Source: Sipunculus nudus (taxonomy: Eukaryota > Annelida > Sipuncula > Golfingiida > Sipunculidae). From it: a DNA stretch of 64,000 nucleotides. The notes under the pieces are model-generated. The model saw only the letters and a list, made by a program, of their open reading frames with translations, was not told the origin of the DNA and ran no database searches. Positions within the stretch are counted from its first letter, which is position 1, and every line of letters starts with the position of its first letter. The stretch lies in assembly GCA_026874595.1 (NCBI GenBank), contig CM049309.1, positions 5,478,576-5,542,575 on the forward strand. Reading direction: 5' to 3'. Positions 1 to 64,000 of the stretch are shown here, piece after piece. The position numbers and the translations under genes were made by a program.

Positions 1-56
1 GATGGCTCACTTCTGTTGTTTTTTCTGAAACAAATAATAACCTATCGGCATTGGTC

Positions 57-80
57 TATCTATCTATCCATCTATCTATC

Positions 81-132
<52 letters not shown>
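57..132. repeat. Microsatellite (CTAT)n then (ATT)n
   Basis: A short CTAT/CCAT run passes directly into about 17 uninterrupted ATT units. Confidence 0.95.
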
Positions 133-504
133 GCACCTAAAAAAATCAGAGCAGGTGATTGTATGAAAAGTCCCTGATAAAGTTAGGAAAACCGGGGGTT
201 ATTTTCGATCAACAGATGTTGATGTTACACCATGTAAACAAAATCAGCAAAAACTATATTCTTTAATATAAATTAATATCCGATTATTGATTGAAAATAT
301 CAGACAAATTAAGCAGAATATGGATAGATCGACATTCGAAGCAACCCAAGGAGGGAAAAAAGAGAAAAAATGAAGAGAGAAAAAAAAAGACATTCGAAGC
401 AATTATTTATTCATTTGTTAGGCTATATATTGATTACTGTAATGCCCTCTGGCACTGCGCTGCACTGGCATCCTCGCGGATCAACTATGAAATAGCTTTG
501 TCAG

Positions 505-2240
505 TTTTTAGCTCAGTTGACTGTAAGTCATCTGAGCTTTAGCAATTACTCTTTGTCCGTCGTCCGTCTGTCCGTCCGTCTGTCCGTCCGTTAACCAGGC
601 ACAAATCGTATAAGGAGCTAATGGGCTCCGAAGAACCCCCCCCCCCCCCCAAATGGTAAATTAGATACAAAAGCTCAAGTATCTGAACAACTAATACATT
701 GATCCCCATGATTCTTTGCATGGATATTGATCATGGGGCGTTTCATCCGTTTCTGCTGACTGGCGGCGCCACATGTATTTTCTAAAAAATTTTTAAACGA
801 TTTTCTCTCTATTTTTGAGACTTTAAAAGAGATGGTCATCTGTAAACAGGGCACAAACTGTAACGACTGTACTTAGAATCTTGTTTTGTTACAAGCACGA
901 AGGCCCATGAAAAGTCTCCTTGGAAACCTAAAATTAGTTCTCTGTTACCCATAACATCTGAGCTATGGGGCTTGAATTACCCCCCAGAATAATGGAAAAT
1001 TTAATACAGAAGCTCAAGTATCTGAACAACGAATGCATTGATCACCATGATTCTTTGCATAGATATTGACCATGGAAAAATTCGTCAGTTTCTGTAGACT
1101 GGTTGCCCCACCTGTATTTTTTTTCTATTTATTACCATTTTTTCCCCTCTCTATTTTTAAGACCATTTAAGATGCGATCATCTGTTAACAGGGATCAAAT
1201 CCTTATTAATGGACCCTTTGTTTCTTGACATGCAGGGAGGCCCATGAAACTTCTTGGAAACCTAAAATTAGTTCTATGTTACCCATAACCTCTGAGCTAT
1301 GGGGCTTCCAACTTCTAGCTTGACATTCAGGGAGTTCCATGAAAAATGTCCCTAGAAACCTTTAATTTGGTCTCTGTTACCCATATTCTTCGAGCTAATT
1401 GGCTCAGAAGTACCCCCCCCCCCCCAGAATAATTAAAAATTTCATACAAAAGCTCCAGTATCTGAACAACTAATGCATTGATCACCATGATTCTTTGCAT
1501 GCATATTCATCAGTGTTTCATCAGGTCCTGCATTCTGGTGGCGCCACCTGAATTTTTTAGAACTTTTCGCAATTTTTCTCTATTTTTGAGACCTTTAAAG
1601 ATGCAGTCATCCATTAACAGGGCACAAATCGTAATCACTGGACCCAGGATCGTCTATCTTGACATCCAGGGAGGTCTATGAGAAATCTTCTTGAAAACCT
1701 GAAATAATTTCTGTTTCCCCTTTTGCTTTGAGCTATGGGGCTTATATATATAAATACCCCCCAGAATTATTGAAAATTTGATGCCAAAGCAGGTCACTAA
1801 TCAACCATTTGACTTGACATCTTGAAAGTTCCTCAAAAGTCCTCTTCATACTCCTAAAATAAGGTCTCTGTTAGCCATAATTTTCGAATTTGAACATATT
1901 TTTTACTCTATTTTGAGGCTTTTAAAGATGCGGTCAACAGTGCACAAATTGTTACCGTTGGTCCTAGAATCGTTTTAATTGACATCCAGGGAGGTCCGTA
2001 AAAATGTCCTTGGAAACCCGAGATTAGGTCTCTGTTACCCATATTCTCTGAGCTATGGGGCTTATAAGCACCCCCAGAATAAACGAAAATCTGATACCAA
2101 AGTGGAGAACAAATCAAAACCATTGGACCCAGAATCTTCTAACTTGACATCCTGAGAATCCCTTAAAATTTCTCCCCAGAAACCCAAAATTGGGTCACTG
2201 TGACCTACATTTTCAGAAATTTGGGTAATGTTTGAGCACC
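505..2240 (+). repeat. Dispersed repeat R1, copy a
   Basis: Head reads TTTTTAGCTCAGTTGACT followed by CTTTGTCCGTCGTCCGTC. The body repeats a diverged unit of the type 'CCTTGGAAACCTGAAATTAG..TCTGTTACCCATA..TCTGAGCTATGGGGCTT' at about 950, 1270, 1380, 1716, 1871, 2037 and 2202. Two copies of GGTGGCGCCAC-like sequence occur (about 758 and 1540). No coding potential is seen; the short ORFs here are incidental. Confidence 0.75.
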
Positions 2241-3124
2241 CTAGAAATAATGCAAAATACACACAAATTACCAGATCCCTCAGGAAAGGCTTGTTGGATT
2301 GTCATCAAATTTTGTGTGTTATGGGTCCTGATGAACTTAAGCTAATATGCATGAACGACTATGCCACCTATATTTTCTTAAATAGTTGCCTGTGCAAGGG
2401 ACATATTGTAAACCTGTCAGTTTGCTGAGCGTCATGACCCATGGGTCACTTGTTAAATATTTGCATGGGAAAGCGCCGGATTATATTTCTAGTCCAATTG
2501 TTAAACTAGAACTCGGTTGTATTCAGGGGCAGAATTCAGGTTCAGACCTTGCTCAGTATCATATATATTCACGCGCAGCTGAATGCATATTCATGACTTA
2601 GAGATTGTTGACGATGCCATTGTTCTGACACAGATAACATGATAGTTACCTCAGATACATATATCACCTGTGCCCGTTTTGATAATCATGATGAACTGGC
2701 TGAATCATGCATATATATATATATATAATTAAAGCCTTCATGTATTTGCCGGCTACAAAGACGAAGTTCAGGAGGTACCTCAACTCAAGGTGGCGATAAA
2801 AGAAGCTATATTTTTTAAATAATCTAATTGCATCGCTGTTGTGTATTATCTGGACATTCCATTTTAAGTCATATCCTCTGTATATGTAACAAGAACTCAT
2901 ATTTTAGGAGGAAAAAACAACATTTTCTCGACAAAACTGGAAAATCGGATACCCACGAGGGACTGGTCTTCAACCACTTTAACTCTGGGAACCTTACGAT
3001 CTTGAAGTTTATGCATCTGCCTTTATCGCTGGCATATTGGCTTTCTTGGAGCATAAATTGCGAGTCCAGGAAACTTTCAACCTCCAAACCACATCACCAC
3101 CTGTTCTCCTTAAAAAAGACCAAG
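2241..3124. other. Upstream region of the SLC5 gene, no gene seen
   Basis: AT-rich sequence with a short (AT)n at about 2706-2727. It must hold the promoter and 5' UTR of the SLC5 gene, but no TATA box or initiator is clear enough to place. Confidence 0.5.
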
Positions 3125-3463
3125 ATGGCGTCGCTCACCTTCGGCTGGCCTGATCATCTCCTTTTCGCCACCACGCTGGTCGTGGCGCTCGGTATTGGGG
3201 TTTTCTTTTCCCTAACCGGGGGAAAACAAAGCACCACAGGTGAATACTTGATGGGGGACCGGCAAATGAAAATAATTCCGGTGGCTCTGTCTCTTTTGGC
3301 GTCTTATGTGTCTGCAGTTACTGTTCTCGGTCACCCGGCAGAGATGTACCTGTACGGAACAATGTATGCATTGAACTGGTTTGGATGCGCAATGGGAGCC
3401 ATTCTCAGTGCTTTTCTCTGGGTGCCCCTTCTCCACCCGTTGAAGCTTACCAGTGCGAATGAG
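3125..3463 (+). CDS. SLC5 exon 1 (residues 1-113)
   Basis: Begins MASLTFGWPDHLLF and carries TM1 to about TM3 of the LeuT-type fold, including GEYLMGDRQMKIIPVALSLL and a conserved HPAEMYLYGTMY segment. Ends TSANE, then the donor gtaata in phase 0. The open frame continues upstream to about 2828 without a better start, so that part is taken as 5' UTR or upstream sequence. Confidence 0.88.
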
Positions 3464-6400
3464 GTAATATATAATCCAATTCTTATTGTCAAAGTGGCAA
3501 TTGCCTTATGGCAATCAGGTGGTTTTTTTTTCAAATATGACTTATTCGACAAAGTAAGTGTCAATCTTTAAAGTATATTACACTGTAGAACTATTGGATA
3601 TAAATGAGACAAATACACTTGGAATGCACTTGAAAGGGCAGTGGCTAAAAATAAGTAAAATTTATATATCGAGCATCATGCTTATTATTTTCCAAAAAGT
3701 TAAATTAACTATAGCTGTTACTTATTCTTATTACTTCAAACAAATATTAAGCATAGGTAAAATGTCCACACGCCAGACTGAAAAGACAAAACGGCATGTA
3801 GAGGGAAGGTTTTTGCGAGGTTTCCTAGCTCAAGGCTTTAAAAACTATACGATCATAGGTCGAGCGCCTGCCGGAAATGATATGGAAACAATCCAATGAA
3901 TGAGTCATGATGAAGAGGAAGAAAATGAGCCATATTTTTTAAGATGAACCAATGCTGATAAGGTTTTGATCGAAATGAGTTTTTGACATATTTTTATGTT
4001 CTTAAGCTTGATGACCTAGACCATGACCTTGACCAAAGTAATTCCTACAAAACTGTGGTCTGTAGAATGCAATATGTCTTGCGCAAGAAAAAGCAAGAAA
4101 TTGGGCGAAATTGAGAACAACTGACAAACAGACAGACATACTGACAAAGTGAAACATCTGAGACAACAAATGACTAATTTTGATGATGGAGAAGGTCAAG
4201 AGGAATAAAATTTGCTATAAATTTTGTAGGTAAGATTTATAGTTTTGGAGATGTTGTAATGTTTTGCGTGCAGCATCATCTAGCGGCTATTTTTTGAGAA
4301 AATGAGAAAAAAATGTTTGAGATATTAGTGTAAGACATAAGATGTACCAGTTTAAGAAGGATTCGCGGAAAACTATGGCCTGTAGAATGCTAATTGTAAG
4401 GTGCAAGAACCAGCAAGCAAGCGAAACTGAGAACAACTGGTTCACAGACAGACATACTGACACACTGACACATCGGAGATGTAGAAAGCATAGAGGAACA
4501 AAATGAGCCTAAGTATTTGAAGATAGGACTGATATTGACGAAGTTATGACCTTGACCTTAGCCTTCGACTGATATTGCCAAAAATCGAAAGGTTTTGGGG
4601 ACATTTGGTTTCTTTTTATCAACTGTGTTAGTTTGAAATCGATCGCTGCAAAACTGTGCCACGTAGAGTGAAACAGACAGACAGACAAACATCGTTACAA
4701 ACAAACTGACAAACAGACATACAGAACTGACCAACATCGAAGATTTCTGGCAAGCCATGATGTACTTCATAGCATATAAAAGTGTAAATGTGAAAAGGAA
4801 GAATTTTCCTGAAATCTTGATTTAACATAATTCATGAAATGTTTTATTCACCAAGTAACATTACTTTGACTTCATTATTACAAATAACATGATTTGTAAC
4901 ACATTTCAACAACAGATATTTTGTTCATAATGCTGATCAAAACCGGAGGAAACCATAGCAAAAGCAGAAATGTTTGGTTACTCTTATAAAACCTAACCAC
5001 GATAAAGTATTTATTAGTCTTTTATTGTAGTACCTGTACATGCGCTATCACTCCTCTGTAGTCAAGTACATGGGCAACTTTTTCGCAGTACTCGGGAGTG
5101 TAAGTACCAAAATATATTTTTCATTTAATTTCCTCGATACTTTTGGAAATAAATCAAAACATATTATTTAGACAAAACTGAAAAAAAGTATATACTAGGT
5201 TATTGTCCAACCACCACGTATTTATGGTGAAAGTGGCTTTAATGACGGCAAATTACGGAAAGTTCTTCCAGTAAAACTCCTCATGAAAACAGGTAAATGA
5301 TTTGATTTTTACTACAATATGGTTAAAACGTTCAGTCACGGAAATATTTTTTAAAGAGTTGCGTTACAAGCATGTTTGCTAGATGGCGCTGATGGAAAAA
5401 GAGTAGCTCTTTTCATCGTAACTTAATGGTTGTTATAACGTATACTGATACAGATGTCGTCTTCATAACAGCTAACTTACACCGGTATCTGCCTGTTTGG
5501 TCCTTCAACGGCAATCGAAGCAGGTATATTTTAACATATCTTGTATACTTTACAGATGAACGCTCAAACAATATCTGATATTTTTTTTTCTTATAACTCA
5601 TTATCATCATCATTTGGTCGTTGTTGTTCTTCTTCTTTTTCTCATTATTATTATTATTATTATTAGTAGTAGTAGTAGTAGTAGTAGAAGTAGTAGTAGT
5701 AGTTGTAGTTCCAGTAGTCGTATTATTATTATTATTAGTAGTAGTAGCAGTAGTAGTAGTAGTAGTAGTGGAAGTATGAGTACTTGCAGTAGTTGCAATA
5801 GGCGTAGTAACTAGGCGAAAAACTAGACATTTTTATTAATACTATTTTATTAATTAGGAATTGCTAAGAAATTGTCTTTATGGATTCACATATTGCATTA
5901 TTGTATATACGCATTTATTAACATATTTCAAACAATTTAAATCATCAGATCCTCCCATTTTGATAAGTTATATTCTTTCTTTTTCAAGTGACCGGATTTC
6001 CGGTGTGGGGATCGATCATACTCTCTGGGACCGTTGCCACCATCTATACAACCATCGTGAGTATTATAACAAATAACGTTTTTTCAAGGAATTATGCAAT
6101 CATGAAACTTTCCTTACTTAAGCTCCAATAAAACAGCTTAACCTTTATGCTCATTTATTTGCATGTATTTTTTTTTGGATCGCTGAGTATGTTAGAACTG
6201 TATTGCAGGGTGGCATGAAAGCCGTTATATGGACCGATGTGTTTCAAGCCGGAATTCTTCTTGCAGGATTGATCGCTGTTACAATACAGGTACGATATAT
6301 TATGATTTTCTAAACAGATGAGAAATGAAATTTCATTTATTAAAAAAGTAAAAATCTTTTTCGGCTAAACAAGGTTATGAAGTTTTTCTTTTGTTTGTAA

Positions 6401-9400
6401 ACTCTGCATATTTCTGTCGGGTTGAATACATCATCATTTTTACTCAGCTGACATTCAGTCATGTTGACCTATAGCGATGGGTCTTTGTCCGTCGTCCCTC
6501 CGCCCGACCGTCCGTCAGATTATCTCGGCATCCCAAACACGATATATAATTGAAACTTAAATCCGTTTACTATGTACTTTAGGCCTTTACTGAACCAAGG
6601 TAGTTTGGTGATCATTAGACCTTTATTTAGGAGGGTTATTTTAGTAAATTCTGTATCAATACATGATCATTCATATTTTTTACTTAATCCCCTGCACATA
6701 AATTCGTTATTTTATTCAGGGCAGTCTGTACGTTGGTGGTGGCAGTGAGGTGTGGCGACTGGGACAGGAAGGCGGGCGGATTATATTTAACGGGTAGGTT
6801 ATTGAGCAACAATGCAGCAAAACTCATGTGCCTCATTGATCAAACGGTGTCTTTCATTTCCAAACTTATTTAATGTCCGCTGAGGTTTAACATGATGCCA
6901 ATAATATATGTCAGGACAAACAATATGACCCGCACAGAATGAGATAAGCAGTCATGCAAATGCACGAAATTAGAAAGTAAGACAATTCGGCGTTTAAACC
7001 TGAAATAAATTTATTAAAAAAACGAGTGAAATATACGTTCAGTGAGTCTACGGTAAAATATATACATAACGATCTTAATTAAAATAACAAACTGATGTTA
7101 TTGCTTATTGCATCTTTATTAATAAAAAATATTCATACATTAATCACAGACAAAAATTGTGACTCGAGAAAATCTAAGCAGTTGTTAAAACGGTAAGAGA
7201 AAACTTAATTTTTCACTTTAACTGATTATTTTAAAAACTGTGACCTACCAATGCGTTCTCCATTTCCTATGTGGTGATTACTACACATTATTTGCAGCGT
7301 TAGCGCCGACCCGAGAAAGAGGATGACAGTATGGGGCGCTCTCCTGGCTCCTATCATTCCCTGGATAACGATAATTGGCAACCTTCAGACGTCAGTCCAA
7401 AGATACTCAGCCGTGTCCACTCTCAGAAAGGCACAAGTGTACAGCATCCACAATACATATTTGACTTTCGTAGTGTTTTAATACATATAGGATCACTGTG
7501 TTTTACTATGGTGTTTTAAAACATATAAGTTCATATGAATAATAAAGGAAGATAATCATAAATACAAAACAGTCTATAATACATACTGGCTCATCAGTTT
7601 CTGTAAACCATTTTTTTTTATTTTTCATTCTTTTTTAACCTCAATCTCCACGGCCAGAATCGGACACGCCTGATATCAGGTAGCTTTTTAAAGGAAAATC
7701 TTTAATTAAAATTTACGGCAGTGTTCTTTTTTTATCAGATACTTCTCGACCACTCGGACTGGTTTAACACTATGTTTAGTATACATTTTACATAGAAGTG
7801 ATTGTGTTCTTCTTTTTTAAAGGTCTGTGATCGCAATGTGCGGAGGCATGTTAGTAATTGGGCCTCTAGCCTGCTTTGCTGGTGTCGTTTTGTTCGCGTA
7901 TTATTACGGACAAGGATGTGACCCCCTGACAGCCAACTACGTCAGCAATGCAAACCAGGTATCCCACCTTAAAAGTGAATATAGCATTGAGTGTGTTTTA
8001 GCAAGAGTTGCAGTTTAAATTTACTCAGGCCAGCTGAGAAATGTTAATGCCTCGGCAAACAAACTATGTCTTGAGGCTGTAAGAAAGCAGTCATGCCTGA
8101 AAGTTAGCTCAGGATTCATATATTTGGAATTGAAAAAAAAAATCAACAACCGGAGTCATTCATGTACTTTAAACACTTTTACCAAACATATACACCTTTA
8201 CATAACGCTTTCAGGTACCCCGGTGTCAGCTAAAAGACAATACAAGAATTGAAAGTCAAACAAAATATTACACAGATTATTTTCGATCTTTTGGATAAAC
8301 TGCATGACAGAGCTGAATGAAAGTCTTCATACCTTTAAATAAATAAAATGAATAAAATCTCAAGAAAGGTGAAACATATCAATATATTTATTCGCTGGAT
8401 AAAAAGTAATAAGTTACGCATTCATAAAATCATAATATTTAAAGATGCTGTATTCCGTAAGAGAAGGGTAAAATGCAGACGAGATTTCGTTTGACTATGC
8501 AGTCACCAGTTACCTGCTTAAGAAAATTATTGGATCATGATTGTATAACAGTATTGTTCTGAACATCCCGGTTGACACAACAGCTGTACCAGTCCAGAAA
8601 ATATATTTTCGTGACATTTGAAAGAAAATTTTCTTCAGCTGATGCCATATTTTGTGATGGAGATCCTGAACCTGCCAGGTGTACCCGGACTGTTCATTGC
8701 TGCGGCTTTCAGCGCCTCCCTCAGGTAGGACGAGTCTGTTTTTTTTATGTCTTGTCTTGTTGCAAGACAACTATTAAATGAACCTTTTTTTTGGTGCAGG
8801 TAACCACCATAATATTTTAATGCTTTGCTTAATTATTTGTATGTACATCTGTTCTGAGACCCATTCCGGTTTCGGACTACGTGACAGCGGCTTATATCCG
8901 ATTTTACCTGGTGTCAACCTGATTCGGTTTACCACCCCTGCGGGCCCTTGGTGTGTGTCATCCCCATTACTCGGTCATAACACCGCGGAACCCCCGAAAG
9001 GCGCACTCATTTGTGAGTGAAACACGATTGATTGGCACAGTCTCCCTATTAAGCCTGCAGATCGCTCACCCTGGGTGGGGCCGACCGTGAAAAATCTCAA
9101 AGCCTCGGCTGAGATTCGAACTCACGATCTCTTGGCGTTGCGTCCTGCGCTCTACTCCTGAGACACAGAAGCCGATTTTCTACGTCAATATCTAGTAGTG
9201 CCGATCTGAGTATTCGAGTCTTAATATTTGTAAATGTTGATCTATAAACTACAAACTTCTAGATAGACTATTTTTATTCATTTTTGTGAGACCTCAAACA
9301 ATGCTGACATTTTTTGGGGGGAGTGCCTTCTCCATGCTCTAACATAACTTTAGAGTGTTGTCATATGAAGGAGTACTCGAGTCTTAGTGGGTTTATTCCA

Positions 9401-12400
9401 ACCAGGTACTCAAGTTAAAAATGTTGTCATCCTTTTTATAGTAAGTGCTCCTCATTAACCCTGCAAGACTGTCATAACGGAGACGGGTACTTTTCCTTTC
9501 ACAACTGGAATCGCGTCTGTCATGCAGCTGTAATCTTATACTTACGATGCGTTTTTATCTTCTTTTAGCTCCGCATCTTCTGCCATCAACTCTGGAGCCG
9601 CTAACATTTGGGTTGATATTCTGCAGGAACATTTTCACAATATCCCTGAGGCCAAGGCAGCCAGAATCACAAAATTGATAGGTCACACTTCACCACTGTC
9701 TTTATTGTCGGTTCTTAAAGTTTTGATTTTGCTCTTGAAAGATGTGTTGATGTCAAGTTAAGAATTTTATCATTAAGAATATTTTTAGTATTCGTTATTT
9801 GCATAATAATGTCGAGAAACACATTTCTGTTGATAAAATATTTATTATCATATCGTCTGAGCGGCGCAAAACATTTGCTTTCACTTACTCCATGCAGCTT
9901 ATATAATTTTGATGATTTAAAAACAAATTGGGATATTTTTTAACTTTATGTTTTAACATTACTATATTCCAGCAGCAGAATGACGGATATATATCCCTTT
10001 ATACAAGCAGAATCTCTATTATTCAATTTACAATGGATATTGGTGAACCCAGCAAAAGAGCGTTCCTTTAAACATCCTCTGTCCGTCGTCCTTCTGTAGA
10101 GCCGTCTGTCCGTCCGGTAGCAGGTCAAACTTGGTAACCGTTATAGACCTAGAACTTTATATCCAGGAGGCTCCTTATGCTGCATTGATCATGAATAGTT
10201 TCATCATTTGCTTGAGAATATTCTTCGTGCATTTCCCCCGCCATTTTTTTTTAAACCAATAAATGACAGACGGTTGATGTACCAGTTTCTCAACTGTGAT
10301 TGCATCTACTGTACTGGAACCTTATTTGTTTATTGAACATGATCACTTTTAGAAGTCCCTGAAGACTATTGGCGCCACTGGTATTTTTAAATTCTTAAAT
10401 GTATTTTCCTGTATTTTAGAGACCGACAAAGGACAGACATTGTGTCAGGTTCTCAGCTTTATCATATCATGTTCAGTTATCTGATGTAATTATTGACCCT
10501 GACCAGTTTGATCAGGTGATAATAACTGATGGCACCATCTGTATTTTCATACATTTTATCTTAATTTTAGAGACTGCCCAGTTAAAGCATTTGTGTCACT
10601 TTTTTTCACAAGTGTTTCTGGGTACAATTCCCAATCATTGGATTTATATCTAAATTAATATCCAGGATGGTCCTGGACAATCTTCATCCATACCTTCAAA
10701 TTAGTTTACGGTGCTGATATTCTGCAAGCTACGTGTCGAAGACTTCATTATCACCATTAAAACCAGTAGTCAATAAATAGTCAAATAATGACTCGAATCA
10801 CAACCATTGGTCCTGAATCTTGAAAACTGTATACATAGTGATTCCAACCCATTCTACCTGGATAAGGATAATTAGATTACCATGACCTCATCTGCATAAA
10901 CTTCAGGATTATGTACAGTGAACAAAGGACCACAAGACCCAAACACATCAGAGTATATAGTATTATAGCTACAAATACCACATCAGTAAGTTCGAATTCA
11001 TGACCCAAGTCATTTGTTTATAATTATAATAATATAATTATGTTTTTGTGTTTTTATACAGGTTTAGGAATTGGCATCCTTTCCATTCTCATAGGATTAC
11101 TTGTGATCACTGTTGGTGGAACCGTTGTCCAGGTATTAAAAATATATACACTTTAATATTCTTATATATGTTACAGGCAAACCGTGAAATGACTTTTTTT
11201 TCAGGACTAAAATGTAAAGGCATTACGTGCAATGACTGGTTTTATGGCTCATTCATTTCATGAAATGTAAAATTTCTGGTTGATGCATATATATGTCACT
11301 CATAATTCCACATGTAGCTGTCAGACGCATATAGATGCAACAAGCATAATATCAGCAGCTCATTGGTAATAATTTGTTTGTCAGAAATGGCCTGTGTCTG
11401 TAGGGTGAAGAATTATATGCTGCTCAGAACTGAACATCAGTAGACCAACATAGCAATTGTAGATGATGAAACTGACACGATGTGAACAGATCAATGGCGA
11501 GCTAGTGTAGCTGACAAACTTCATAGGCTTAGTGTGCCGAATAACAATACTTAAAATATGAATCTTAAGCAAAATCCACACACATATAGGTAAAGATAAC
11601 TATTTTACAAAATTAACAAGAGAAAAAATATAATTATATGTTATAATAAGTAATAAGTAAACTATTACACTATTTTCCTAAATCAAATCAGGCAAACTGT
11701 GTGATATTGTTCACCAGATTTCAGTCATTACACGTATTGCCTGAAATATTCAGTCATATGAAAAAAATTCCTCATTACACATTTATAAAGATATGCAATA
11801 TCATTCCTTCGTCGGAATTTCATGTTAATTTGTGGAAATTTTTAGAAAGCTTATAAAATAAGCATTCCAAAAATGCATGTTTCAAATTTGTTGGTCTATT
11901 TGTTATCATGTATGGTGGTGTTAAAAATGTTATAATAATGTTAGTCTCAAAACTACCCACTGTGTTTCTGCCATTGTGTTATGATTTGATAATTCCTAAA
12001 CACATGTTTACCATGAAATGTTCATCTTTAGGATTTTTTAATCTTCTGCTATCAGGAAATCAGGACTTATGATCAAATCATTGCACAAAATTATATTTTG
12101 ATACTTTACTACTTGACCACTCATTCATTAAAACTTTGTATATCCAGTAGGTCAAAGTTAGCATTTGAAATTAAACTTTCATTTTTTCAATTACTTAAAA
12201 TTAAAACAAGAATAAACTAAAGCTTTAATCATACAGGAATAAAAATATAATTTTGTTAAAAAATATGGATAATTTACGTTTATACATTTATTGAGGATTT
12301 ATGTATCACCTGACAACACCAAACAACTGAAATGGGAATAATTAATACACAACTTTAAGCATCCATGTCATCGTCATTGTCACTAATGTTACACAGCCTC

Positions 12401-15400
12401 AGGTCCACATTCCGCAGTACACACCAATATCTGTACAAGTTATTGCTTTTGCATCTGGTCGATGCCCAGTTGTTCTTTTTACAAGAGTACTTCACAAGTA
12501 TTGCAGCTGGGGCAGCCGTAAGCTGTGTGGTAATTGGTTCCAAATCTCCACCATTATAACCCCAACCATTTTGGAGGGAATCCAAGTAAATCTGCATGGG
12601 AACGTCAGCTTGACACCAAACAGAGGCCTGCAAGTGAACCCTTAGGATGTGTTCATACACAGCAGCTGCTGTGGTTGGTAGACGGTTGCTCTCTGCTAGG
12701 TATTTGCAAAATAGATGCCAACGTAATTGTTTCAGATTTTGTATGTCTGCTCCAGCTGGGCAATATGCCTGGCAAACAAACCTTGCCAACGTCCTGAGTC
12801 GCGGCATTAAGCTCGCTTTTATCGCTCAGGTCCTGGAAATCTTTGATTTTTGCTGATTAGTAGATTCAACTCTAAGTCAATTTGTACCCAGCTTTAATTT
12901 CCTATCTATAACTCGGCTACGTATGATAAATTAATGTCGGTAATGATTTTCCGTAAAGGTAGAAAAAAGAAAGGTAAGGAAAGGCTGGTTTTAGGAGACG
13001 ACCTGTGTAAAAAAAAAGAATAATTTTCTTTTCACTAAATGTTCAGGAGTGATCGTAATAATTTCATGTACTTTTTTGTTCTCCTTTCAAACTACACCTG
13101 CCAGGTAGTTCCCAATTTATTTCCCCCTAAAATTATTAAGATCTTAAAAACTGTTACTTTAACTGCAATGACTTTATTATAGAATTAAGGCCAAGAGACA
13201 GACATAAATACTTCATTTATTCGTGTCACGTTACCAAACTTAGATATGTTTTACCACAGTTATGTAGATTACAATAGCTTTACATAATCCCATAGTTATT
13301 ATGGTTTCATTTTGACTTTAGCCCAGAATATGATTCAGGTTACCTTATTGCAACATTCCATGTTGAGGGAAAGAGGCCTGGATGTCTTTATACCTGAACA
13401 TTAATGGACAGGAATTTGTAAGCTGAAAGTTTTAAAAGGAGACGAACAGACGTCACATTAACAGGAGCCCATTGTATTAGTTCAACGAGATTCATACAGA
13501 TGGCGTTGTTTGAACATATGAACCCAATAAAAGTTATTTTTACAATTGTTTTTTAGCTCGGCTGACTGAACGTCATCTGAACTGAAGCGGTCACTATTTG
13601 TCCGTCGTCCGTCCGTCTTTCCGTTAACAGGGCACCATTCATAGCCACTGGACCTAGAAACCTCTCCCTGAAAAACCGATGGAGGTTCACAAGAAATCTA
13701 TTTGTAAACTTGAAATTAGTTACTGTGAGCTATGTCCTTCGAGCTATAGTTTCTTTCTATTTTTTATGCATTTCTCTATTTTTATTGACCTTCAAATGAA
13801 GCAGTCTGGACGCTAATAGGGCATAAATCCTAACCGTTAGAACTATAAACTTTTAACTGTACATTAAGGGAGGTCCTTGGCAAATCTCCCTGTTAACCTG
13901 AAAATCAGCTATGGTGACCTATATTTTGCGAACTACGGGTCAAAAGGGTGATTCTGAGCACCCAGTGAGTCAGACGGTGCACAAATTGAATTTGCTAGAT
14001 CTAGCAACCTTTTTTTAAGTACACCCATAGAGGTCCATAAAAATATCTTTAGAAACCTCATAATACGTCACTGCTACCTACATCTGCCGAGCTATGTGGA
14101 TCAACGAACCTCCCAAAAAAATAATAAAAAAAAATTACGCAAAAGCTGCAGTAAATGAATAACTAATGCAATGATTGTAATAATTATTTCCATACATATC
14201 AATCAAAAAGTATCTTTTTTTTATTTTTACGCATTTTTTTTTTCTCTATTTGTTAAACCTACAGTTGAAGCAGTCCGGATAATAATAGGGCACAACCCGT
14301 AACCTTTAGACCAAGAAACCTTTAATTTTAGATCCAGAAAGAACCTACACATAACTTATTGGAAACCTGAAGTTAAATCACCGTGACCTTTATTCTGCGA
14401 GCTTTAGGTAAAAAACATGATTTGAGCAGCCAAAGAGTCAGACGGGGCACAACTTGTATCCATTTGGCCTACAATCTTCTGATGTAAAGTTCAGAGAGAT
14501 CCTTGGTAAATGTCCTGGAAATATGTAATTAGGCCACTGTGACCTATGTTCTATGAGCAAAAGGGGAAAAAATATGATTTGTGTACCCTTAAAGTCAGTT
14601 TAAAAAAACAACTGAATCCGTGAGCCCTAGAACCTTATGATATAATATCAAGGGAAGCTTGGGGCAAACCTGAAATAAGGTTACGACGACCTATATCTTC
14701 CCAGTTACTGGCCAGAAATGTGGTTTTGAGCAACCAGACAGTCAGGCGGGACGCAAATTGCGACTGTTAAGCCTAGTATCTTATTCCAGAAAATACAAAG
14801 AGGTTCTGGTCAAATCTCCTTTGAAACCTGATAGTAGGTCATTGTGACCTACATTCTGCAAGCTACTGGCCAAATATATGCTTATGAGCACCTATAGACA
14901 GTGAGGCATGGCACCATACTTTACTGTTGGATTTAAAACCTTCTAATATGACATCAAGGGAGGTCCGTGGCAATGTTTTTTGCATACAAAAAATTTGTCA
15001 ATGTGATTTATATTCTCTGAGTTATGAGCAGAGAACCTACTATTGAGCACCCAGAAAGTCAGACAAGTCACAAATCTTAACTGGATGCTCTAACAATGAC
15101 TTTCTTAATATAAAAGGAGGTCATTGTATTGTCTCCTTTGACATCCAAAATAAGGTTACTGTGACCTATATTCTATGGGCTGTGTGAAGAAACATGATCT
15201 GGACACAGGTCATGGCAGTTTGACGTAAAAACTTCTAACTTAGCATTTGGGGAGTTTCTAGTAAAATATTACTGTTACCTATTTTCTAAGGACTACGGGC
15301 CAAAAAACCTGCATACATGTCAATTTCAGCTGAGCCTCATAATCCATGGGTCACATGTTATGTAAATAGTTACGCGTTTGTTAAATATAGGCCAAAAGGT

Positions 15401-18400
15401 TGTGTCTTCATATTGGAATGTCTTCTATACTAACCCTACTATTTTTAAACAACATGTTTCAGCAGGATTCTCTCACAGAGACATCAGGTCGTGAATTTGT
15501 GGAAAAAAAACGGGGTTTAAAATTCACCTGAAGTTAGACTTGACCTCCGCCGATGTCAATGTAAGGCTGCCTAATTGGTGTAAAGGCAGCGTTGTCCCTA
15601 GCAGTTGTCTGGTCCGGACTGAAAGCATTTCATTACTCACTGTTAGCCACAAACGGGGTGTATCTTTTGTAATTTAGTATGGGAATTCGAATGTCATATA
15701 ACTATAGGGCTATAGGACTATTCTCGTGTCTATTTCAGGCCACCATCAGTGTCACCCAGTCCACTCTGATGCCGCTTGTTGTCCTGTTTGGTCTCGGCGC
15801 TTTCTTTCCCTGGGCAAACAAATGGGTAATATTTATGAGAGTGCGACATTCATTCTTAAGTCTAACATAATTTGTCCTGAGCATCGAAGAATAAAAAAAT
15901 TATAAAAAAATATCTGTATTAAAATGCATTTGAAGACGCAGCGACAATGTAACATTCATTTTATGTAGTATCTTAATAAAGGTTAATAAGTTCAACCGAT
16001 CCATGCCTAACGAAAAAGATTTATGTTCATTCTGCTGTCAGCATATTTCTTTCTATTTCATATATTAGGCGGTATTATCTTATTTTTACCATTAGGTACC
16101 GGTGTTAAAATTTTTCTTCCAGGGCGTCATAGTAGGTGCTCTTTTCTCCGGTGCGGTCCCTCTGTGGTTAAACATGGGGTCATATAGCGTAAAGAAACAC
16201 GTCCAAATTCTGCCGCTGTACACACATGGCTGTCCGGTGTCCAACAGCACAGTATTTTCCAACATTACTACCTTTCCGGCTGACGCCACGGTTATGAATA
16301 TGGTTGAGAATATAACGATGACTATGACGACAACTGTGCATCAGCAAAGGTGGACAAAAATGCATTTCAAACATTCTCGTCATTAAGTGTGACTTTAGTT
16401 ACGAATATCAACAAACTCTTGAGACTTTTATATAGATCTACATCTTCATTAAATATACTTATATTTAGCAAGTACGGTTTCTGAGCTAATAACATACTGT
16501 CGTAATTCTGATGTTGATACTAATATAAGACACATTTTATGAAATTTACACATGAAACACAGTAAATATATTATTAAGAAGGAAAACCAAGGGGGGGGAT
16601 TCTGTCGTAGAATGACCATGCCACGTCACGTATCTCTGTTGATATACCTCAGTTAGATATTCTCAAACATGCCCTGTCTATCCATAAATATGTAGATATG
16701 CATCATATGACTGTATCGAATATACAACAGAAGCGATATTTGATACAATATCTGCTATGGTCGTTACACAGTGGAACGGATTATGCACAGAATACTTATT
16801 GACATGTTTACGTTTCATGTTTTGCAGTGCCTTGGAAAACCTGTACAGCTTATCTCACATGTGGATCAATCCTTTCGTGGGGATATTAGGATTAATAGTT
16901 AGCATCATTGTCAGTTTCATAACAGGTATCATACGACCTTTCTTATGATACATACTTTGGTATTTTGTGATTGAAAGCAAGCTAAAATGATAAATCATGC
17001 CTGAAATAAACTTCACTTATTTCAATATTTATTTAACCTTTGTAGAATATTCTAGAATCTGATTAAGTTTAAAAACCTGGTCTTTTACAAATCAACGAGA
17101 ATCCAATATGGGCCTTTACAATTTCGTGTCGGAGACTTCGGACCAGGTTTTAAACTGGACAAGCATAGGTTGCTATCCTAATATAACCCTTGGCCAGACT
17201 GTTTTTTAATGTGAAAACTGAGGATGTTATACCTATGTGATTTTGCAGTGAATATATTTCAACAAGTTATGCCTTTTATTCCCAGGATGTTAACACTATT
17301 CCTTGCTATTTTTGTACCACTATTTGTTTTTCAGCTCGGGATAACTATGAATATTACCTAGTTATATTGTTTATAAAAAAAGTCATTTTTCTTTACATTG
17401 TTGAATTTTGGGATCTCAAACAAATAGATATTATGGATACAATTTCATAAACTTTTTATTTCATTTTCCATATTTAAGCTGTTTTGATTAATCTGCTTAC
17501 TAAAATTTAACAGAAACAGAAGAATCATTGCAAGCATTTGCGCTGTGATTGTTAAGAGCTGTTTTACTGTCCTCTGTCTTTTAACTCAGCATTAACTAGA
17601 TATACTAGCTATGCCTACTGGCAGTTTGCTTGCTGCCTATAAAATATTGTTTGCAGATAATTAGATTGTATTTTTACGACATATGGTTCATTGTTTGCTT
17701 TACGTTCTGTTTGACAATTTGGTTTTACTTAATTATTATGAAACACATACACCTAATTATATTCGTAATGTCGAGTTACTTAATAAAATACAGCAAATAC
17801 CAAAAGCTAATGAAATTCCATTTAAAACATTTATAATTTTTCAACAAAGATAAACTGTGATCGCAACTAATTTTTTTTTCAAAAAGTAAAACCATCCTTG
17901 TATTTTAAAAAGAGTTTATATCCTATGTTCAGTCTTTTTTATTGAAAGCTATGGTAACATATAAGTCTAAAGTTTGGACAGATATACTCGGACACTTGTG
18001 ATAGATGATGTCCGTTCTTTTTTATAATGCCAACTGTCATTATATTGTGCGTGTAATTAACAGGCTGAAGTTTTCGTCCTATGCCTGAACCTGGTATAAC
18101 TCTATTACCTCCATCACATAAACCCGCAATATCAATAGCCTGAGCATAAATTTCTAGAAAAATCAATGATTCCGACTGTATGCCAAGTTAAAGTGGTTTT
18201 AATCTTGTGAGCTTACAGACTTGGATTATCAATTAAGTCATTATCTTTTGCTTTGATTCAAATAATTGGTTAAGGTATAGTAAATGTGAACAGGCGTATA
18301 TACTCTTTACAATAAGCGGCGTATCTTAAGTAAATGCTGAATGTGTAATATGATTCAAGACATTAACAGTCAAGCCAGATTTAAACCCTGAATTCTCCGC

Positions 18401-18426
18401 AGTATTTAACTCTACCATATTATAAT

Positions 18427-18475
<49 letters not shown>

Positions 18476-19737
18476 GCATGGCAGAAAACATCATGATGAA
18501 CAGTGAACATCAACGTAACCTTGTTTTTATTGTTTTTTTGTTGTTAATATATAGATACATAAATAAATATATATACTCTTGGTGTTTTCCCATAAGGTAA
18601 GACAGATCCTGATACCGTAGATCCCAAGCTCCTTTTCCGGTTTACACTGCCGTTCTGGTCGTTTTTGCTGCGAAGGGATATCGGCAAGAAGAAAACCCAG
18701 GTAATCACTAGCGACCCTTTTGAAATTTACCGTATCATTCACGCGTGATAGTTATAATACATATATTTAGGGCTAAAAATAAGAAACCAGAAAAACCACC
18801 ACCAGAACACTCATGGTCCAAGGAGTATTTTTAGGAAGCTCTTTTCTTCCGAAACGTACGCATATTGATGTGGTTTATCGTTAAATCAATAGATCTATTT
18901 GTAATGGTTGTAACGTATGTTACACGCCCCCAAATATCCAATTGTGACGAGAATAGAAATATAAATAAAGGGGAAAAAAAATTTTCATAGGCCATCGGCA
19001 TGTGTTACTGTTTATATGACCAGCGACTTAGTGGCGCCTTCATTTATTCTTAATTCATACAAAATAAATCCATGTCATGTTCATTTATAATACATATTTA
19101 GCAGAATCAACCGGACAAGATTCGTTTTGACCATGATGAGCGGACTGTCCATTAAAATACTCCCTGAACTTGCTGAATCTCCGGCATAGCTCATGTTGTT
19201 CCGCTCACCTATATTCATGACAAACCCGTTTTTCTGAATTATTAACTTAGACAGTTTTTAATCATACAGCAATGTGGTGTTATTTTCCATTAAAACGGTG
19301 GTTACCACAGACAGACCAAGTAAAATTGACTTTCTCCTTACAACTTTCCCTTTCTAAATTCTAGGTCTTATGACTGGCCAGCCGTTCTTGTGTTAGAAAG
19401 CGTTTCTTGACACTCAATATATTAAAAATTAAATCACATGCAGTTTAGAAGCCTATTTTTGTTCAAAATCAATTAAAGGTCAAGGTTACCGAAAAACCTG
19501 AAAACTTCTCATTTCTTGTTTATCGTTCTCCGAAAATGTCGTTATCTCAAAACTAAAGAAAAATGCCCCAGAAAGCTAAAAGCGTCTTGAGAAGTAATTA
19601 TTAATATAAAACCAACGAAAAAAAGCATATCATATACACTTAACAGAATCGTTGTTTTGACATTGTTCAATGTTATTTATTTTCAGGATTGGAAATACAA
19701 AGCAGTGCTAAATATTGAGAGACACAGCACTGTATGA
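3125..19737 (+). CDS. SLC5-family sodium/solute symporter gene (monocarboxylate/multivitamin transporter-like)
   Basis: Coding exons: 3125-3463, 5031-5099, 5472-5523, 5989-6056, 6209-6289, 6720-6793, 7298-7438, 7823-7958, 8639-8724, 9569-9681, 11062-11132, 15739-15825, 16123-16349, 16828-16925, 18597-18700, then a last exon at 19102-19155 or 19687-19737. All introns are GT-AG and all phases match, giving about 598 residues, the usual SLC5 length. Seen: a hydrophobic multi-helix protein with HPAEMY after TM2, GGMKAVIWTDVFQ (residues 177-189), and a Ser-rich AAFSASLSSASSAINS stretch across exons 9-10. In SLC5 transporters that last region contributes to the Na2 sodium site. The family couples plasma-membrane uptake of small carboxylates, vitamins or iodide to sodium; resemblance is best to SLC5A8/A12/A6, but the substrate cannot be told from sequence. 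ATG 3125 is chosen for its context (A at -3, G at +4) and because TM1 follows directly. Oddity: about eight residues seem missing between exons 2 and 3. Confidence 0.88.
3890..4770 (+). repeat. Diverged tandem array in SLC5 intron 1
   Basis: Three units share the order ACTGTGGCCTGTAGAATGC, GCAAGAAxxAGCAAG, GAGAACAACTG, CAGACAGACATACTGACA, near 4050-4165, 4370-4470 and 4650-4743, each preceded by a TGACCTTGACC-type sequence. Period is about 275-330 bp. Nothing in it is coding. Confidence 0.7.
5031..5099 (+). CDS. SLC5 exon 2 (residues 114-136)
   Basis: Acceptor ttattgtag, donor gtaagt, 69 nt in phase 0/0. Encodes YLYMRYHSSVVKYMGNFFAV then LGS, which continues directly from the E that ends exon 1. 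This matches the conserved EYLxxRF loop and start of TM4 in SLC5 proteins. Confidence 0.88.
5472..5523 (+). CDS. SLC5 exon 3 (residues 137-154)
   Basis: Reads LTYTGICLFGPSTAIEA plus one base, with donor gtatat. The peptide fits the family's YTGIxxxAPxxAL segment. The frame is open upstream only as far as TAA at 5466-5468, so the acceptor must be aacag ending at 5471. SLC5 relatives have about eight more residues here, so this is either a shortened loop, a missed micro-exon or a nonsense change. Confidence 0.72.
5644..5776. repeat. Compound triplet microsatellite (ATT)n/(AGT)n
   Basis: Alternating blocks of ATT and AGT triplets with a few interruptions, in intron 3. Long poly-Ser and poly-Leu frames across it are artefacts. 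Confidence 0.95.
5989..6056 (+). CDS. SLC5 exon 4 (residues 154-176)
   Basis: Acceptor tttttcaag, donor gtgagt. Two bases complete Val154, then TGFPVWGSIILSGTVATIYT and TI follow. This corresponds to the conserved VTGFxxWG segment and the next helix of SLC5 transporters. Confidence 0.88.
6209..6289 (+). CDS. SLC5 exon 5 (residues 177-203)
   Basis: Acceptor tattgcag, donor gtacga, 27 codons in phase 0/0. Encodes GGMKAVIWTDVFQAGILLAG and then LIAVTIQ. The GGxKAVxWTDVFQ block is one of the most diagnostic sequences of the SLC5 family. Confidence 0.92.
6443..6660 (+). repeat. Dispersed repeat R1, copy b (short)
   Basis: Head TTTTTACTCAGCTGACATTCA, then TCTTTGTCCGTCGTCCCTCC and a short body. Degraded copy of the family seen at 505 and 13553, inside SLC5 intron 5. 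Confidence 0.65.
6720..6793 (+). CDS. SLC5 exon 6 (residues 204-228)
   Basis: Acceptor ttttattcag, donor gtaggt. Encodes GSLYVGGGSEVWRLGQEGGR and IIFN plus two bases. This is the hydrophilic loop after the WTDVFQ helix. Confidence 0.88.
7298..7438 (+). CDS. SLC5 exon 7 (residues 228-275)
   Basis: Acceptor atttgcag, donor gtacag after CAAGT. Carries DPRKRMTVWGALLAPIIPW and NLQTSVQRYSAVSTLRKAQ. The VQRY motif before the next helix is typical of SLC5. The donor one GT earlier (gtgtac) would break the frame to exon 8, so 7438 is chosen. Confidence 0.88.
7823..7958 (+). CDS. SLC5 exon 8 (residues 275-320)
   Basis: Acceptor tttttaaag, donor gtatcc. Encodes VSVIAMCGGMLVIGPLACFA, GVVLFAYYYGQGCDPL and TANYVSNANQ. 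It is a transmembrane helix followed by the YYxGCDPL loop common to SLC5A8-like proteins. Confidence 0.9.
8639..8724 (+). CDS. SLC5 exon 9 (residues 321-349)
   Basis: Acceptor ttcttcag, donor gtagga. Encodes LMPYFVMEILNLPGVPGLFI then AAAFSASL plus two bases. The PGxxGLFIAAxFSASLS region forms the helix with conserved serines that contributes to sodium binding in the family. Confidence 0.92.
8850..9173 (-). mobile_element. tRNA-derived SINE
   Basis: On the minus strand 9173-9105 reads like the 5' part of a tRNA: an A-box-like GTCTCAGGAGTAGAGCGC and a B box GAGTTCGAATCTC 35-45 nt later. The region down to about 8850 is taken as the SINE body; its left end is not defined. It sits in SLC5 intron 9. 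It is not a functional tRNA because the acceptor stem does not close. Confidence 0.65.
9569..9681 (+). CDS. SLC5 exon 10 (residues 349-387)
   Basis: Acceptor cttcttttag, donor gtcaca. Encodes SASSAINSGAANIWVDILQE, HFHNIPEAKAARITKLI and one base of Gly387. It continues the Ser-rich sodium-site helix of exon 9 into the cytoplasmic loop. Confidence 0.9.
10078..10900 (+). repeat. Dispersed repeat R1, copy c
   Basis: Starts with TGTCCGTCGTCCTTCTG and CGTCTGTCCGTCCGG, then diverged body units (CCTAGAACTTTATATCCAGGAG). Located in SLC5 intron 10. Confidence 0.6.
11062..11132 (+). CDS. SLC5 exon 11 (residues 387-410)
   Basis: Acceptor tttttatacag, donor gtatta. Two bases complete Gly387, followed by LGIGILSILIGLLVITVGGT and VVQ. 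A single hydrophobic helix in the right frame and place. Confidence 0.88.
11133..12354. other. SLC5 intron 11, left part, no feature seen
   Basis: AT-rich intronic sequence. I see no exon-like stretch with family similarity and no clear transposon end. Confidence 0.5.
12355..12807 (-). pseudogene. Remnant of a cysteine-rich-tail protein of a dispersed invertebrate family
   Basis: Open frame of 150 codons antisense to the host gene, within SLC5 intron 11. Landmarks match, from memory, a large family of uncharacterised proteins in molluscs, cnidarians and arthropods. These are LPTTAAAVYEHILRVHLQ, a W-Q-x-D segment, NGWGYNGGDLEPI, a PAPxxI-type linker, and a C-terminal VKYSCKKNN..RCKSNN..C tail ending in DNDDDMD. 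In the family the tail has regularly spaced Cys pairs (CxC..C..CxC). Here several are lost (SCKKN, WCVL, LCNIS), and the N-terminus starts well inside the usual protein. It is therefore probably a 5'-truncated, decaying retrocopy or transposon-borne gene. Function of the family is unknown to me. Confidence 0.55.
13553..15370 (+). repeat. Dispersed repeat R1, copy d, with ~155-bp internal units
   Basis: Head TTTTTTAGCTCGGCTGACTG, then TATTTGTCCGTCGTCCGTCC. The body holds about ten diverged units marked by GTGACCTATATTCTGCGAGC-type sequence at about 13917, 14083, 14388, 14537, 14687, 14845, 15005, 15161 and 15277. Typical spacing is 150-160 bp. Each unit also has an 'AGGGAGGTCC..AAATCTCCTTGGAAACCTGA' part. 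It fills much of SLC5 intron 11. Confidence 0.75.
15739..15825 (+). CDS. SLC5 exon 12 (residues 411-439)
   Basis: Acceptor tctatttcag, donor gtaata, 29 codons in phase 0/0. Encodes ATISVTQSTLMPLVVLFGLG and AFFPWANKW. The FxLGxFFPWANxxG motif is well conserved in SLC5. Confidence 0.9.
16123..16349 (+). CDS. SLC5 exon 13 (residues 440-515)
   Basis: Acceptor tttcttccag, donor gtggac. Begins GVIVGALFSGAVPLWLNMGS, a membrane helix. A polar extracellular loop follows with several N-glycosylation sequons (NST, NIT twice), as SLC5A8-like proteins have in this loop. Confidence 0.88.
16828..16925 (+). CDS. SLC5 exon 14 (residues 515-548)
   Basis: Acceptor tgttttgcag, donor gtatca. Encodes SALENLYSLSHMWINPFVGI then LGLIVSIIVSFIT. 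The LYxLSxMW motif and last hydrophobic helix match the SLC5 C-terminal region. Confidence 0.9.
18430..18472. repeat. (TA)n microsatellite in SLC5 intron 14
   Basis: About 18 TA units with one interruption, ending about 125 nt before exon 15. Confidence 0.9.
18597..18700 (+). CDS. SLC5 exon 15 (residues 548-582)
   Basis: Acceptor ttcccataag, donor gtaatc, ending in phase 0. Encodes GKTDPDTVDPKLLFRFTLPF and WSFLLRRDIGKKKTQ, a basic cytoplasmic tail. The D-P-x-L motif after the last helix is usual for SLC5A6/A8/A12. A (TA)n tract lies about 130 nt upstream. Confidence 0.86.
19102..19155 (+). CDS. SLC5 candidate last exon A
   Basis: After tatttag the frame reads QNQPDKIRFDHDERTVH and stops at TAA 19153-19155, in phase with exon 15. 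The acceptor has a weak pyrimidine tract and could also be three bases later (gcag). It is short and not conserved enough to be sure. Confidence 0.4.
   Translation, partial: QNQPDKIRFDHDERTVH
19687..19737 (+). CDS. SLC5 candidate last exon B, PDZ-type C-terminus
   Basis: After the good acceptor ttattttcag the frame reads DWKYKAVLNIERHSTV and stops at TGA 19735-19737, also in phase with exon 15. The end S-T-V fits a class I PDZ ligand. Human SLC5A8 also ends in a PDZ ligand, so this exon gives the more family-like tail. It may be an alternative to, rather than a replacement of, exon A. Confidence 0.5.
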   Translation, partial: DWKYKAVLNIERHSTV

Positions 19738-20622
19738 AAAAGACGAGTTTCCATAAAATATAAACGAGACCATACTTCATTGGAACATAATTATTATTAT
19801 CCTAAGGAAATATAATTTCATCGATAATTACGTACACTGGCATGCAGTTTCAAATTTACAGACTACATGACAGACATTGATAACGTTCTCAGAAAACGTA
19901 ATCGATTGTTCAACCTTTTTTTACCTCAAAGGTGGCATTAAAAGTCGAATTGCAAATTTTGAATTGCAATGTGTTCGAGATTATTTGTTAAATTGTAAAC
20001 GTGATATAGTACCTCTGATATAATTGGCAACAGTGTCATTGCTTGTTTTTCCTCTTTTAATCAAATCGTTTATCCCTGTCACGACCATGGTTAGAGCATG
20101 GTGCCTTGTATACAAACAAATTACTCAATAGTTCTAACTGGGCCATCTCTACCTATACCATATAGCAATTCAGGAGACTGAGTTTGAAGAGTACGATTTC
20201 TTCCCATGGAAAGCAAATTTCGAAGTAACACGAAGATTTTTTGCAACAAATCGCAAAAGGTACTACAACCTATGAAATTATCTAATTATAAGCGTGTGCA
20301 AGGTAGCATTCAACCTGTCAGAGGTGACAGTCATCATCCATACTTAGATTTTGTTCCCAAGCTTATAATGACAGGGGGAGCCTGGATTTGCATTAGGTGT
20401 AAATATTAAAACATAGGTGTGGCTGACAAACACGCGGCTTTTATGCGGACTGGCACATAAACACACACGTTGCAAAAAGAGGTTCTGGTGAAATATCTTT
20501 AGAAAGATATATAAGTCAGAGTGACCTATTTTCTGATAGCTTTGCATAGAAAATAATGTAGAATAACCTGTTTACTGTCAATTTAATACATATTACATTT
20601 GTTAGGAACTGTACATATGTAG
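19738..20622. other. 3' flank of SLC5 gene, no gene seen
   Basis: Presumed 3' UTR and intergenic DNA. No canonical AATAAA is obvious soon after either candidate stop codon. Confidence 0.4.
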
Positions 20623-21126
20623 AGCCTCTCTCACAAATTCACCAATAGCATCCCGGATCATCGTTCCGGTATCATCCGTGTTAGCTCCGTATCTGGCATC
20701 ACCGTGTTAACACCGTGTTTCATCCGTAGTAATCCTTGGCGCACCGGCGTGGTTGGAGAAAAAAAACTAAACCTGCGCAATTTTTCGTTCCGGAGTACAC
20801 GGATGAAAAAAATATCCGTAACACTCCATGTAGGCACCGTATCCATCCGGGGTTCTCCGTGTAGCTACTGGGAGCTCCTTATTGAGACCAGCATTTTCCG
20901 GGTGCAGATTTAAGTTGTTTCTCCGATCATGCCGATGTACCAAGGATCACTACGGATGCAACACGGTGTTAACACGATGATGCCCAGTGTTTACACGGAT
21001 TATCCGTGTTGCTATCCGTGAATGTGTGAAAGACCCTTACAGAAAATCGCGCTGCTGTCCCCGGAACAACACGGATTAAAGTCCGGGGTGATACGTTTTG
21101 TTATCCCTGAATGTGTAAAAGGGGCT
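20623..21126. mobile_element. Harbinger-like MITE M1
   Basis: Ends are inverted: AGCCTCTCTCACAAATTCA at 20623 and, on the opposite strand from 21126, AGCCCCTTTTACACATTCA (four mismatches in 19). The interior is built from repeated ATCCGTG/CACGGAT words, so it could fold extensively. A second inner end, TGAATGTGTGAAAGACCCTT near 21020, suggests nesting or duplication of one terminus. No ORF. Confidence 0.7.
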
Positions 21127-22009
21127 TGAGATTTAACCGTAAATTTTGAACGCATAACGTATTTAACTGCATGGATAGTGCTTATTTTGATACACTCTCT
21201 TGTGTCATGCAAAAGGTCTATTGAGGCTACACTATTAATTTATGTTTACACAATTAGTCTACTCAATGAACCATTTTTATCAATAGAGGTTTGACAAAGA
21301 AGTTATCAATGGTTTCTCACCATAAACAGATTAATTTATGTTGCATTAGTGCACGATTAAATCACAACCCGATTCCACCCATTAGGTCGTACGTCTGCGT
21401 ATCATACATGAAGGTCAAGGTCAAAGTCATATTTCATGGGACAATGTCAAACTCGCCATGATCTGTATGTATTTGGAAACAATGACACCAACGTTATGCG
21501 GATTAAGCTGTCACTGCAACCGTTTGTATTATGCCAAGTCATTGAAAAACTTAACATGAGCTTGTAACAGTACGTGTGATTACTATATAGATATGAGTCC
21601 ATTATTTATACATATAGTCCATGAGCAAGAAGATTTCACCGATACCACCTGGGGTGGCAAAATTTTAATGCTATCATTAGCAGCCTCATATTATGTGATT
21701 TTGATTTTTGTATGATAGCAGTGTTAACTGAGTAGCTTTGAGATACCACACACACATAAACACAGGTACTTAATCAAGAAAAGCGGTATTTTCCTGTCCT
21801 AGTATATGAGGTGCTGATTAGTATATATAATTTATATTTTTCAATGCACCTTGTTGTTAAGTATTAAAAAACCTTGATGTTTTTAACTGAAATAAAATAT
21901 AAAACTAGAATACGGGTAGTCGACAAGCGACTACGTGTATCCGCCTAAATCAGAGTGGAACGGGTGAAGTGAGGCATGGATTGAGTGGCAAGGGGAAATA
22001 GAGTGAAGT
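21127..22009. other. Intergenic, no feature seen
   Basis: AT-rich sequence without exon-like or transposon-like signals that I can support. Confidence 0.4.
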
Positions 22010-22960
22010 GTTGCGTATTAGCATGGATGTCTGCAGCCAAATTGTGTATGTAGGTTGCGCCACCTACCACAAAATCCAGAAAGCCGTCTAGGTTGTATAC
22101 ATATGCAAAATTTAAGGCAGATAAGTCAAACCACTACATGTATATGAGTGATTTTAGCCCGTGGCAGACAAACAGATGGACGCTGTGCAAAAATGGTTGT
22201 AGGTGGCGCCACCAGTTTTGCGTATGATAAAGAGCTATGTGAGAACTATACACATGCACAACTTTGGCCCAATCGGTCAAACGGTTCCCAAGATATGAGC
22301 TTGGATGTCTGCTGCATAAACTAGAATGCAGGTGGCGCCACCTGTCATAAAACCAAGAGAGCTGTCAGGGATGTATTAACATGCAAAATTTTAGGCGGAT
22401 ATGTCAAACCACTGCCGAGATATGAGTGATTTTATCCCATGGCAGACAAACAGACGGTAGCTGTGCAAAAATGGCTGTAGGTGGCGCCACCAGTTTTGCG
22501 TATGATCAAGAACTATGTGAGATCTATACAGATGCAAAATTTTGGCCCAATCGGTCAAATGGTTCCCGAGATATGAGCTTGGATGTCTGCAGCGTAAACG
22601 TGAATGTAGGTGGCGCCACCTGTCATAAATCAGAAAAGCTATCCAGGATGTATACGCATGCCGAATTTCAGGTGAATTAGTCAAATCACTGCAGAGATAT
22701 GAGTGATTTTAACCCAAGGCAGACGAACAGATGGACACTGTGCAAACATGGTTGCAGCGGCGCCACCATTTTTTGTGTATGTTATAAAGCTCTCCAAGGG
22801 CTACATTTGTGCAAAAAAAATTTCCTGATCGGTCAAACGGTTACCGAGATATGTGGGTTTATGTGTGGAAACAGACGCACAAACGGACGCAGAGCGCAGA
22901 GGAAAGGTCAGAGGTCAAAACAAAATCGGGGCGCAGCAGTTCACATGTGACCAGAACATA
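22010..22960 (+). repeat. ~278-bp tandem array with GGTGGCGCCACC palindromes
   Basis: The phrase GGCAGACAAACAGATGG begins near 22163, 22441 and 22718, giving a period of 277-278 bp and about 3.3 copies. Each unit has two related halves, each with a GGTGGCGCCACC palindrome (about 22200, 22331, 22479, 22609, with variants at 22050 and 22757) and an AxATGAG phrase after CGGTCAAAC. The array is thus a higher-order repeat of an older unit of about 139 bp. Confidence 0.85.
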
Positions 22961-23019
22961 ATTCCGTGTTTCGTAAAATTCCGCCCAGCGGTTACGGAGG
23001 AGTTCTCCGGACACCTACG

Positions 23020-23051
23020 CGGCGGCGGCGGCGGCGTCGGCGGCGGCGGGC
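23020..23051. repeat. (GGC)n run
   Basis: Mostly GGC triplets at the right end of the tandem array, in an otherwise AT-rich neighbourhood. Confidence 0.85.
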
Positions 23052-23589
23052 TGAAAACATAGTATCAGCAAAACTCTGTTTTGGCGGATACAATTATGAG
23101 AACCTCTGCCTGATATATTATTTATCCATTTAATCATGTTCATTTGAACTAATTTTTGTGCTGTTTTCCATGATTTTCGGCATTATTCACATTTTTCACC
23201 AGTGTATTTAAAAATGGAATCTTTCTTTGAATGCTTCATGTAGAGGAAAGTTACTTATCATATTTAATGTAAAGTAGATTGGTTTAGGAATTCTGATCTG
23301 AATCTAGAAATCCTGTTATATACTGAGAAAAAGTTTAAGTTATACTAAACCGTGTTCAGCAGTTTAACATTATCGCTATGTAATATTAATACAGCCCTAC
23401 CAAACACTTTTCCAAAATGTATAATGCAGCAATAAACATTTCGTATTTGAAGAATCTGTATTGTTAATTGAGATGAAGGTACTAGATAGTTGAAGAAAAG
23501 TTCAATGAATATATGACCGACGCATTGGGACAAAGGGTCGAGGTGGATATAATATCTTTGGGAGGCAGCTTTGGAAAAAAAAGATGATC

Positions 23590-26473
23590 CTCGCAGCACA
23601 TAGTGAGGATCACACTCATAAGAATTGGACTTAAGTAGGATGGTTAGAAGAAGGAGAAAAACCTACTAAGTATTTTATAAATTTAGAAAAAAGAAATTAT
23701 GCAAGGAAAACAATAAACAGATTATATGTGAATGGAATTATCACTAAAAACCCAACACTAATATCACAAGAACAAGTGAATTTTTATAGAAATCTTTATG
23801 TTTCAAAATTAAAATGTGAACAAAATGTAACCAATAATGATTTTCTAAAAGGTAACCATTTAAAAATATCCGATGAAATAAAAATACAAATAGATGCCCC
23901 AATTACAGTGGATGAACTATATAACAGTTTAAAATCATTTAAAAACGGTAAATCCCCAGGCATAGACGGGTTACCAGTGGAGTTCTTTGAACAATTTTGG
24001 AATCCTTTAAAATTAGTTTTCCATAGAGCTGTTAATGATTCATTTGAAAGCAATATACTCACCTATTCCCAAAGACAGGGAATAGTGACACTTATACCAA
24101 AACATAGAAAAATCCTCTTTTATTAAAAAATTGGAGACCGATAAGTTTAATGAATACTGATTATAAAATTATCACAAAAACCATTGCTAACCGTCTAAAA
24201 TTAGCTTTACATTCAATAATCAATGAAGATCAAACAGGCTTTTTAAAAAATAGATATATCGGAGAAAATATTGTTCGAATACTGTCAATTATGGATTATT
24301 GTAAATATAAAAGAGAAGAAGCATACCTTTTAGTAATTGACTATGAAAAAGCTTTTGACAGCTTAGAGTGGGAATTTATCATTCAAGCTTTAGAATATTT
24401 CAATTTTGGTGATCAGATAATTAAATGGATTAAAACCATTTAAAAAATATTTCTAGTTCTATCATTAATAATGGTTGGTTATCATCATTCTTTAACATCT
24501 ACAGAGGAGTGAGGCAAGGTTGTCCTTTATCACCTTATTTATTTATAATCAGTGCGGAAATAATAGCAAATTACATTAGAAATCAAAAGAAGATCAAGGG
24601 TATTGAGATATGTGATCATAATTTTATTATATCGCAATATGCTGATGATACTAGTTTTACATTAAAAAATATAGAAAGTGTTAAATTTATATTACAAATA
24701 TTTTGAGCAAATATCAGGTTTAAAGGTGAATATTGAGAAAAGTCAAATTATGCCGTCTAATCACCATTTAAACAATTTAGATTAACTCGGAAATATCGGT
24801 ATTCAAATTACAGAAGGACCTTTAACAGTGTTAGGTGTAAAGATATCACAAAATATACACGATATTATAGAAATTAATTATAATACAAGGATAGAGGAAG
24901 TGAGAGAATCTTTGAAATTGTGGTCAGAAAGATTACTTACCCCATATGGAAAAACAACTTTTTTGAAGTCACAGGTTCTATCGAAATTAATATATCTTCT
25001 ATGTGTTCTCCCAACCCCTAATTCTCGAATTAAAAAATACAGTAACAAAATTGATGCGGGAATTTGTGTGGTCAAAGGGAAGAAAGAGAGTCAAATGGAT
25101 GACATCGGGTCAAAAGAAAATGAGGGAGTTAATGTAACAGATACAGATACACAAGAACAAGCTTTAAAAGACTCCTGGATTAAAAGATTAAAAGTAGGTA
25201 CAAAATTACATGTGCTTTTTACTAATGCACTAAAAGCAGATTTCATGCTTGATTGCAACCCTAAGACAAAAGATGTGATCAATGTTTTTAAATTTTAATC
25301 CAATATTTGGATTGATGTTTTAAAAGCATGGTCTAATTTTAATTATGATGAGTTCAACAAATATAATGTATTACACAAAAATATATGGTTTAACTCTCAC
25401 ATAAAAATTGACGGAAATTTTTTTGTATATAAAGATATCAAAATATCAGAGATATAATAAGAAAAGATCTAATAGGGTTCAGACTTTTAACGCATAAAGA
25501 ATTGGAAAATAAATTTCATGGGAAATGTAATTTTTTGCATTATGTTAGCTTGTTAGATGCCATTCCAAAAGACTGGAAAGGCTATTTAAAACAGTTAGAA
25601 ACTCGAGATTCCCCTAAACCCAAAATTGAGATATTAAGAAATCAGAAGAAGCCATCTAGATTTGTATACAACTATTTAATTAATATGAAATATATGAAAC
25701 CGGAAAAAATAAGTTCAACCTGGAAAGAAGAACTTGCTATAGAAGAAGAGCTGATTTTTAGAGGTTTTAAAAATATTTATAAAAATTCAAACTCGACAAA
25801 ATTAAGATATTTTCAATTTTGTTTAATGCATAGATGCTTGACTCTGAATCCATTATTGTATAGAATTGGTATTAAAGAAGATAAACATTGTACATTTTGT
25901 AAAGATGAGGAGGAAACACTTGAACATATCATATGGAAATGTTTTTTTGTAAAGAAGTTATGGTCAGATATATCTGACTCACTTAAAAAGGAAAGAATAT
26001 TAAAATTTGAGGCACTTAAATATAAAAATGTTATTTTAGGCACTTATGAAGATATAACGCTGAATGCCATTTTATTTATCGCAAAGAGATATATATACAT
26101 CACTCGGTGTGAGGAGAAAAAACCTTCCTTTAGAAATTTTAAATATTTTCTTAAAGATATAATTTATATTGAAGATCAAACAGCAAAAAGTAATGGTAAA
26201 TTACATATTCATGGAAGAAAATGGAAAAATTGTCAAAATATAATTAGTTGAGAATTCCCTAGCTATATATCTATTATATATAAAACAATAAATAGGACAC
26301 CTTTCTTGTAAGAACCAAATGTAAAATGAAGTAAAAATTATATAAAGGCACTATATATGTATATATAATGGAATTGTGTATATTTATGTAGTGTGTGTTT
26401 TCTTTTGTATGTTATTGTGTATTCTATGTATTTTGCATGTTTTTATTTGTATTTGTTAATAATAAAAAAAAAA
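23590..26473 (+). mobile_element. Tx1/L1-like non-LTR retrotransposon, 5'-truncated and decayed
   Basis: Reverse transcriptase ORF remnants lie in order on the + strand: 23638-24126 (WLEEGEKPTKYF, KSPGIDGLPVEFF), 24127-24443 (NWRPISLMNTDYKIITKTIA, QTGFLKNR, YEKAFDSLEW), 24445-24706 (RQGCPLSPYLF, catalytic SQYADDT), 24707-25298 and 25400-26251. Single-base deletions at about 24115 and 24445 and further shifts at about 24703 and 25090-25400 break the frame; the YADD residues are intact. The C-terminal part has a CxxC..H....C zinc knuckle (CTFC..LEHIIWKC) as in the Tx1 group of L1 elements. A 3' UTR of about 200 nt ends in AATA(A)n at 26461-26473. The endonuclease domain is absent. Clade assignment is from motif memory. 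Confidence 0.85.
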
Positions 26474-26859
26474 TGGACTCTGCATAGGGATTGTGGGCAT
26501 AGCAGTCCTTTCCCCCACAATGCACTGGGGTTTCTAAATCCACCAATGGTATAGGTATAAATACAACAGATACAGGCCTTGAAACATGATGGATTAGAGT
26601 TGGTTGAAGGCAAATAATATGCACGTAATTTTTGTGATACGGACTTTATGAAATAAGTAATATATGGTAAGCATGCGTATGTTCAATGTTGAATAGAAGG
26701 CGGTTTCCTTGGATTGTGATGAATTTCAATGTTGAAGTAAGACTGTTGTGACAAGTAAGCCAAGCCATCCCTCTTCCCCTAACTGGTAGAGGTTTGAATA
26801 GAAACGACGTTTGGCATAAGGGTAAAAAATGACTCCACCAGGGGCTATTACCAATATGG

Positions 26860-27615
26860 TCGCATAAATGCCAAAACTACGGCAGAACTGGCAGTACTAA
26901 AACATTTCAGGAAGAAAACTGACCAGCTAAATTTGACATACAGATGATGAATGAATTAATTATTGATAGTATGTTCTTGTGAAATATATTGTTAAAAACC
27001 TTGAACAGTGAGTAGAAGGATGTCTTCAGTGCTCAAATTGTCCTTAGAAAATAGGTAACAGCGACCTTATTTAGGGTTTCCTAGAAGACATTACTAGGAA
27101 TTCCCTAGAGTCTTAGTCAGAATTTCAATGTCCAATAGCTTCGGTTGGTGTGTATCCTATTTATAGGGTACTGAAATCTTGTTCTTTCACACAGCTTACA
27201 GAATATTGGACAGAGTGACCTTATTTAGGGTTCACCAGGAGATTTAACAGGGACTTCTTTGGATATTAATCAATTTTGACGTTTTAGGTCTAATTGAAAC
27301 AAATTATGCAAATCTGTCTTACTGGGCGCTCAAAACATATTCTATCAATCGGAAGAAAGGTCATAATTTTCCGATTGTACTTCAGATATAAACATGCTAA
27401 GGTGCCTCCATAGCAAAATAACACTGGGCAAGACCTAGCCTTTGGTAAATGTTAAAGAAAACAATTTTCTGACCTTGAAATTACTGACAGGGATATCTTC
27501 AAACCTTCAGCCTATAGACCAACAAGTTGAGTTAATAAGAATATCTACAGGTCCCGCGATCTATTCAGTCGGCATGGACAAATACACATGGTGATACAGT
27601 TACTAGAGAGTATAC
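26860..27615 (+). repeat. Dispersed repeat R2, copy 1
   Basis: Aligns by eye with 57140-57450 plus 58200-58670. Shared phrases include CTTATTTAGGGTTTC, CACACAGCxxACAGAATA, CACTGGGCAAGACCTAGC, ATATCTACAGGTCCC and ACAAATACACATGGTGAT. No ORF. Nature unknown. Confidence 0.7.
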
Positions 27616-28242
27616 TGAAAGAACTAGTTATATATAATGGAGTGCATATCAATGATTGGCAATTGCAACTTAACTACTGGTAGATCAAATGCCTCTTCAA
27701 GTAAAAATCGTAAAGGTATGAGCAATCATTATTACTATAAATTTATATTTAATTTAACTATTATATAAAATATGGTTATAACACCAACCGCTCGGCACTG
27801 TCAAATGAGTTTAGTAGTCTACAGGTGGAGGAAACCGCACGACAAGGAAGAAACCACCTTCAATGGTTTACTACGACCCACTCTGATAGTCACGCCAAGA
27901 AACAAACCTGGGTCATCAGGGAAGAGAGCCAATCTCGGTACCACTTATCTGTTAGGCCCATAATTTATTATTCATTATTTAAAGTAAAACTTCTTATGAC
28001 ACATTTGTCAATTATTTTGCAGATTCTTTTGCCTTAAGTAAATGAAATTATACTGTATAAGGTGTTAAATAAATCAACATAAGTTCATTCAAACAGGTAA
28101 AATGTCTTGTTTTAATTAATAAAGTTCAGTTATTCACAATGAATATGTACTGATAATCACAGTCTGATTTTCAATCCTTGACCCATCTTTTCCGATATCC
28201 GCAGATATGCATATCGCCCGCTAAAACAAGTGTGAGCCGTAA

Positions 28243-28548
28243 GGCCAAAAAAATAAAAGGGTATGGTCCTCAGGCACTTTTTTTCAGAAATCACTGCGGG
28301 CGGGCGGTATTTTATTTTTGACCTTTTCTTGTATGTTTCGATAAAAATATCATAAAATCAGTGAAAACCATGAAATTAACAGGTTTTTTGCTAAACAAGA
28401 AAAAGCACTTCATAACATAGGAAATCGTATCAAAATTGTATCATTTTATTTTTTTAAAAGATTAAAATCAAAATAAAAATGATTTTATGCGGTGGGTTTA
28501 AATTGACGCGGGTGGTGCCTGAGAACCATACCTTTTATTTATTTGGCC
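28243..28548. mobile_element. MITE M2 with ~35-bp terminal inverted repeats
   Basis: The left end runs GGCCAAAAAAATAAAAGG then TATGGTCCTCAGGCAC. The right end, read on the other strand, gives GGCCAAATAAATAAAAGG and TATGGTTCTCAGGCAC, with one indel and few mismatches. TAA flanks both ends (28240-28242 and 28549-28551), which looks like a 3-bp TWA target duplication. 306 bp, no ORF. Confidence 0.85.
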
Positions 28549-28551
28549 TAA

Positions 28552-29710
28552 TCTTCAAGTTATATTAAAAAAATAACGAAAAATCACATTTTCAGAATTG
28601 GATTTCTTACATATGAACAAATGATTTAACTTTTACAAGATTTGCAAGGCCTCTGATTTCATTTACTTAATATTCAGCAAAACTGATAGAAAATAAATGT
28701 CCACATGTGTTAAACCTCCTTTCAGTCCCGTTGTGTATACTGTGAATTACAATAAATTAGCGAGGGTTTAAATATCGATATATCCAGGAATGGAAAGTTA
28801 TCGTGAAATAGAAATCCTCAAGACATTCCTTCTTCACAGATAAACAGTCATTTACACTGTTGCCTCAATGGCATAACATGTAAGTTGTATGTTTCTGTAG
28901 CCTCAACACCAATAGATTGACTTAAACATTAGAACAGAAGATTTTTGTTTAACATAAAAAGTAATTATATGTTTTCAGGTAATTTTTCTATATAAAATTG
29001 ATGCCCATGGGGTGCTTTTTATTTTTATATACCGTGAAAAAAGCGTAAACTTTTATTCTTCTTCATGCACTGGCATAGATATTACAACCAATGGTTAAAA
29101 TATGAAATAATAAACGAAGTATAGGTGTAATATTAACATAACAAAATCTATTGGATTACATGTGTCAAACTCTCGTTGTGAACCCCGGAACACGCGGACC
29201 CAACCGACGTGGGGCTTCCACATCGAAATGAGTGATGGTCATATGTTGTTAATACAATACCCGATATTGTTTAATAAAGAAGTACAATAGAAATTTCTGT
29301 ATAGAAAATCTTATGTATTTTTTTAAATATTTCTTTTTTAAATTTTGATAGAAATATAGCTATATTGGAAGTTCATTTAATAAACGATCTTTGCTTATTG
29401 GTGGTGATGGCATCCATGTTTATTCTCAACGACCGGTCACGATGTATACATCTTTAGCTATTTATAGTTGCGCCGCGTAGCGGTCGCTTCAGAAAATAGT
29501 TAACAAAGACCAATAATTAATGATGTTTAGGTTTATTTGAGCAAACGTTTTAGAGGAATTATCAATGTATTGAAGTTTATTCATCGGTAAAAATGTCCAA
29601 CGTACCAGGAGGAGGAGAAACTGACCGATGTGGAAGTTAAAGAATTTTTAGTAGCGTTCAAGCACGTGACCAGATCACCACGTGACCACGTTAAGCAAGA
29701 AAAACTTTTG
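28552..29710. other. Intergenic, no gene seen
   Basis: AT-rich; no exon, transposon terminus or RNA gene that I can support. Confidence 0.4.
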
Positions 29711-29774
29711 ACGCGGGGTGTTTAAAGTGATGCGGGCGGTGCATGAGAAACATTTAATTGGTTTATTGGTGGCC
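29711..29774. mobile_element. Solo right end of MITE M2 family
   Basis: GACGCGGGGTGTTTAAAGTG, GATGCGGGCGGTGCATGAGA and ATTGGTGGCC repeat the right end of the 28243 element with changes. No matching left end is found nearby. Confidence 0.6.
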
Positions 29775-30387
29775 TTACTCATTAATTAAAGATGGACATT
29801 ATTAATAATAACAAGGGGTATCCTCTCCCATATTGGGAATTTTTTTGAATATGCAATGTAAAAAGGACATTTGAGGCAATTTTCACAAAAAAATGAGGAT
29901 TTCCTGTGTCTGAAAAACTGTTCCCTTATGTCTTTGCATTATAGGGTCAAACTGTAGAGAGGTTCAATATTTAATATTTATATTTCTTAAAAATTAGGAT
30001 TTAAAAATTTCAATCGTTTTCGACATGTTAAAGTCAATGTCGCAAATGCGCATTTACGTTTGTAACTTGGAAACTATTATATTTTAAATGTAATGCTCGG
30101 AGTGAAATAACTGATTTGTAGAAGACTTATGTTAAACTTAGCATTTTACCGAGGTGCATAGTCTCTACAGCACACAGGACTCCTATGAGCACAGATGGCG
30201 AGTTCGAGTAGTGGTATAACCAGAGAAGCCGTGTGGTTGTTCCCAGTTGACCTCAACCAGGGTCTGCTGCTCTGCAGTTATTCTGTAAGTTAAGTAAAAT
30301 AAAATAAAATTGCTAATTAATAAAAAGAAGTATGAAAAATGATAAAAAATAGGGAAATTAGATAAAATAAGAGATATTGCAGCTGAA

Positions 30388-30430
30388 CAGGGGGCCGCGC
30401 GCAGAAGGCGCCCCCTCTGGATCCGCCACT
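30388..30430 (-). repeat. Fragment of a GGCGGATCC dispersed repeat
   Basis: On the minus strand it reads AGTGGCGGATCCAGAGGGGG and then a GC-rich stretch, a phrase common to a short repeat found in many invertebrates. A second copy is on the + strand at about 38103 (AGGGGCGGATCCAGGATTTC). Confidence 0.5.
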
Positions 30431-30455
30431 GATACCAAAGGCTATTTAATGCATT

Positions 30456-30495
<40 letters not shown>

Positions 30496-31079
30496 TTTTA
30501 GATTAAGTGAATTTCCGAATTGACGGCGAGTACTGGATGCGACCGGTAGGGGGGGGGGGGGGTAATGCTAGGCCCCTGGACAAACAACCATATTTACTGT
30601 TAAAAAATAAGATCTTAGGAAGTCAATTGGAAGAGAGTTGTAACCCTATCCTCTTTATATTTATTTTGTTTTTGGACAAATTTCTACACTGACTACATTT
30701 ACATAATGGCAATATCTTGCATAAAGCTTTTGCTGATTTTCACAGAAAATCAAGTTTCCAGAAGATCAATATGTTTCACCTCTGATAATCTAACCATATA
30801 AGGAGCTCTAGGTGCAAATTTTGAGTGTGCTTTAGTGAGCCTGTAAACAATATATTTTAAAACAGCGCTTTTCTACACCATGCATTTTTAAAGGACTATG
30901 TGTTTTGGCTTAGTTTTACTCTTTTCAGGCTTAACAGGGTTATAAAATATATTGAGCCATTTACCATACACTTTGTGAGTGGCTGACTGATCCTCTGAAG
31001 CTCAGTGTGTTGAACCAAAAAGATTTCCTCCTTTACATAACAAGACTTACAGGACATATACCGGTGAGTAAGCCGTGAG

Positions 31080-31600
31080 TCAGCTCTTCAGCTTAGAACC
31101 TCTCTGGATGTACTGGAAGTTTCTAGGTCTAACAGTTATGGTTTATGTCCCGTTAATGCCCGGACTGCTTCATTTGAAGGTCTCAAAAAATAGAGAAAAA
31201 AGGCGTAAAATGTAGAAAAAAATAGAGGTGGCGCCACCAATCTTCAAGAACTGTTGGAACTGGCCATGATCTATATGCATGGTAAGAATTTTGCCAATTC
31301 AGTGTGTTTGTTACTGACATACTAGAACTTTTCTATCAAATTTTTAATAATCCGTAGATGCACAAAATGCTCCATAACTCAGAGAATATAGGTCTAACTG
31401 ACCTTAATTTAAGTGTTTAAGGAATTTTTTTTATTGATCCACCTTTTTTGAAAAGATTCTATGAGAAGATTCTATGTCTTACGTTTACAATTTGTGCCCT
31501 TTTAACGTAGAGACGGACCGAAGGATAGACAAGCGGACAGACGGACAAATAGTCGCAAAGATCGCTATAGCTGAGATGACTTTCAGGGAGCCGAGCTAAT
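31080..31600 (-). repeat. Dispersed repeat R1, copy e (minus strand)
   Basis: Minus-strand R1: head near 31600 (TAGCTCGGCTCCCTGAAAGT), CCGTCTGTCCGCTTGTC, then body with a GGTGGCGCCACC at about 31222. It lies just upstream of MMP exon 1 and is shared with the duplicate at 61715-62110, so it was present before the duplication. Confidence 0.65.
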
Positions 31601-31794
31601 AGCATTCTACAGATGATAAAACAGATGGGTCACACAGAGTAAGACGACTAAGGCGAATGTACAAGGAAGTAACGACCATCCACCAGTTTGTATGATGCGT
31701 GACCATGGCAATACCTACGTTTCTAAGTTCTTGATCAGAGCACACACGCACACAAGTGTCAGCGGCCGGTGGACACAGTGCAAGACGAGGCAGC

Positions 31795-31884
31795 ATGCGG
31801 CCAAACTGGACGTGCGTGTTACTGTGTGTCGCCATGGCGACCTCTGCCCCCACCAGCAGACCAATGACCGTGCAGCGAGCCATG
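31795..31884 (+). CDS. MMP exon 1: signal peptide
   Basis: ATG 31795 starts [18 protein letters not shown], a hydrophobic signal peptide, then [12 protein letters not shown] and donor gtgagt in phase 0. The related exon at 62292-62381 has the same length and pattern and supports this start. Confidence 0.82.
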
Positions 31885-34323
31885 GTGAGTTAGTTAAGGT
31901 CCCTTTACACAGGGCTGCCAACTTTGTGCCACCTTTGAGCAACCAAAAAATGACCAGAACGCTCAATGGTCGCCTAACCCCAGAAAATCCTGATCCTGTG
32001 TAATTGCTCCATAACTGTGTCAGCAATACTTGTGCCTCCCTTGAACCTCCAAAAATGCAGCATTGGGGCATTTTCTTGCCTGCCTTCCCTCTGCTTCCCC
32101 TGTGCCACCAGAGCGACCACTCTGCCTCCATTCTAGAACTACGGCAATGCTTGTGCCTCCCCTCTGCCTCCTTTGAGCCACCTTTGAGCAACCCACCACC
32201 TCGGCGACCTTTGTGCGATTGTTTTGAACATGTTCAAATACGGCGACCATGGCGTCCATGGCGATACCTGAAACTCCTGTGTACCACCTTTGAACGACCT
32301 AGGCAACCATGCTGCCTTCTTTGAGCCTCATTCGACGACCTTGGAAATGTTGTGGTCGCACACAGGAGGCAGAAGGTCGCTATTCTGTGTAAAGGCCCCT
32401 TTAGTCAGAGTCTTGGTTTTCTTATGGGACTCTCCCAATTAAGCGTCTCTACAGGCGACCAGGCTGTCGCCTCATGGTCGGCGGAGGGTCGCCTGTATGG
32501 TCGCCTGTAGTCGCCTGTAGTTGCCCGAAGTCGCCCAAACACGCGTTGCCTCTTACCTGTCGCCGCTCGATTTTCAACATGTTCAAAATTCTCAGGCGAT
32601 AGCTTTTTTGACGCCAATGTGCGTATACAGCCTGTCTTCTACTGGCGTAAATGCGGTCCTAGGCTGTCGCGAGTTGACGTGGATTGTCGTGAGCTAGTGT
32701 ACTTGAAACAGGGCCCATTCATATCTCCAGCTCCCCACATGGCACAGGATAGAGACTCGTCGAAGCTTGTCGCGGTTGGACGTAGCATATTCTGGTGTCG
32801 TAGGTTGTCGCCAGTGTAGTCGTACGTTGTCGTAGATGTGGTCGTAGTTTGTCGTAGGTGATTGTCCTCTGTGGCGGCGATTGTGTCGCCCGTTGTCGGC
32901 AGCTTGTTGAAGCTTGTCGTCAGACAGTCGTCAACCTGTTGTAGTTTGTCGTAGATTGTTGTCGTAGCGGAGGTCCAGTCGACAGCCTGGTCGCCCGTAG
33001 TCGCCTGTAGAGTCGCCTAAGTTGGACAGCCCCATTAAATAGCAACTCCCTGATCATTTGTATATTCTGTGTGTACTAGGGCCCTGCGCGGGCCGAAAAA
33101 TAAAACCCCCAACCCGCATTATATAATGCCAGCCCGCAGTTCGGCTTGCAGTTTATGAAAAAATGTTCAGCTCACTCCTCGCTTCAATTACTAACAGTCT
33201 TTCGGCCCGCATCCGCCCCTCAAAATTTTCTTTCAGCAAACGCCCTCCCCGCAATTTTTTTCCAAACTCTAGCTCGCAATCAGCAAGCAAAGTGAATTTT
33301 ATTATGTAACATAAACAAATCACACCCAAATCACTGCGTATCAATAAAATTGTGCATCTTGTTTACAACTCTGTTTCAACTATTATGGTATTTAAAAGTG
33401 TCCATTACAAATGGTCTAGCAAATATCAGATGTGTGAGTGTGTGTTTAAACAAATAATGGTTCATCAAAATAGACACCACCACTAATCACAAAATATCCT
33501 AAACATTGTCACACAGATACAATATATTACACAAATCACTGATTTGTTAGCAAGCTGATGTCGACTCTCATTAATCATATTGGGGCGGGAACAAAGCGGC
33601 AGGAAATTCGACCTATTATTTAATAAGTGTATATAGAGCGGTCCTCCACTGTGTGATGACCTTGCTGGTCACACTAAAATTTCTCTCTGTATAGTGATTG
33701 TTGCCATGACACACAGAAAATCTCTAGTGACGATGGAAAGTAGCTTAATATCTCATCTATGGTGATTCCACCATCAAGTGGACCAAGTAAACGAAAACCT
33801 GTGATATGCAAAATGAAAAATGTAATAAGCTTTTACTGAAGAATTCAAAAAATATATATATTTTTTTCTACTTTTAATGTAATGTCAGATGAGATTGGAT
33901 GACCATATGGCCTCATTCAGTGAATCTTATTCAGCCGATATTCCTGGATATTGTTGTAATATTCCATGAAGTCATCCCTGGATCCGGATCATGTGCATGG
34001 TCCACATCAAAATCTGATCGATTCTTCATTGGCCCACTCTCGAAAAGCTCTTAAAATTTCATCAGATTTCCTGTATTACATCCTGGTCTGATGATCCTAG
34101 ATTAGCAATTCTTGCTCGTCATCTTTGTGTAAGAAAGATATAAACTGCTCATCTCATTTCTACGAAAAATACTACCCTATTTTACTCAAATCTTCAATTT
34201 GATGAAAACAGATATTTTACAAGGATCATTGTCTCCTACCCCCTTTTTTGGGATTGACTCATCAATGCACGGAAATCAACCCGTGTAAAATTGCTCCCTT
34301 AGGAAGATCTTTTTTTTCTTAAC

Positions 34324-34380
<57 letters not shown>

Positions 34381-37300
34381 TCTTAATTTTCTCTCTCCCT
34401 CCCTCTCTCTCTTATTTGTTCGTTAATTTAAATAAACCGACAACTTCGGTTTTAATAATCTATATACTTTGCTTTTCGGGTCTTTCGTTGCTTTTCGAAA
34501 CGAACCTCTTTAAATAAATGCATACACAAAGGAATGCAAAATCCATAATTACATTAAGGTTGATGATTATTGGTGCATGAACATGTACTTGCGATTTCAC
34601 CGCGTTCTTGTTTTATTCGGCCAGCTTTCGTTTACTCAGGGCGCACGTGTACTTTCATTTTGCAATGTGACATTGAAGATGCTGGCACGTCTTTCATTCT
34701 TTTTATATCATGTTATATTATATATATTACACGTATATAAATGACTGGGTGGTTTCGCACATAGTTGCCCGCCTAACCTTTGCCTTCTTAAATAATCATG
34801 AATAGTCATTGTAGGAGGTGTACAGGCATGGTTAGACCCATGAGTTATTGTACTCTTTTTAAATTATTAGAGCGGTTCTCTGTAAAAATGTTACTTCGTG
34901 ACGCGATATGACAACGGTAAGATTTGTACTTCAAGTTCAGTAGTTCATGTGAAAACAACTAATTAACATACACCAGTGAATGATGTTTGTGTTATGGGCT
35001 GAAATATAATCCGATCAATAGTCTTGGAAGTCAATGTTTAAAAATATTCACATTGAACATCTAGTTTGTGTAAAAACAGGAATCATTTGAAGCAAATGAT
35101 AACTTCAGTCTATATTTATAAAGGTATCATGGGCAACGGCGTAATCTTGTGTTCCTATGCATGTACTGAACTGAACTCAAACAAACTTTTTTTCCGCCAT
35201 GAAAATTCTACACGTTATAACTCTAAACAGGTGAATGTTAAAAGAATAATAATATGTTTTTTTTTTATTTCGCTTCATGTATTTTGATCCAATGTCCGAA
35301 CGTCATTTGTTTTTGTGGCCTGCTGGTGTATAGATTCACTTGAGGTTGGATTATATAATATATGATTATATGATATTTTTGATAATATCATATATAATAT
35401 ATAGTCGATTCCTGTGAATACTGTTGTCGGGTCATATCAAACAGACAAGTCACCCGTAATAGTGTTATAGTGTTATAGTGTAACATTCCCGTGTAATGTA
35501 GTTCCAGATGTACTTTTGATTAGAGTCCTGCTCGTCATCTTTGTGTCAAGATGATATCACCTGCTGAAAAAAATAGCACACTCTTTTAGATAAAAACAGA
35601 TATTTTAAAAGGATCATTGTCGATAGATATTTTCTTTCTTTTAATTCCATTGAACACGGAGGAGTAAACATTCGATTGTGTCATATATTTGACATAGATT
35701 GCGAAGTTCTTTACAACAGTAAGAATTATACCCGATTTTTCTAAAACTGGTAACATTTTCAAAGCAATAATACTTATGCAAAATACTGCCTGTTCTAAAA
35801 CTGGTCTACGTAATCCGATATTGTATATCAGTCAATCACTGATAAAATTGTCACAATTGAATATGAGATCAAAATAAGTCCCAATCCTGTAAAGTTTATT
35901 CTTCAGTCATTTCTTTTTAAATGACCATGCTATTTTATATGTTCTAATTATTTTAAGGTTTGCATATGACATAACATAAGATATTTAATCATTTTCATAA
36001 TTTGAAAGAAAATAAATTATGTTTTTCATTATATATTGCACCTTTTGACATCTTGTCCTCAACGTTCAGTTTGTCATTATAAAGTTACACGCTGCACAGT
36101 TCCCGACTTTTTTTTTTTTAGGAATACTTGAGGTATTTCGGGTTCTTGGGGAATGGCGACCCTAACAGCCATGTTCAAGCTTCAAGAGCCACCGCCATGC
36201 AAAGGGCTGCCATCATGGACTTCCAGAGAATGTCGAAAATACCCGTTACAGGTAAGTCTCAAAAGTTATAAAGGTACAGATATAAAACATACCTCAGTAG
36301 TCAGTATAGTTAAACGTATCAAGTGCAGGTTAGTTTTAGATAAAAAATAATGTAATAATAACAATAATAATAATAATAAAAATAATAAATGTACTGTAAA
36401 TTTAGAAATATAAGCTGGGGTTCTATTTCCGTGGTTTCTTGGGTCAAGGAAATCCACGATCCAAACACCTAACTTTCGTTTTCTAAGGTTAGATTCACCA
36501 AATTGGAGTAATAAGGGTGTACGTGTACTTGATGTTGTCATGTCTTTCATTGCATTTTAATGGTGTTTTGCGTTATTTGCTACAGCATTACTAACCGACT
36601 AAACTCATTTGACAATCACTCACAGTTCCAACAAAATAAAACTAAAATCATTCTAATAATAATTTTTGTTTCAATACTTGTTATGCCTTTTAATCCAAAT
36701 GGCATTCTCTTAAAGTTTTATTTGCTCAAAACAGGTGACATCGAATTCATTAGTTATTATTATCATCGCACCATAGTTTGTGCATTAAATCATCTCATGA
36801 ATTCTTAGATGTATACCTGTAGCTGTATAAACAACTTGTTGGTAATCTAATGTTATTGTTATTTGAGTAAGTTTTTGAAGTAAGAATAAAATTTCTGTTT
36901 ATTTACATCCAGGGGTACTAGATGCTGACACCTTAAGGAAGATGGCGATGCCTCGCTGTGGCAACAAAGACCGTCAGTCGATGGGGGGTGACGCCAAGAG
37001 AAAGAGGAGATACATAATACACGGTAACAGTGATACATGCACAGCTCAATCCAAAACTTGCGACACCTACCGACGACGACTGATATTGAGTATTCGGGTC
37101 ACCAATCATTGTCACTGGATAAGTAACCCCTTTCTGGTGCCTTTAGGAAAAGGTTGCCGTTACCAAGTGAGGAACCGAGTTGCCTTTAGTTTAACGTGGA
37201 AAGTAGAGATTGTGTGGTTTTTGATGGCCCACTTAACGTATCAGCACTCAGGCAAACAACAAAACACATGTCACTGACTAAACAATAAGAGTATATTTGT

Positions 37301-38293
37301 TAAAAGAAAATAAAAGGTACATAATTCAAAATCACCTACCAGATAGGGTTGGCCTGTCACGCCTTACTTAATACACTGGTACTTACACTAAATAAATAAA
37401 TCTTTAGTAAAAACACAGATTCTGGTTAAACAGTCTCTAGATCTTTTAAACTAGCTATTCTTGACCCCCGCTGGCGGCGCTTCTCTGGGCTCCTGCTGAC
37501 AGTACCTCACTACACCTCACTGTACACCCACTGGTAGAACCTCGCTGGATATCCGCTTGCCGCACGTCTCTAGACACTGGACGGCAGCACCTGTCATAAC
37601 ACCTCTCTGAACACAGGGTGGCAGCACCTCTCAGGACACTGGGTGGCGGCACCTCTCTTGACGCTGAGTAGCGGCACTCTGGTCATCGGGGAGCGGCATC
37701 TCTCTATAAACACTGGCGGGCGGACCTTCCGGACCCTGCAGGCGCCACAGATGGTTATGTCTCAAAACTGCGTATACCCTTCTACCCTTATATTTATAAG
37801 ACTAATACAAAGTCTGGCCTGCTTTTTCTGCCATGGCCCATCAATATTCATGAGCACGCTGAATACTAAATAGGCTGAGGACAAAACATGCTAAACCCCA
37901 AGGCGAGCACCACAACAATGGCATAACTGGACTAGCAGCGCACTCTATAACGCTTCTCTTGAATACAGCCATTGTCAAACAAAACTATACTCTGACTTGT
38001 GCGCCAATTATTTCTTAATAATTACAAATTAAAAAAACCGGTACAGCTAATACGAGAAATAAAAATAAAACGAAATGTCATGGTCCATTTCGGGACACCT
38101 ACTCAGGGGCGGATCCAGGATTTCGGAAAACGAGGGGTCAAACCCTGGAGGACAAATGACAAAACCTTTACAAACAGGTGTCCAGGTCCGATAAAAATGG
38201 GGCTCAAGGAGGCAAACATTGGTTTTAAACCCCTTAAGAAAAAGATTATGGGGGATGGAAAAAAGGGGAAGTGGTCCGGAATACACACATACA

Positions 38294-38338
<45 letters not shown>

Positions 38339-41300
38339 CAGCATCAGTATGACATTATATTATGTATAAATATTAATATTTTCAAAATAGTATCATAAGA
38401 TCAAAATTTATCTTTTTATTTTGACATTTATATCTTGACTTTTTTATAGGAAGCAAATGGCCAAATAATAGGATAACCTACAGAATAAGCAGTTACACAT
38501 CGGACATTTCTATTTCTGACGCCAGGATGCAGATAGAGAGAGCGTTAAAGGTTGGTGAAAATTTTTCTTCTTTTTACGCATGCGCGTCATCAGCTTATAA
38601 TGTGTAGCCGGTTTTAGCATGTAATGAATACATTGAAAGACTGTGAAATCAATGTTGTATATCAATCGAGAGAAGATGACCGATATGATTCCAAGTTACA
38701 TTGACAAAAAACTAGAGAATAAGGGATGACCACACCAAGAATAAACATCACTATCGATGAGGAGAATCAGTATGACTACGATATGACCACGACATAATCA
38801 ACATGATCGCTGACGGCTCTGACAAGTACCAGTGTGATTACGTATGATGACTACGACATGAACAGCATCATTATTGATGGCTCTGACAATGACCAGTATA
38901 ATCACCGATGACTATCGCAAGAATAGATATTATATTATTGGATCCCTCAGGGATCGTTATGAAAATGGGAGTTCTTCATATTAAGTAAAATTATCTTTAG
39001 ACCATTCTAGCTAAGACTTAGACCTAAGACTTCAGATTTTGTGGTTGTCTTAAAATATAGCTAAACAAAAAATTCAGGAGAAATTTATAGGCTCTAATGT
39101 TATAAAAATATCGAATTTTTTTTTTCGTAATATCTCCTAAAAAGTAGCATACCCATCTATTATACAAATACATATTGATTGGTTCTGAAATTTTAATTAT
39201 ATTCCTTGCAACTTTATAAAAGTAAACATGGCAAAAAAGATGTTGGTGATGTATTTAAAATGAATTTGAGGCACAGTCCCCACACATGCCATTGATGTAT
39301 TACATATGGGGGCCGGGTCATGTCTTAATATGAATGACCTTTGTGCAATTTTTAAGATCACATAACCAGTCCTGCTCCAACGATTTTAGTGCTGTCACAA
39401 TAATAATGACAACATTTTTCTTCTTATTATTATTATCAGTATTAGTTGATTGGTTTATAATTCTTTTTTATTTTGCTGAGCAAGAACTCACATTATCCCC
39501 GAATTAGGACATTTTTAGCTTTTTTACCGTTCGTCCATTTTTATACAGTTGTTATATACCAACAGGTTTGGAGTGACGTCACTCCCCTTGAATTCGTAGA
39601 GGTGTATTATAACCCCGACATCGATATACTGTTCGGAACTCGTGAACATGGCGACGGAAACCCCTTTGATGGCCCAGGAGGAGTGCTTGCGCATGCGTTC
39701 TTCCCGCAGTATGGTGGGGACGTACACTTTGATGACGAAGAACTTTACAAAGTTAACGGAGGTAATTAATTTATCACAAAAAATGGTACCCAGCCCCTTC
39801 GCAGGGGACAAACAAACAAACAGACAGAAACAGGTGCTAGCATAACTTTCTTTGCGGATTTTATAATATTCGAACAGATCAGTCAGGCCACTCAAACCAT
39901 TTGCTGGGGGATAAGATCTGCCAAAACAGTGTTCTGGTGATCGCATAATAAATTCCAATCACAGTTGCAACACCTGTCGGCTACGATTGACACTGAGTTT
40001 TCGGGTCCATTATATCGACAAGAAAGATCACATTTTGTTTTATCTGTAGATGCTTAACTTTAATAATCGTACCTTAAACTAAGGTATAAACCACACATCG
40101 TGAGAGAAACGTATAGAGAAATATGTTCTCCCTATTTATTGACGTGATGCTTTATCTTTTCAGATACCGATCTGTTCTGGGTGGCGGCACACGAGCTGGG
40201 ACATTCTCTTGGCCTTAGCCATTCCGAGGAAGAGAAGGCCCTGATGGCGCCATTTTACCCGGGATACATCCCTAACTTCCGGTTACATTATGACGACATC
40301 CATGGCATCCAAGCAATATACGGTAAACAAATTTCACCAGTGAGCATCATTTTGGATAAACTGCTTGGTGAATATATAGAATCAACATCACACACACACA
40401 TAAATATATATTTCAGAACACCTGACGCAGACCCCTGTGTGCTTCGAAAACTCGTGCATTAATAAACACGTTAGTCTGTCTAAAAGGCGCCATTCCTTCT
40501 CTCTACCTGCTCTTCTACTATAGACTTAAAGGGCTAAACCATATACTTACATATATATATTACCTTTGTTCAAGTTGTTAAACCTTAGCTGTCCCTTTTC
40601 TTTGTTATCATGCATAATTAGTATTTTTTAAGTAGCCTCTTACTAGTATATACTGACCTTTAGCTGTGTCTCGCATTACTCCGAATTATATTTCACTCAT
40701 AGTGATTTTTACAGGTTCCAAACAACTTGTCACAGCACCGCCGCCGCCACCGCCATCTACCAGGCCTTCAAGCACACAGCCGCCACCGCCGTCTAATCAC
40801 TGCAACATCAGACGTGTTGACGCGGTTACGTATCTGTCCACCAATGACAGGACCTACTTCTTTTCCGGTAAGCCAATAACATCACGCTAGGGGGCTGGTG
40901 AGGACGGGGAAGGGGGGGGGGGGGGGTTAAACAGGGATTACAGAACAATACAGAAAATACAGAACAAAAAATCGTGAAAATTTGGAAAAAAATACAGACT
41001 GCGTAACCAGTCTACAGGAACTGGTGAAACACTCTATGATCAATATGCAAAGAATCATGGATACTTTTCTTGGAGCCTGTTAAGAAGTTATGGAATTTAT
41101 ATATATATGCTTAACGTCATACGATTCGATAGGAATCTATTTAGGACACGTATTTTGAACATGCTCGAAAAACTACGAAGCCTATACGAAGCCAAGATAC
41201 AAGGCTAAGACTCCGTATCGGATTTCAACAAACCTGTTGCGATTTGATCCCAAGCAGCAAAGATTCCGTCCCGTATCCTGCACCGTGTCATAACGTGTTG

Positions 41301-42515
41301 AAGTATCGCAACGTGTACGCTGCAGTTATCAGATATTTCCTCTCGATGCAACAAATATTTTTCGTGGATACCCTCGCGATTTTGTGGAAAATCGTGGAAG
41401 ATCAAAAAGAAAAATCAAAAGTATGAGATTGCGACAAAAACCCTTCGTTGGTTCTATGAAACGATATCGATTCACTTAAAGTAATTCAGAAATTCAGGAA
41501 GGAAATCGCACCACAGAAATCTTAACGGAAAATCACCGCTGAAAAAAAATATATCCCATTGTGTTACGATGCCTTTCGAGTTTTTTTAAAGATCCCAGGA
41601 AATCGTAACATGTCGTTGTGTAGGAAGAACCTGACACCAAATTAAGCCGTATTCACACTACACCCAATTATAGTACACCCGAAAATATCGAAAATGGTAC
41701 GTACGGATTAAGCTTTTTTCTGGTGCATTATGAACGCGAATGCAAAGAAAACCGTGTGATAAATTCAGTATAGGATATTCGACATTCAGTATTCAACCGT
41801 ATTCAACACGCCTGAAGTTTAACAAGAGCCCTGGAAATGTGCATAGTATGCCCGTCGTATATCTGGTGACCTGTGATCTCTTTTATTATACGTGAAATTA
41901 ATGAAAACCCATAGGAGTTTGGTAAGTCACCTAGTTGCCTCCAAAGTGCGGTACGTGACCTCTGCCCTCATTAAATATGCATGGATTTTGCTTGAAATCA
42001 AACTTAGGAGAAATATTTTCTTTATTGACATTTCTGATGAGTTTTATTTAAATCCTATTTATTATTCGTAAGTTATCCCGCGGCAACACCACAAAGTAGC
42101 CTAGTGACCTGTGACCTTATTAAGTATGCATGGATGTTGCCAATAATCGACTCGGGCGAGATAATCTGTTGGTAAGTAGTTAGGTGAGATTCATGAAAAT
42201 CCATCAAAGCCCCAGTAAGTTATCGCGGCGACACTAAAAGTCAACGGACGGACGGACAGACGGACAGTTGTTATAACATCATACCCCCGTCATATGACGG
42301 GCATATAAAACGGCTCTAGACACGTGTCTCGACATGACAGCCGTTCGTAGCTCTTCGAAAGCCTTCCATATTGGTAAGGTCTTGTCACATTCCTTCGTCC
42401 TCACAACTCAATGCATCATGCATGCTTTGAGCTGTGGTTTAATTTGAACAAGTTTAAATCAAGAAAATGTTCTTGCTTTTAGCAACATCTTTCCTTTCTT
42501 CTGCCTTATTTTTTG

Positions 42516-42561
<46 letters not shown>

Positions 42562-45500
42562 TAATTTTTTTTTCCTTAGGGAACATGTACTACCGGATAA
42601 ACGACTACAGTTTAGATCTCGGTTACCCACGTCGAATTGTAGAAAACTGGGAAGGTCTGAGAGGAAACCTGGACGCAGCACTGCACTCAAATGACCCCAG
42701 TGAACCTGCGGGGAATTATTTCTTCAAGGTGGGAAAATTCAAAATCTTCATAAAAAGGAAAAAACTTTAATTGCATTTAATCTAGGCAATATTTTCTTCC
42801 TATACATATTGTTTATTGATTTGACAGTGCTTTAACTGAATACATTCAATGAGGTTACAGGCAAATTCAATACACTATTATCAAATGCTTATGCAATATA
42901 ACATTCAAATAAAATGGACAGAAATCAAGCTGTGAGTGTATTTAGTAATAAAAAAACGGATTAACAGTGATCGTATAGTAATTTTGCTAAGTGCAGGTCT
43001 AATAACATTCAAAATGTTTATTTAAAATTATTTCCAAAACTTTATTGGTGTCACAACTGTTGTATCTTTTCAATGTAATAAATGAAAAAAATAAATAAAT
43101 AAATAAATTTAACAAGCAATAAAAGATTGAAGATGAAGAAAGTTTCACTAGAAAGGATACATTAAATAAGGTATAAAAGAAACGATAAGGCGACATGAGA
43201 TAAGAATAGAGAAAGCATGAGTGAAACTAGAATAAATCCTTTCAGGTTTGCTTAGAACACCAAAAATAAAATATGTGTATAGCCCTCCTTCTATATATAA
43301 CTCCACGCATACTTTTATACTGATAGGGCAGGAAGTATTGGAGGTTTCAACATGGATATATACAACCCGGATACCCAAAAGTCATTGGACGTGATGGTTT
43401 TTATGGATTGCCTTATAACATCGACGCGGCCTTCGTCTGGAGTGGAGATGGAAGAGTTTACTTCTTCAGAGGTAGGTTGACAAAACATAACAAAGGGACT
43501 TAATAATTTTAATATTGATGTTTGTAACAAAATAAACGCCTTTAACAGAGATATTTTATTGAATTCGGACTAGAGTTCCTAAAGGCTGGGCCTGACACTC
43601 CTCACTTGCATTAAACTCCTAAATACAACCCGCGACACTTCGCTGTCGTTGGTTTGATAGAAAGCGCGATACAACGCTCTCTTCAGACCGATTACAATTA
43701 TTGCCCTTTGCAAACTCTAGGGTATAGTAACCCGGAGAGCCTTGCTATACAAAGCAACGGTTAAAGCGAAGGAGATCTTGAGCGACTGCTGTGTATAACT
43801 TTTGAGTAAGGAAAATACAGACTTGAAGACGGTGAACATGGACACGAACCTTAAGGACTTGGATTAAGACTTTTACTAGGAAACAGTTGTGTGAGCTCAG
43901 CTAAAATACTAGTATATGTAAAATATGGCCCATGCATGGTAAATACCGTTCTTTCTCTATTAAGGATCGCAGTACTACCGTTTATACGATACGATCTACA
44001 CGCCCTATGAGAGCAGGAGTATTGAGCCCGGCTACCCGCGTCCTATAATTGAATGGGGAGGTTTATCTTCACCCGTCGGGGCTGCTATCAAGTGGAAGAA
44101 CGGAATGACGTATTTCTTCTATTGGAAACAGTACAGGCGGTTCAATGACGTCGACTTTAAAGTAAGTAAGAGGTGGTTCTGTGATAATGACTAAATATTG
44201 CATAAACGCAATACAAAGAAAATATAATTTATGATTTCATAAAGACTTTTATTCATTTGCGTTTATGTTTCATAATCCTGGGGAAGATTGACACTGGCAT
44301 GTATATATAACAGTGATGGCTTCAGTCTGTTTCTTGTTTGTTCATTCATTTTACTCTTCTGTTTATATTATGTATACATGTTTTCTTCGCAATACTTGTC
44401 TGTTTATATTATACTACATTTCTATACATTCTTTTTTAGTTTTGCAGGGCATTTAAATACTTAAATACGTCAACATTTTGCATCACATTTATGTGTACTT
44501 CAAATTACATGCTTTGTACTACATTAGTCTGTATACTTTGCACAACAGGAGTGTACACTGCGTGTTAAATATATGAGCTGTACATTACATTGCTTTATAG
44601 TTTGTTTTATATATCTGTGTACCGGTACTTCAAATAACATGATCTGTGTGATAAACATTGCACGCGAGATACACGAGGGGTGTCTCGATATGGTGCACGA
44701 GGCGACAGTCGAGTGTGCCCTGATTGACACGCCCTGATTGACACATTCTGTCACAGGGGTTTAACTGGTTTGTAAAACATAAACCATCTGGTAATAAATA
44801 TTAACTCTAACAGCTGCTATTTTTGAACGTTGTCTTCAACATGCTTGTGCTTAATTTGCTATTGTAGGCTTGCCTGAATCAGAGTTTGAGTTTGAAAGAA
44901 AACGACCAATCATAGATTTGATCGATTAATCGGCGCACAAATAATATGAATCGGTTTCGATGAGCTACACTTTTGAACATTTCTCCTCGTAACTATACAG
45001 TTATTGGCCGGTGTAATAGGAAACGAAACGAGTTTAGTGGGGACACGAATGAATATCATGTATACTTTGACTTGAGCCAGAAATGGTTTACATTTCGTTT
45101 AACCAGAAGCGATGGTCAGGAGCCAGTGTGAAACCGGCATCCCCTCTACCGATTTCGGTAGATGTGATGACGGAAATTAAACAAATCGGCAGACATCTTA
45201 GCTTTTATACCCAATTTATGACAGCAATAGCAATCCAGAGGACGAAGCAAAGGTGACAAAATGGTTTGAAAGTCTGGTGATGTGCGGTCACCCGCCGGCC
45301 TTCGAGACTTATACATTTTACCCACCGCTTGAAATAATCGGCCGACAAAAAAATAATATCTGTGTACTCTGCTTATGTACTTTACCATGACTGTGTACTT
45401 TACATACATATATTTGTACTTTACCATATTTGTGTACTTCATATACCATATGCCTGTGTTCTTTACATTACACATATGTGTTCTTTTCAATTTCTGTTTT

Positions 45501-45916
45501 CTTTAAATTACACATCTGTGTACTTTTCCATATTTGTTTCCTTTAAATTACACATATGTGTACTTTATCATGCCCGTGTACTTGGGATATTTATGTACTT
45601 AAACAAGTCTGCGTACTTTGCATGTTTATTTACTTTACGACGCCTGTGTACTTTGCATGTGTATGTATACTTTACCATATCTGTGTACTATACATAACAT
45701 ATATGTGTACTTTACCATGTCTATGTAATTAACGTTATATATCTTGGTATCTTACCTTACGTGTGTTCTTTACATATATACATGCATTTTAACACGTATG
45801 TGCACTGTATATTTTAGGTTGACTTCGATTACCCCCGGTCTACAAGCAAGTGGTGGTTTGGATGCCAAAGGGATGGTACCTTGCGGAGAGGGCGTCGTCC
45901 CGGCTATATCAGGTGA
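31795..45916 (+). CDS. Secreted matrix metalloproteinase with hemopexin domain
   Basis: Coding exons: 31795-31884, 36122-36251, 36913-37023, 38450-38550, 39566-39761, 40164-40322, 40715-40867, 42580-42728, 43327-43471, 43965-44161, 45818-45916. Introns are GT-AG and phases agree, giving 509 residues. Order: signal peptide (1-18), propeptide with cysteine switch PRCGNKD (Cys89), basic site KRKRR (102-106), and catalytic domain. The catalytic domain has [11 protein letters not shown] (zinc ligands His219, His223, His229; general base Glu220) and Met-turn Met237. A Pro-rich hinge (271-288) follows, then four hemopexin blades closed by Cys292-Cys493. MMPs cleave extracellular matrix and other extracellular proteins. 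The KRKRR motif suggests activation by furin in the secretory pathway, as in MMP-11, -28 and MT-MMPs. No transmembrane or GPI signal follows blade 4, so it should be soluble. Which vertebrate MMP is closest cannot be decided by eye. Confidence 0.92.
31897..32400. mobile_element. Harbinger-like MITE M3 in MMP intron 1
   Basis: Left end AGGTCCCTTTACACAG and right end (other strand) AGGGGCCTTTACACAG differ at two positions. TTA flanks both sides (31894-31896 and 32401-32403). The interior repeats TTTGAGC/CCTCC/GGCGACC words and contains TTTTGAACATGTTCAAAT, a near-perfect palindrome. The duplicate intron at 62382 lacks the insert. Confidence 0.88.
32449..33010. mobile_element. MITE-like element M4 rich in GTCGCC, MMP intron 1
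   Basis: Left end CTACAGGCGACCAGGCTGTC. The right end on the other strand gives CTACAGGCGAC, about nine extra bases, then GACCAGGCTGTC. The interior is full of GTCGTAG/GTCGCC repeats and has TTTTCAACATGTTCAAAA, like the core of M3. No target duplication is clear, and the copy-B intron lacks the element. Confidence 0.7.
34070..35620 (+). repeat. Repeated ~110-bp block in MMP intron 1
   Basis: TTGCTCGTCATCTTTGTGT..AAAACAGATATTTTACAAGG..ATCATTGTC occurs near 34110-34235 and again near 35525-35625. The left copy has a counterpart in the duplicate at about 63500. The rest of the interval holds no exon that I can see. Confidence 0.6.
34327..34377. repeat. (TA)n microsatellite in MMP intron 1
   Basis: About 25 TA units followed by a CTCTCTCCCTCC-rich stretch. 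Confidence 0.9.
36122..36251 (+). CDS. MMP exon 2: propeptide
   Basis: After a poly-T tract and ag. Encodes [20 protein letters not shown] and a helix ending [11 protein letters not shown] plus one base, with donor gtaagt. The YLxxFGFL and DFQRMxxxPVTG patterns are standard MMP propeptide (peptidoglycan-binding-like) features. Confidence 0.92.
36913..37023 (+). CDS. MMP exon 3: cysteine switch and furin-like site
   Basis: Encodes [20 protein letters not shown] and then a [13 protein letters not shown] stretch. PRCGNKD corresponds to PRCGxPD, whose Cys ligates the catalytic zinc in the latent enzyme; here Lys replaces Pro. KRKRR just before YIIHG would be the activation cleavage point. Confidence 0.92.
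37024..37459. other. MMP intron 3, left part
   Basis: No exon seen between the donor after CAC-G and the minisatellite. Sequence composition changes at about 37270, perhaps an old insertion. Confidence 0.4.
37460..37745 (+). repeat. ~30-bp GC-rich minisatellite in MMP intron 3
   Basis: Degenerate tandem copies of ACACTGGGTGGCGGCACCTC and close variants (CAGCACCTGTCATAACACC, GGTGGCAGCACCTCTCAGG), roughly nine units. Antisense open frames across it are incidental. Confidence 0.8.
38297..38331. repeat. (TA)n microsatellite in MMP intron 3
   Basis: About 16 AT units following an ACACACAT stretch. Confidence 0.9.
38450..38550 (+). CDS. MMP exon 4: start of catalytic domain
   Basis: Encodes [20 protein letters not shown] and [14 protein letters not shown], acceptor tttttatag, donor gttggt. 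The G-x-x-W-x-x-x-x-(I/L)TYRI pattern marks the beginning of the MMP catalytic domain. Confidence 0.92.
39566..39761 (+). CDS. MMP exon 5: catalytic domain, structural zinc/calcium region
   Basis: Starts [13 protein letters not shown] and holds [20 protein letters not shown] then [20 protein letters not shown]. The His and Asp pattern (HGDG..FDGPGG..LAHAF..GDVHFD) is that of the structural zinc and calcium sites in MMPs. Donor gtaatt after one base of Asp210. Confidence 0.93.
40164..40322 (+). CDS. MMP exon 6: active site
   Basis: Contains [20 protein letters not shown] and LMAPFY, the HExxHxxGxxH zinc motif and Met-turn with all catalytic residues present. It ends with [11 protein letters not shown], the usual C-terminal helix of the domain. 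Confidence 0.95.
40715..40867 (+). CDS. MMP exon 7: hinge and first hemopexin strand
   Basis: Two runs of prolines (about 271-276 and 285-288) form the linker. [20 protein letters not shown] then begins hemopexin blade 1, with Cys292 as the first half of the closing disulfide. Confidence 0.92.
41600..42320 (+). repeat. Diverged repeat with CCCGTCATATGACGGG tail, MMP intron 7
   Basis: Phrases such as TAGTGACCTGTGACCTTATT, AAGTATGCATGGATGTTGC and TAAGTTATCGCGGCGACAC occur two or three times. A GGACGGACGGACAGACGG run follows, then the palindrome CCCGTCATATGACGGG near 42285. No ORF. Confidence 0.6.
42517..42559. repeat. (AAT)n microsatellite beside MMP exon 8
   Basis: About 14 perfect AAT units ending 20 nt before the exon 8 acceptor; the remaining gap is a T-rich tract. 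Confidence 0.95.
42580..42728 (+). CDS. MMP exon 8: hemopexin blade 1/2
   Basis: Encodes [35 protein letters not shown] and [15 protein letters not shown]. The YYR..GYPRxI..W.GL..NLDAA pattern is a hemopexin repeat. The acceptor lies 20 nt after an (AAT)n tract. Confidence 0.92.
43327..43471 (+). CDS. MMP exon 9: hemopexin blade 2/3
   Basis: After tactgatag. Encodes [40 protein letters not shown] and DGRVYFFR plus one base. Clear hemopexin repeat with KYWRF and NIDAAF. Confidence 0.92.
43965..44161 (+). CDS. MMP exon 10: hemopexin blade 3/4
   Basis: Acceptor tctattaag, donor gtaagt. Encodes [40 protein letters not shown] and [20 protein letters not shown] then NDVDFK. Confidence 0.92.
44390..45800 (+). 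repeat. Degenerate TGTGTACTTTACCAT minisatellite in MMP intron 10
   Basis: Many diverged copies of TGTGTACTTTACCATATC / TACATAACATATATGTGTAC between 44390-44660 and 45360-45800. About 700 bp of different sequence (44680-45355) interrupts the array and looks like an insertion. An open frame at 45362-45697 results from the periodicity. Confidence 0.75.
45818..45916 (+). CDS. MMP exon 11: hemopexin blade 4 end and stop
   Basis: Acceptor tatattttag. Encodes [20 protein letters not shown] and [12 protein letters not shown], with TGA at 45914-45916. The W-x-GC motif supplies Cys493, partner of Cys292. The basic tail after it is not a membrane anchor. Confidence 0.9.
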   Translation, partial: VDFDYPRSTSKWWFGCQRDGTLRRGRRPGYIR

Positions 45917-46552
45917 AAATAATGACAGAAGGATGAGAGTGATGCCAAACTCCCACGCGGAAACCTTGGCAACGATATGAATCTTCCCTTTGACCTTAAG
46001 AACTGTCTTTCTCATTAATCTAAGTGTCTAAATACAACACTTCTTAAACGAGTTAGCAGTCAGTAATATGGAAATGTTCATGGAACACGAATTGCAGATA
46101 TATTGATGACATATAACGGCTATGTATACCTTTCTTAACACATGCGATATTAAATAGAGCAGAGATTTTCAGATTATGCCCAGCTGCTTGATCTCCCATA
46201 TACATTATTCGCACTAAGCTTCGTCTCTCGAACAAGTTCATATTCACATAAATTAGCCCCTCTGAGACTGAGCCTGAACATTTGTTAAATCGGTTATATT
46301 TTCTTATAATCTTATCTGCTTTGAAGAAATAACATAAGCTTCTGGTTAAATTTGAGATCATTGTTATGTTTAGGATGTGTGCTTGTATTATCTACTGTGC
46401 ACTGATCAAACAAGCTTGTCATTATATTTTTAATCAGGATACCCAAACAATGTACATGGCACTGTCAGTGATTGTGATTTGATATATATCCACTAAATAT
46501 ATTTGTATTAATTGTTATATGCGAATTGTATTTTTTAATTAAAATTTTCTAA

Positions 46553-46558
46553 AATAAA
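46553..46558 (+). terminator. Candidate MMP polyadenylation signal
   Basis: AATAAA about 640 nt after the MMP stop codon, the first canonical hexamer I find downstream. Confidence 0.4.
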
Positions 46559-46559
46559 T

Positions 46560-48215
46560 ATTGGTCGTATGGGATAGCACCTCTTCCGGTTTTATATTTT
46601 GTATTGTTCAAGTGTGATCGGTACTCCAAGCTTGGATCTGAAACCCACTTTGTTTATGAATATTAGTTTATACATGAAATAGTGCGAGAAGATAGAGAGA
46701 CAGCCGGACGGAGAAGCCTTTCATTCCCATAAAAATTAAACTGCCAGTCAAATACAATACAAAACTAAATATTTAAAACGTTGTCTCTTGGAACTCGTAA
46801 TTAGGGCCTTACTTGATAAGTGGTGGCTTGTAGTTATCGCCCTGTCCGTCCGTCCATCAGTGACGTTTCCTTTCGCGTGCATTATCTCAAACAGAACAAA
46901 GTTTTATTTTTCTCAAATCCATAGGGTTTACTGATGTGGCCCATTTAGCAAACAGTATGGCTACCAGAGCAATATCGGTGATTCCCAGTATTTGAAAGAT
47001 AATAAAATCGATATCTTCACTCATACTCTTCAAGGATTGATTTCCTACACTACATAGCATTATATAACTACCTATAAAGACAAATGGCTGCAGACAAACT
47101 ATTACATGTGTAACAAAAAATAGTGTAGGCAAAAGAACATCCCTTAAAATAGATAACAAACTGTTATTTCAGTGACTCCAGATAATAATATTCTCAATTT
47201 CTTGCCAATTTCCTCATTGAGTCATATATATAATCTCAAATTTTATGAAATGCATAACACATAATCTCCATGCCATATACGATTTCTCAAGGTGTCACAG
47301 ATGACTATTGTGTCAGCGAAATAAAAGCCTTAACAACAGTCTCCGGACATAATAAAAGAATAAAATTTGTCTTTATGAATACATTACTTATATATTTCCT
47401 TTAGAAAGGTTGAATAAAATTATCACTTATTGACACCTATTACAGGTCGACTTGCATAGATTGGTACTTTATAATTTTTTTTGTATGCATTACTGAAAAT
47501 CCCGTGGAAACTATGTTTTCATTGTTAATGTAAAATCCGTAAACTTTTAAAAAACGGATATTCAAAGTTTTCTGTTAAATGAAGCCCTGTGCACATAAAT
47601 GGTCAGTTGTATAAAGGCAAATTATTATTTTATTCCGTTTTTTTTTTTTCACAAACACCAAGTCACCAAAGAAAGGTCATATATATTGTGTGTGTTCTCT
47701 TTTTCTATTTTTAAATCAATTAAATGGTACCATGGCGGTCCAGTCGTGCATGGTTTGCATCACCAGCACCACATTGCGGCACCTTGCGATCAGTATCAGT
47801 TTAATTTAAATATATAAAAAAATGTGTTACAAAAATTTAGATGTTCAAGCCAGGCTTATTTTTGTTCAGAAGTCTATGCCTGTTTATTGTTGACATTTAA
47901 ATTTAAATTAACACATTCTCGTTTTTGTTCAATAAAACCGGAGCCATGCAAATATAATTTCATAGAAGATCCTTGAAAAAATATTGTTTCTTCCATCGTT
48001 AACTGATTCTTATTTTCAGGACCTTAAATCCTATCACAATTCATTTTTTTTAGATTATAATTAAATTTACCTCGTCATGCAATTTTCAACCCTAAACCTG
48101 TGTAAATATGTAATTCTTGTTAATATATATCTGAGGTACCTGCTTCATGACCGAACATCAATCATCATGTACTCTTTACTAATGGTTAGGTCCATAAGAA
48201 AAAAAATTCACCATA
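46560..48215. other. Intergenic, no gene seen
   Basis: AT-rich. A CTGTCCGTCCGTCCATCAG stretch at about 46845 may be a fragment of a dispersed repeat. Nothing else is supported. Confidence 0.4.
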
Positions 48216-49061
48216 AAGGCCCATTCACAATTGAGATACGACCAGTTTACGATGGTATCGTTGTACGAGCAATCGCGTGGTGTCTTGCGAGCTGTTGCAT
48301 GCAGGCATTGCAGAGTGTCTTGCGAACGTGCGGTTAATATAATTACCATAACAGACAAGCGCATACAGCCTGGTTCACAACCCGCTGCGGTCACTGCACA
48401 CCGTATAGAGTACTGTAGGGTTTTTGGAACCGCAGGAATACTTATGCGGCCGACGTGCGGGAACGGCAAGATGTCTTCCTGATTCTTTTGGCCTTCGCAC
48501 CATAAAGTAAGCAAATCCTGCGGGCGCCGCAAACTAACCTTGCGGAAGCCGCAAAGGCCACTAACGACAGCCGCAGGTATCCGGTAAGTATCCAGGTCTC
48601 TCAGGTAGCCGAATAGACGTTAGAAATGGCACGGGCATCCTACGACATGCGCTTGCGCTTATGTAAGTTATGGTCGTTGCGGGATCCCTGCGGCGGTTGA
48701 AAATAACGCACGGAATAGCCAAAAACACCTGCCGTACGGCGACCATATTCTGATTGTGACGGAGGCGTAAGTTGATGCAGCGGCCCAGCCGTACAAGGGC
48801 AGCCACGTACGGGCACCGTACAGTAGACGTCAGACCAATTGCTCCTAATCGTGCAACACTCGCATGTGGACGCAAGACCACTCGTACAAGCGCATGGGAC
48901 TTAGTCGTATAACGAGCGCTTCTAGCTGCTCTGTTGTAAGATAGCTGTTGCTTTTGTGAATGCATTTGCCAAACTTTATGCGATCTATAACGCCACTTGT
49001 TTTAGCATATAGTGCGACCAAATGGTCCCAAGCGAGAGCATCCAAATTGTGAAAGGGGCTT
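48216..49061. mobile_element. Harbinger-like MITE M5
   Basis: Left end AAGGCCCATTCACAATT; the right end on the other strand gives AAGCCCCTTTCACAATT, two mismatches in 17. The flanks are TAA on the left and TGA on the right, so a target duplication is not certain. The 846-bp interior is GC-richer than its surroundings and full of CGTACG/GTGCGG inverted words. Open frames inside (for example 48561-48965 minus) show no known protein. Confidence 0.75.
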
Positions 49062-49227
49062 GAGGACAGCGGATTTTAACATTTGACAGCTATGATCTGG
49101 TGAGAGATTTAGCCTATCAGGCGAAAATGTATACCTCCACAACACTGTGTACTATAATCAATGTATCAGTGGCGTGGACAGGTCTTCAAACCGGGGGGCT
49201 GGCCATCTAGATAATATACATTGTATA

Positions 49228-49274
<47 letters not shown>

Positions 49275-49433
49275 CTGAAAGGGTTTGGTTGCCATTCCAG
49301 GATCAAAGTGCTCGATACATAAAGTAGAGCTGCTATAAGTTCATAAAAATGCATCAATGCATTCTAGGATCAAAGTGCTCGATACATAAAGTAAAGCTGC
49401 TATAAGTTCATAAAAATGCATCAATGCATTAAT

Positions 49434-49482
49434 GTCACTACCCACGGGTTTCGTGCGCACTGCGTGGCACTCATCAGGTGAC
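49434..49482 (-). ncRNA. Type I hammerhead ribozyme, family B
   Basis: Minus strand: GUCAC, core CUGAUGA, stem II GUGC..GCAC (with inner CAC/GUG), core GAA, stem III ACC-CGUG-GGU, cleavage site GUA, then GUGAC closing stem I. All invariant core positions of the hammerhead fold are present and the three stems pair. It lies in the terminal repeat of a Penelope-like element, where such ribozymes are known. Confidence 0.88.
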
Positions 49483-49598
49483 TGAATGGTGTTGGTTTGT
49501 TTTTGTTAATGTAAGGGTGCGTGTGCAAGATTATTTACGGTTGGTTGGTTTTGCTGTATGATGCCTGCAAGTGTTTAGTTATTCACTTCGTTTATTAA

Positions 49599-50239
49599 AG
49601 CCCCATCACACGAGAAGGAGACCTTCCGGCGACCACGGCGACCTAGTAGATCGCCGTTGGTCGCCCTTAACATCGTAAAAACCCTCCAAGTATGACTGCT
49701 ATGCCGCTCTCGCCCCGCCGACACAACGTGTGCTGACGCCGCGAGCTTCGTCAGAGCGCAGACGCAAGCACACGTCGAATCCAACTGGGCGCAGAGAGAG
49801 CGCAGTTCTGACGTCATAAGCGCAGCGGCAGCACCGTACGAAGCGTGTAAAGAGCTCACTAGGGTCACGGAGGTCTCGTTGGCTGCGGCGTTGGTGTGCT
49901 TGGGCAGCGAAGCGTAACAGATAGACCGATGCTACCATGTCTACTGGCGATCGACCTGCGCTGTCAGGAAGCTGGTACTGCGCTGCTGGGACACTGATGG
50001 CGATTAAATTCCGATCTGACTGCGCTTTAAATCCACGGCGACCCCGCGGCGGAAATTTTGTCCATGTTCAAAACTGGTCGCCACTAATGGCGTTCATGGT
50101 GACCATATGACAACCCAAGGCGACAGTATCTCGCTTCTACGAAGTTCATGAAAACTTAAGGCCAATCTGGCTGTGCTCTATGGCGATCTGCCCCAATTCG
50201 GTGATCGCAGCGAGATCGCCTTCTCGTGTGACGGGGGTG
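49599..50239. mobile_element. Harbinger-like MITE M6 nested in PLE-B
   Basis: Left end AGCCCCATCACACGAGAAGG; the right end on the other strand gives ACCCCCGTCACACGAGAAGG. TAA stands directly before the left end and within one base of the right end. The interior carries GGCGACC words and CCATGTTCAAAA, like M3 and M4. Confidence 0.85.
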
Positions 50240-50249
50240 TAAGGTGCCA

Positions 50250-50780
50250 ATCTTTTGTACGTCATGATTTGTAGCTTTTCATGTTCGCATAGGTTACACC
50301 TGTGAGTTCTGGTTGTCATAGTTGGCTTAGCGATAATAGACCATGTGATACTGTGTGAGGTGCCTTGTCGTTTGATTTTCCAAATATATTCTGATAGTTC
50401 TGTTTCTTTTTCATACTGCTCGTATTTTAAAGACTTCTTGTGGTCGGCATAGTGGCTTTTGAAAGTATTTCCTATGTTTTTCTATGTATGAGACGGTCCC
50501 GTTGTTTGTTGTAATATTAGCTTTTTAAACAACACTTGTTATTAAGCAGCCGCCGTTCATTTGACATTCTACTTTATTCCTGCAGTTATAAGCTCGCTTG
50601 AAGGGGGAGGGTTGATGGTTTTTGTAGAACTTTTCGGTTGTGCTTTCTGATGATGCTGCCCAGGTTTGGGTGATAGCTGTAGCTGACTTTTATAGTGTTT
50701 CTATCGAAGATTTTGTGAAGGGGGCTGCCGGGTGGGAAATGTTTGTCAATAAGGCGCAGGAACATTTTTCGACGTTAGTT
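50250..50780 (-). pseudogene. Penelope GIY-YIG endonuclease remnant
   Basis: Minus-strand frames give LIDKHFPPGSPLHKIFDRNT, KVSYSYHPNLGSII, YNCRNKVECQMNGGCLITSV, then after a frame shift KSHYADHKKSLKYEQYEKET, ELSEYIWKIKRQG and RCNLCEHEKLQI. These match the C-terminal linker and endonuclease of Penelope-like elements. A TAA stands where the Tyr of the GIY motif is expected (about 50534), and there are further shifts, so it is dead. Confidence 0.82.
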
Positions 50781-50796
50781 TTTATGGTAAGAAACA

Positions 50797-50823
50797 GTGC
50801 GCACGAAACCTGCAGGTAGTGAC
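50797..50823 (+). ncRNA. 3' half of a hammerhead ribozyme, family B, inverted copy
   Basis: GTGCGCAC-GAA-ACC-TGCA-GGT-A-GTGAC repeats the 3' half of the motif at 49434 in opposite orientation. The CUGAUGA half is gone. This is the inverted 5' terminal copy typical of Penelope elements. Confidence 0.75.
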
Positions 50824-50850
50824 ATTAATGCATTGATGCATTTTTATGAA

Positions 50851-52203
50851 CAAACGGGGTAAAATCAAAATTATCAAAATTATATACCTTATCAACCTGC
50901 AGCTATGCAGAAAAGAAATGCTAAACAAACTCTGTTTACAAAGCTGGATTAAAGTTTCATAAAGCACGGTTAAAAATGAAATAAAACACAATGGGTTGTC
51001 GGAAGTAAACTGTACAGATATTTATCTTTTAATTTTTATCATCATTCAAGTCATTTCTTATTATTCCATGTGATGATGATCATATGGCGAAATCAGGTAA
51101 AACGCAGGCGAGAAACATACTTGTAAAGTTCTTATTCTCTTAAACGGTGCAGTAGTATGAACGCTTCAAGTGCTAGATGTCGCAGAAGTTTCTTGTCATC
51201 TAGTAAAAGAAATTCCCGAATGTTTGGCGCTTCATCTCGCTTCTGTTCGCGAGATTTAAACGCAGTTATTCAGTGATACAGTATGTATATAACATGAGGC
51301 TGAAGTTTCAAGATTGCATAAAATTTCCAAGTTAAAGGTAAACTTTCAGAAGCATGCTTTACTTTTCATGATTATACTCTACCTTTAGATTCAGTAGTTT
51401 ACTACTGGGTGGGGTTGGGGGGGGGGGGGGGGGGGGGCAGAACGTGTCTTAAAGAGGTAGAAACTTGCAGAAGTGACTTTAGTCACAATGGCCAGGATTT
51501 ATAAAGAAAACACTATAAGCAGCAGTTCCATCCACTTTATTGAAGCCAGGACATATTTTCTCAGCGATTTCCATAAATATCAATGTCTGCCCTTTAGGGC
51601 CAAAGTATATGATAAAAATCATTCTGAGCCAAATATTTGATAAAATCAGGTTTCATTCATTCTAATGTGCTAAAACATTAAGGGAAAATAATAATTTTGA
51701 TGACACTTAGTTTTCTTCTTTAAAGGAAGGATATCAAATTTGTAGGAATGGTTTTCATTTTTTTTTGGGGGGGGGGGGGGGGGCATTCAATGTGAAATTC
51801 CAGAAAAACCTCCTGAATGACCATCTCTGCTTTGCCTAATACTTCATGTTGATACTTTCATTTTTCCGAATTGCAAATATGCAAAATTTTAAGCCATGTA
51901 TCTGCAAAAGTTTTGTAAATTTGGAGACTTTAAACAAACAAATGGGCAAGGCCCTAATTTTATGAAAAAAAGTTGCTAAAATGTTACAAGTTTACCTTTC
52001 CTACTATTCATTCTAAATGCATGAAGCCTGTAGGGGTTGTTCTACACTTTTCTGTGTCTTCGACTTCTAAGAGAGATCGAAAATATAAAATTTACAAAGT
52101 CATACTCCGGTAAAAATTATGTAAAAAGAAATAATTTAAATTCCAGCCTTACTGACCCATTGTTTCTGACCCAAACTAGATATTTCATTTAATAATTATA
52201 ATA

Positions 52204-52206
<3 letters not shown>
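50851..52206. other. Intergenic, poly-G tracts only
   Basis: No gene seen. Long G runs at 51417-51437 and 51767-51783. Confidence 0.5.
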
Positions 52207-52258
<52 letters not shown>

Positions 52259-52282
52259 CTCTGGAGAAAAACAACACTATTA

Positions 52283-52330
52283 ATCCACAACAGACTGTTT
52301 CACGGGGTGCGACCCGATCATCAGGTGAAT
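52283..52330 (-). ncRNA. Hammerhead ribozyme, family A, copy 1
   Basis: Minus strand: AUUCAC, CUGAUGA, U-CGGG-UCGCAC-CCCG-U, GAA, ACA-GUC-UGU, cleavage site GUU, then GUGGAU. Stem I pairs six positions with one U-G wobble. The base of stem II is U-U, not the usual G-C, so activity is not assured. Confidence 0.8.
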
Positions 52331-53004
52331 GTGGTTAGAATGAAGCTAACGGCGTGGTTTGAAAAGCCGAGACTTTACGAGATTACGAGATTATGCTTTG
52401 TGCGATTCGGGTGGGGGGGGGGGGGGCATGTGAAAGACTGACACTGATCCTATTGTCCTCGGGTGCACAATAGGATTGGTCGGGGTACACGTGCGATACT
52501 GGAACATAACAGGGCAGGGCAACGAGGTTATTTAAGTTGCAAAATTTATATGTAATACAAAGATAATTACCAGGAGGCTCAAATAGCATAATGAACTGAT
52601 TTCTAAAGGGTCTTGGAAGCAGTGAACATATCAGAGGTATACATATGATATGATAAAAATATGATATGATAAAAATACACATATACTATGAAAATACACA
52701 ATATACAAGGCAAATGTACAAATATAAAATATAAAAGACAAATATACTATACTATACTCATACTAAATGCAATCCACTCGGTAAACTTACCATGATGTAG
52801 TGGTAACGCCATGTCCCTCATCACTGCAGAGCAGTGAGAGAACAACTACCTGAACAGGTAAGTCTGCCCAGCGGATCCTCGGGGGGGGGGGGGGGGTGAT
52901 TGGATTGCGTGGATACCTTCTACTCCAGCTCCAGCGACAGGTACGTTGTCGAGCACTTTTGTTAACCCACCCTGTCCAGAAATTCAAATTATAACATCTA
53001 CAGA

Positions 53005-53769
53005 ATGAACAAAGCTAACTTCAACTACTCTTTGAAAAACATTCCCATCCCTAGTAATCTGTCCTACACCAAATCCCTGATAAGTAAAGTTGAAAGCCTA
53101 CTTCGGAGAATGCGATGGAAGGCATTCCATTTCGAAAACCCTGGTCAAACTTCAGATAAACTTAACTATGGATTCAAAACCACATTTTCACCCCCTCATA
53201 GCGAACACCTCAGGGCATTTGAAAGTGATATCTATGAAATGGTACGGAACATTGAATTTCAGCACTCACACAATGCATTTCAGAGACAAATGGCCAATGA
53301 CATCATAACAATCAGACAATCTGACAATCTCCTAGTACAGGCAGATAAGACCGCCAACCTGTACAGTATGCCGAAAGAACATTACAATAAACTTCTTACA
53401 GAAAACATCACTAAGACATACAAAAAAGCAGACAAAAATATCTGTAAAAATATCAATACAGAAGCCAAAGAATTAGCCGGGTCCCTTAACCTAGCAGACC
53501 GCATCGAACTTATGGCCGAGCGCAATGCTTACATTACTTTGAGAGACCACAAGGATAATTTTGAACTAAACCCCAAGTGCAGATTGATTAATCCAGCTAA
53601 ATCTGAAATAGGTATCATTAGCAAAAAGCACTTGGAAAAAATTAATAGCCAACTGAGACTGAAAACCAAACTCAACCAGTGGCAAAATACCGCACAGGTA
53701 ATATCTTGGTTCAAGAAATTGAAACTGAAGATCGGGTCGCACCCCGTGAAACAGTCTGTTGTGAATTAA
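53005..53769 (+). pseudogene. Penelope-like RT, N-terminal part, truncated by deletion
   Basis: The 254-codon frame starts MNKANFNYSLKNIPIPSNLS and continues with LRRMRWKAFHFE, NYGFKTTFSPP, RQSDNLLVQADKTANLYSMP, TKTYKKADKNI, RIELMAERNAYITLRDHKDN and KCRLINPAKSEIGIISKKHL. These are the conserved N-terminal blocks of Penelope reverse transcriptases. After NTAQVISWFKKL, where the catalytic palm should follow, it runs into hammerhead sequence (KIGSHPVKQSVVN stop). The catalytic Asp residues are therefore missing. No stops before the junction, so the deletion is younger than most decay here. Confidence 0.88.
53725..53766 (+). ncRNA. Hammerhead remnant fused to PLE-A ORF, family A, plus strand
   Basis: CUGAAGA, stem II CGGG/CCCG, GAA, ACA-GUC-UGU, GUU and GUGAAU are present. 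The 5' strand of stem I is replaced by ORF sequence (UUGAAA), which cannot pair with GUGAAU. Position 7 (U to A) is tolerated in hammerheads, but the missing stem I should inactivate it. Confidence 0.78.
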
Positions 53770-53848
53770 TAGTGTTGTTTTTCTCCAGAGTTATACCGCT
53801 CTGGCCTAGTCTGTAGGCCATAGAGCACTTTACATCGGAGGGTAACAC

Positions 53849-53853
<5 letters not shown>

Positions 53854-53894
<41 letters not shown>

Positions 53895-54056
53895 CTCTGA
53901 AGAAAAACAACACTGTAAATTCACAACAGTCTGTTTCACGGGATGCGACCCGATCATCAGGTGAATATGGTTAGAATGAAGCTAACGGCGTGGTTTGAAA
54001 AGCCGACACTTAACGAGATTACGAGATTATGCTTTGTGCGGGGCGGGAGGGGGCAT
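53854..54056 (-). mobile_element. Solo Penelope 3' terminus, family A, minus strand
   Basis: From (TA)n through AACTCTGAAGAAAAACAAC, the hammerhead, and GCTAACGGCGTGGTTTGAAA to a GCGGGGCGGGAGGGGG end. It repeats 52258-52430 at high identity and in the same orientation. It meets PLE-A tail to tail at the shared (TA)n. Confidence 0.8.
53919..53966 (-). ncRNA. Hammerhead ribozyme, family A, copy 2
   Basis: Minus strand: AUUCAC, CUGAUGA, U-CGGG-UCGCAU-CCCG-U, GAA, ACA-GAC-UGU, cleavage site GUU, GUGAAU. Stem I is now fully paired (AUUCAC/GUGAAU), where copy 1 had a wobble. Loop bases differ between copies while stems are kept. Confidence 0.82.
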
Positions 54057-57000
54057 GAATGCTTGTTTGCAATGATTCCGTTGTGTTGATTCTATACAAG
54101 ATATAGTTATAATTGTGAAAAAAAAGACATTTAAGTATTCTCCCAAGGGATTTTTCTGGGTTTATCTATCTTTTTTAGAAATTTCTTATTATTTCCCTCT
54201 ATACATATTGTCAAAATACATAACTGTTCCTGTTAGTTCAAGAATTGTTTGGTATCCTATGTAAGCAATACACAGTTTATAGACTTTGGATCCTTACACT
54301 GACCTCTTATATTGGAACGAATTTGAAGATATTATTTTCCTTCAATGAAATTTGAAAATCTTAAAATAGACTTATTTAATTTATTTTCCCTATTCAATCA
54401 ACAAACTAGAGAACGTAAGGAAAGGAATGATGTATAGATAATGAAGATACCGTAAATTTAATTTTTTTTAAATAAAATTGTTTAGTTTTAGCTGGTTTAC
54501 CGTGCTTTTGGCCGAATGCATTTTAAATTATGAGAATTGGTTATTTGTAAAATAATTAAACTTATTAATTTATATGATTAATAGATTATCATATAGCTAT
54601 AGTGCTATGAAGGTCCCAGTCTGCATATTAAATTGTATACTTAAAGATAATAGTAATTACGGTCAGAATTAAATATTATGAGCGTATCTCCATTACGGAT
54701 ACAAGATATACGGAAACCTTTGGTGAAACTCTGATTAACGAATTAACGATCCTTGAATGTTTGACGAAGCGAGACAGTTGTTGCTTGTAATACCTCACAA
54801 CGTTCGTAATAAATATTATTACTATTAACAGGCATGTATTGCATACATGTACATCCCCCACCCACCTAAAATTTTCGGGGGTAGGCATCCCCCCATCCCC
54901 CCCCCCCCCCCCCCGCCATCTCCGCCCTCGCAATATATGCTGAACTATATTGTGGACTGCGCTAGTGTTTGATAACCGAAGGCGTGTATTGAGCGCCTAT
55001 TTATTCTGACGATGTATCGTCGACTCGGAAAAAGGTTTATTGATATTGCAACGAAATGTTATTGTGTCATATATTTTATTGTTTGATTATTTGAATGAAA
55101 GTCTTTAAGTTTGAAATGATATATGAAATAAGGTATACGTTATCCGAAAAGTTAGTCATCACTTGAAAATGATGTTTCATAAATTATATTAATGGCTGTA
55201 AGATTATCAGTGTCACAAATGCACAAAGACTGTCAGTAATTTGGAAGTTTCTATGAGGCGTGTTACCTTGCATACAGGCCTCAACAGATCTGGTCAATGC
55301 TGAACTGAATTGGACTTGTAAAAACTGTTTGGTTTGTTTAGAATGGTTTGAAAGAAAATGCTGACATTTAATTAAAATATGATTTTTTGAACTGACATTG
55401 AATTTGAATTGGAATTGAATGGAAATCTGTTTAAAAAAAACATTAAAATTGAATCACTTGTAATTGAATTGAAATTGGAGGGAAATCGGTTAAAAATAAA
55501 AACAGTAGAATGTTATGTTTTGAAACTGATTTGGAATTAATGTTTCACGACGAGAAGATCTGAGCTGAATCTAAATATATTTTCCAGTTTTAACAATTTT
55601 CTAAATGTCTCGCAGTAGATGTTTCATTTTTTTATGAAATGCTGATTAAAATATTTTAATGAATTTTATATATAGCAATGGAATGAATTAACGACAATAT
55701 GAATTGAAAATTCATAAAATATTTTTTGATTGGAATTTAATCGGAAATGAAAATCAATGTTAACATGAGTTTTTTTCTGGGTCAACATACAAAGATCATA
55801 AAAACATGGGAAGTTGATTAGAGCATTGTATTTAATCAGAAAATTACATGTGTGTGTGTAGCTGTATAACAATCAAATACAAGGTCACCGTATTCCGTGT
55901 TGTTAAGCGATGTAATGTGACAGCGAATTTTACTTCGATCAAAGATCTGATGTAATCGCCTAGAGCAAGAGTGACGTGATAAACTGAGTTTTGTAATAAC
56001 GTAAATCTAGAAATCTTGCACCGGCATGGTCAGGAATGCTAAATTGTTATTTAGATTTTTAAAATTCTTGTAAAAGGGCGTTTCCTGTATCTCGCGTCAC
56101 TACAGGATTTAGAATGCACAGCTGATAGTTCTTTAAGAAACCACGGAAACTCATGTTTTATTTTATGGAAAATGAAATAAAGAAAAGTAAAATGTTTCGG
56201 CAATAGCTGTACTGGTAAATGTTCTATTAGCAAAGCTAGTCTACTAAAAAGGCGTCACCATTAATTTTATCGCCACATTCTAATGACAGCTTCATTACCT
56301 GCTCGGGGACAAAGGTGTGAATATATTCTGCGGCTCCTTTTATCAACAGTGAATTAGATTTATTTCCTGATGACTCAATATCGTCTGATATCAACGTTAA
56401 AAGTTGATTTATTATACATCGTCAATTAGTAAACGCAGCTGTACAGCTCTTCCTTTTTTATATTCCCTACACTTTTGGGTGACATGCATATGAGGAAATT
56501 GCCAAACACGACTTGACGCAGCAGAGCGTGTCATGTCAGTCACCTGCGAAAAGCTTCAACTACGACATATGTTTTTGCTCGATATGACATTATGAGAGAC
56601 ATAAATGATACAAGCTCATTAGCAGCACACGTCCATGCTATATGAATACACTACCAAGTAATGAGATTTAGAACGTATGAGTGAACATTAATTGCCTCCG
56701 CCAGGAAAATATGCTTTCATCCTCGTTTGTGTGTGTGTTTGTAAGTTTGTTCGTATTGATGAGCCGAATCTCATGAAATCAAAAGATCATTTCGGAAATG
56801 GGTCAATGAAAAATCAATTAGATTCTGATGGGGATCAAGACCCTTACATAGATAAAGTGTTGTTTTTATTTGTCAATACTTAAAATATTAATAAAATTAG
56901 CTAAACTATGGGAGACAGCCTATACATGTTCGGACTCGCTGAGCGTGCACAAAGCTATATAACTATTAATAAGGTATTACACCTTAATTTTTAAAAGAAA

Positions 57001-57139
57001 TAATAACAATATTTTAAAGATAGTGTAGGTAATGTCATATGCATGACAAAGGATCCCTGTCTGGTACATTTTTCATTGGTGTTAATATGTCATGAAAGTT
57101 TGCTAATTCTATGAAAGGCATCCACAGTCTGCAATAGGC
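54057..57139. other. Intergenic, no gene seen
   Basis: AT-rich. Contains a C run at 54896-54914 and, at 55300-55560, loosely repeated TTGAATTGGAATTGAAT phrases. A GCCTCCGCCAGGAAAATATG phrase at 56694 resembles a short dispersed repeat. No exon or transposon ORF is supported. Confidence 0.45.
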
Positions 57140-58667
57140 AGCAAATACCATCCAGCTACTAATTAGCTACTTTAAGAACTGGCCGAACTGAAGTATTTAA
57201 GGAAGAAAACAAGATGAATTTGTCATAAAGGTGACGCATGATTTTATTACTGATGTTATGTTCTGGTGAAAATATCGTTAAGGTGTTAAGGAACTATCAA
57301 CAATGGGCATAATGACTTCAACGATGTTATGCAAATCATGCCTTTTGCCCAATGTCTTTGCCCAAAATCTTTATTTATTGTTTCCAAGAAGATTTTACCA
57401 GGAACTCCTTATAGAGCCTTATTTAGAATTTCTATGTCCAAGTGCTTCGATTTGTGTTGTTACGGAACCTAATATCAACAGATCACGTAGTCGTGACGAA
57501 CACAAACCTTACAACGGAGATAAAAAAAATCAGATTCTGGAACACTAGGCAGCGTGAAATGTCTAGGGGAATGAATAAAGAAGTTAGTGTTTTTTTTTGT
57601 TAACAAATAATTATCCTTTATTCTTAAATCAATCCTAACATTACAATACACTAAATCAATACAATTACACAGTATTACAACAGTACAATAGTAAGTCAAT
57701 ACAAGTACATAAATAAGTGTACAGTACCTGGATACCACCACTGTCACAGCGACAAAAGGTCCTTTAAAGCATATAATTCAGATGAACAGTTCACATAAAT
57801 CTTCTAAGTCCAGTTCATTCACAAAATCAATCCTTTGTAATCCAAAGTGAAGTTCTTGTTATAATCCCGAAAGCAAACTGAAGACTATAAAGATCCGTCA
57901 TAAATTGAAAAGAAAAGCTATAACTGCAGCAATTATAGGAAAAGGTCCACTCCTCTGTGTCCGCTGTAATATTCTCAACTCTCACCCTCGGCTCTAAAAC
58001 ACAGCCCCTATTTATAGCTTCTCATCTCAAGCCGAGAACTTTCCATTTCCCGAACAATCTAAAGAACAATGTGTTTCTACATGTCAGGGTTCGCACGTGG
58101 GCCGGCCCGGCTCGGCCAGGCGATGCTATCATGTCAACGAGCTATGCGTGCTACACGAATCAAATGTCAATAACACATGGAACATCCTTGCACACAGACA
58201 TCTGTAACAGTGTGTATCCGATTATAGCTATTCACACAGCCAACAGAATACAGGTCACAGTTACCTTATTTATCGTTCACTAGAATATTTTACAGGGACC
58301 TCCTTACCAACTTAGAATTTCAAGGTCTATAATTATAATAATTCATGCAAATCGGTCTTAATGGTCGCTCAAATCATGTTTTTTTCACAGATTTTGCAGA
58401 ATGTTGGTCACAAAGACCTTATTTCAGAATAGGGGTCACAAAATAATGACTTAATTTCAGAGGTAAAATGATTTGTTGCCTCCATGCCCAAAGGGCACTG
58501 GGCAAGACGTAGCTATGGGTAAACGTTAAACGTTCAACTACCTTGAACTCACTAAAATTGGTATCTTCAAACCCGCCAGCAAGCTGAGTTTATAAGAATA
58601 TCTACATGTCCCAGGATCTCTTCAACATGCCTGAACAAATACACATGGTGATTTTGTTCCTAGAAAG

Positions 58668-58670
<3 letters not shown>
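57140..58670 (+). repeat. Dispersed repeat R2, copy 2, with insertion
   Basis: 57140-57450 and about 58200-58670 match 26860-27615. The sequence between (about 57455-58200) has no counterpart there and appears inserted. It includes a strand-biased TACAATACACTAAATCAATA region, but I cannot name it. Confidence 0.65.
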
Positions 58671-58699
<29 letters not shown>

Positions 58700-58703
58700 T
58701 AGT

Positions 58704-59212
58704 TACGAAGAAAAATTGCTCAGGGGAAAACTTCCCTAGCAAGACAGTTCGGTCCGCTTTTTATGTCACCCCGTAACACACCCCCTCTTAAGAGCGTTCT
58801 GCTATCAGAACAAGACTAATTATCCCAGGAGTCACACTTTGGTGAGCTTATTCCCTGGGCCACAAAGTTAACCGTCATGTTAGACGAGCCCCGATTTTGT
58901 TACGTAGACAAATAAATGAGGGGAAAATCCTGGGCCGATCCGGGATTCGAACCGGTGTTGGTGGCGCACAAGTCCGGCGTCCCAACCGCTTCGCTAGTAA
59001 TTCAAGCTTCACTAGTGGGACAGTAGGTCCGCTTTTATGTGCACCCCGTAACACTCACCCCTCTTAAGAGCGATCTCCTATCAGAACAAGACTAATTATC
59101 CCAGGAGTCACAATTTGGTGAGCTTATTCCCTGGACCACACAAAATTTACCGTTACGTTAGACAAGCCCCCATTCAGCGAGACAGTTCGGTCCGCTTTTT
59201 ATGTCACCCCGT

Positions 59213-59216
<4 letters not shown>
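58704..59216 (-). mobile_element. tRNA-derived SINE with partly duplicated body
   Basis: The tRNA-like head on the minus strand (58996-58931) reads CTAGCGAAGCGGTTGGGACG, GCCGGACTTGTGCGCC and B box CCGGTTCGAATCCCGG. The body phrase AGTTCGGTCCGCTTTTTATG, ACCCCGTAACAC and CTCTTAAGAGCG occurs at 58746-58800, 59025-59075 and again at 59181-59215, so body copies are in tandem. (TA)n tracts bound it at about 58668-58700 and 59217-59265. Confidence 0.7.
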
Positions 59217-59269
<53 letters not shown>

Positions 59270-59676
59270 GGTATACATGATTCTAATGTAGTGTCGAATT
59301 AGATTTAATGAGAGACTGAATAACAAAACGTGGGTTTTTTAAATCGAATTTCAGGCTTTACTTTTTCTTATTAGACTCGAGGTAAAATCGGCCTAAAATT
59401 TCAAGTTCTAGTCCATGTGCAAATGCCTGAAAAAGTGGATTCGAAAGGTCATGGTCACAAGTTATACACATCAGAGTCAGTGGTGTACGACTCGAGCCCG
59501 GATTCGAGTCAACTTTTTTTTCTTTGACTCAGACATGGACTCAAGTCTGGACTCGACTTGTACATCACTAATGTGTTTCATGACCTGTGATAAACAAACC
59601 GGTTATTCTGTCAAAAAATATGATCTCAGGGAGTCAATTCGAAAAAGTTTGTTAAATTTCCCTATTTATATATATT

Positions 59677-59678
<2 letters not shown>

Positions 59679-59717
<39 letters not shown>
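59679..59717. repeat. (AAT)n tail of the LINE
   Basis: About 13 perfect triplets directly at the LINE 3' end. Confidence 0.9.
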
Positions 59718-59718
<1 letters not shown>

Positions 59719-59771
59719 TAATATTTATATAGCGCCAAATTTTCCGATGGTGGGACTCACAGCGCAGTTCA

Positions 59772-59808
59772 CACGCACACATACACACACACACACACAC
59801 ACACATAC
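59772..59808. repeat. (CA)n microsatellite
   Basis: CA repeats with two CAT/CG interruptions, within the LINE 3' region. Confidence 0.9.
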
Positions 59809-61714
59809 ATACAATTTCATGGAAATCTACTCCCTATGCCTGACCCAGAAAAAACGGATATTAATTACCAAAAGCTTGACGAAAGAGATACGTTTTTTAA
59901 ATTAGTTTTAAATGATACAAGAGTTGGAGATTTTCTAAGTGTAATGGGAAGTGAATTCCAAATTTTTGTGGCTATGAAACGGAAGGAACGTTCACCAATT
60001 TTCATATTACACTTTGGTACTTTAAGAAGATTCCCGCCAGCCGAGCGCAGCGTACGCAAAGGCCGATAGGTTATTATTTTTTTTCAGTCAAATATGATGG
60101 AAGTAAGTCATCGAAATGGCGGTAAACAAAAACAGCATTTTTTTATTGTATACGGTACTTGACGGGAAGCCAATGGAGCTGTTTGAGCAGCGGGTTGACG
60201 TGGTCGGCCTTACGCTTCTTAAGAATGAGACGCGCCGCATTATTCTGGACCATCTGTAGCCGGTAGACTTGCTCTGCAGGTAACCCAGCAAGAACTGAAT
60301 TACAATAATCCAGGCGAGATATTACTGTGGCGCAAATGAGCCGACAGCACGCATTAATAAAGAGGAAACGCCGGATTTAAGCTATTCGGCGGAGCTCGAG
60401 AAAGGCCGCAAGACATATACTACTAATATAATCATGCATTGAAAGATTATGATCAATCTTAACACCTAGATACTTCACTGAATTTTGAAAAGGAACAGTG
60501 CAGCCCCCAATGCTAATAGACTCACTGTCAGTCATCCTTAGAAGGGGTTTAGATCCGACAGGCATAATTTCAGTCTTGTCAGTATTCAATTTAAGTTTGT
60601 TGCTGGTCATCCATGATAGTATATCATCGATACAAGCTTGTATGCTTAACTGGACACAGCTGAACTCACCTGGTTTACTACTTTTTGACAGTTCAGTGTC
60701 ATCAGCATACTTGTGAAAAGAACAATCATGTGCAGATATTATGCGAGATAGGGGTTGTGAATATAAAGTGAACAATATAGGTCCTAACACGGATCCCTGG
60801 GGAACCCCGTACAACAAAGTACATGGGTCAGATTTCCTACCGTCGACAATACCATCTTGGGAACGATTGGCGAGTTATGAAGTATCAAGCGTGTCAAACG
60901 CTGCACTGAGGTCCAACAATGCTAGGAGAGAAACGCGTCTCCCATCTGCCGCCATTAGCAGACCATCCATGACACTCAGTACGGCGGTCTATGGTGCCTT
61001 CTATTCGTGGACTGATGGATTTCCATTAAGCTATTTTCATGAAGATGACATTGTAACCTCTTTAAAACAATCTTCTCAGGGATTTTAGAAAGGAAGGGAA
61101 GGTTTAAAACTGGCCCAAAGTGTTAAGTTCATTTCAATCTAATCCCGGCTTCTTCAAAAGTGGGGTCACGACAGCCTCTTTAAACTTAGAAGGGACTGTA
61201 CCTGTTGATAGAGAGACATTAATAATGAACGTAATCAATGGAGTTAGGTCATCTATGCATTGCTTAAGAAGGGGATTTGGGAAGGGATCAAGTATACAGC
61301 TTTTTGTTGGTGATGATGATGATTTTAGATTTTGGACAAATCCCCACACTTAATACATTACATGAAGAAAATATCTTGCATCAAGCTTTAGCTGATTTTC
61401 GGCAAATTATCAGAAGATCAATATGTTTCACCTGTGAGAATCTAGCCATACCAAGAAGCTATAGGTGTAAATTTTGAGTGTGCTTTAGTAAGAAAAGTGC
61501 TTTATATTCACCGTATATGCAGTGTAAAGACCGATTATGTGTTTCGGTTTGTTTACTCCTTTTAGCCACAAAAGGATCAAAACAAGTGTTGAACCAGTTA
61601 CTACACGCTTTGTGATTGGCTGACTGATCCTCTGAGATTCAGTGTGTTAAACCCAGATTATTTTCTACTTCAAGTAACAACATAACATACATGACTGAGT
61701 CAGCTGTGAGTCCG

Positions 61715-62110
61715 CTCTTCAGCTTAGAACCTCCCTGGATGTACTGGAAGTTTTTTAGGTCTAACAATTATGGTTTGTGTTTATGTAAATGCTCGGACTG
61801 CATCCTTTGATGGTCTAAAAAAATTAAATGAAATGCGTAAAAAGTAGAAAAATACAGGTGGCGCCACTAACCTCCAGGAACTGATAATACTTGTCATGAT
61901 CAATATGCATAGAAGTGATAATTCAAATCAATGTATTAGTTATGATACTGCAGCTTTTATTTTATTTTGGGTGCACAAACAAGCCCCATTACTTGGAGTA
62001 TAAAAGTCTAAATAGATTTTTTATTGACCTTCCTAAGTGTGGAGAAAGACGATTTAAGGTCTAACGTTAACGATTTGTGCCCTGTTAATGAACGGACAAA
62101 CAGTAACATA
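61715..62110 (-). repeat. Dispersed repeat R1, copy f (minus strand)
   Basis: Counterpart of copy e in the duplication, with GGTGGCGCCACT at 61858 and a short GGACAAACAG head at about 62095; the head is more decayed than in copy A. Confidence 0.6.
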
Positions 62111-62291
62111 GATAGGGGCATTTGCATAAAAAAGAGTAAGACGACTAAAGGCGGAAGAATAAGGAAGTTGCGATCATCCCCGAGCGCATCTGAAGCATGA
62201 CCATTGCAATACCTGTTCTGTTACCGTGTTCTTGATCAGTGCACACCTACAGGAGGCCATGGCCGGTGAAGACAGTGCCAGAGAAAACAGC

Positions 62292-62381
62292 ATGTGGCGA
62301 CACTGGACGTGCACGTTACTATTTGTCGCCATGGCGACCTCTGCCCCCATCAGCAAACCAATGACCGACAAGGGAGCCATG
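62292..62381 (+). CDS. First coding exon of a second MMP paralogue (partial gene)
   Basis: ATG 62292 starts [20 protein letters not shown] and SKPMTDKGAM, donor gtgagt, 30 codons in phase 0, the same length as MMP exon 1 ([20 protein letters not shown]). An in-frame ATG at 62259 would add 11 residues before the signal peptide and is less likely. The reading frame, signal peptide and donor are all intact, so this is probably the start of a live gene whose exon 2 lies beyond the window. Confidence 0.75.
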
Positions 62382-63053
62382 GTGAGTCAGTCTTCTTATA
62401 TACCTAAACGGTAACTCCCTGATTATTTTTATGTTCGGTATGTAGTAGGATCCTTCTCGAAAAAGTTAACCCCAACCAGCCCCGCATTACGTGATGCAAA
62501 CCAGCAGTCCGGCCGCAGTTTAAGAAAAAAATTCAAACCGCCTCGCGCCACAGTTACTACCAATCTTTCGGCCCTCATCCACCCCACCAGGTTTCCTAAC
62601 AGCCCATGCCCTCCCAGCGAGATTTTCTTTTTCAAACTGAAGCCCACAATCGACCACAAAGTAACTTTTATTATGTAACATAAACAAATAACACAAAAAT
62701 CATTGTTTATAAATAAAATGTGCTAAACAAAAGATGTCAACTCTAGGTATTTAAAAGGGCCCATTAAATAATGGACAAGCTACAAACAAAGAAGCTTTGG
62801 TTATTTATAACCCCAAACTGCATCGAATTTGTACCTCAGAAGTATGTGTAAAAAAAAGGAATCAACTGAGAGCCAAAATAATCAGTAAAAATAGTTAAAA
62901 CACATACAGATATACATTATGGCATATAGAAAAACTCAAAGATAAAGCTTACTAAGGCGGGCTCCTGGAACCCCCGCCTTGACCACCTCTGCCTGCTTCG
63001 CCAATTTCCGTAAATTCAGCCGGCACTCAAATTTTGTCTATATATAACCGTGT

Positions 63054-63056
<3 letters not shown>

Positions 63057-63114
<58 letters not shown>
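63057..63114. repeat. (TA)n microsatellite
   Basis: About 28 TA units in intron 1 of the second MMP copy. Confidence 0.92.
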
Positions 63115-63116
<2 letters not shown>

Positions 63117-63574
63117 TGTTCGGATGAACGGCGCTCCACTTTATTACATAAATTACTTTTTATCAAACTAATGTTTACTCTCATTGTATAATAGGTCGCT
63201 TTGATGGAGGGGAAATTCGACTTTTTATTCAATAAATGTCCTAGAGCGGTCAAGCTCTGTGTGATCACCTTGCAATTAGTTTTTTCTGCAGATTTGAAAG
63301 AATATTATAATTTGTTTTTATACATTTAATGTTATGTCAGATGCGATAAAGACTTCATTTTGCCTTTATGGCTTCAGACAGGTATATTTAAAATATAAGC
63401 TTATTCGGCTTCCATTCCCAAAAGTTTGTGAATAAATCTTAATGTTGTTTCATGATTCGGGATATTTGCAGGGTCCATTTCAAGTGAAGATGATTTTTCG
63501 CTGGCCTACTCCCGAAATGCTCTTAAAACTTATGAAATTCCGTTTATGATTGCGTGAATAATGTTGTGAACAAA

Positions 63575-63598
63575 CACACACACACACACACACACACA
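63575..63598. repeat. (CA)n microsatellite
   Basis: Twelve CA units in the same intron. Confidence 0.92.
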
Positions 63599-64000
63599 AA
63601 CAAATGAACGATAATGAAGGTTTTACACTCTTGTGAGAGGCAACTATGTAATTGTATGACATGTATAGTAATGACTATGTGATTTATCACATGTTTGCCC
63701 CCCGATGCTTTAACTCCTTGAATTATTTTTTTTTGTAACTAGTATACAGTTCTAAGGAAGACTGATGAGTCACGGTAGCCTTTTAAATTTATTAGAGCGG
63801 CTCTCTGTAAAAACAGTCTATTTCTTGACCCGGTATGACAAAGATATTTGGTCTTGTGGTTGTCTCGTCCCAAGACGCTTTATACCGATTCGCTCTGCTC
63901 CTCTCCATCAACGTCTTGAGTTCGGCCCACAGTCATACCGTGTATGTTCCAAATAGGGGGACCTTTTGGAATCGTTTAGGTGACTTTTTATCCAATGTGA

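Follow-up and report, generated by a model that had tools for sequence, protein, structure and literature searches.

Minimal type I hammerhead ribozymes have been described in Penelope-like elements since 2014 (cited in PMC6155905, PMC7761336, and PMC11167929), where helix III is often missing or weak (PMC6155905, PMC7761336). Papers citing the primary descriptions (those of Cervera and De la Pena 2014 and Lunse et al. 2017) place them in the terminal repeats and report their action as double hammerheads (PMC6466107; PMC7761336). Their role in these elements is called unknown (PMC7761336), and in one case insertion in vitro did not need hammerhead cleavage (PMC11167929).

Besides these, three systems are closest to the locus described here. 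The typical Penelope structure, as found in Adineta vaga, includes inverted pLTRs and a 31-bp tail, with inverted terminal repeats around truncated copies, head-to-head joins, and a microhomology-mediated deletion (PMC3846280). In the Poseidon element of Anolis carolinensis, the PAc hammerhead lies near the junction of the pLTR and the ORF, the targets are AT-rich, and the tail is set by an internal start of reverse transcription; the purified protein cuts and extends both target strands, starts internally on the RNA, and prefers AT-rich DNA (PMC11167929). In the axolotl retrozyme hammerhead HHR_Amex2, stem II begins with a U U mismatch and stem III is weak; the motif cleaves better in dimeric constructs, and is reported to have a loop 1-loop 2 contact that is likely less stable (PMC7229834).

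The 64-kb stretch of Sipunculus nudus DNA analyzed here (the window) carries motifs that very probably are the hammerheads of Penelope-like elements, a degree of confidence which applies to their identification and not to the activity of these particular copies. The loci are best explained as decayed copies of two Penelope-like retroelement families. As the combination of element and ribozyme is already known in other animals, the window is an ordinary further example of it. These families are set apart from the published ones by their description, rather than by a comparison of sequences: they have a three-pair stem III, whereas many of the published motifs are said to be without helix III, one family has U.U where stem II begins, and the partial inverted copies break off within the hammerhead.

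Two families of hammerhead motifs

The first family is represented by two complete motifs on the minus strand, hammerhead A (52283..52330) and its homologue B (53919..53966), both of which match a descriptor of the minimal type I form. Read from 52330 to 52283, A is ATTCAC-CTGATGA-T-CGGG-TCGCAC-CCCG-T-GAA-ACA-GTC-TGT-T-GTGGAT, while B, read from 53966 to 53919, is the same except for TCGCAT, GAC, and GTGAAT. Both comprise a 6-bp stem I, the CUGAUGA box, a U.U apposition, a CGGG/CCCG stem II, GAA, and an ACA/UGU stem III, and in both the cleavage position is a U (GUU). The cuts are predicted after U17, between 52289 and 52288 in A, and between 53925 and 53924 in B.

A second family, which was absent from the first-pass annotation, is independent of A and B and has a more standard form. 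Its complete motif, hammerhead C (49434..49482, minus strand), reads GTCAC-CTGATGA-GTGC-CACGCAGTGC-GCAC-GAA-ACCCGTGGGT-A-GTGAC from 49482 to 49434, closes the base of stem II with G-C, and has a predicted cut after A17, between 49439 and 49438. It was recovered by the descriptor and by a weak Rfam match. All three motifs contain the type I core, CUGANGA ... GAA with A15.1-U16.1 and H17, and form three stems with the open end at stem I.

Only 3 of the 48 positions differ between A and B, with one change in loop II (C/U), one in loop III (U/A), and one in stem I, where U.G becomes U-A. The hammerhead stays valid after these three differences, as it does after 4-9% of random triple substitutions. 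The first-pass annotation had given the coordinates of the two minus-strand copies, the GUU cleavage site, and the loop variants, all of which are borne out by the reading of the sequence, including the formation of the claimed pairs in both A and B. It had also proposed that the stem I change restores pairing, which is too strong, given that a compensatory change is ruled out: there is a single change, on one side, of a pair that forms in both copies. The U-U at the base of stem II and the three-pair stem III, which had been considered unusual, both have published precedents in PMC7229834 (the former) and in PMC6155905 and PMC7761336 (the latter). For A and B, the U.U may mean a weaker hammerhead.

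A third copy had been claimed on the plus strand at 53725..53766, where the complete set of three stems is absent. This copy is truncated. It keeps CTGAAGA, stem II, GAA, and stem III, and it has no stem I, given that its 5' flank, GAAATTGAAA, lies inside the ORF and cannot pair as one. It fails both the strict and the loose descriptors, the latter allowing a 3-bp stem I and two G.U pairs, and was rejected as a hammerhead, which leaves A and B as the two valid copies of the three. The CTGAAGA lies directly 3' of the coding sequence to which the copy is fused, and the CTGAAG at the junction is a 6/7 match which would look alike whether the ORF or the hammerhead was its source.

Terminal repeats, inverted copies, and tails

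Hammerheads A and B belong to one family, since both lie within a 200-nt direct repeat (52218..52417 and 53854..54053, minus strand) whose copies differ at 13/200 positions. Each copy is a terminal, pLTR-like block that abuts an array, (AT)n in the case of A and (TA)n in the case of B, and each hammerhead sits within a block of approximately 160 nt bounded by a C-rich run and the (AT)n. The truncated copy opens the plus-strand arm of an inverted repeat, 71 nt long, of part of A, in which the arm that runs from the core of A to the tail (52254..52324, minus strand) is 97% complementary to the other (53725..53795, plus strand). A search of the window for further tails or terminal blocks of this family, allowing up to 3 mismatches, recovered only the known ones. 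Long runs of poly-G are found around the element at 51417-51437, 51767-51783, 52413-52426, and 52881-52896, one of which adjoins the terminal block of A.

The second family has a similar arrangement, with a partial inverted copy of C plus its tail (50795..50851, plus strand, 57 nt), which starts inside loop II, lies at the opposite end of the decayed element copy from C, and has 3 differences from it. All three fall in the stem III decamer, where ACCCGTGGGT becomes ACCTGCAGGT, and include one C-G to U-A double change. In simulations, three random changes all land in this decamer with a probability of 0.004, and 5% of the triple changes within it retain self-complementarity. The conservation of stem III pairing between C and its inverted copy is only suggestive, however, because the parts also stay intact in 28% of simulations with three random changes placed anywhere along the 57-nt block, and the case was picked after the fact.

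Head-to-head inverted element parts with unequal arms are thus found in both families, and also in a third locus, the homologous contig discussed below. The window thus shows the arrangement by which Penelope elements are defined (PMC3846280), with pLTRs, inverted or direct, and a short tail. There are also differences from the A. vaga elements, in which the inverted pLTR of Pen2a measures 181/218 bp, and the word "ribozyme" occurs 0 times in the portion of that source covered here. Between the cleavage site and the point where the shared block stops there are 35 nt in the first family and 33 nt in the second. With PAc, by contrast, cleavage falls 26 bp inside the ORF, and reverse transcription begins 111-118 bp inside it (PMC11167929).

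The window has five tail ends, of which those of A and B directly abut (AT)n arrays; TA-type arrays number 10 in the window. Past the tail ends of C and its inverted copy, the next 23-24 nt are 71% and 74% AT, and past 53795 the sequence over such a span is GC-rich, with 35% AT. A 67-nt tandem repeat of 2.1 copies at 49293-49430 consists of the element tail and its flank.

A probable Penelope-like protein

The fragment of an ORF at 53005..53724 (plus strand), to which A and B are antisense, probably encodes the N-terminal part of a Penelope-like protein and runs into the truncated hammerhead. It had no informative match in Pfam, NCBIfam, or the PDB. In a collection of prokaryotic genomes, 69 stretches matched a peptide pattern, of which 1 encoded a relative, contig JAAEPJ010000379.1 (L001). 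The match holds with the window protein alone, which is identical at 116/236 aligned positions (49%) to L001:1494-2870. The contig is filed as part of a bacterial MAG, and most likely represents eukaryotic contamination.

The frame of L001 that is homologous to the window ORF extends into FDIENFYPSI and YRDDG, while the overlapping next frame contains DYIGLTEGTFKKRF and RCDLCLTEKL, and an inverted copy on the minus strand has all these motifs, YRDDG and DYIG included, in a single frame of 554 aa. We take these motifs to be those of the reverse transcriptase and of the GIY-YIG endonuclease found in Penelope-like proteins. Comparison of the L001 protein with PHROGs gave weak matches to a polymerase (E 0.00095) and an endonuclease (E 0.15), and there was no useful match in Pfam, NCBIfam, or the PDB; its predicted structure, with a mean pLDDT of 32.9, was left aside. 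The search for relatives in viral contigs returned no relative or match, and tblastn gave no match either for the window ORF in plasmids or for the L001 protein in plasmids and phages. Positions 1-3787 of the contig carry a head-to-head Penelope-like element with inverted arms of 756 and 599 nt.

On the coding strand of L001, 124 nt past the stop codon, there is CTGACGA-GTGC-GTAA-GCAC-GAAACTC, followed by the end of the contig, which cuts the motif. The four stem II pairs of this terminal core are identical to those of C, and the core is in sense to the coding sequence, as is the truncated plus-strand copy in the window. The link between the hammerheads and a Penelope-like element that the first-pass annotation had drawn is upheld for A and B, given the match to the descriptor and the homologous contig that ends in a hammerhead core.

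In the second family, hammerhead C is located 667 nt downstream of an ORF fragment on the same strand (50149..50481, minus), which appears to correspond to the endonuclease region of a decayed Penelope-like protein, with 28/69 aligned residues (41%) identical to L001:2837-3634 (E 2e-16 in a single comparison). A second fragment of the same decayed copy (50589..50762, minus strand), from between the reverse transcriptase and the endonuclease, is identical to the same region at 28/54 aligned residues (52%). The protein is present in the window only as fragments, and its identity is drawn from one MAG contig and from sequence motifs.

Descriptor matches and covariance models

The type I descriptor, whose strict and loose versions were both written after the motif had been seen, specifies CTGANGA, GAAA, A15.1-U16.1, H17, and three stems, with a mismatch tolerated at 10.1-11.1. 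Both versions recover 3 matches in the 64-kb window, that is, A, B, and C, and no others, while 400 dinucleotide-preserving shuffles gave a mean of 0.0025 (strict) and 0.025 (loose) matches, with a maximum of 1. As A and B are homologous, there are only two independent matches, the first family and C. A still looser descriptor added one plus-strand match (24639-24692), which is AT-rich and implausible, and had no matches in the reversed or complemented window. The bare pattern CTGANGA-N8-30-GAAA proves little, since it occurs 10 times in the window against 2.83 expected.

A covariance search of the whole window with 4227 Rfam families, a search whose failure to give a significant hit the first-pass annotation had listed among the refuting outcomes, gave no match of any family at the gathering score. 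There was no hammerhead match at A or B at E values up to 10, and none in L001, whose motif is truncated by the contig end. Hammerhead_1 scored 17.3 bits at C, against a gathering score of 34 (E 0.11 in a search of 181 bases). The test is thus insensitive here, as C, for all its more standard form, likewise falls short of gathering; the threshold of RF00163, which is curated and not a property of the RNA, is probably insensitive to minimal forms. A further 16 sub-gathering rows (miRNA, snoRNA, pestivirus UTR, and others) were discarded, none of them being a hammerhead, and 13 of the 16 sit on the inverted repeat or on (TA)n arrays.

Folding and possible dimerization

Stem III has three pairs and a loop of three or four nucleotides in A, B, and C, and is weak on its own. 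The segment is nearly self-complementary: counting G.U, it is self-complementary at 8/9 positions in A and B, ACAG(U/A)CUGU, and at 10/10 in C and its inverted copy (ACCCGUGGGU and ACCUGCAGGU), a level reached by approximately 5% of the A...T words in the window. In a heterodimer of A and B, stem III would extend to a full nine pairs.

Folded as single strands, the sequences do not favor the hammerhead, with z scores against shuffles of +0.52 for A, -0.42 for B, and -0.24 for C (the 3' end of which was cut by 2 nt). The homodimer energies are equally unexceptional, with 219 (A), 84 (B), and 65 (C) of the 300 shuffles folding at least as well. The calculated energies of the double hammerhead are -24.1 (AA), -24.9 (BB), and -29.2 kcal/mol (AB), and the minimum-energy two-strand folds, at -27.3, -29.5, and -32.0, respectively, differ from it; only in C does the minimum-energy fold contain every double-hammerhead helix. 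Dimer action is thus argued mainly from precedent, because neither the monomer nor the homodimer energies convincingly beat the shuffles. The three motifs are best read as minimal, probably dimer-type hammerheads of Penelope-like elements. HHR_Amex2 shares the U U at the base of stem II (with the first family) and the weak stem III, and differs in lying in 350-bp tandem repeats and in having a two-pair stem III with a tetraloop (PMC7229834). In a long minus-strand transcript of the A/B locus, the inverted copy could mask the hammerhead.

Origin and activity of the motifs

The notion that the motifs are chance matches draws on the fitting of the descriptor to a motif already seen, the lack of an Rfam match at the gathering score, and the frequency of the bare core pattern, and is hardly credible in the face of three matches in two sequence families where 0.0025-0.025 are expected per window. 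Both families, moreover, lie in remnants of one type of protein, and the one homologous contig found also ends in a hammerhead core. It is somewhat more conceivable, while still quite improbable, that A and B are parts of a small non-autonomous repeat, resembling a retrozyme and bearing a type I hammerhead, which happens to lie beside an unrelated ORF. Animal retrozymes have type I hammerheads and RNAs of 170-400 nt (PMC7229834), which would suit the blocks of about 160 nt between the C-rich run and the (AT)n, but the small, tandem, ORF-less units typical of them are not found at the A/B locus, and there are no tandem units of about 160 nt in the window. The 71-nt inverted copy is fused to the ORF itself, and in L001 the homologous ORF is likewise followed by a hammerhead core.

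A far more serious contender, to which we give somewhat less than even credence, is that the motifs are inherited relics, once-working hammerheads whose copies are now inactive and whose pairing is no longer maintained. This is compatible with the identification of the motifs as Penelope hammerheads, and competes only with their present activity. The element copies are truncated or decayed, the divergence between the two hammerheads (3/48) is close to that of the whole 200-nt repeat (13/200), and the U.U that stem II has at its base and the unremarkable folding energies point in the same direction. Pulling the other way, the three changes between A and B spare the core bases and break no pair (P ~0.04-0.09), and stem III of C and its inverted copy stays self-complementary through three changes (P ~0.004 for their place and 0.05 for the pairing, both post hoc).

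If the loci are copies of two Penelope-like families, as preferred here, the elements of each family would bear, close to their 3' end, a hammerhead of the minimal type I form and then a tail of approximately 33-35 nt. Two hammerheads in the element transcripts would pair through the nearly self-complementary stem III and cleave, which would trim longer transcripts. Insertion would start with reverse transcription from the tail on both target strands, and this two-strand priming could leave copies head to head, with arms of different lengths and the 5' part of the hammerhead missing from one. The sequence itself shows the motifs, their link to the protein of the element, the inverted structure, and the shared tail ends, from which cleavage, dimerization, priming on both strands, and any part that cleavage plays for the element are inferred.

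A more elaborate scenario, which seems unlikely, combines three propositions: that the hammerhead persists in these families as an obligate dimer switch, with stem III drifting only in ways that preserve its self-complementarity; that the folded hammerhead stalls reverse transcription on one target-primed strand, so that insertions end inside the ribozyme; and that the templates are uncleaved or religated. The last of these is argued for by the two truncated copies, which both extend beyond the cleavage site on its 5' side and have their ends within the hammerhead, as stalling perhaps would also have it; with two cases, it is a lead and no more. Loci in which complete and truncated hammerhead copies are paired can record whether insertion used cleaved RNA.

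Other features of the window

Several other ORFs in the window were judged by eye. Fragments of ORFs at 23635-26251 (plus strand) and 60377-60874 (minus strand) are like non-LTR (LINE-type) reverse transcriptases, while an ORF at 40148-40462 (plus strand) contains 11 residues that resemble the zinc site of a matrix metalloprotease, suggestive of an animal genome, and another at 2828-3571 (plus strand) is like the start of a sodium-coupled solute transporter. A tandem repeat with a period of 278 and 2.8 copies occupies positions 22016-22781.
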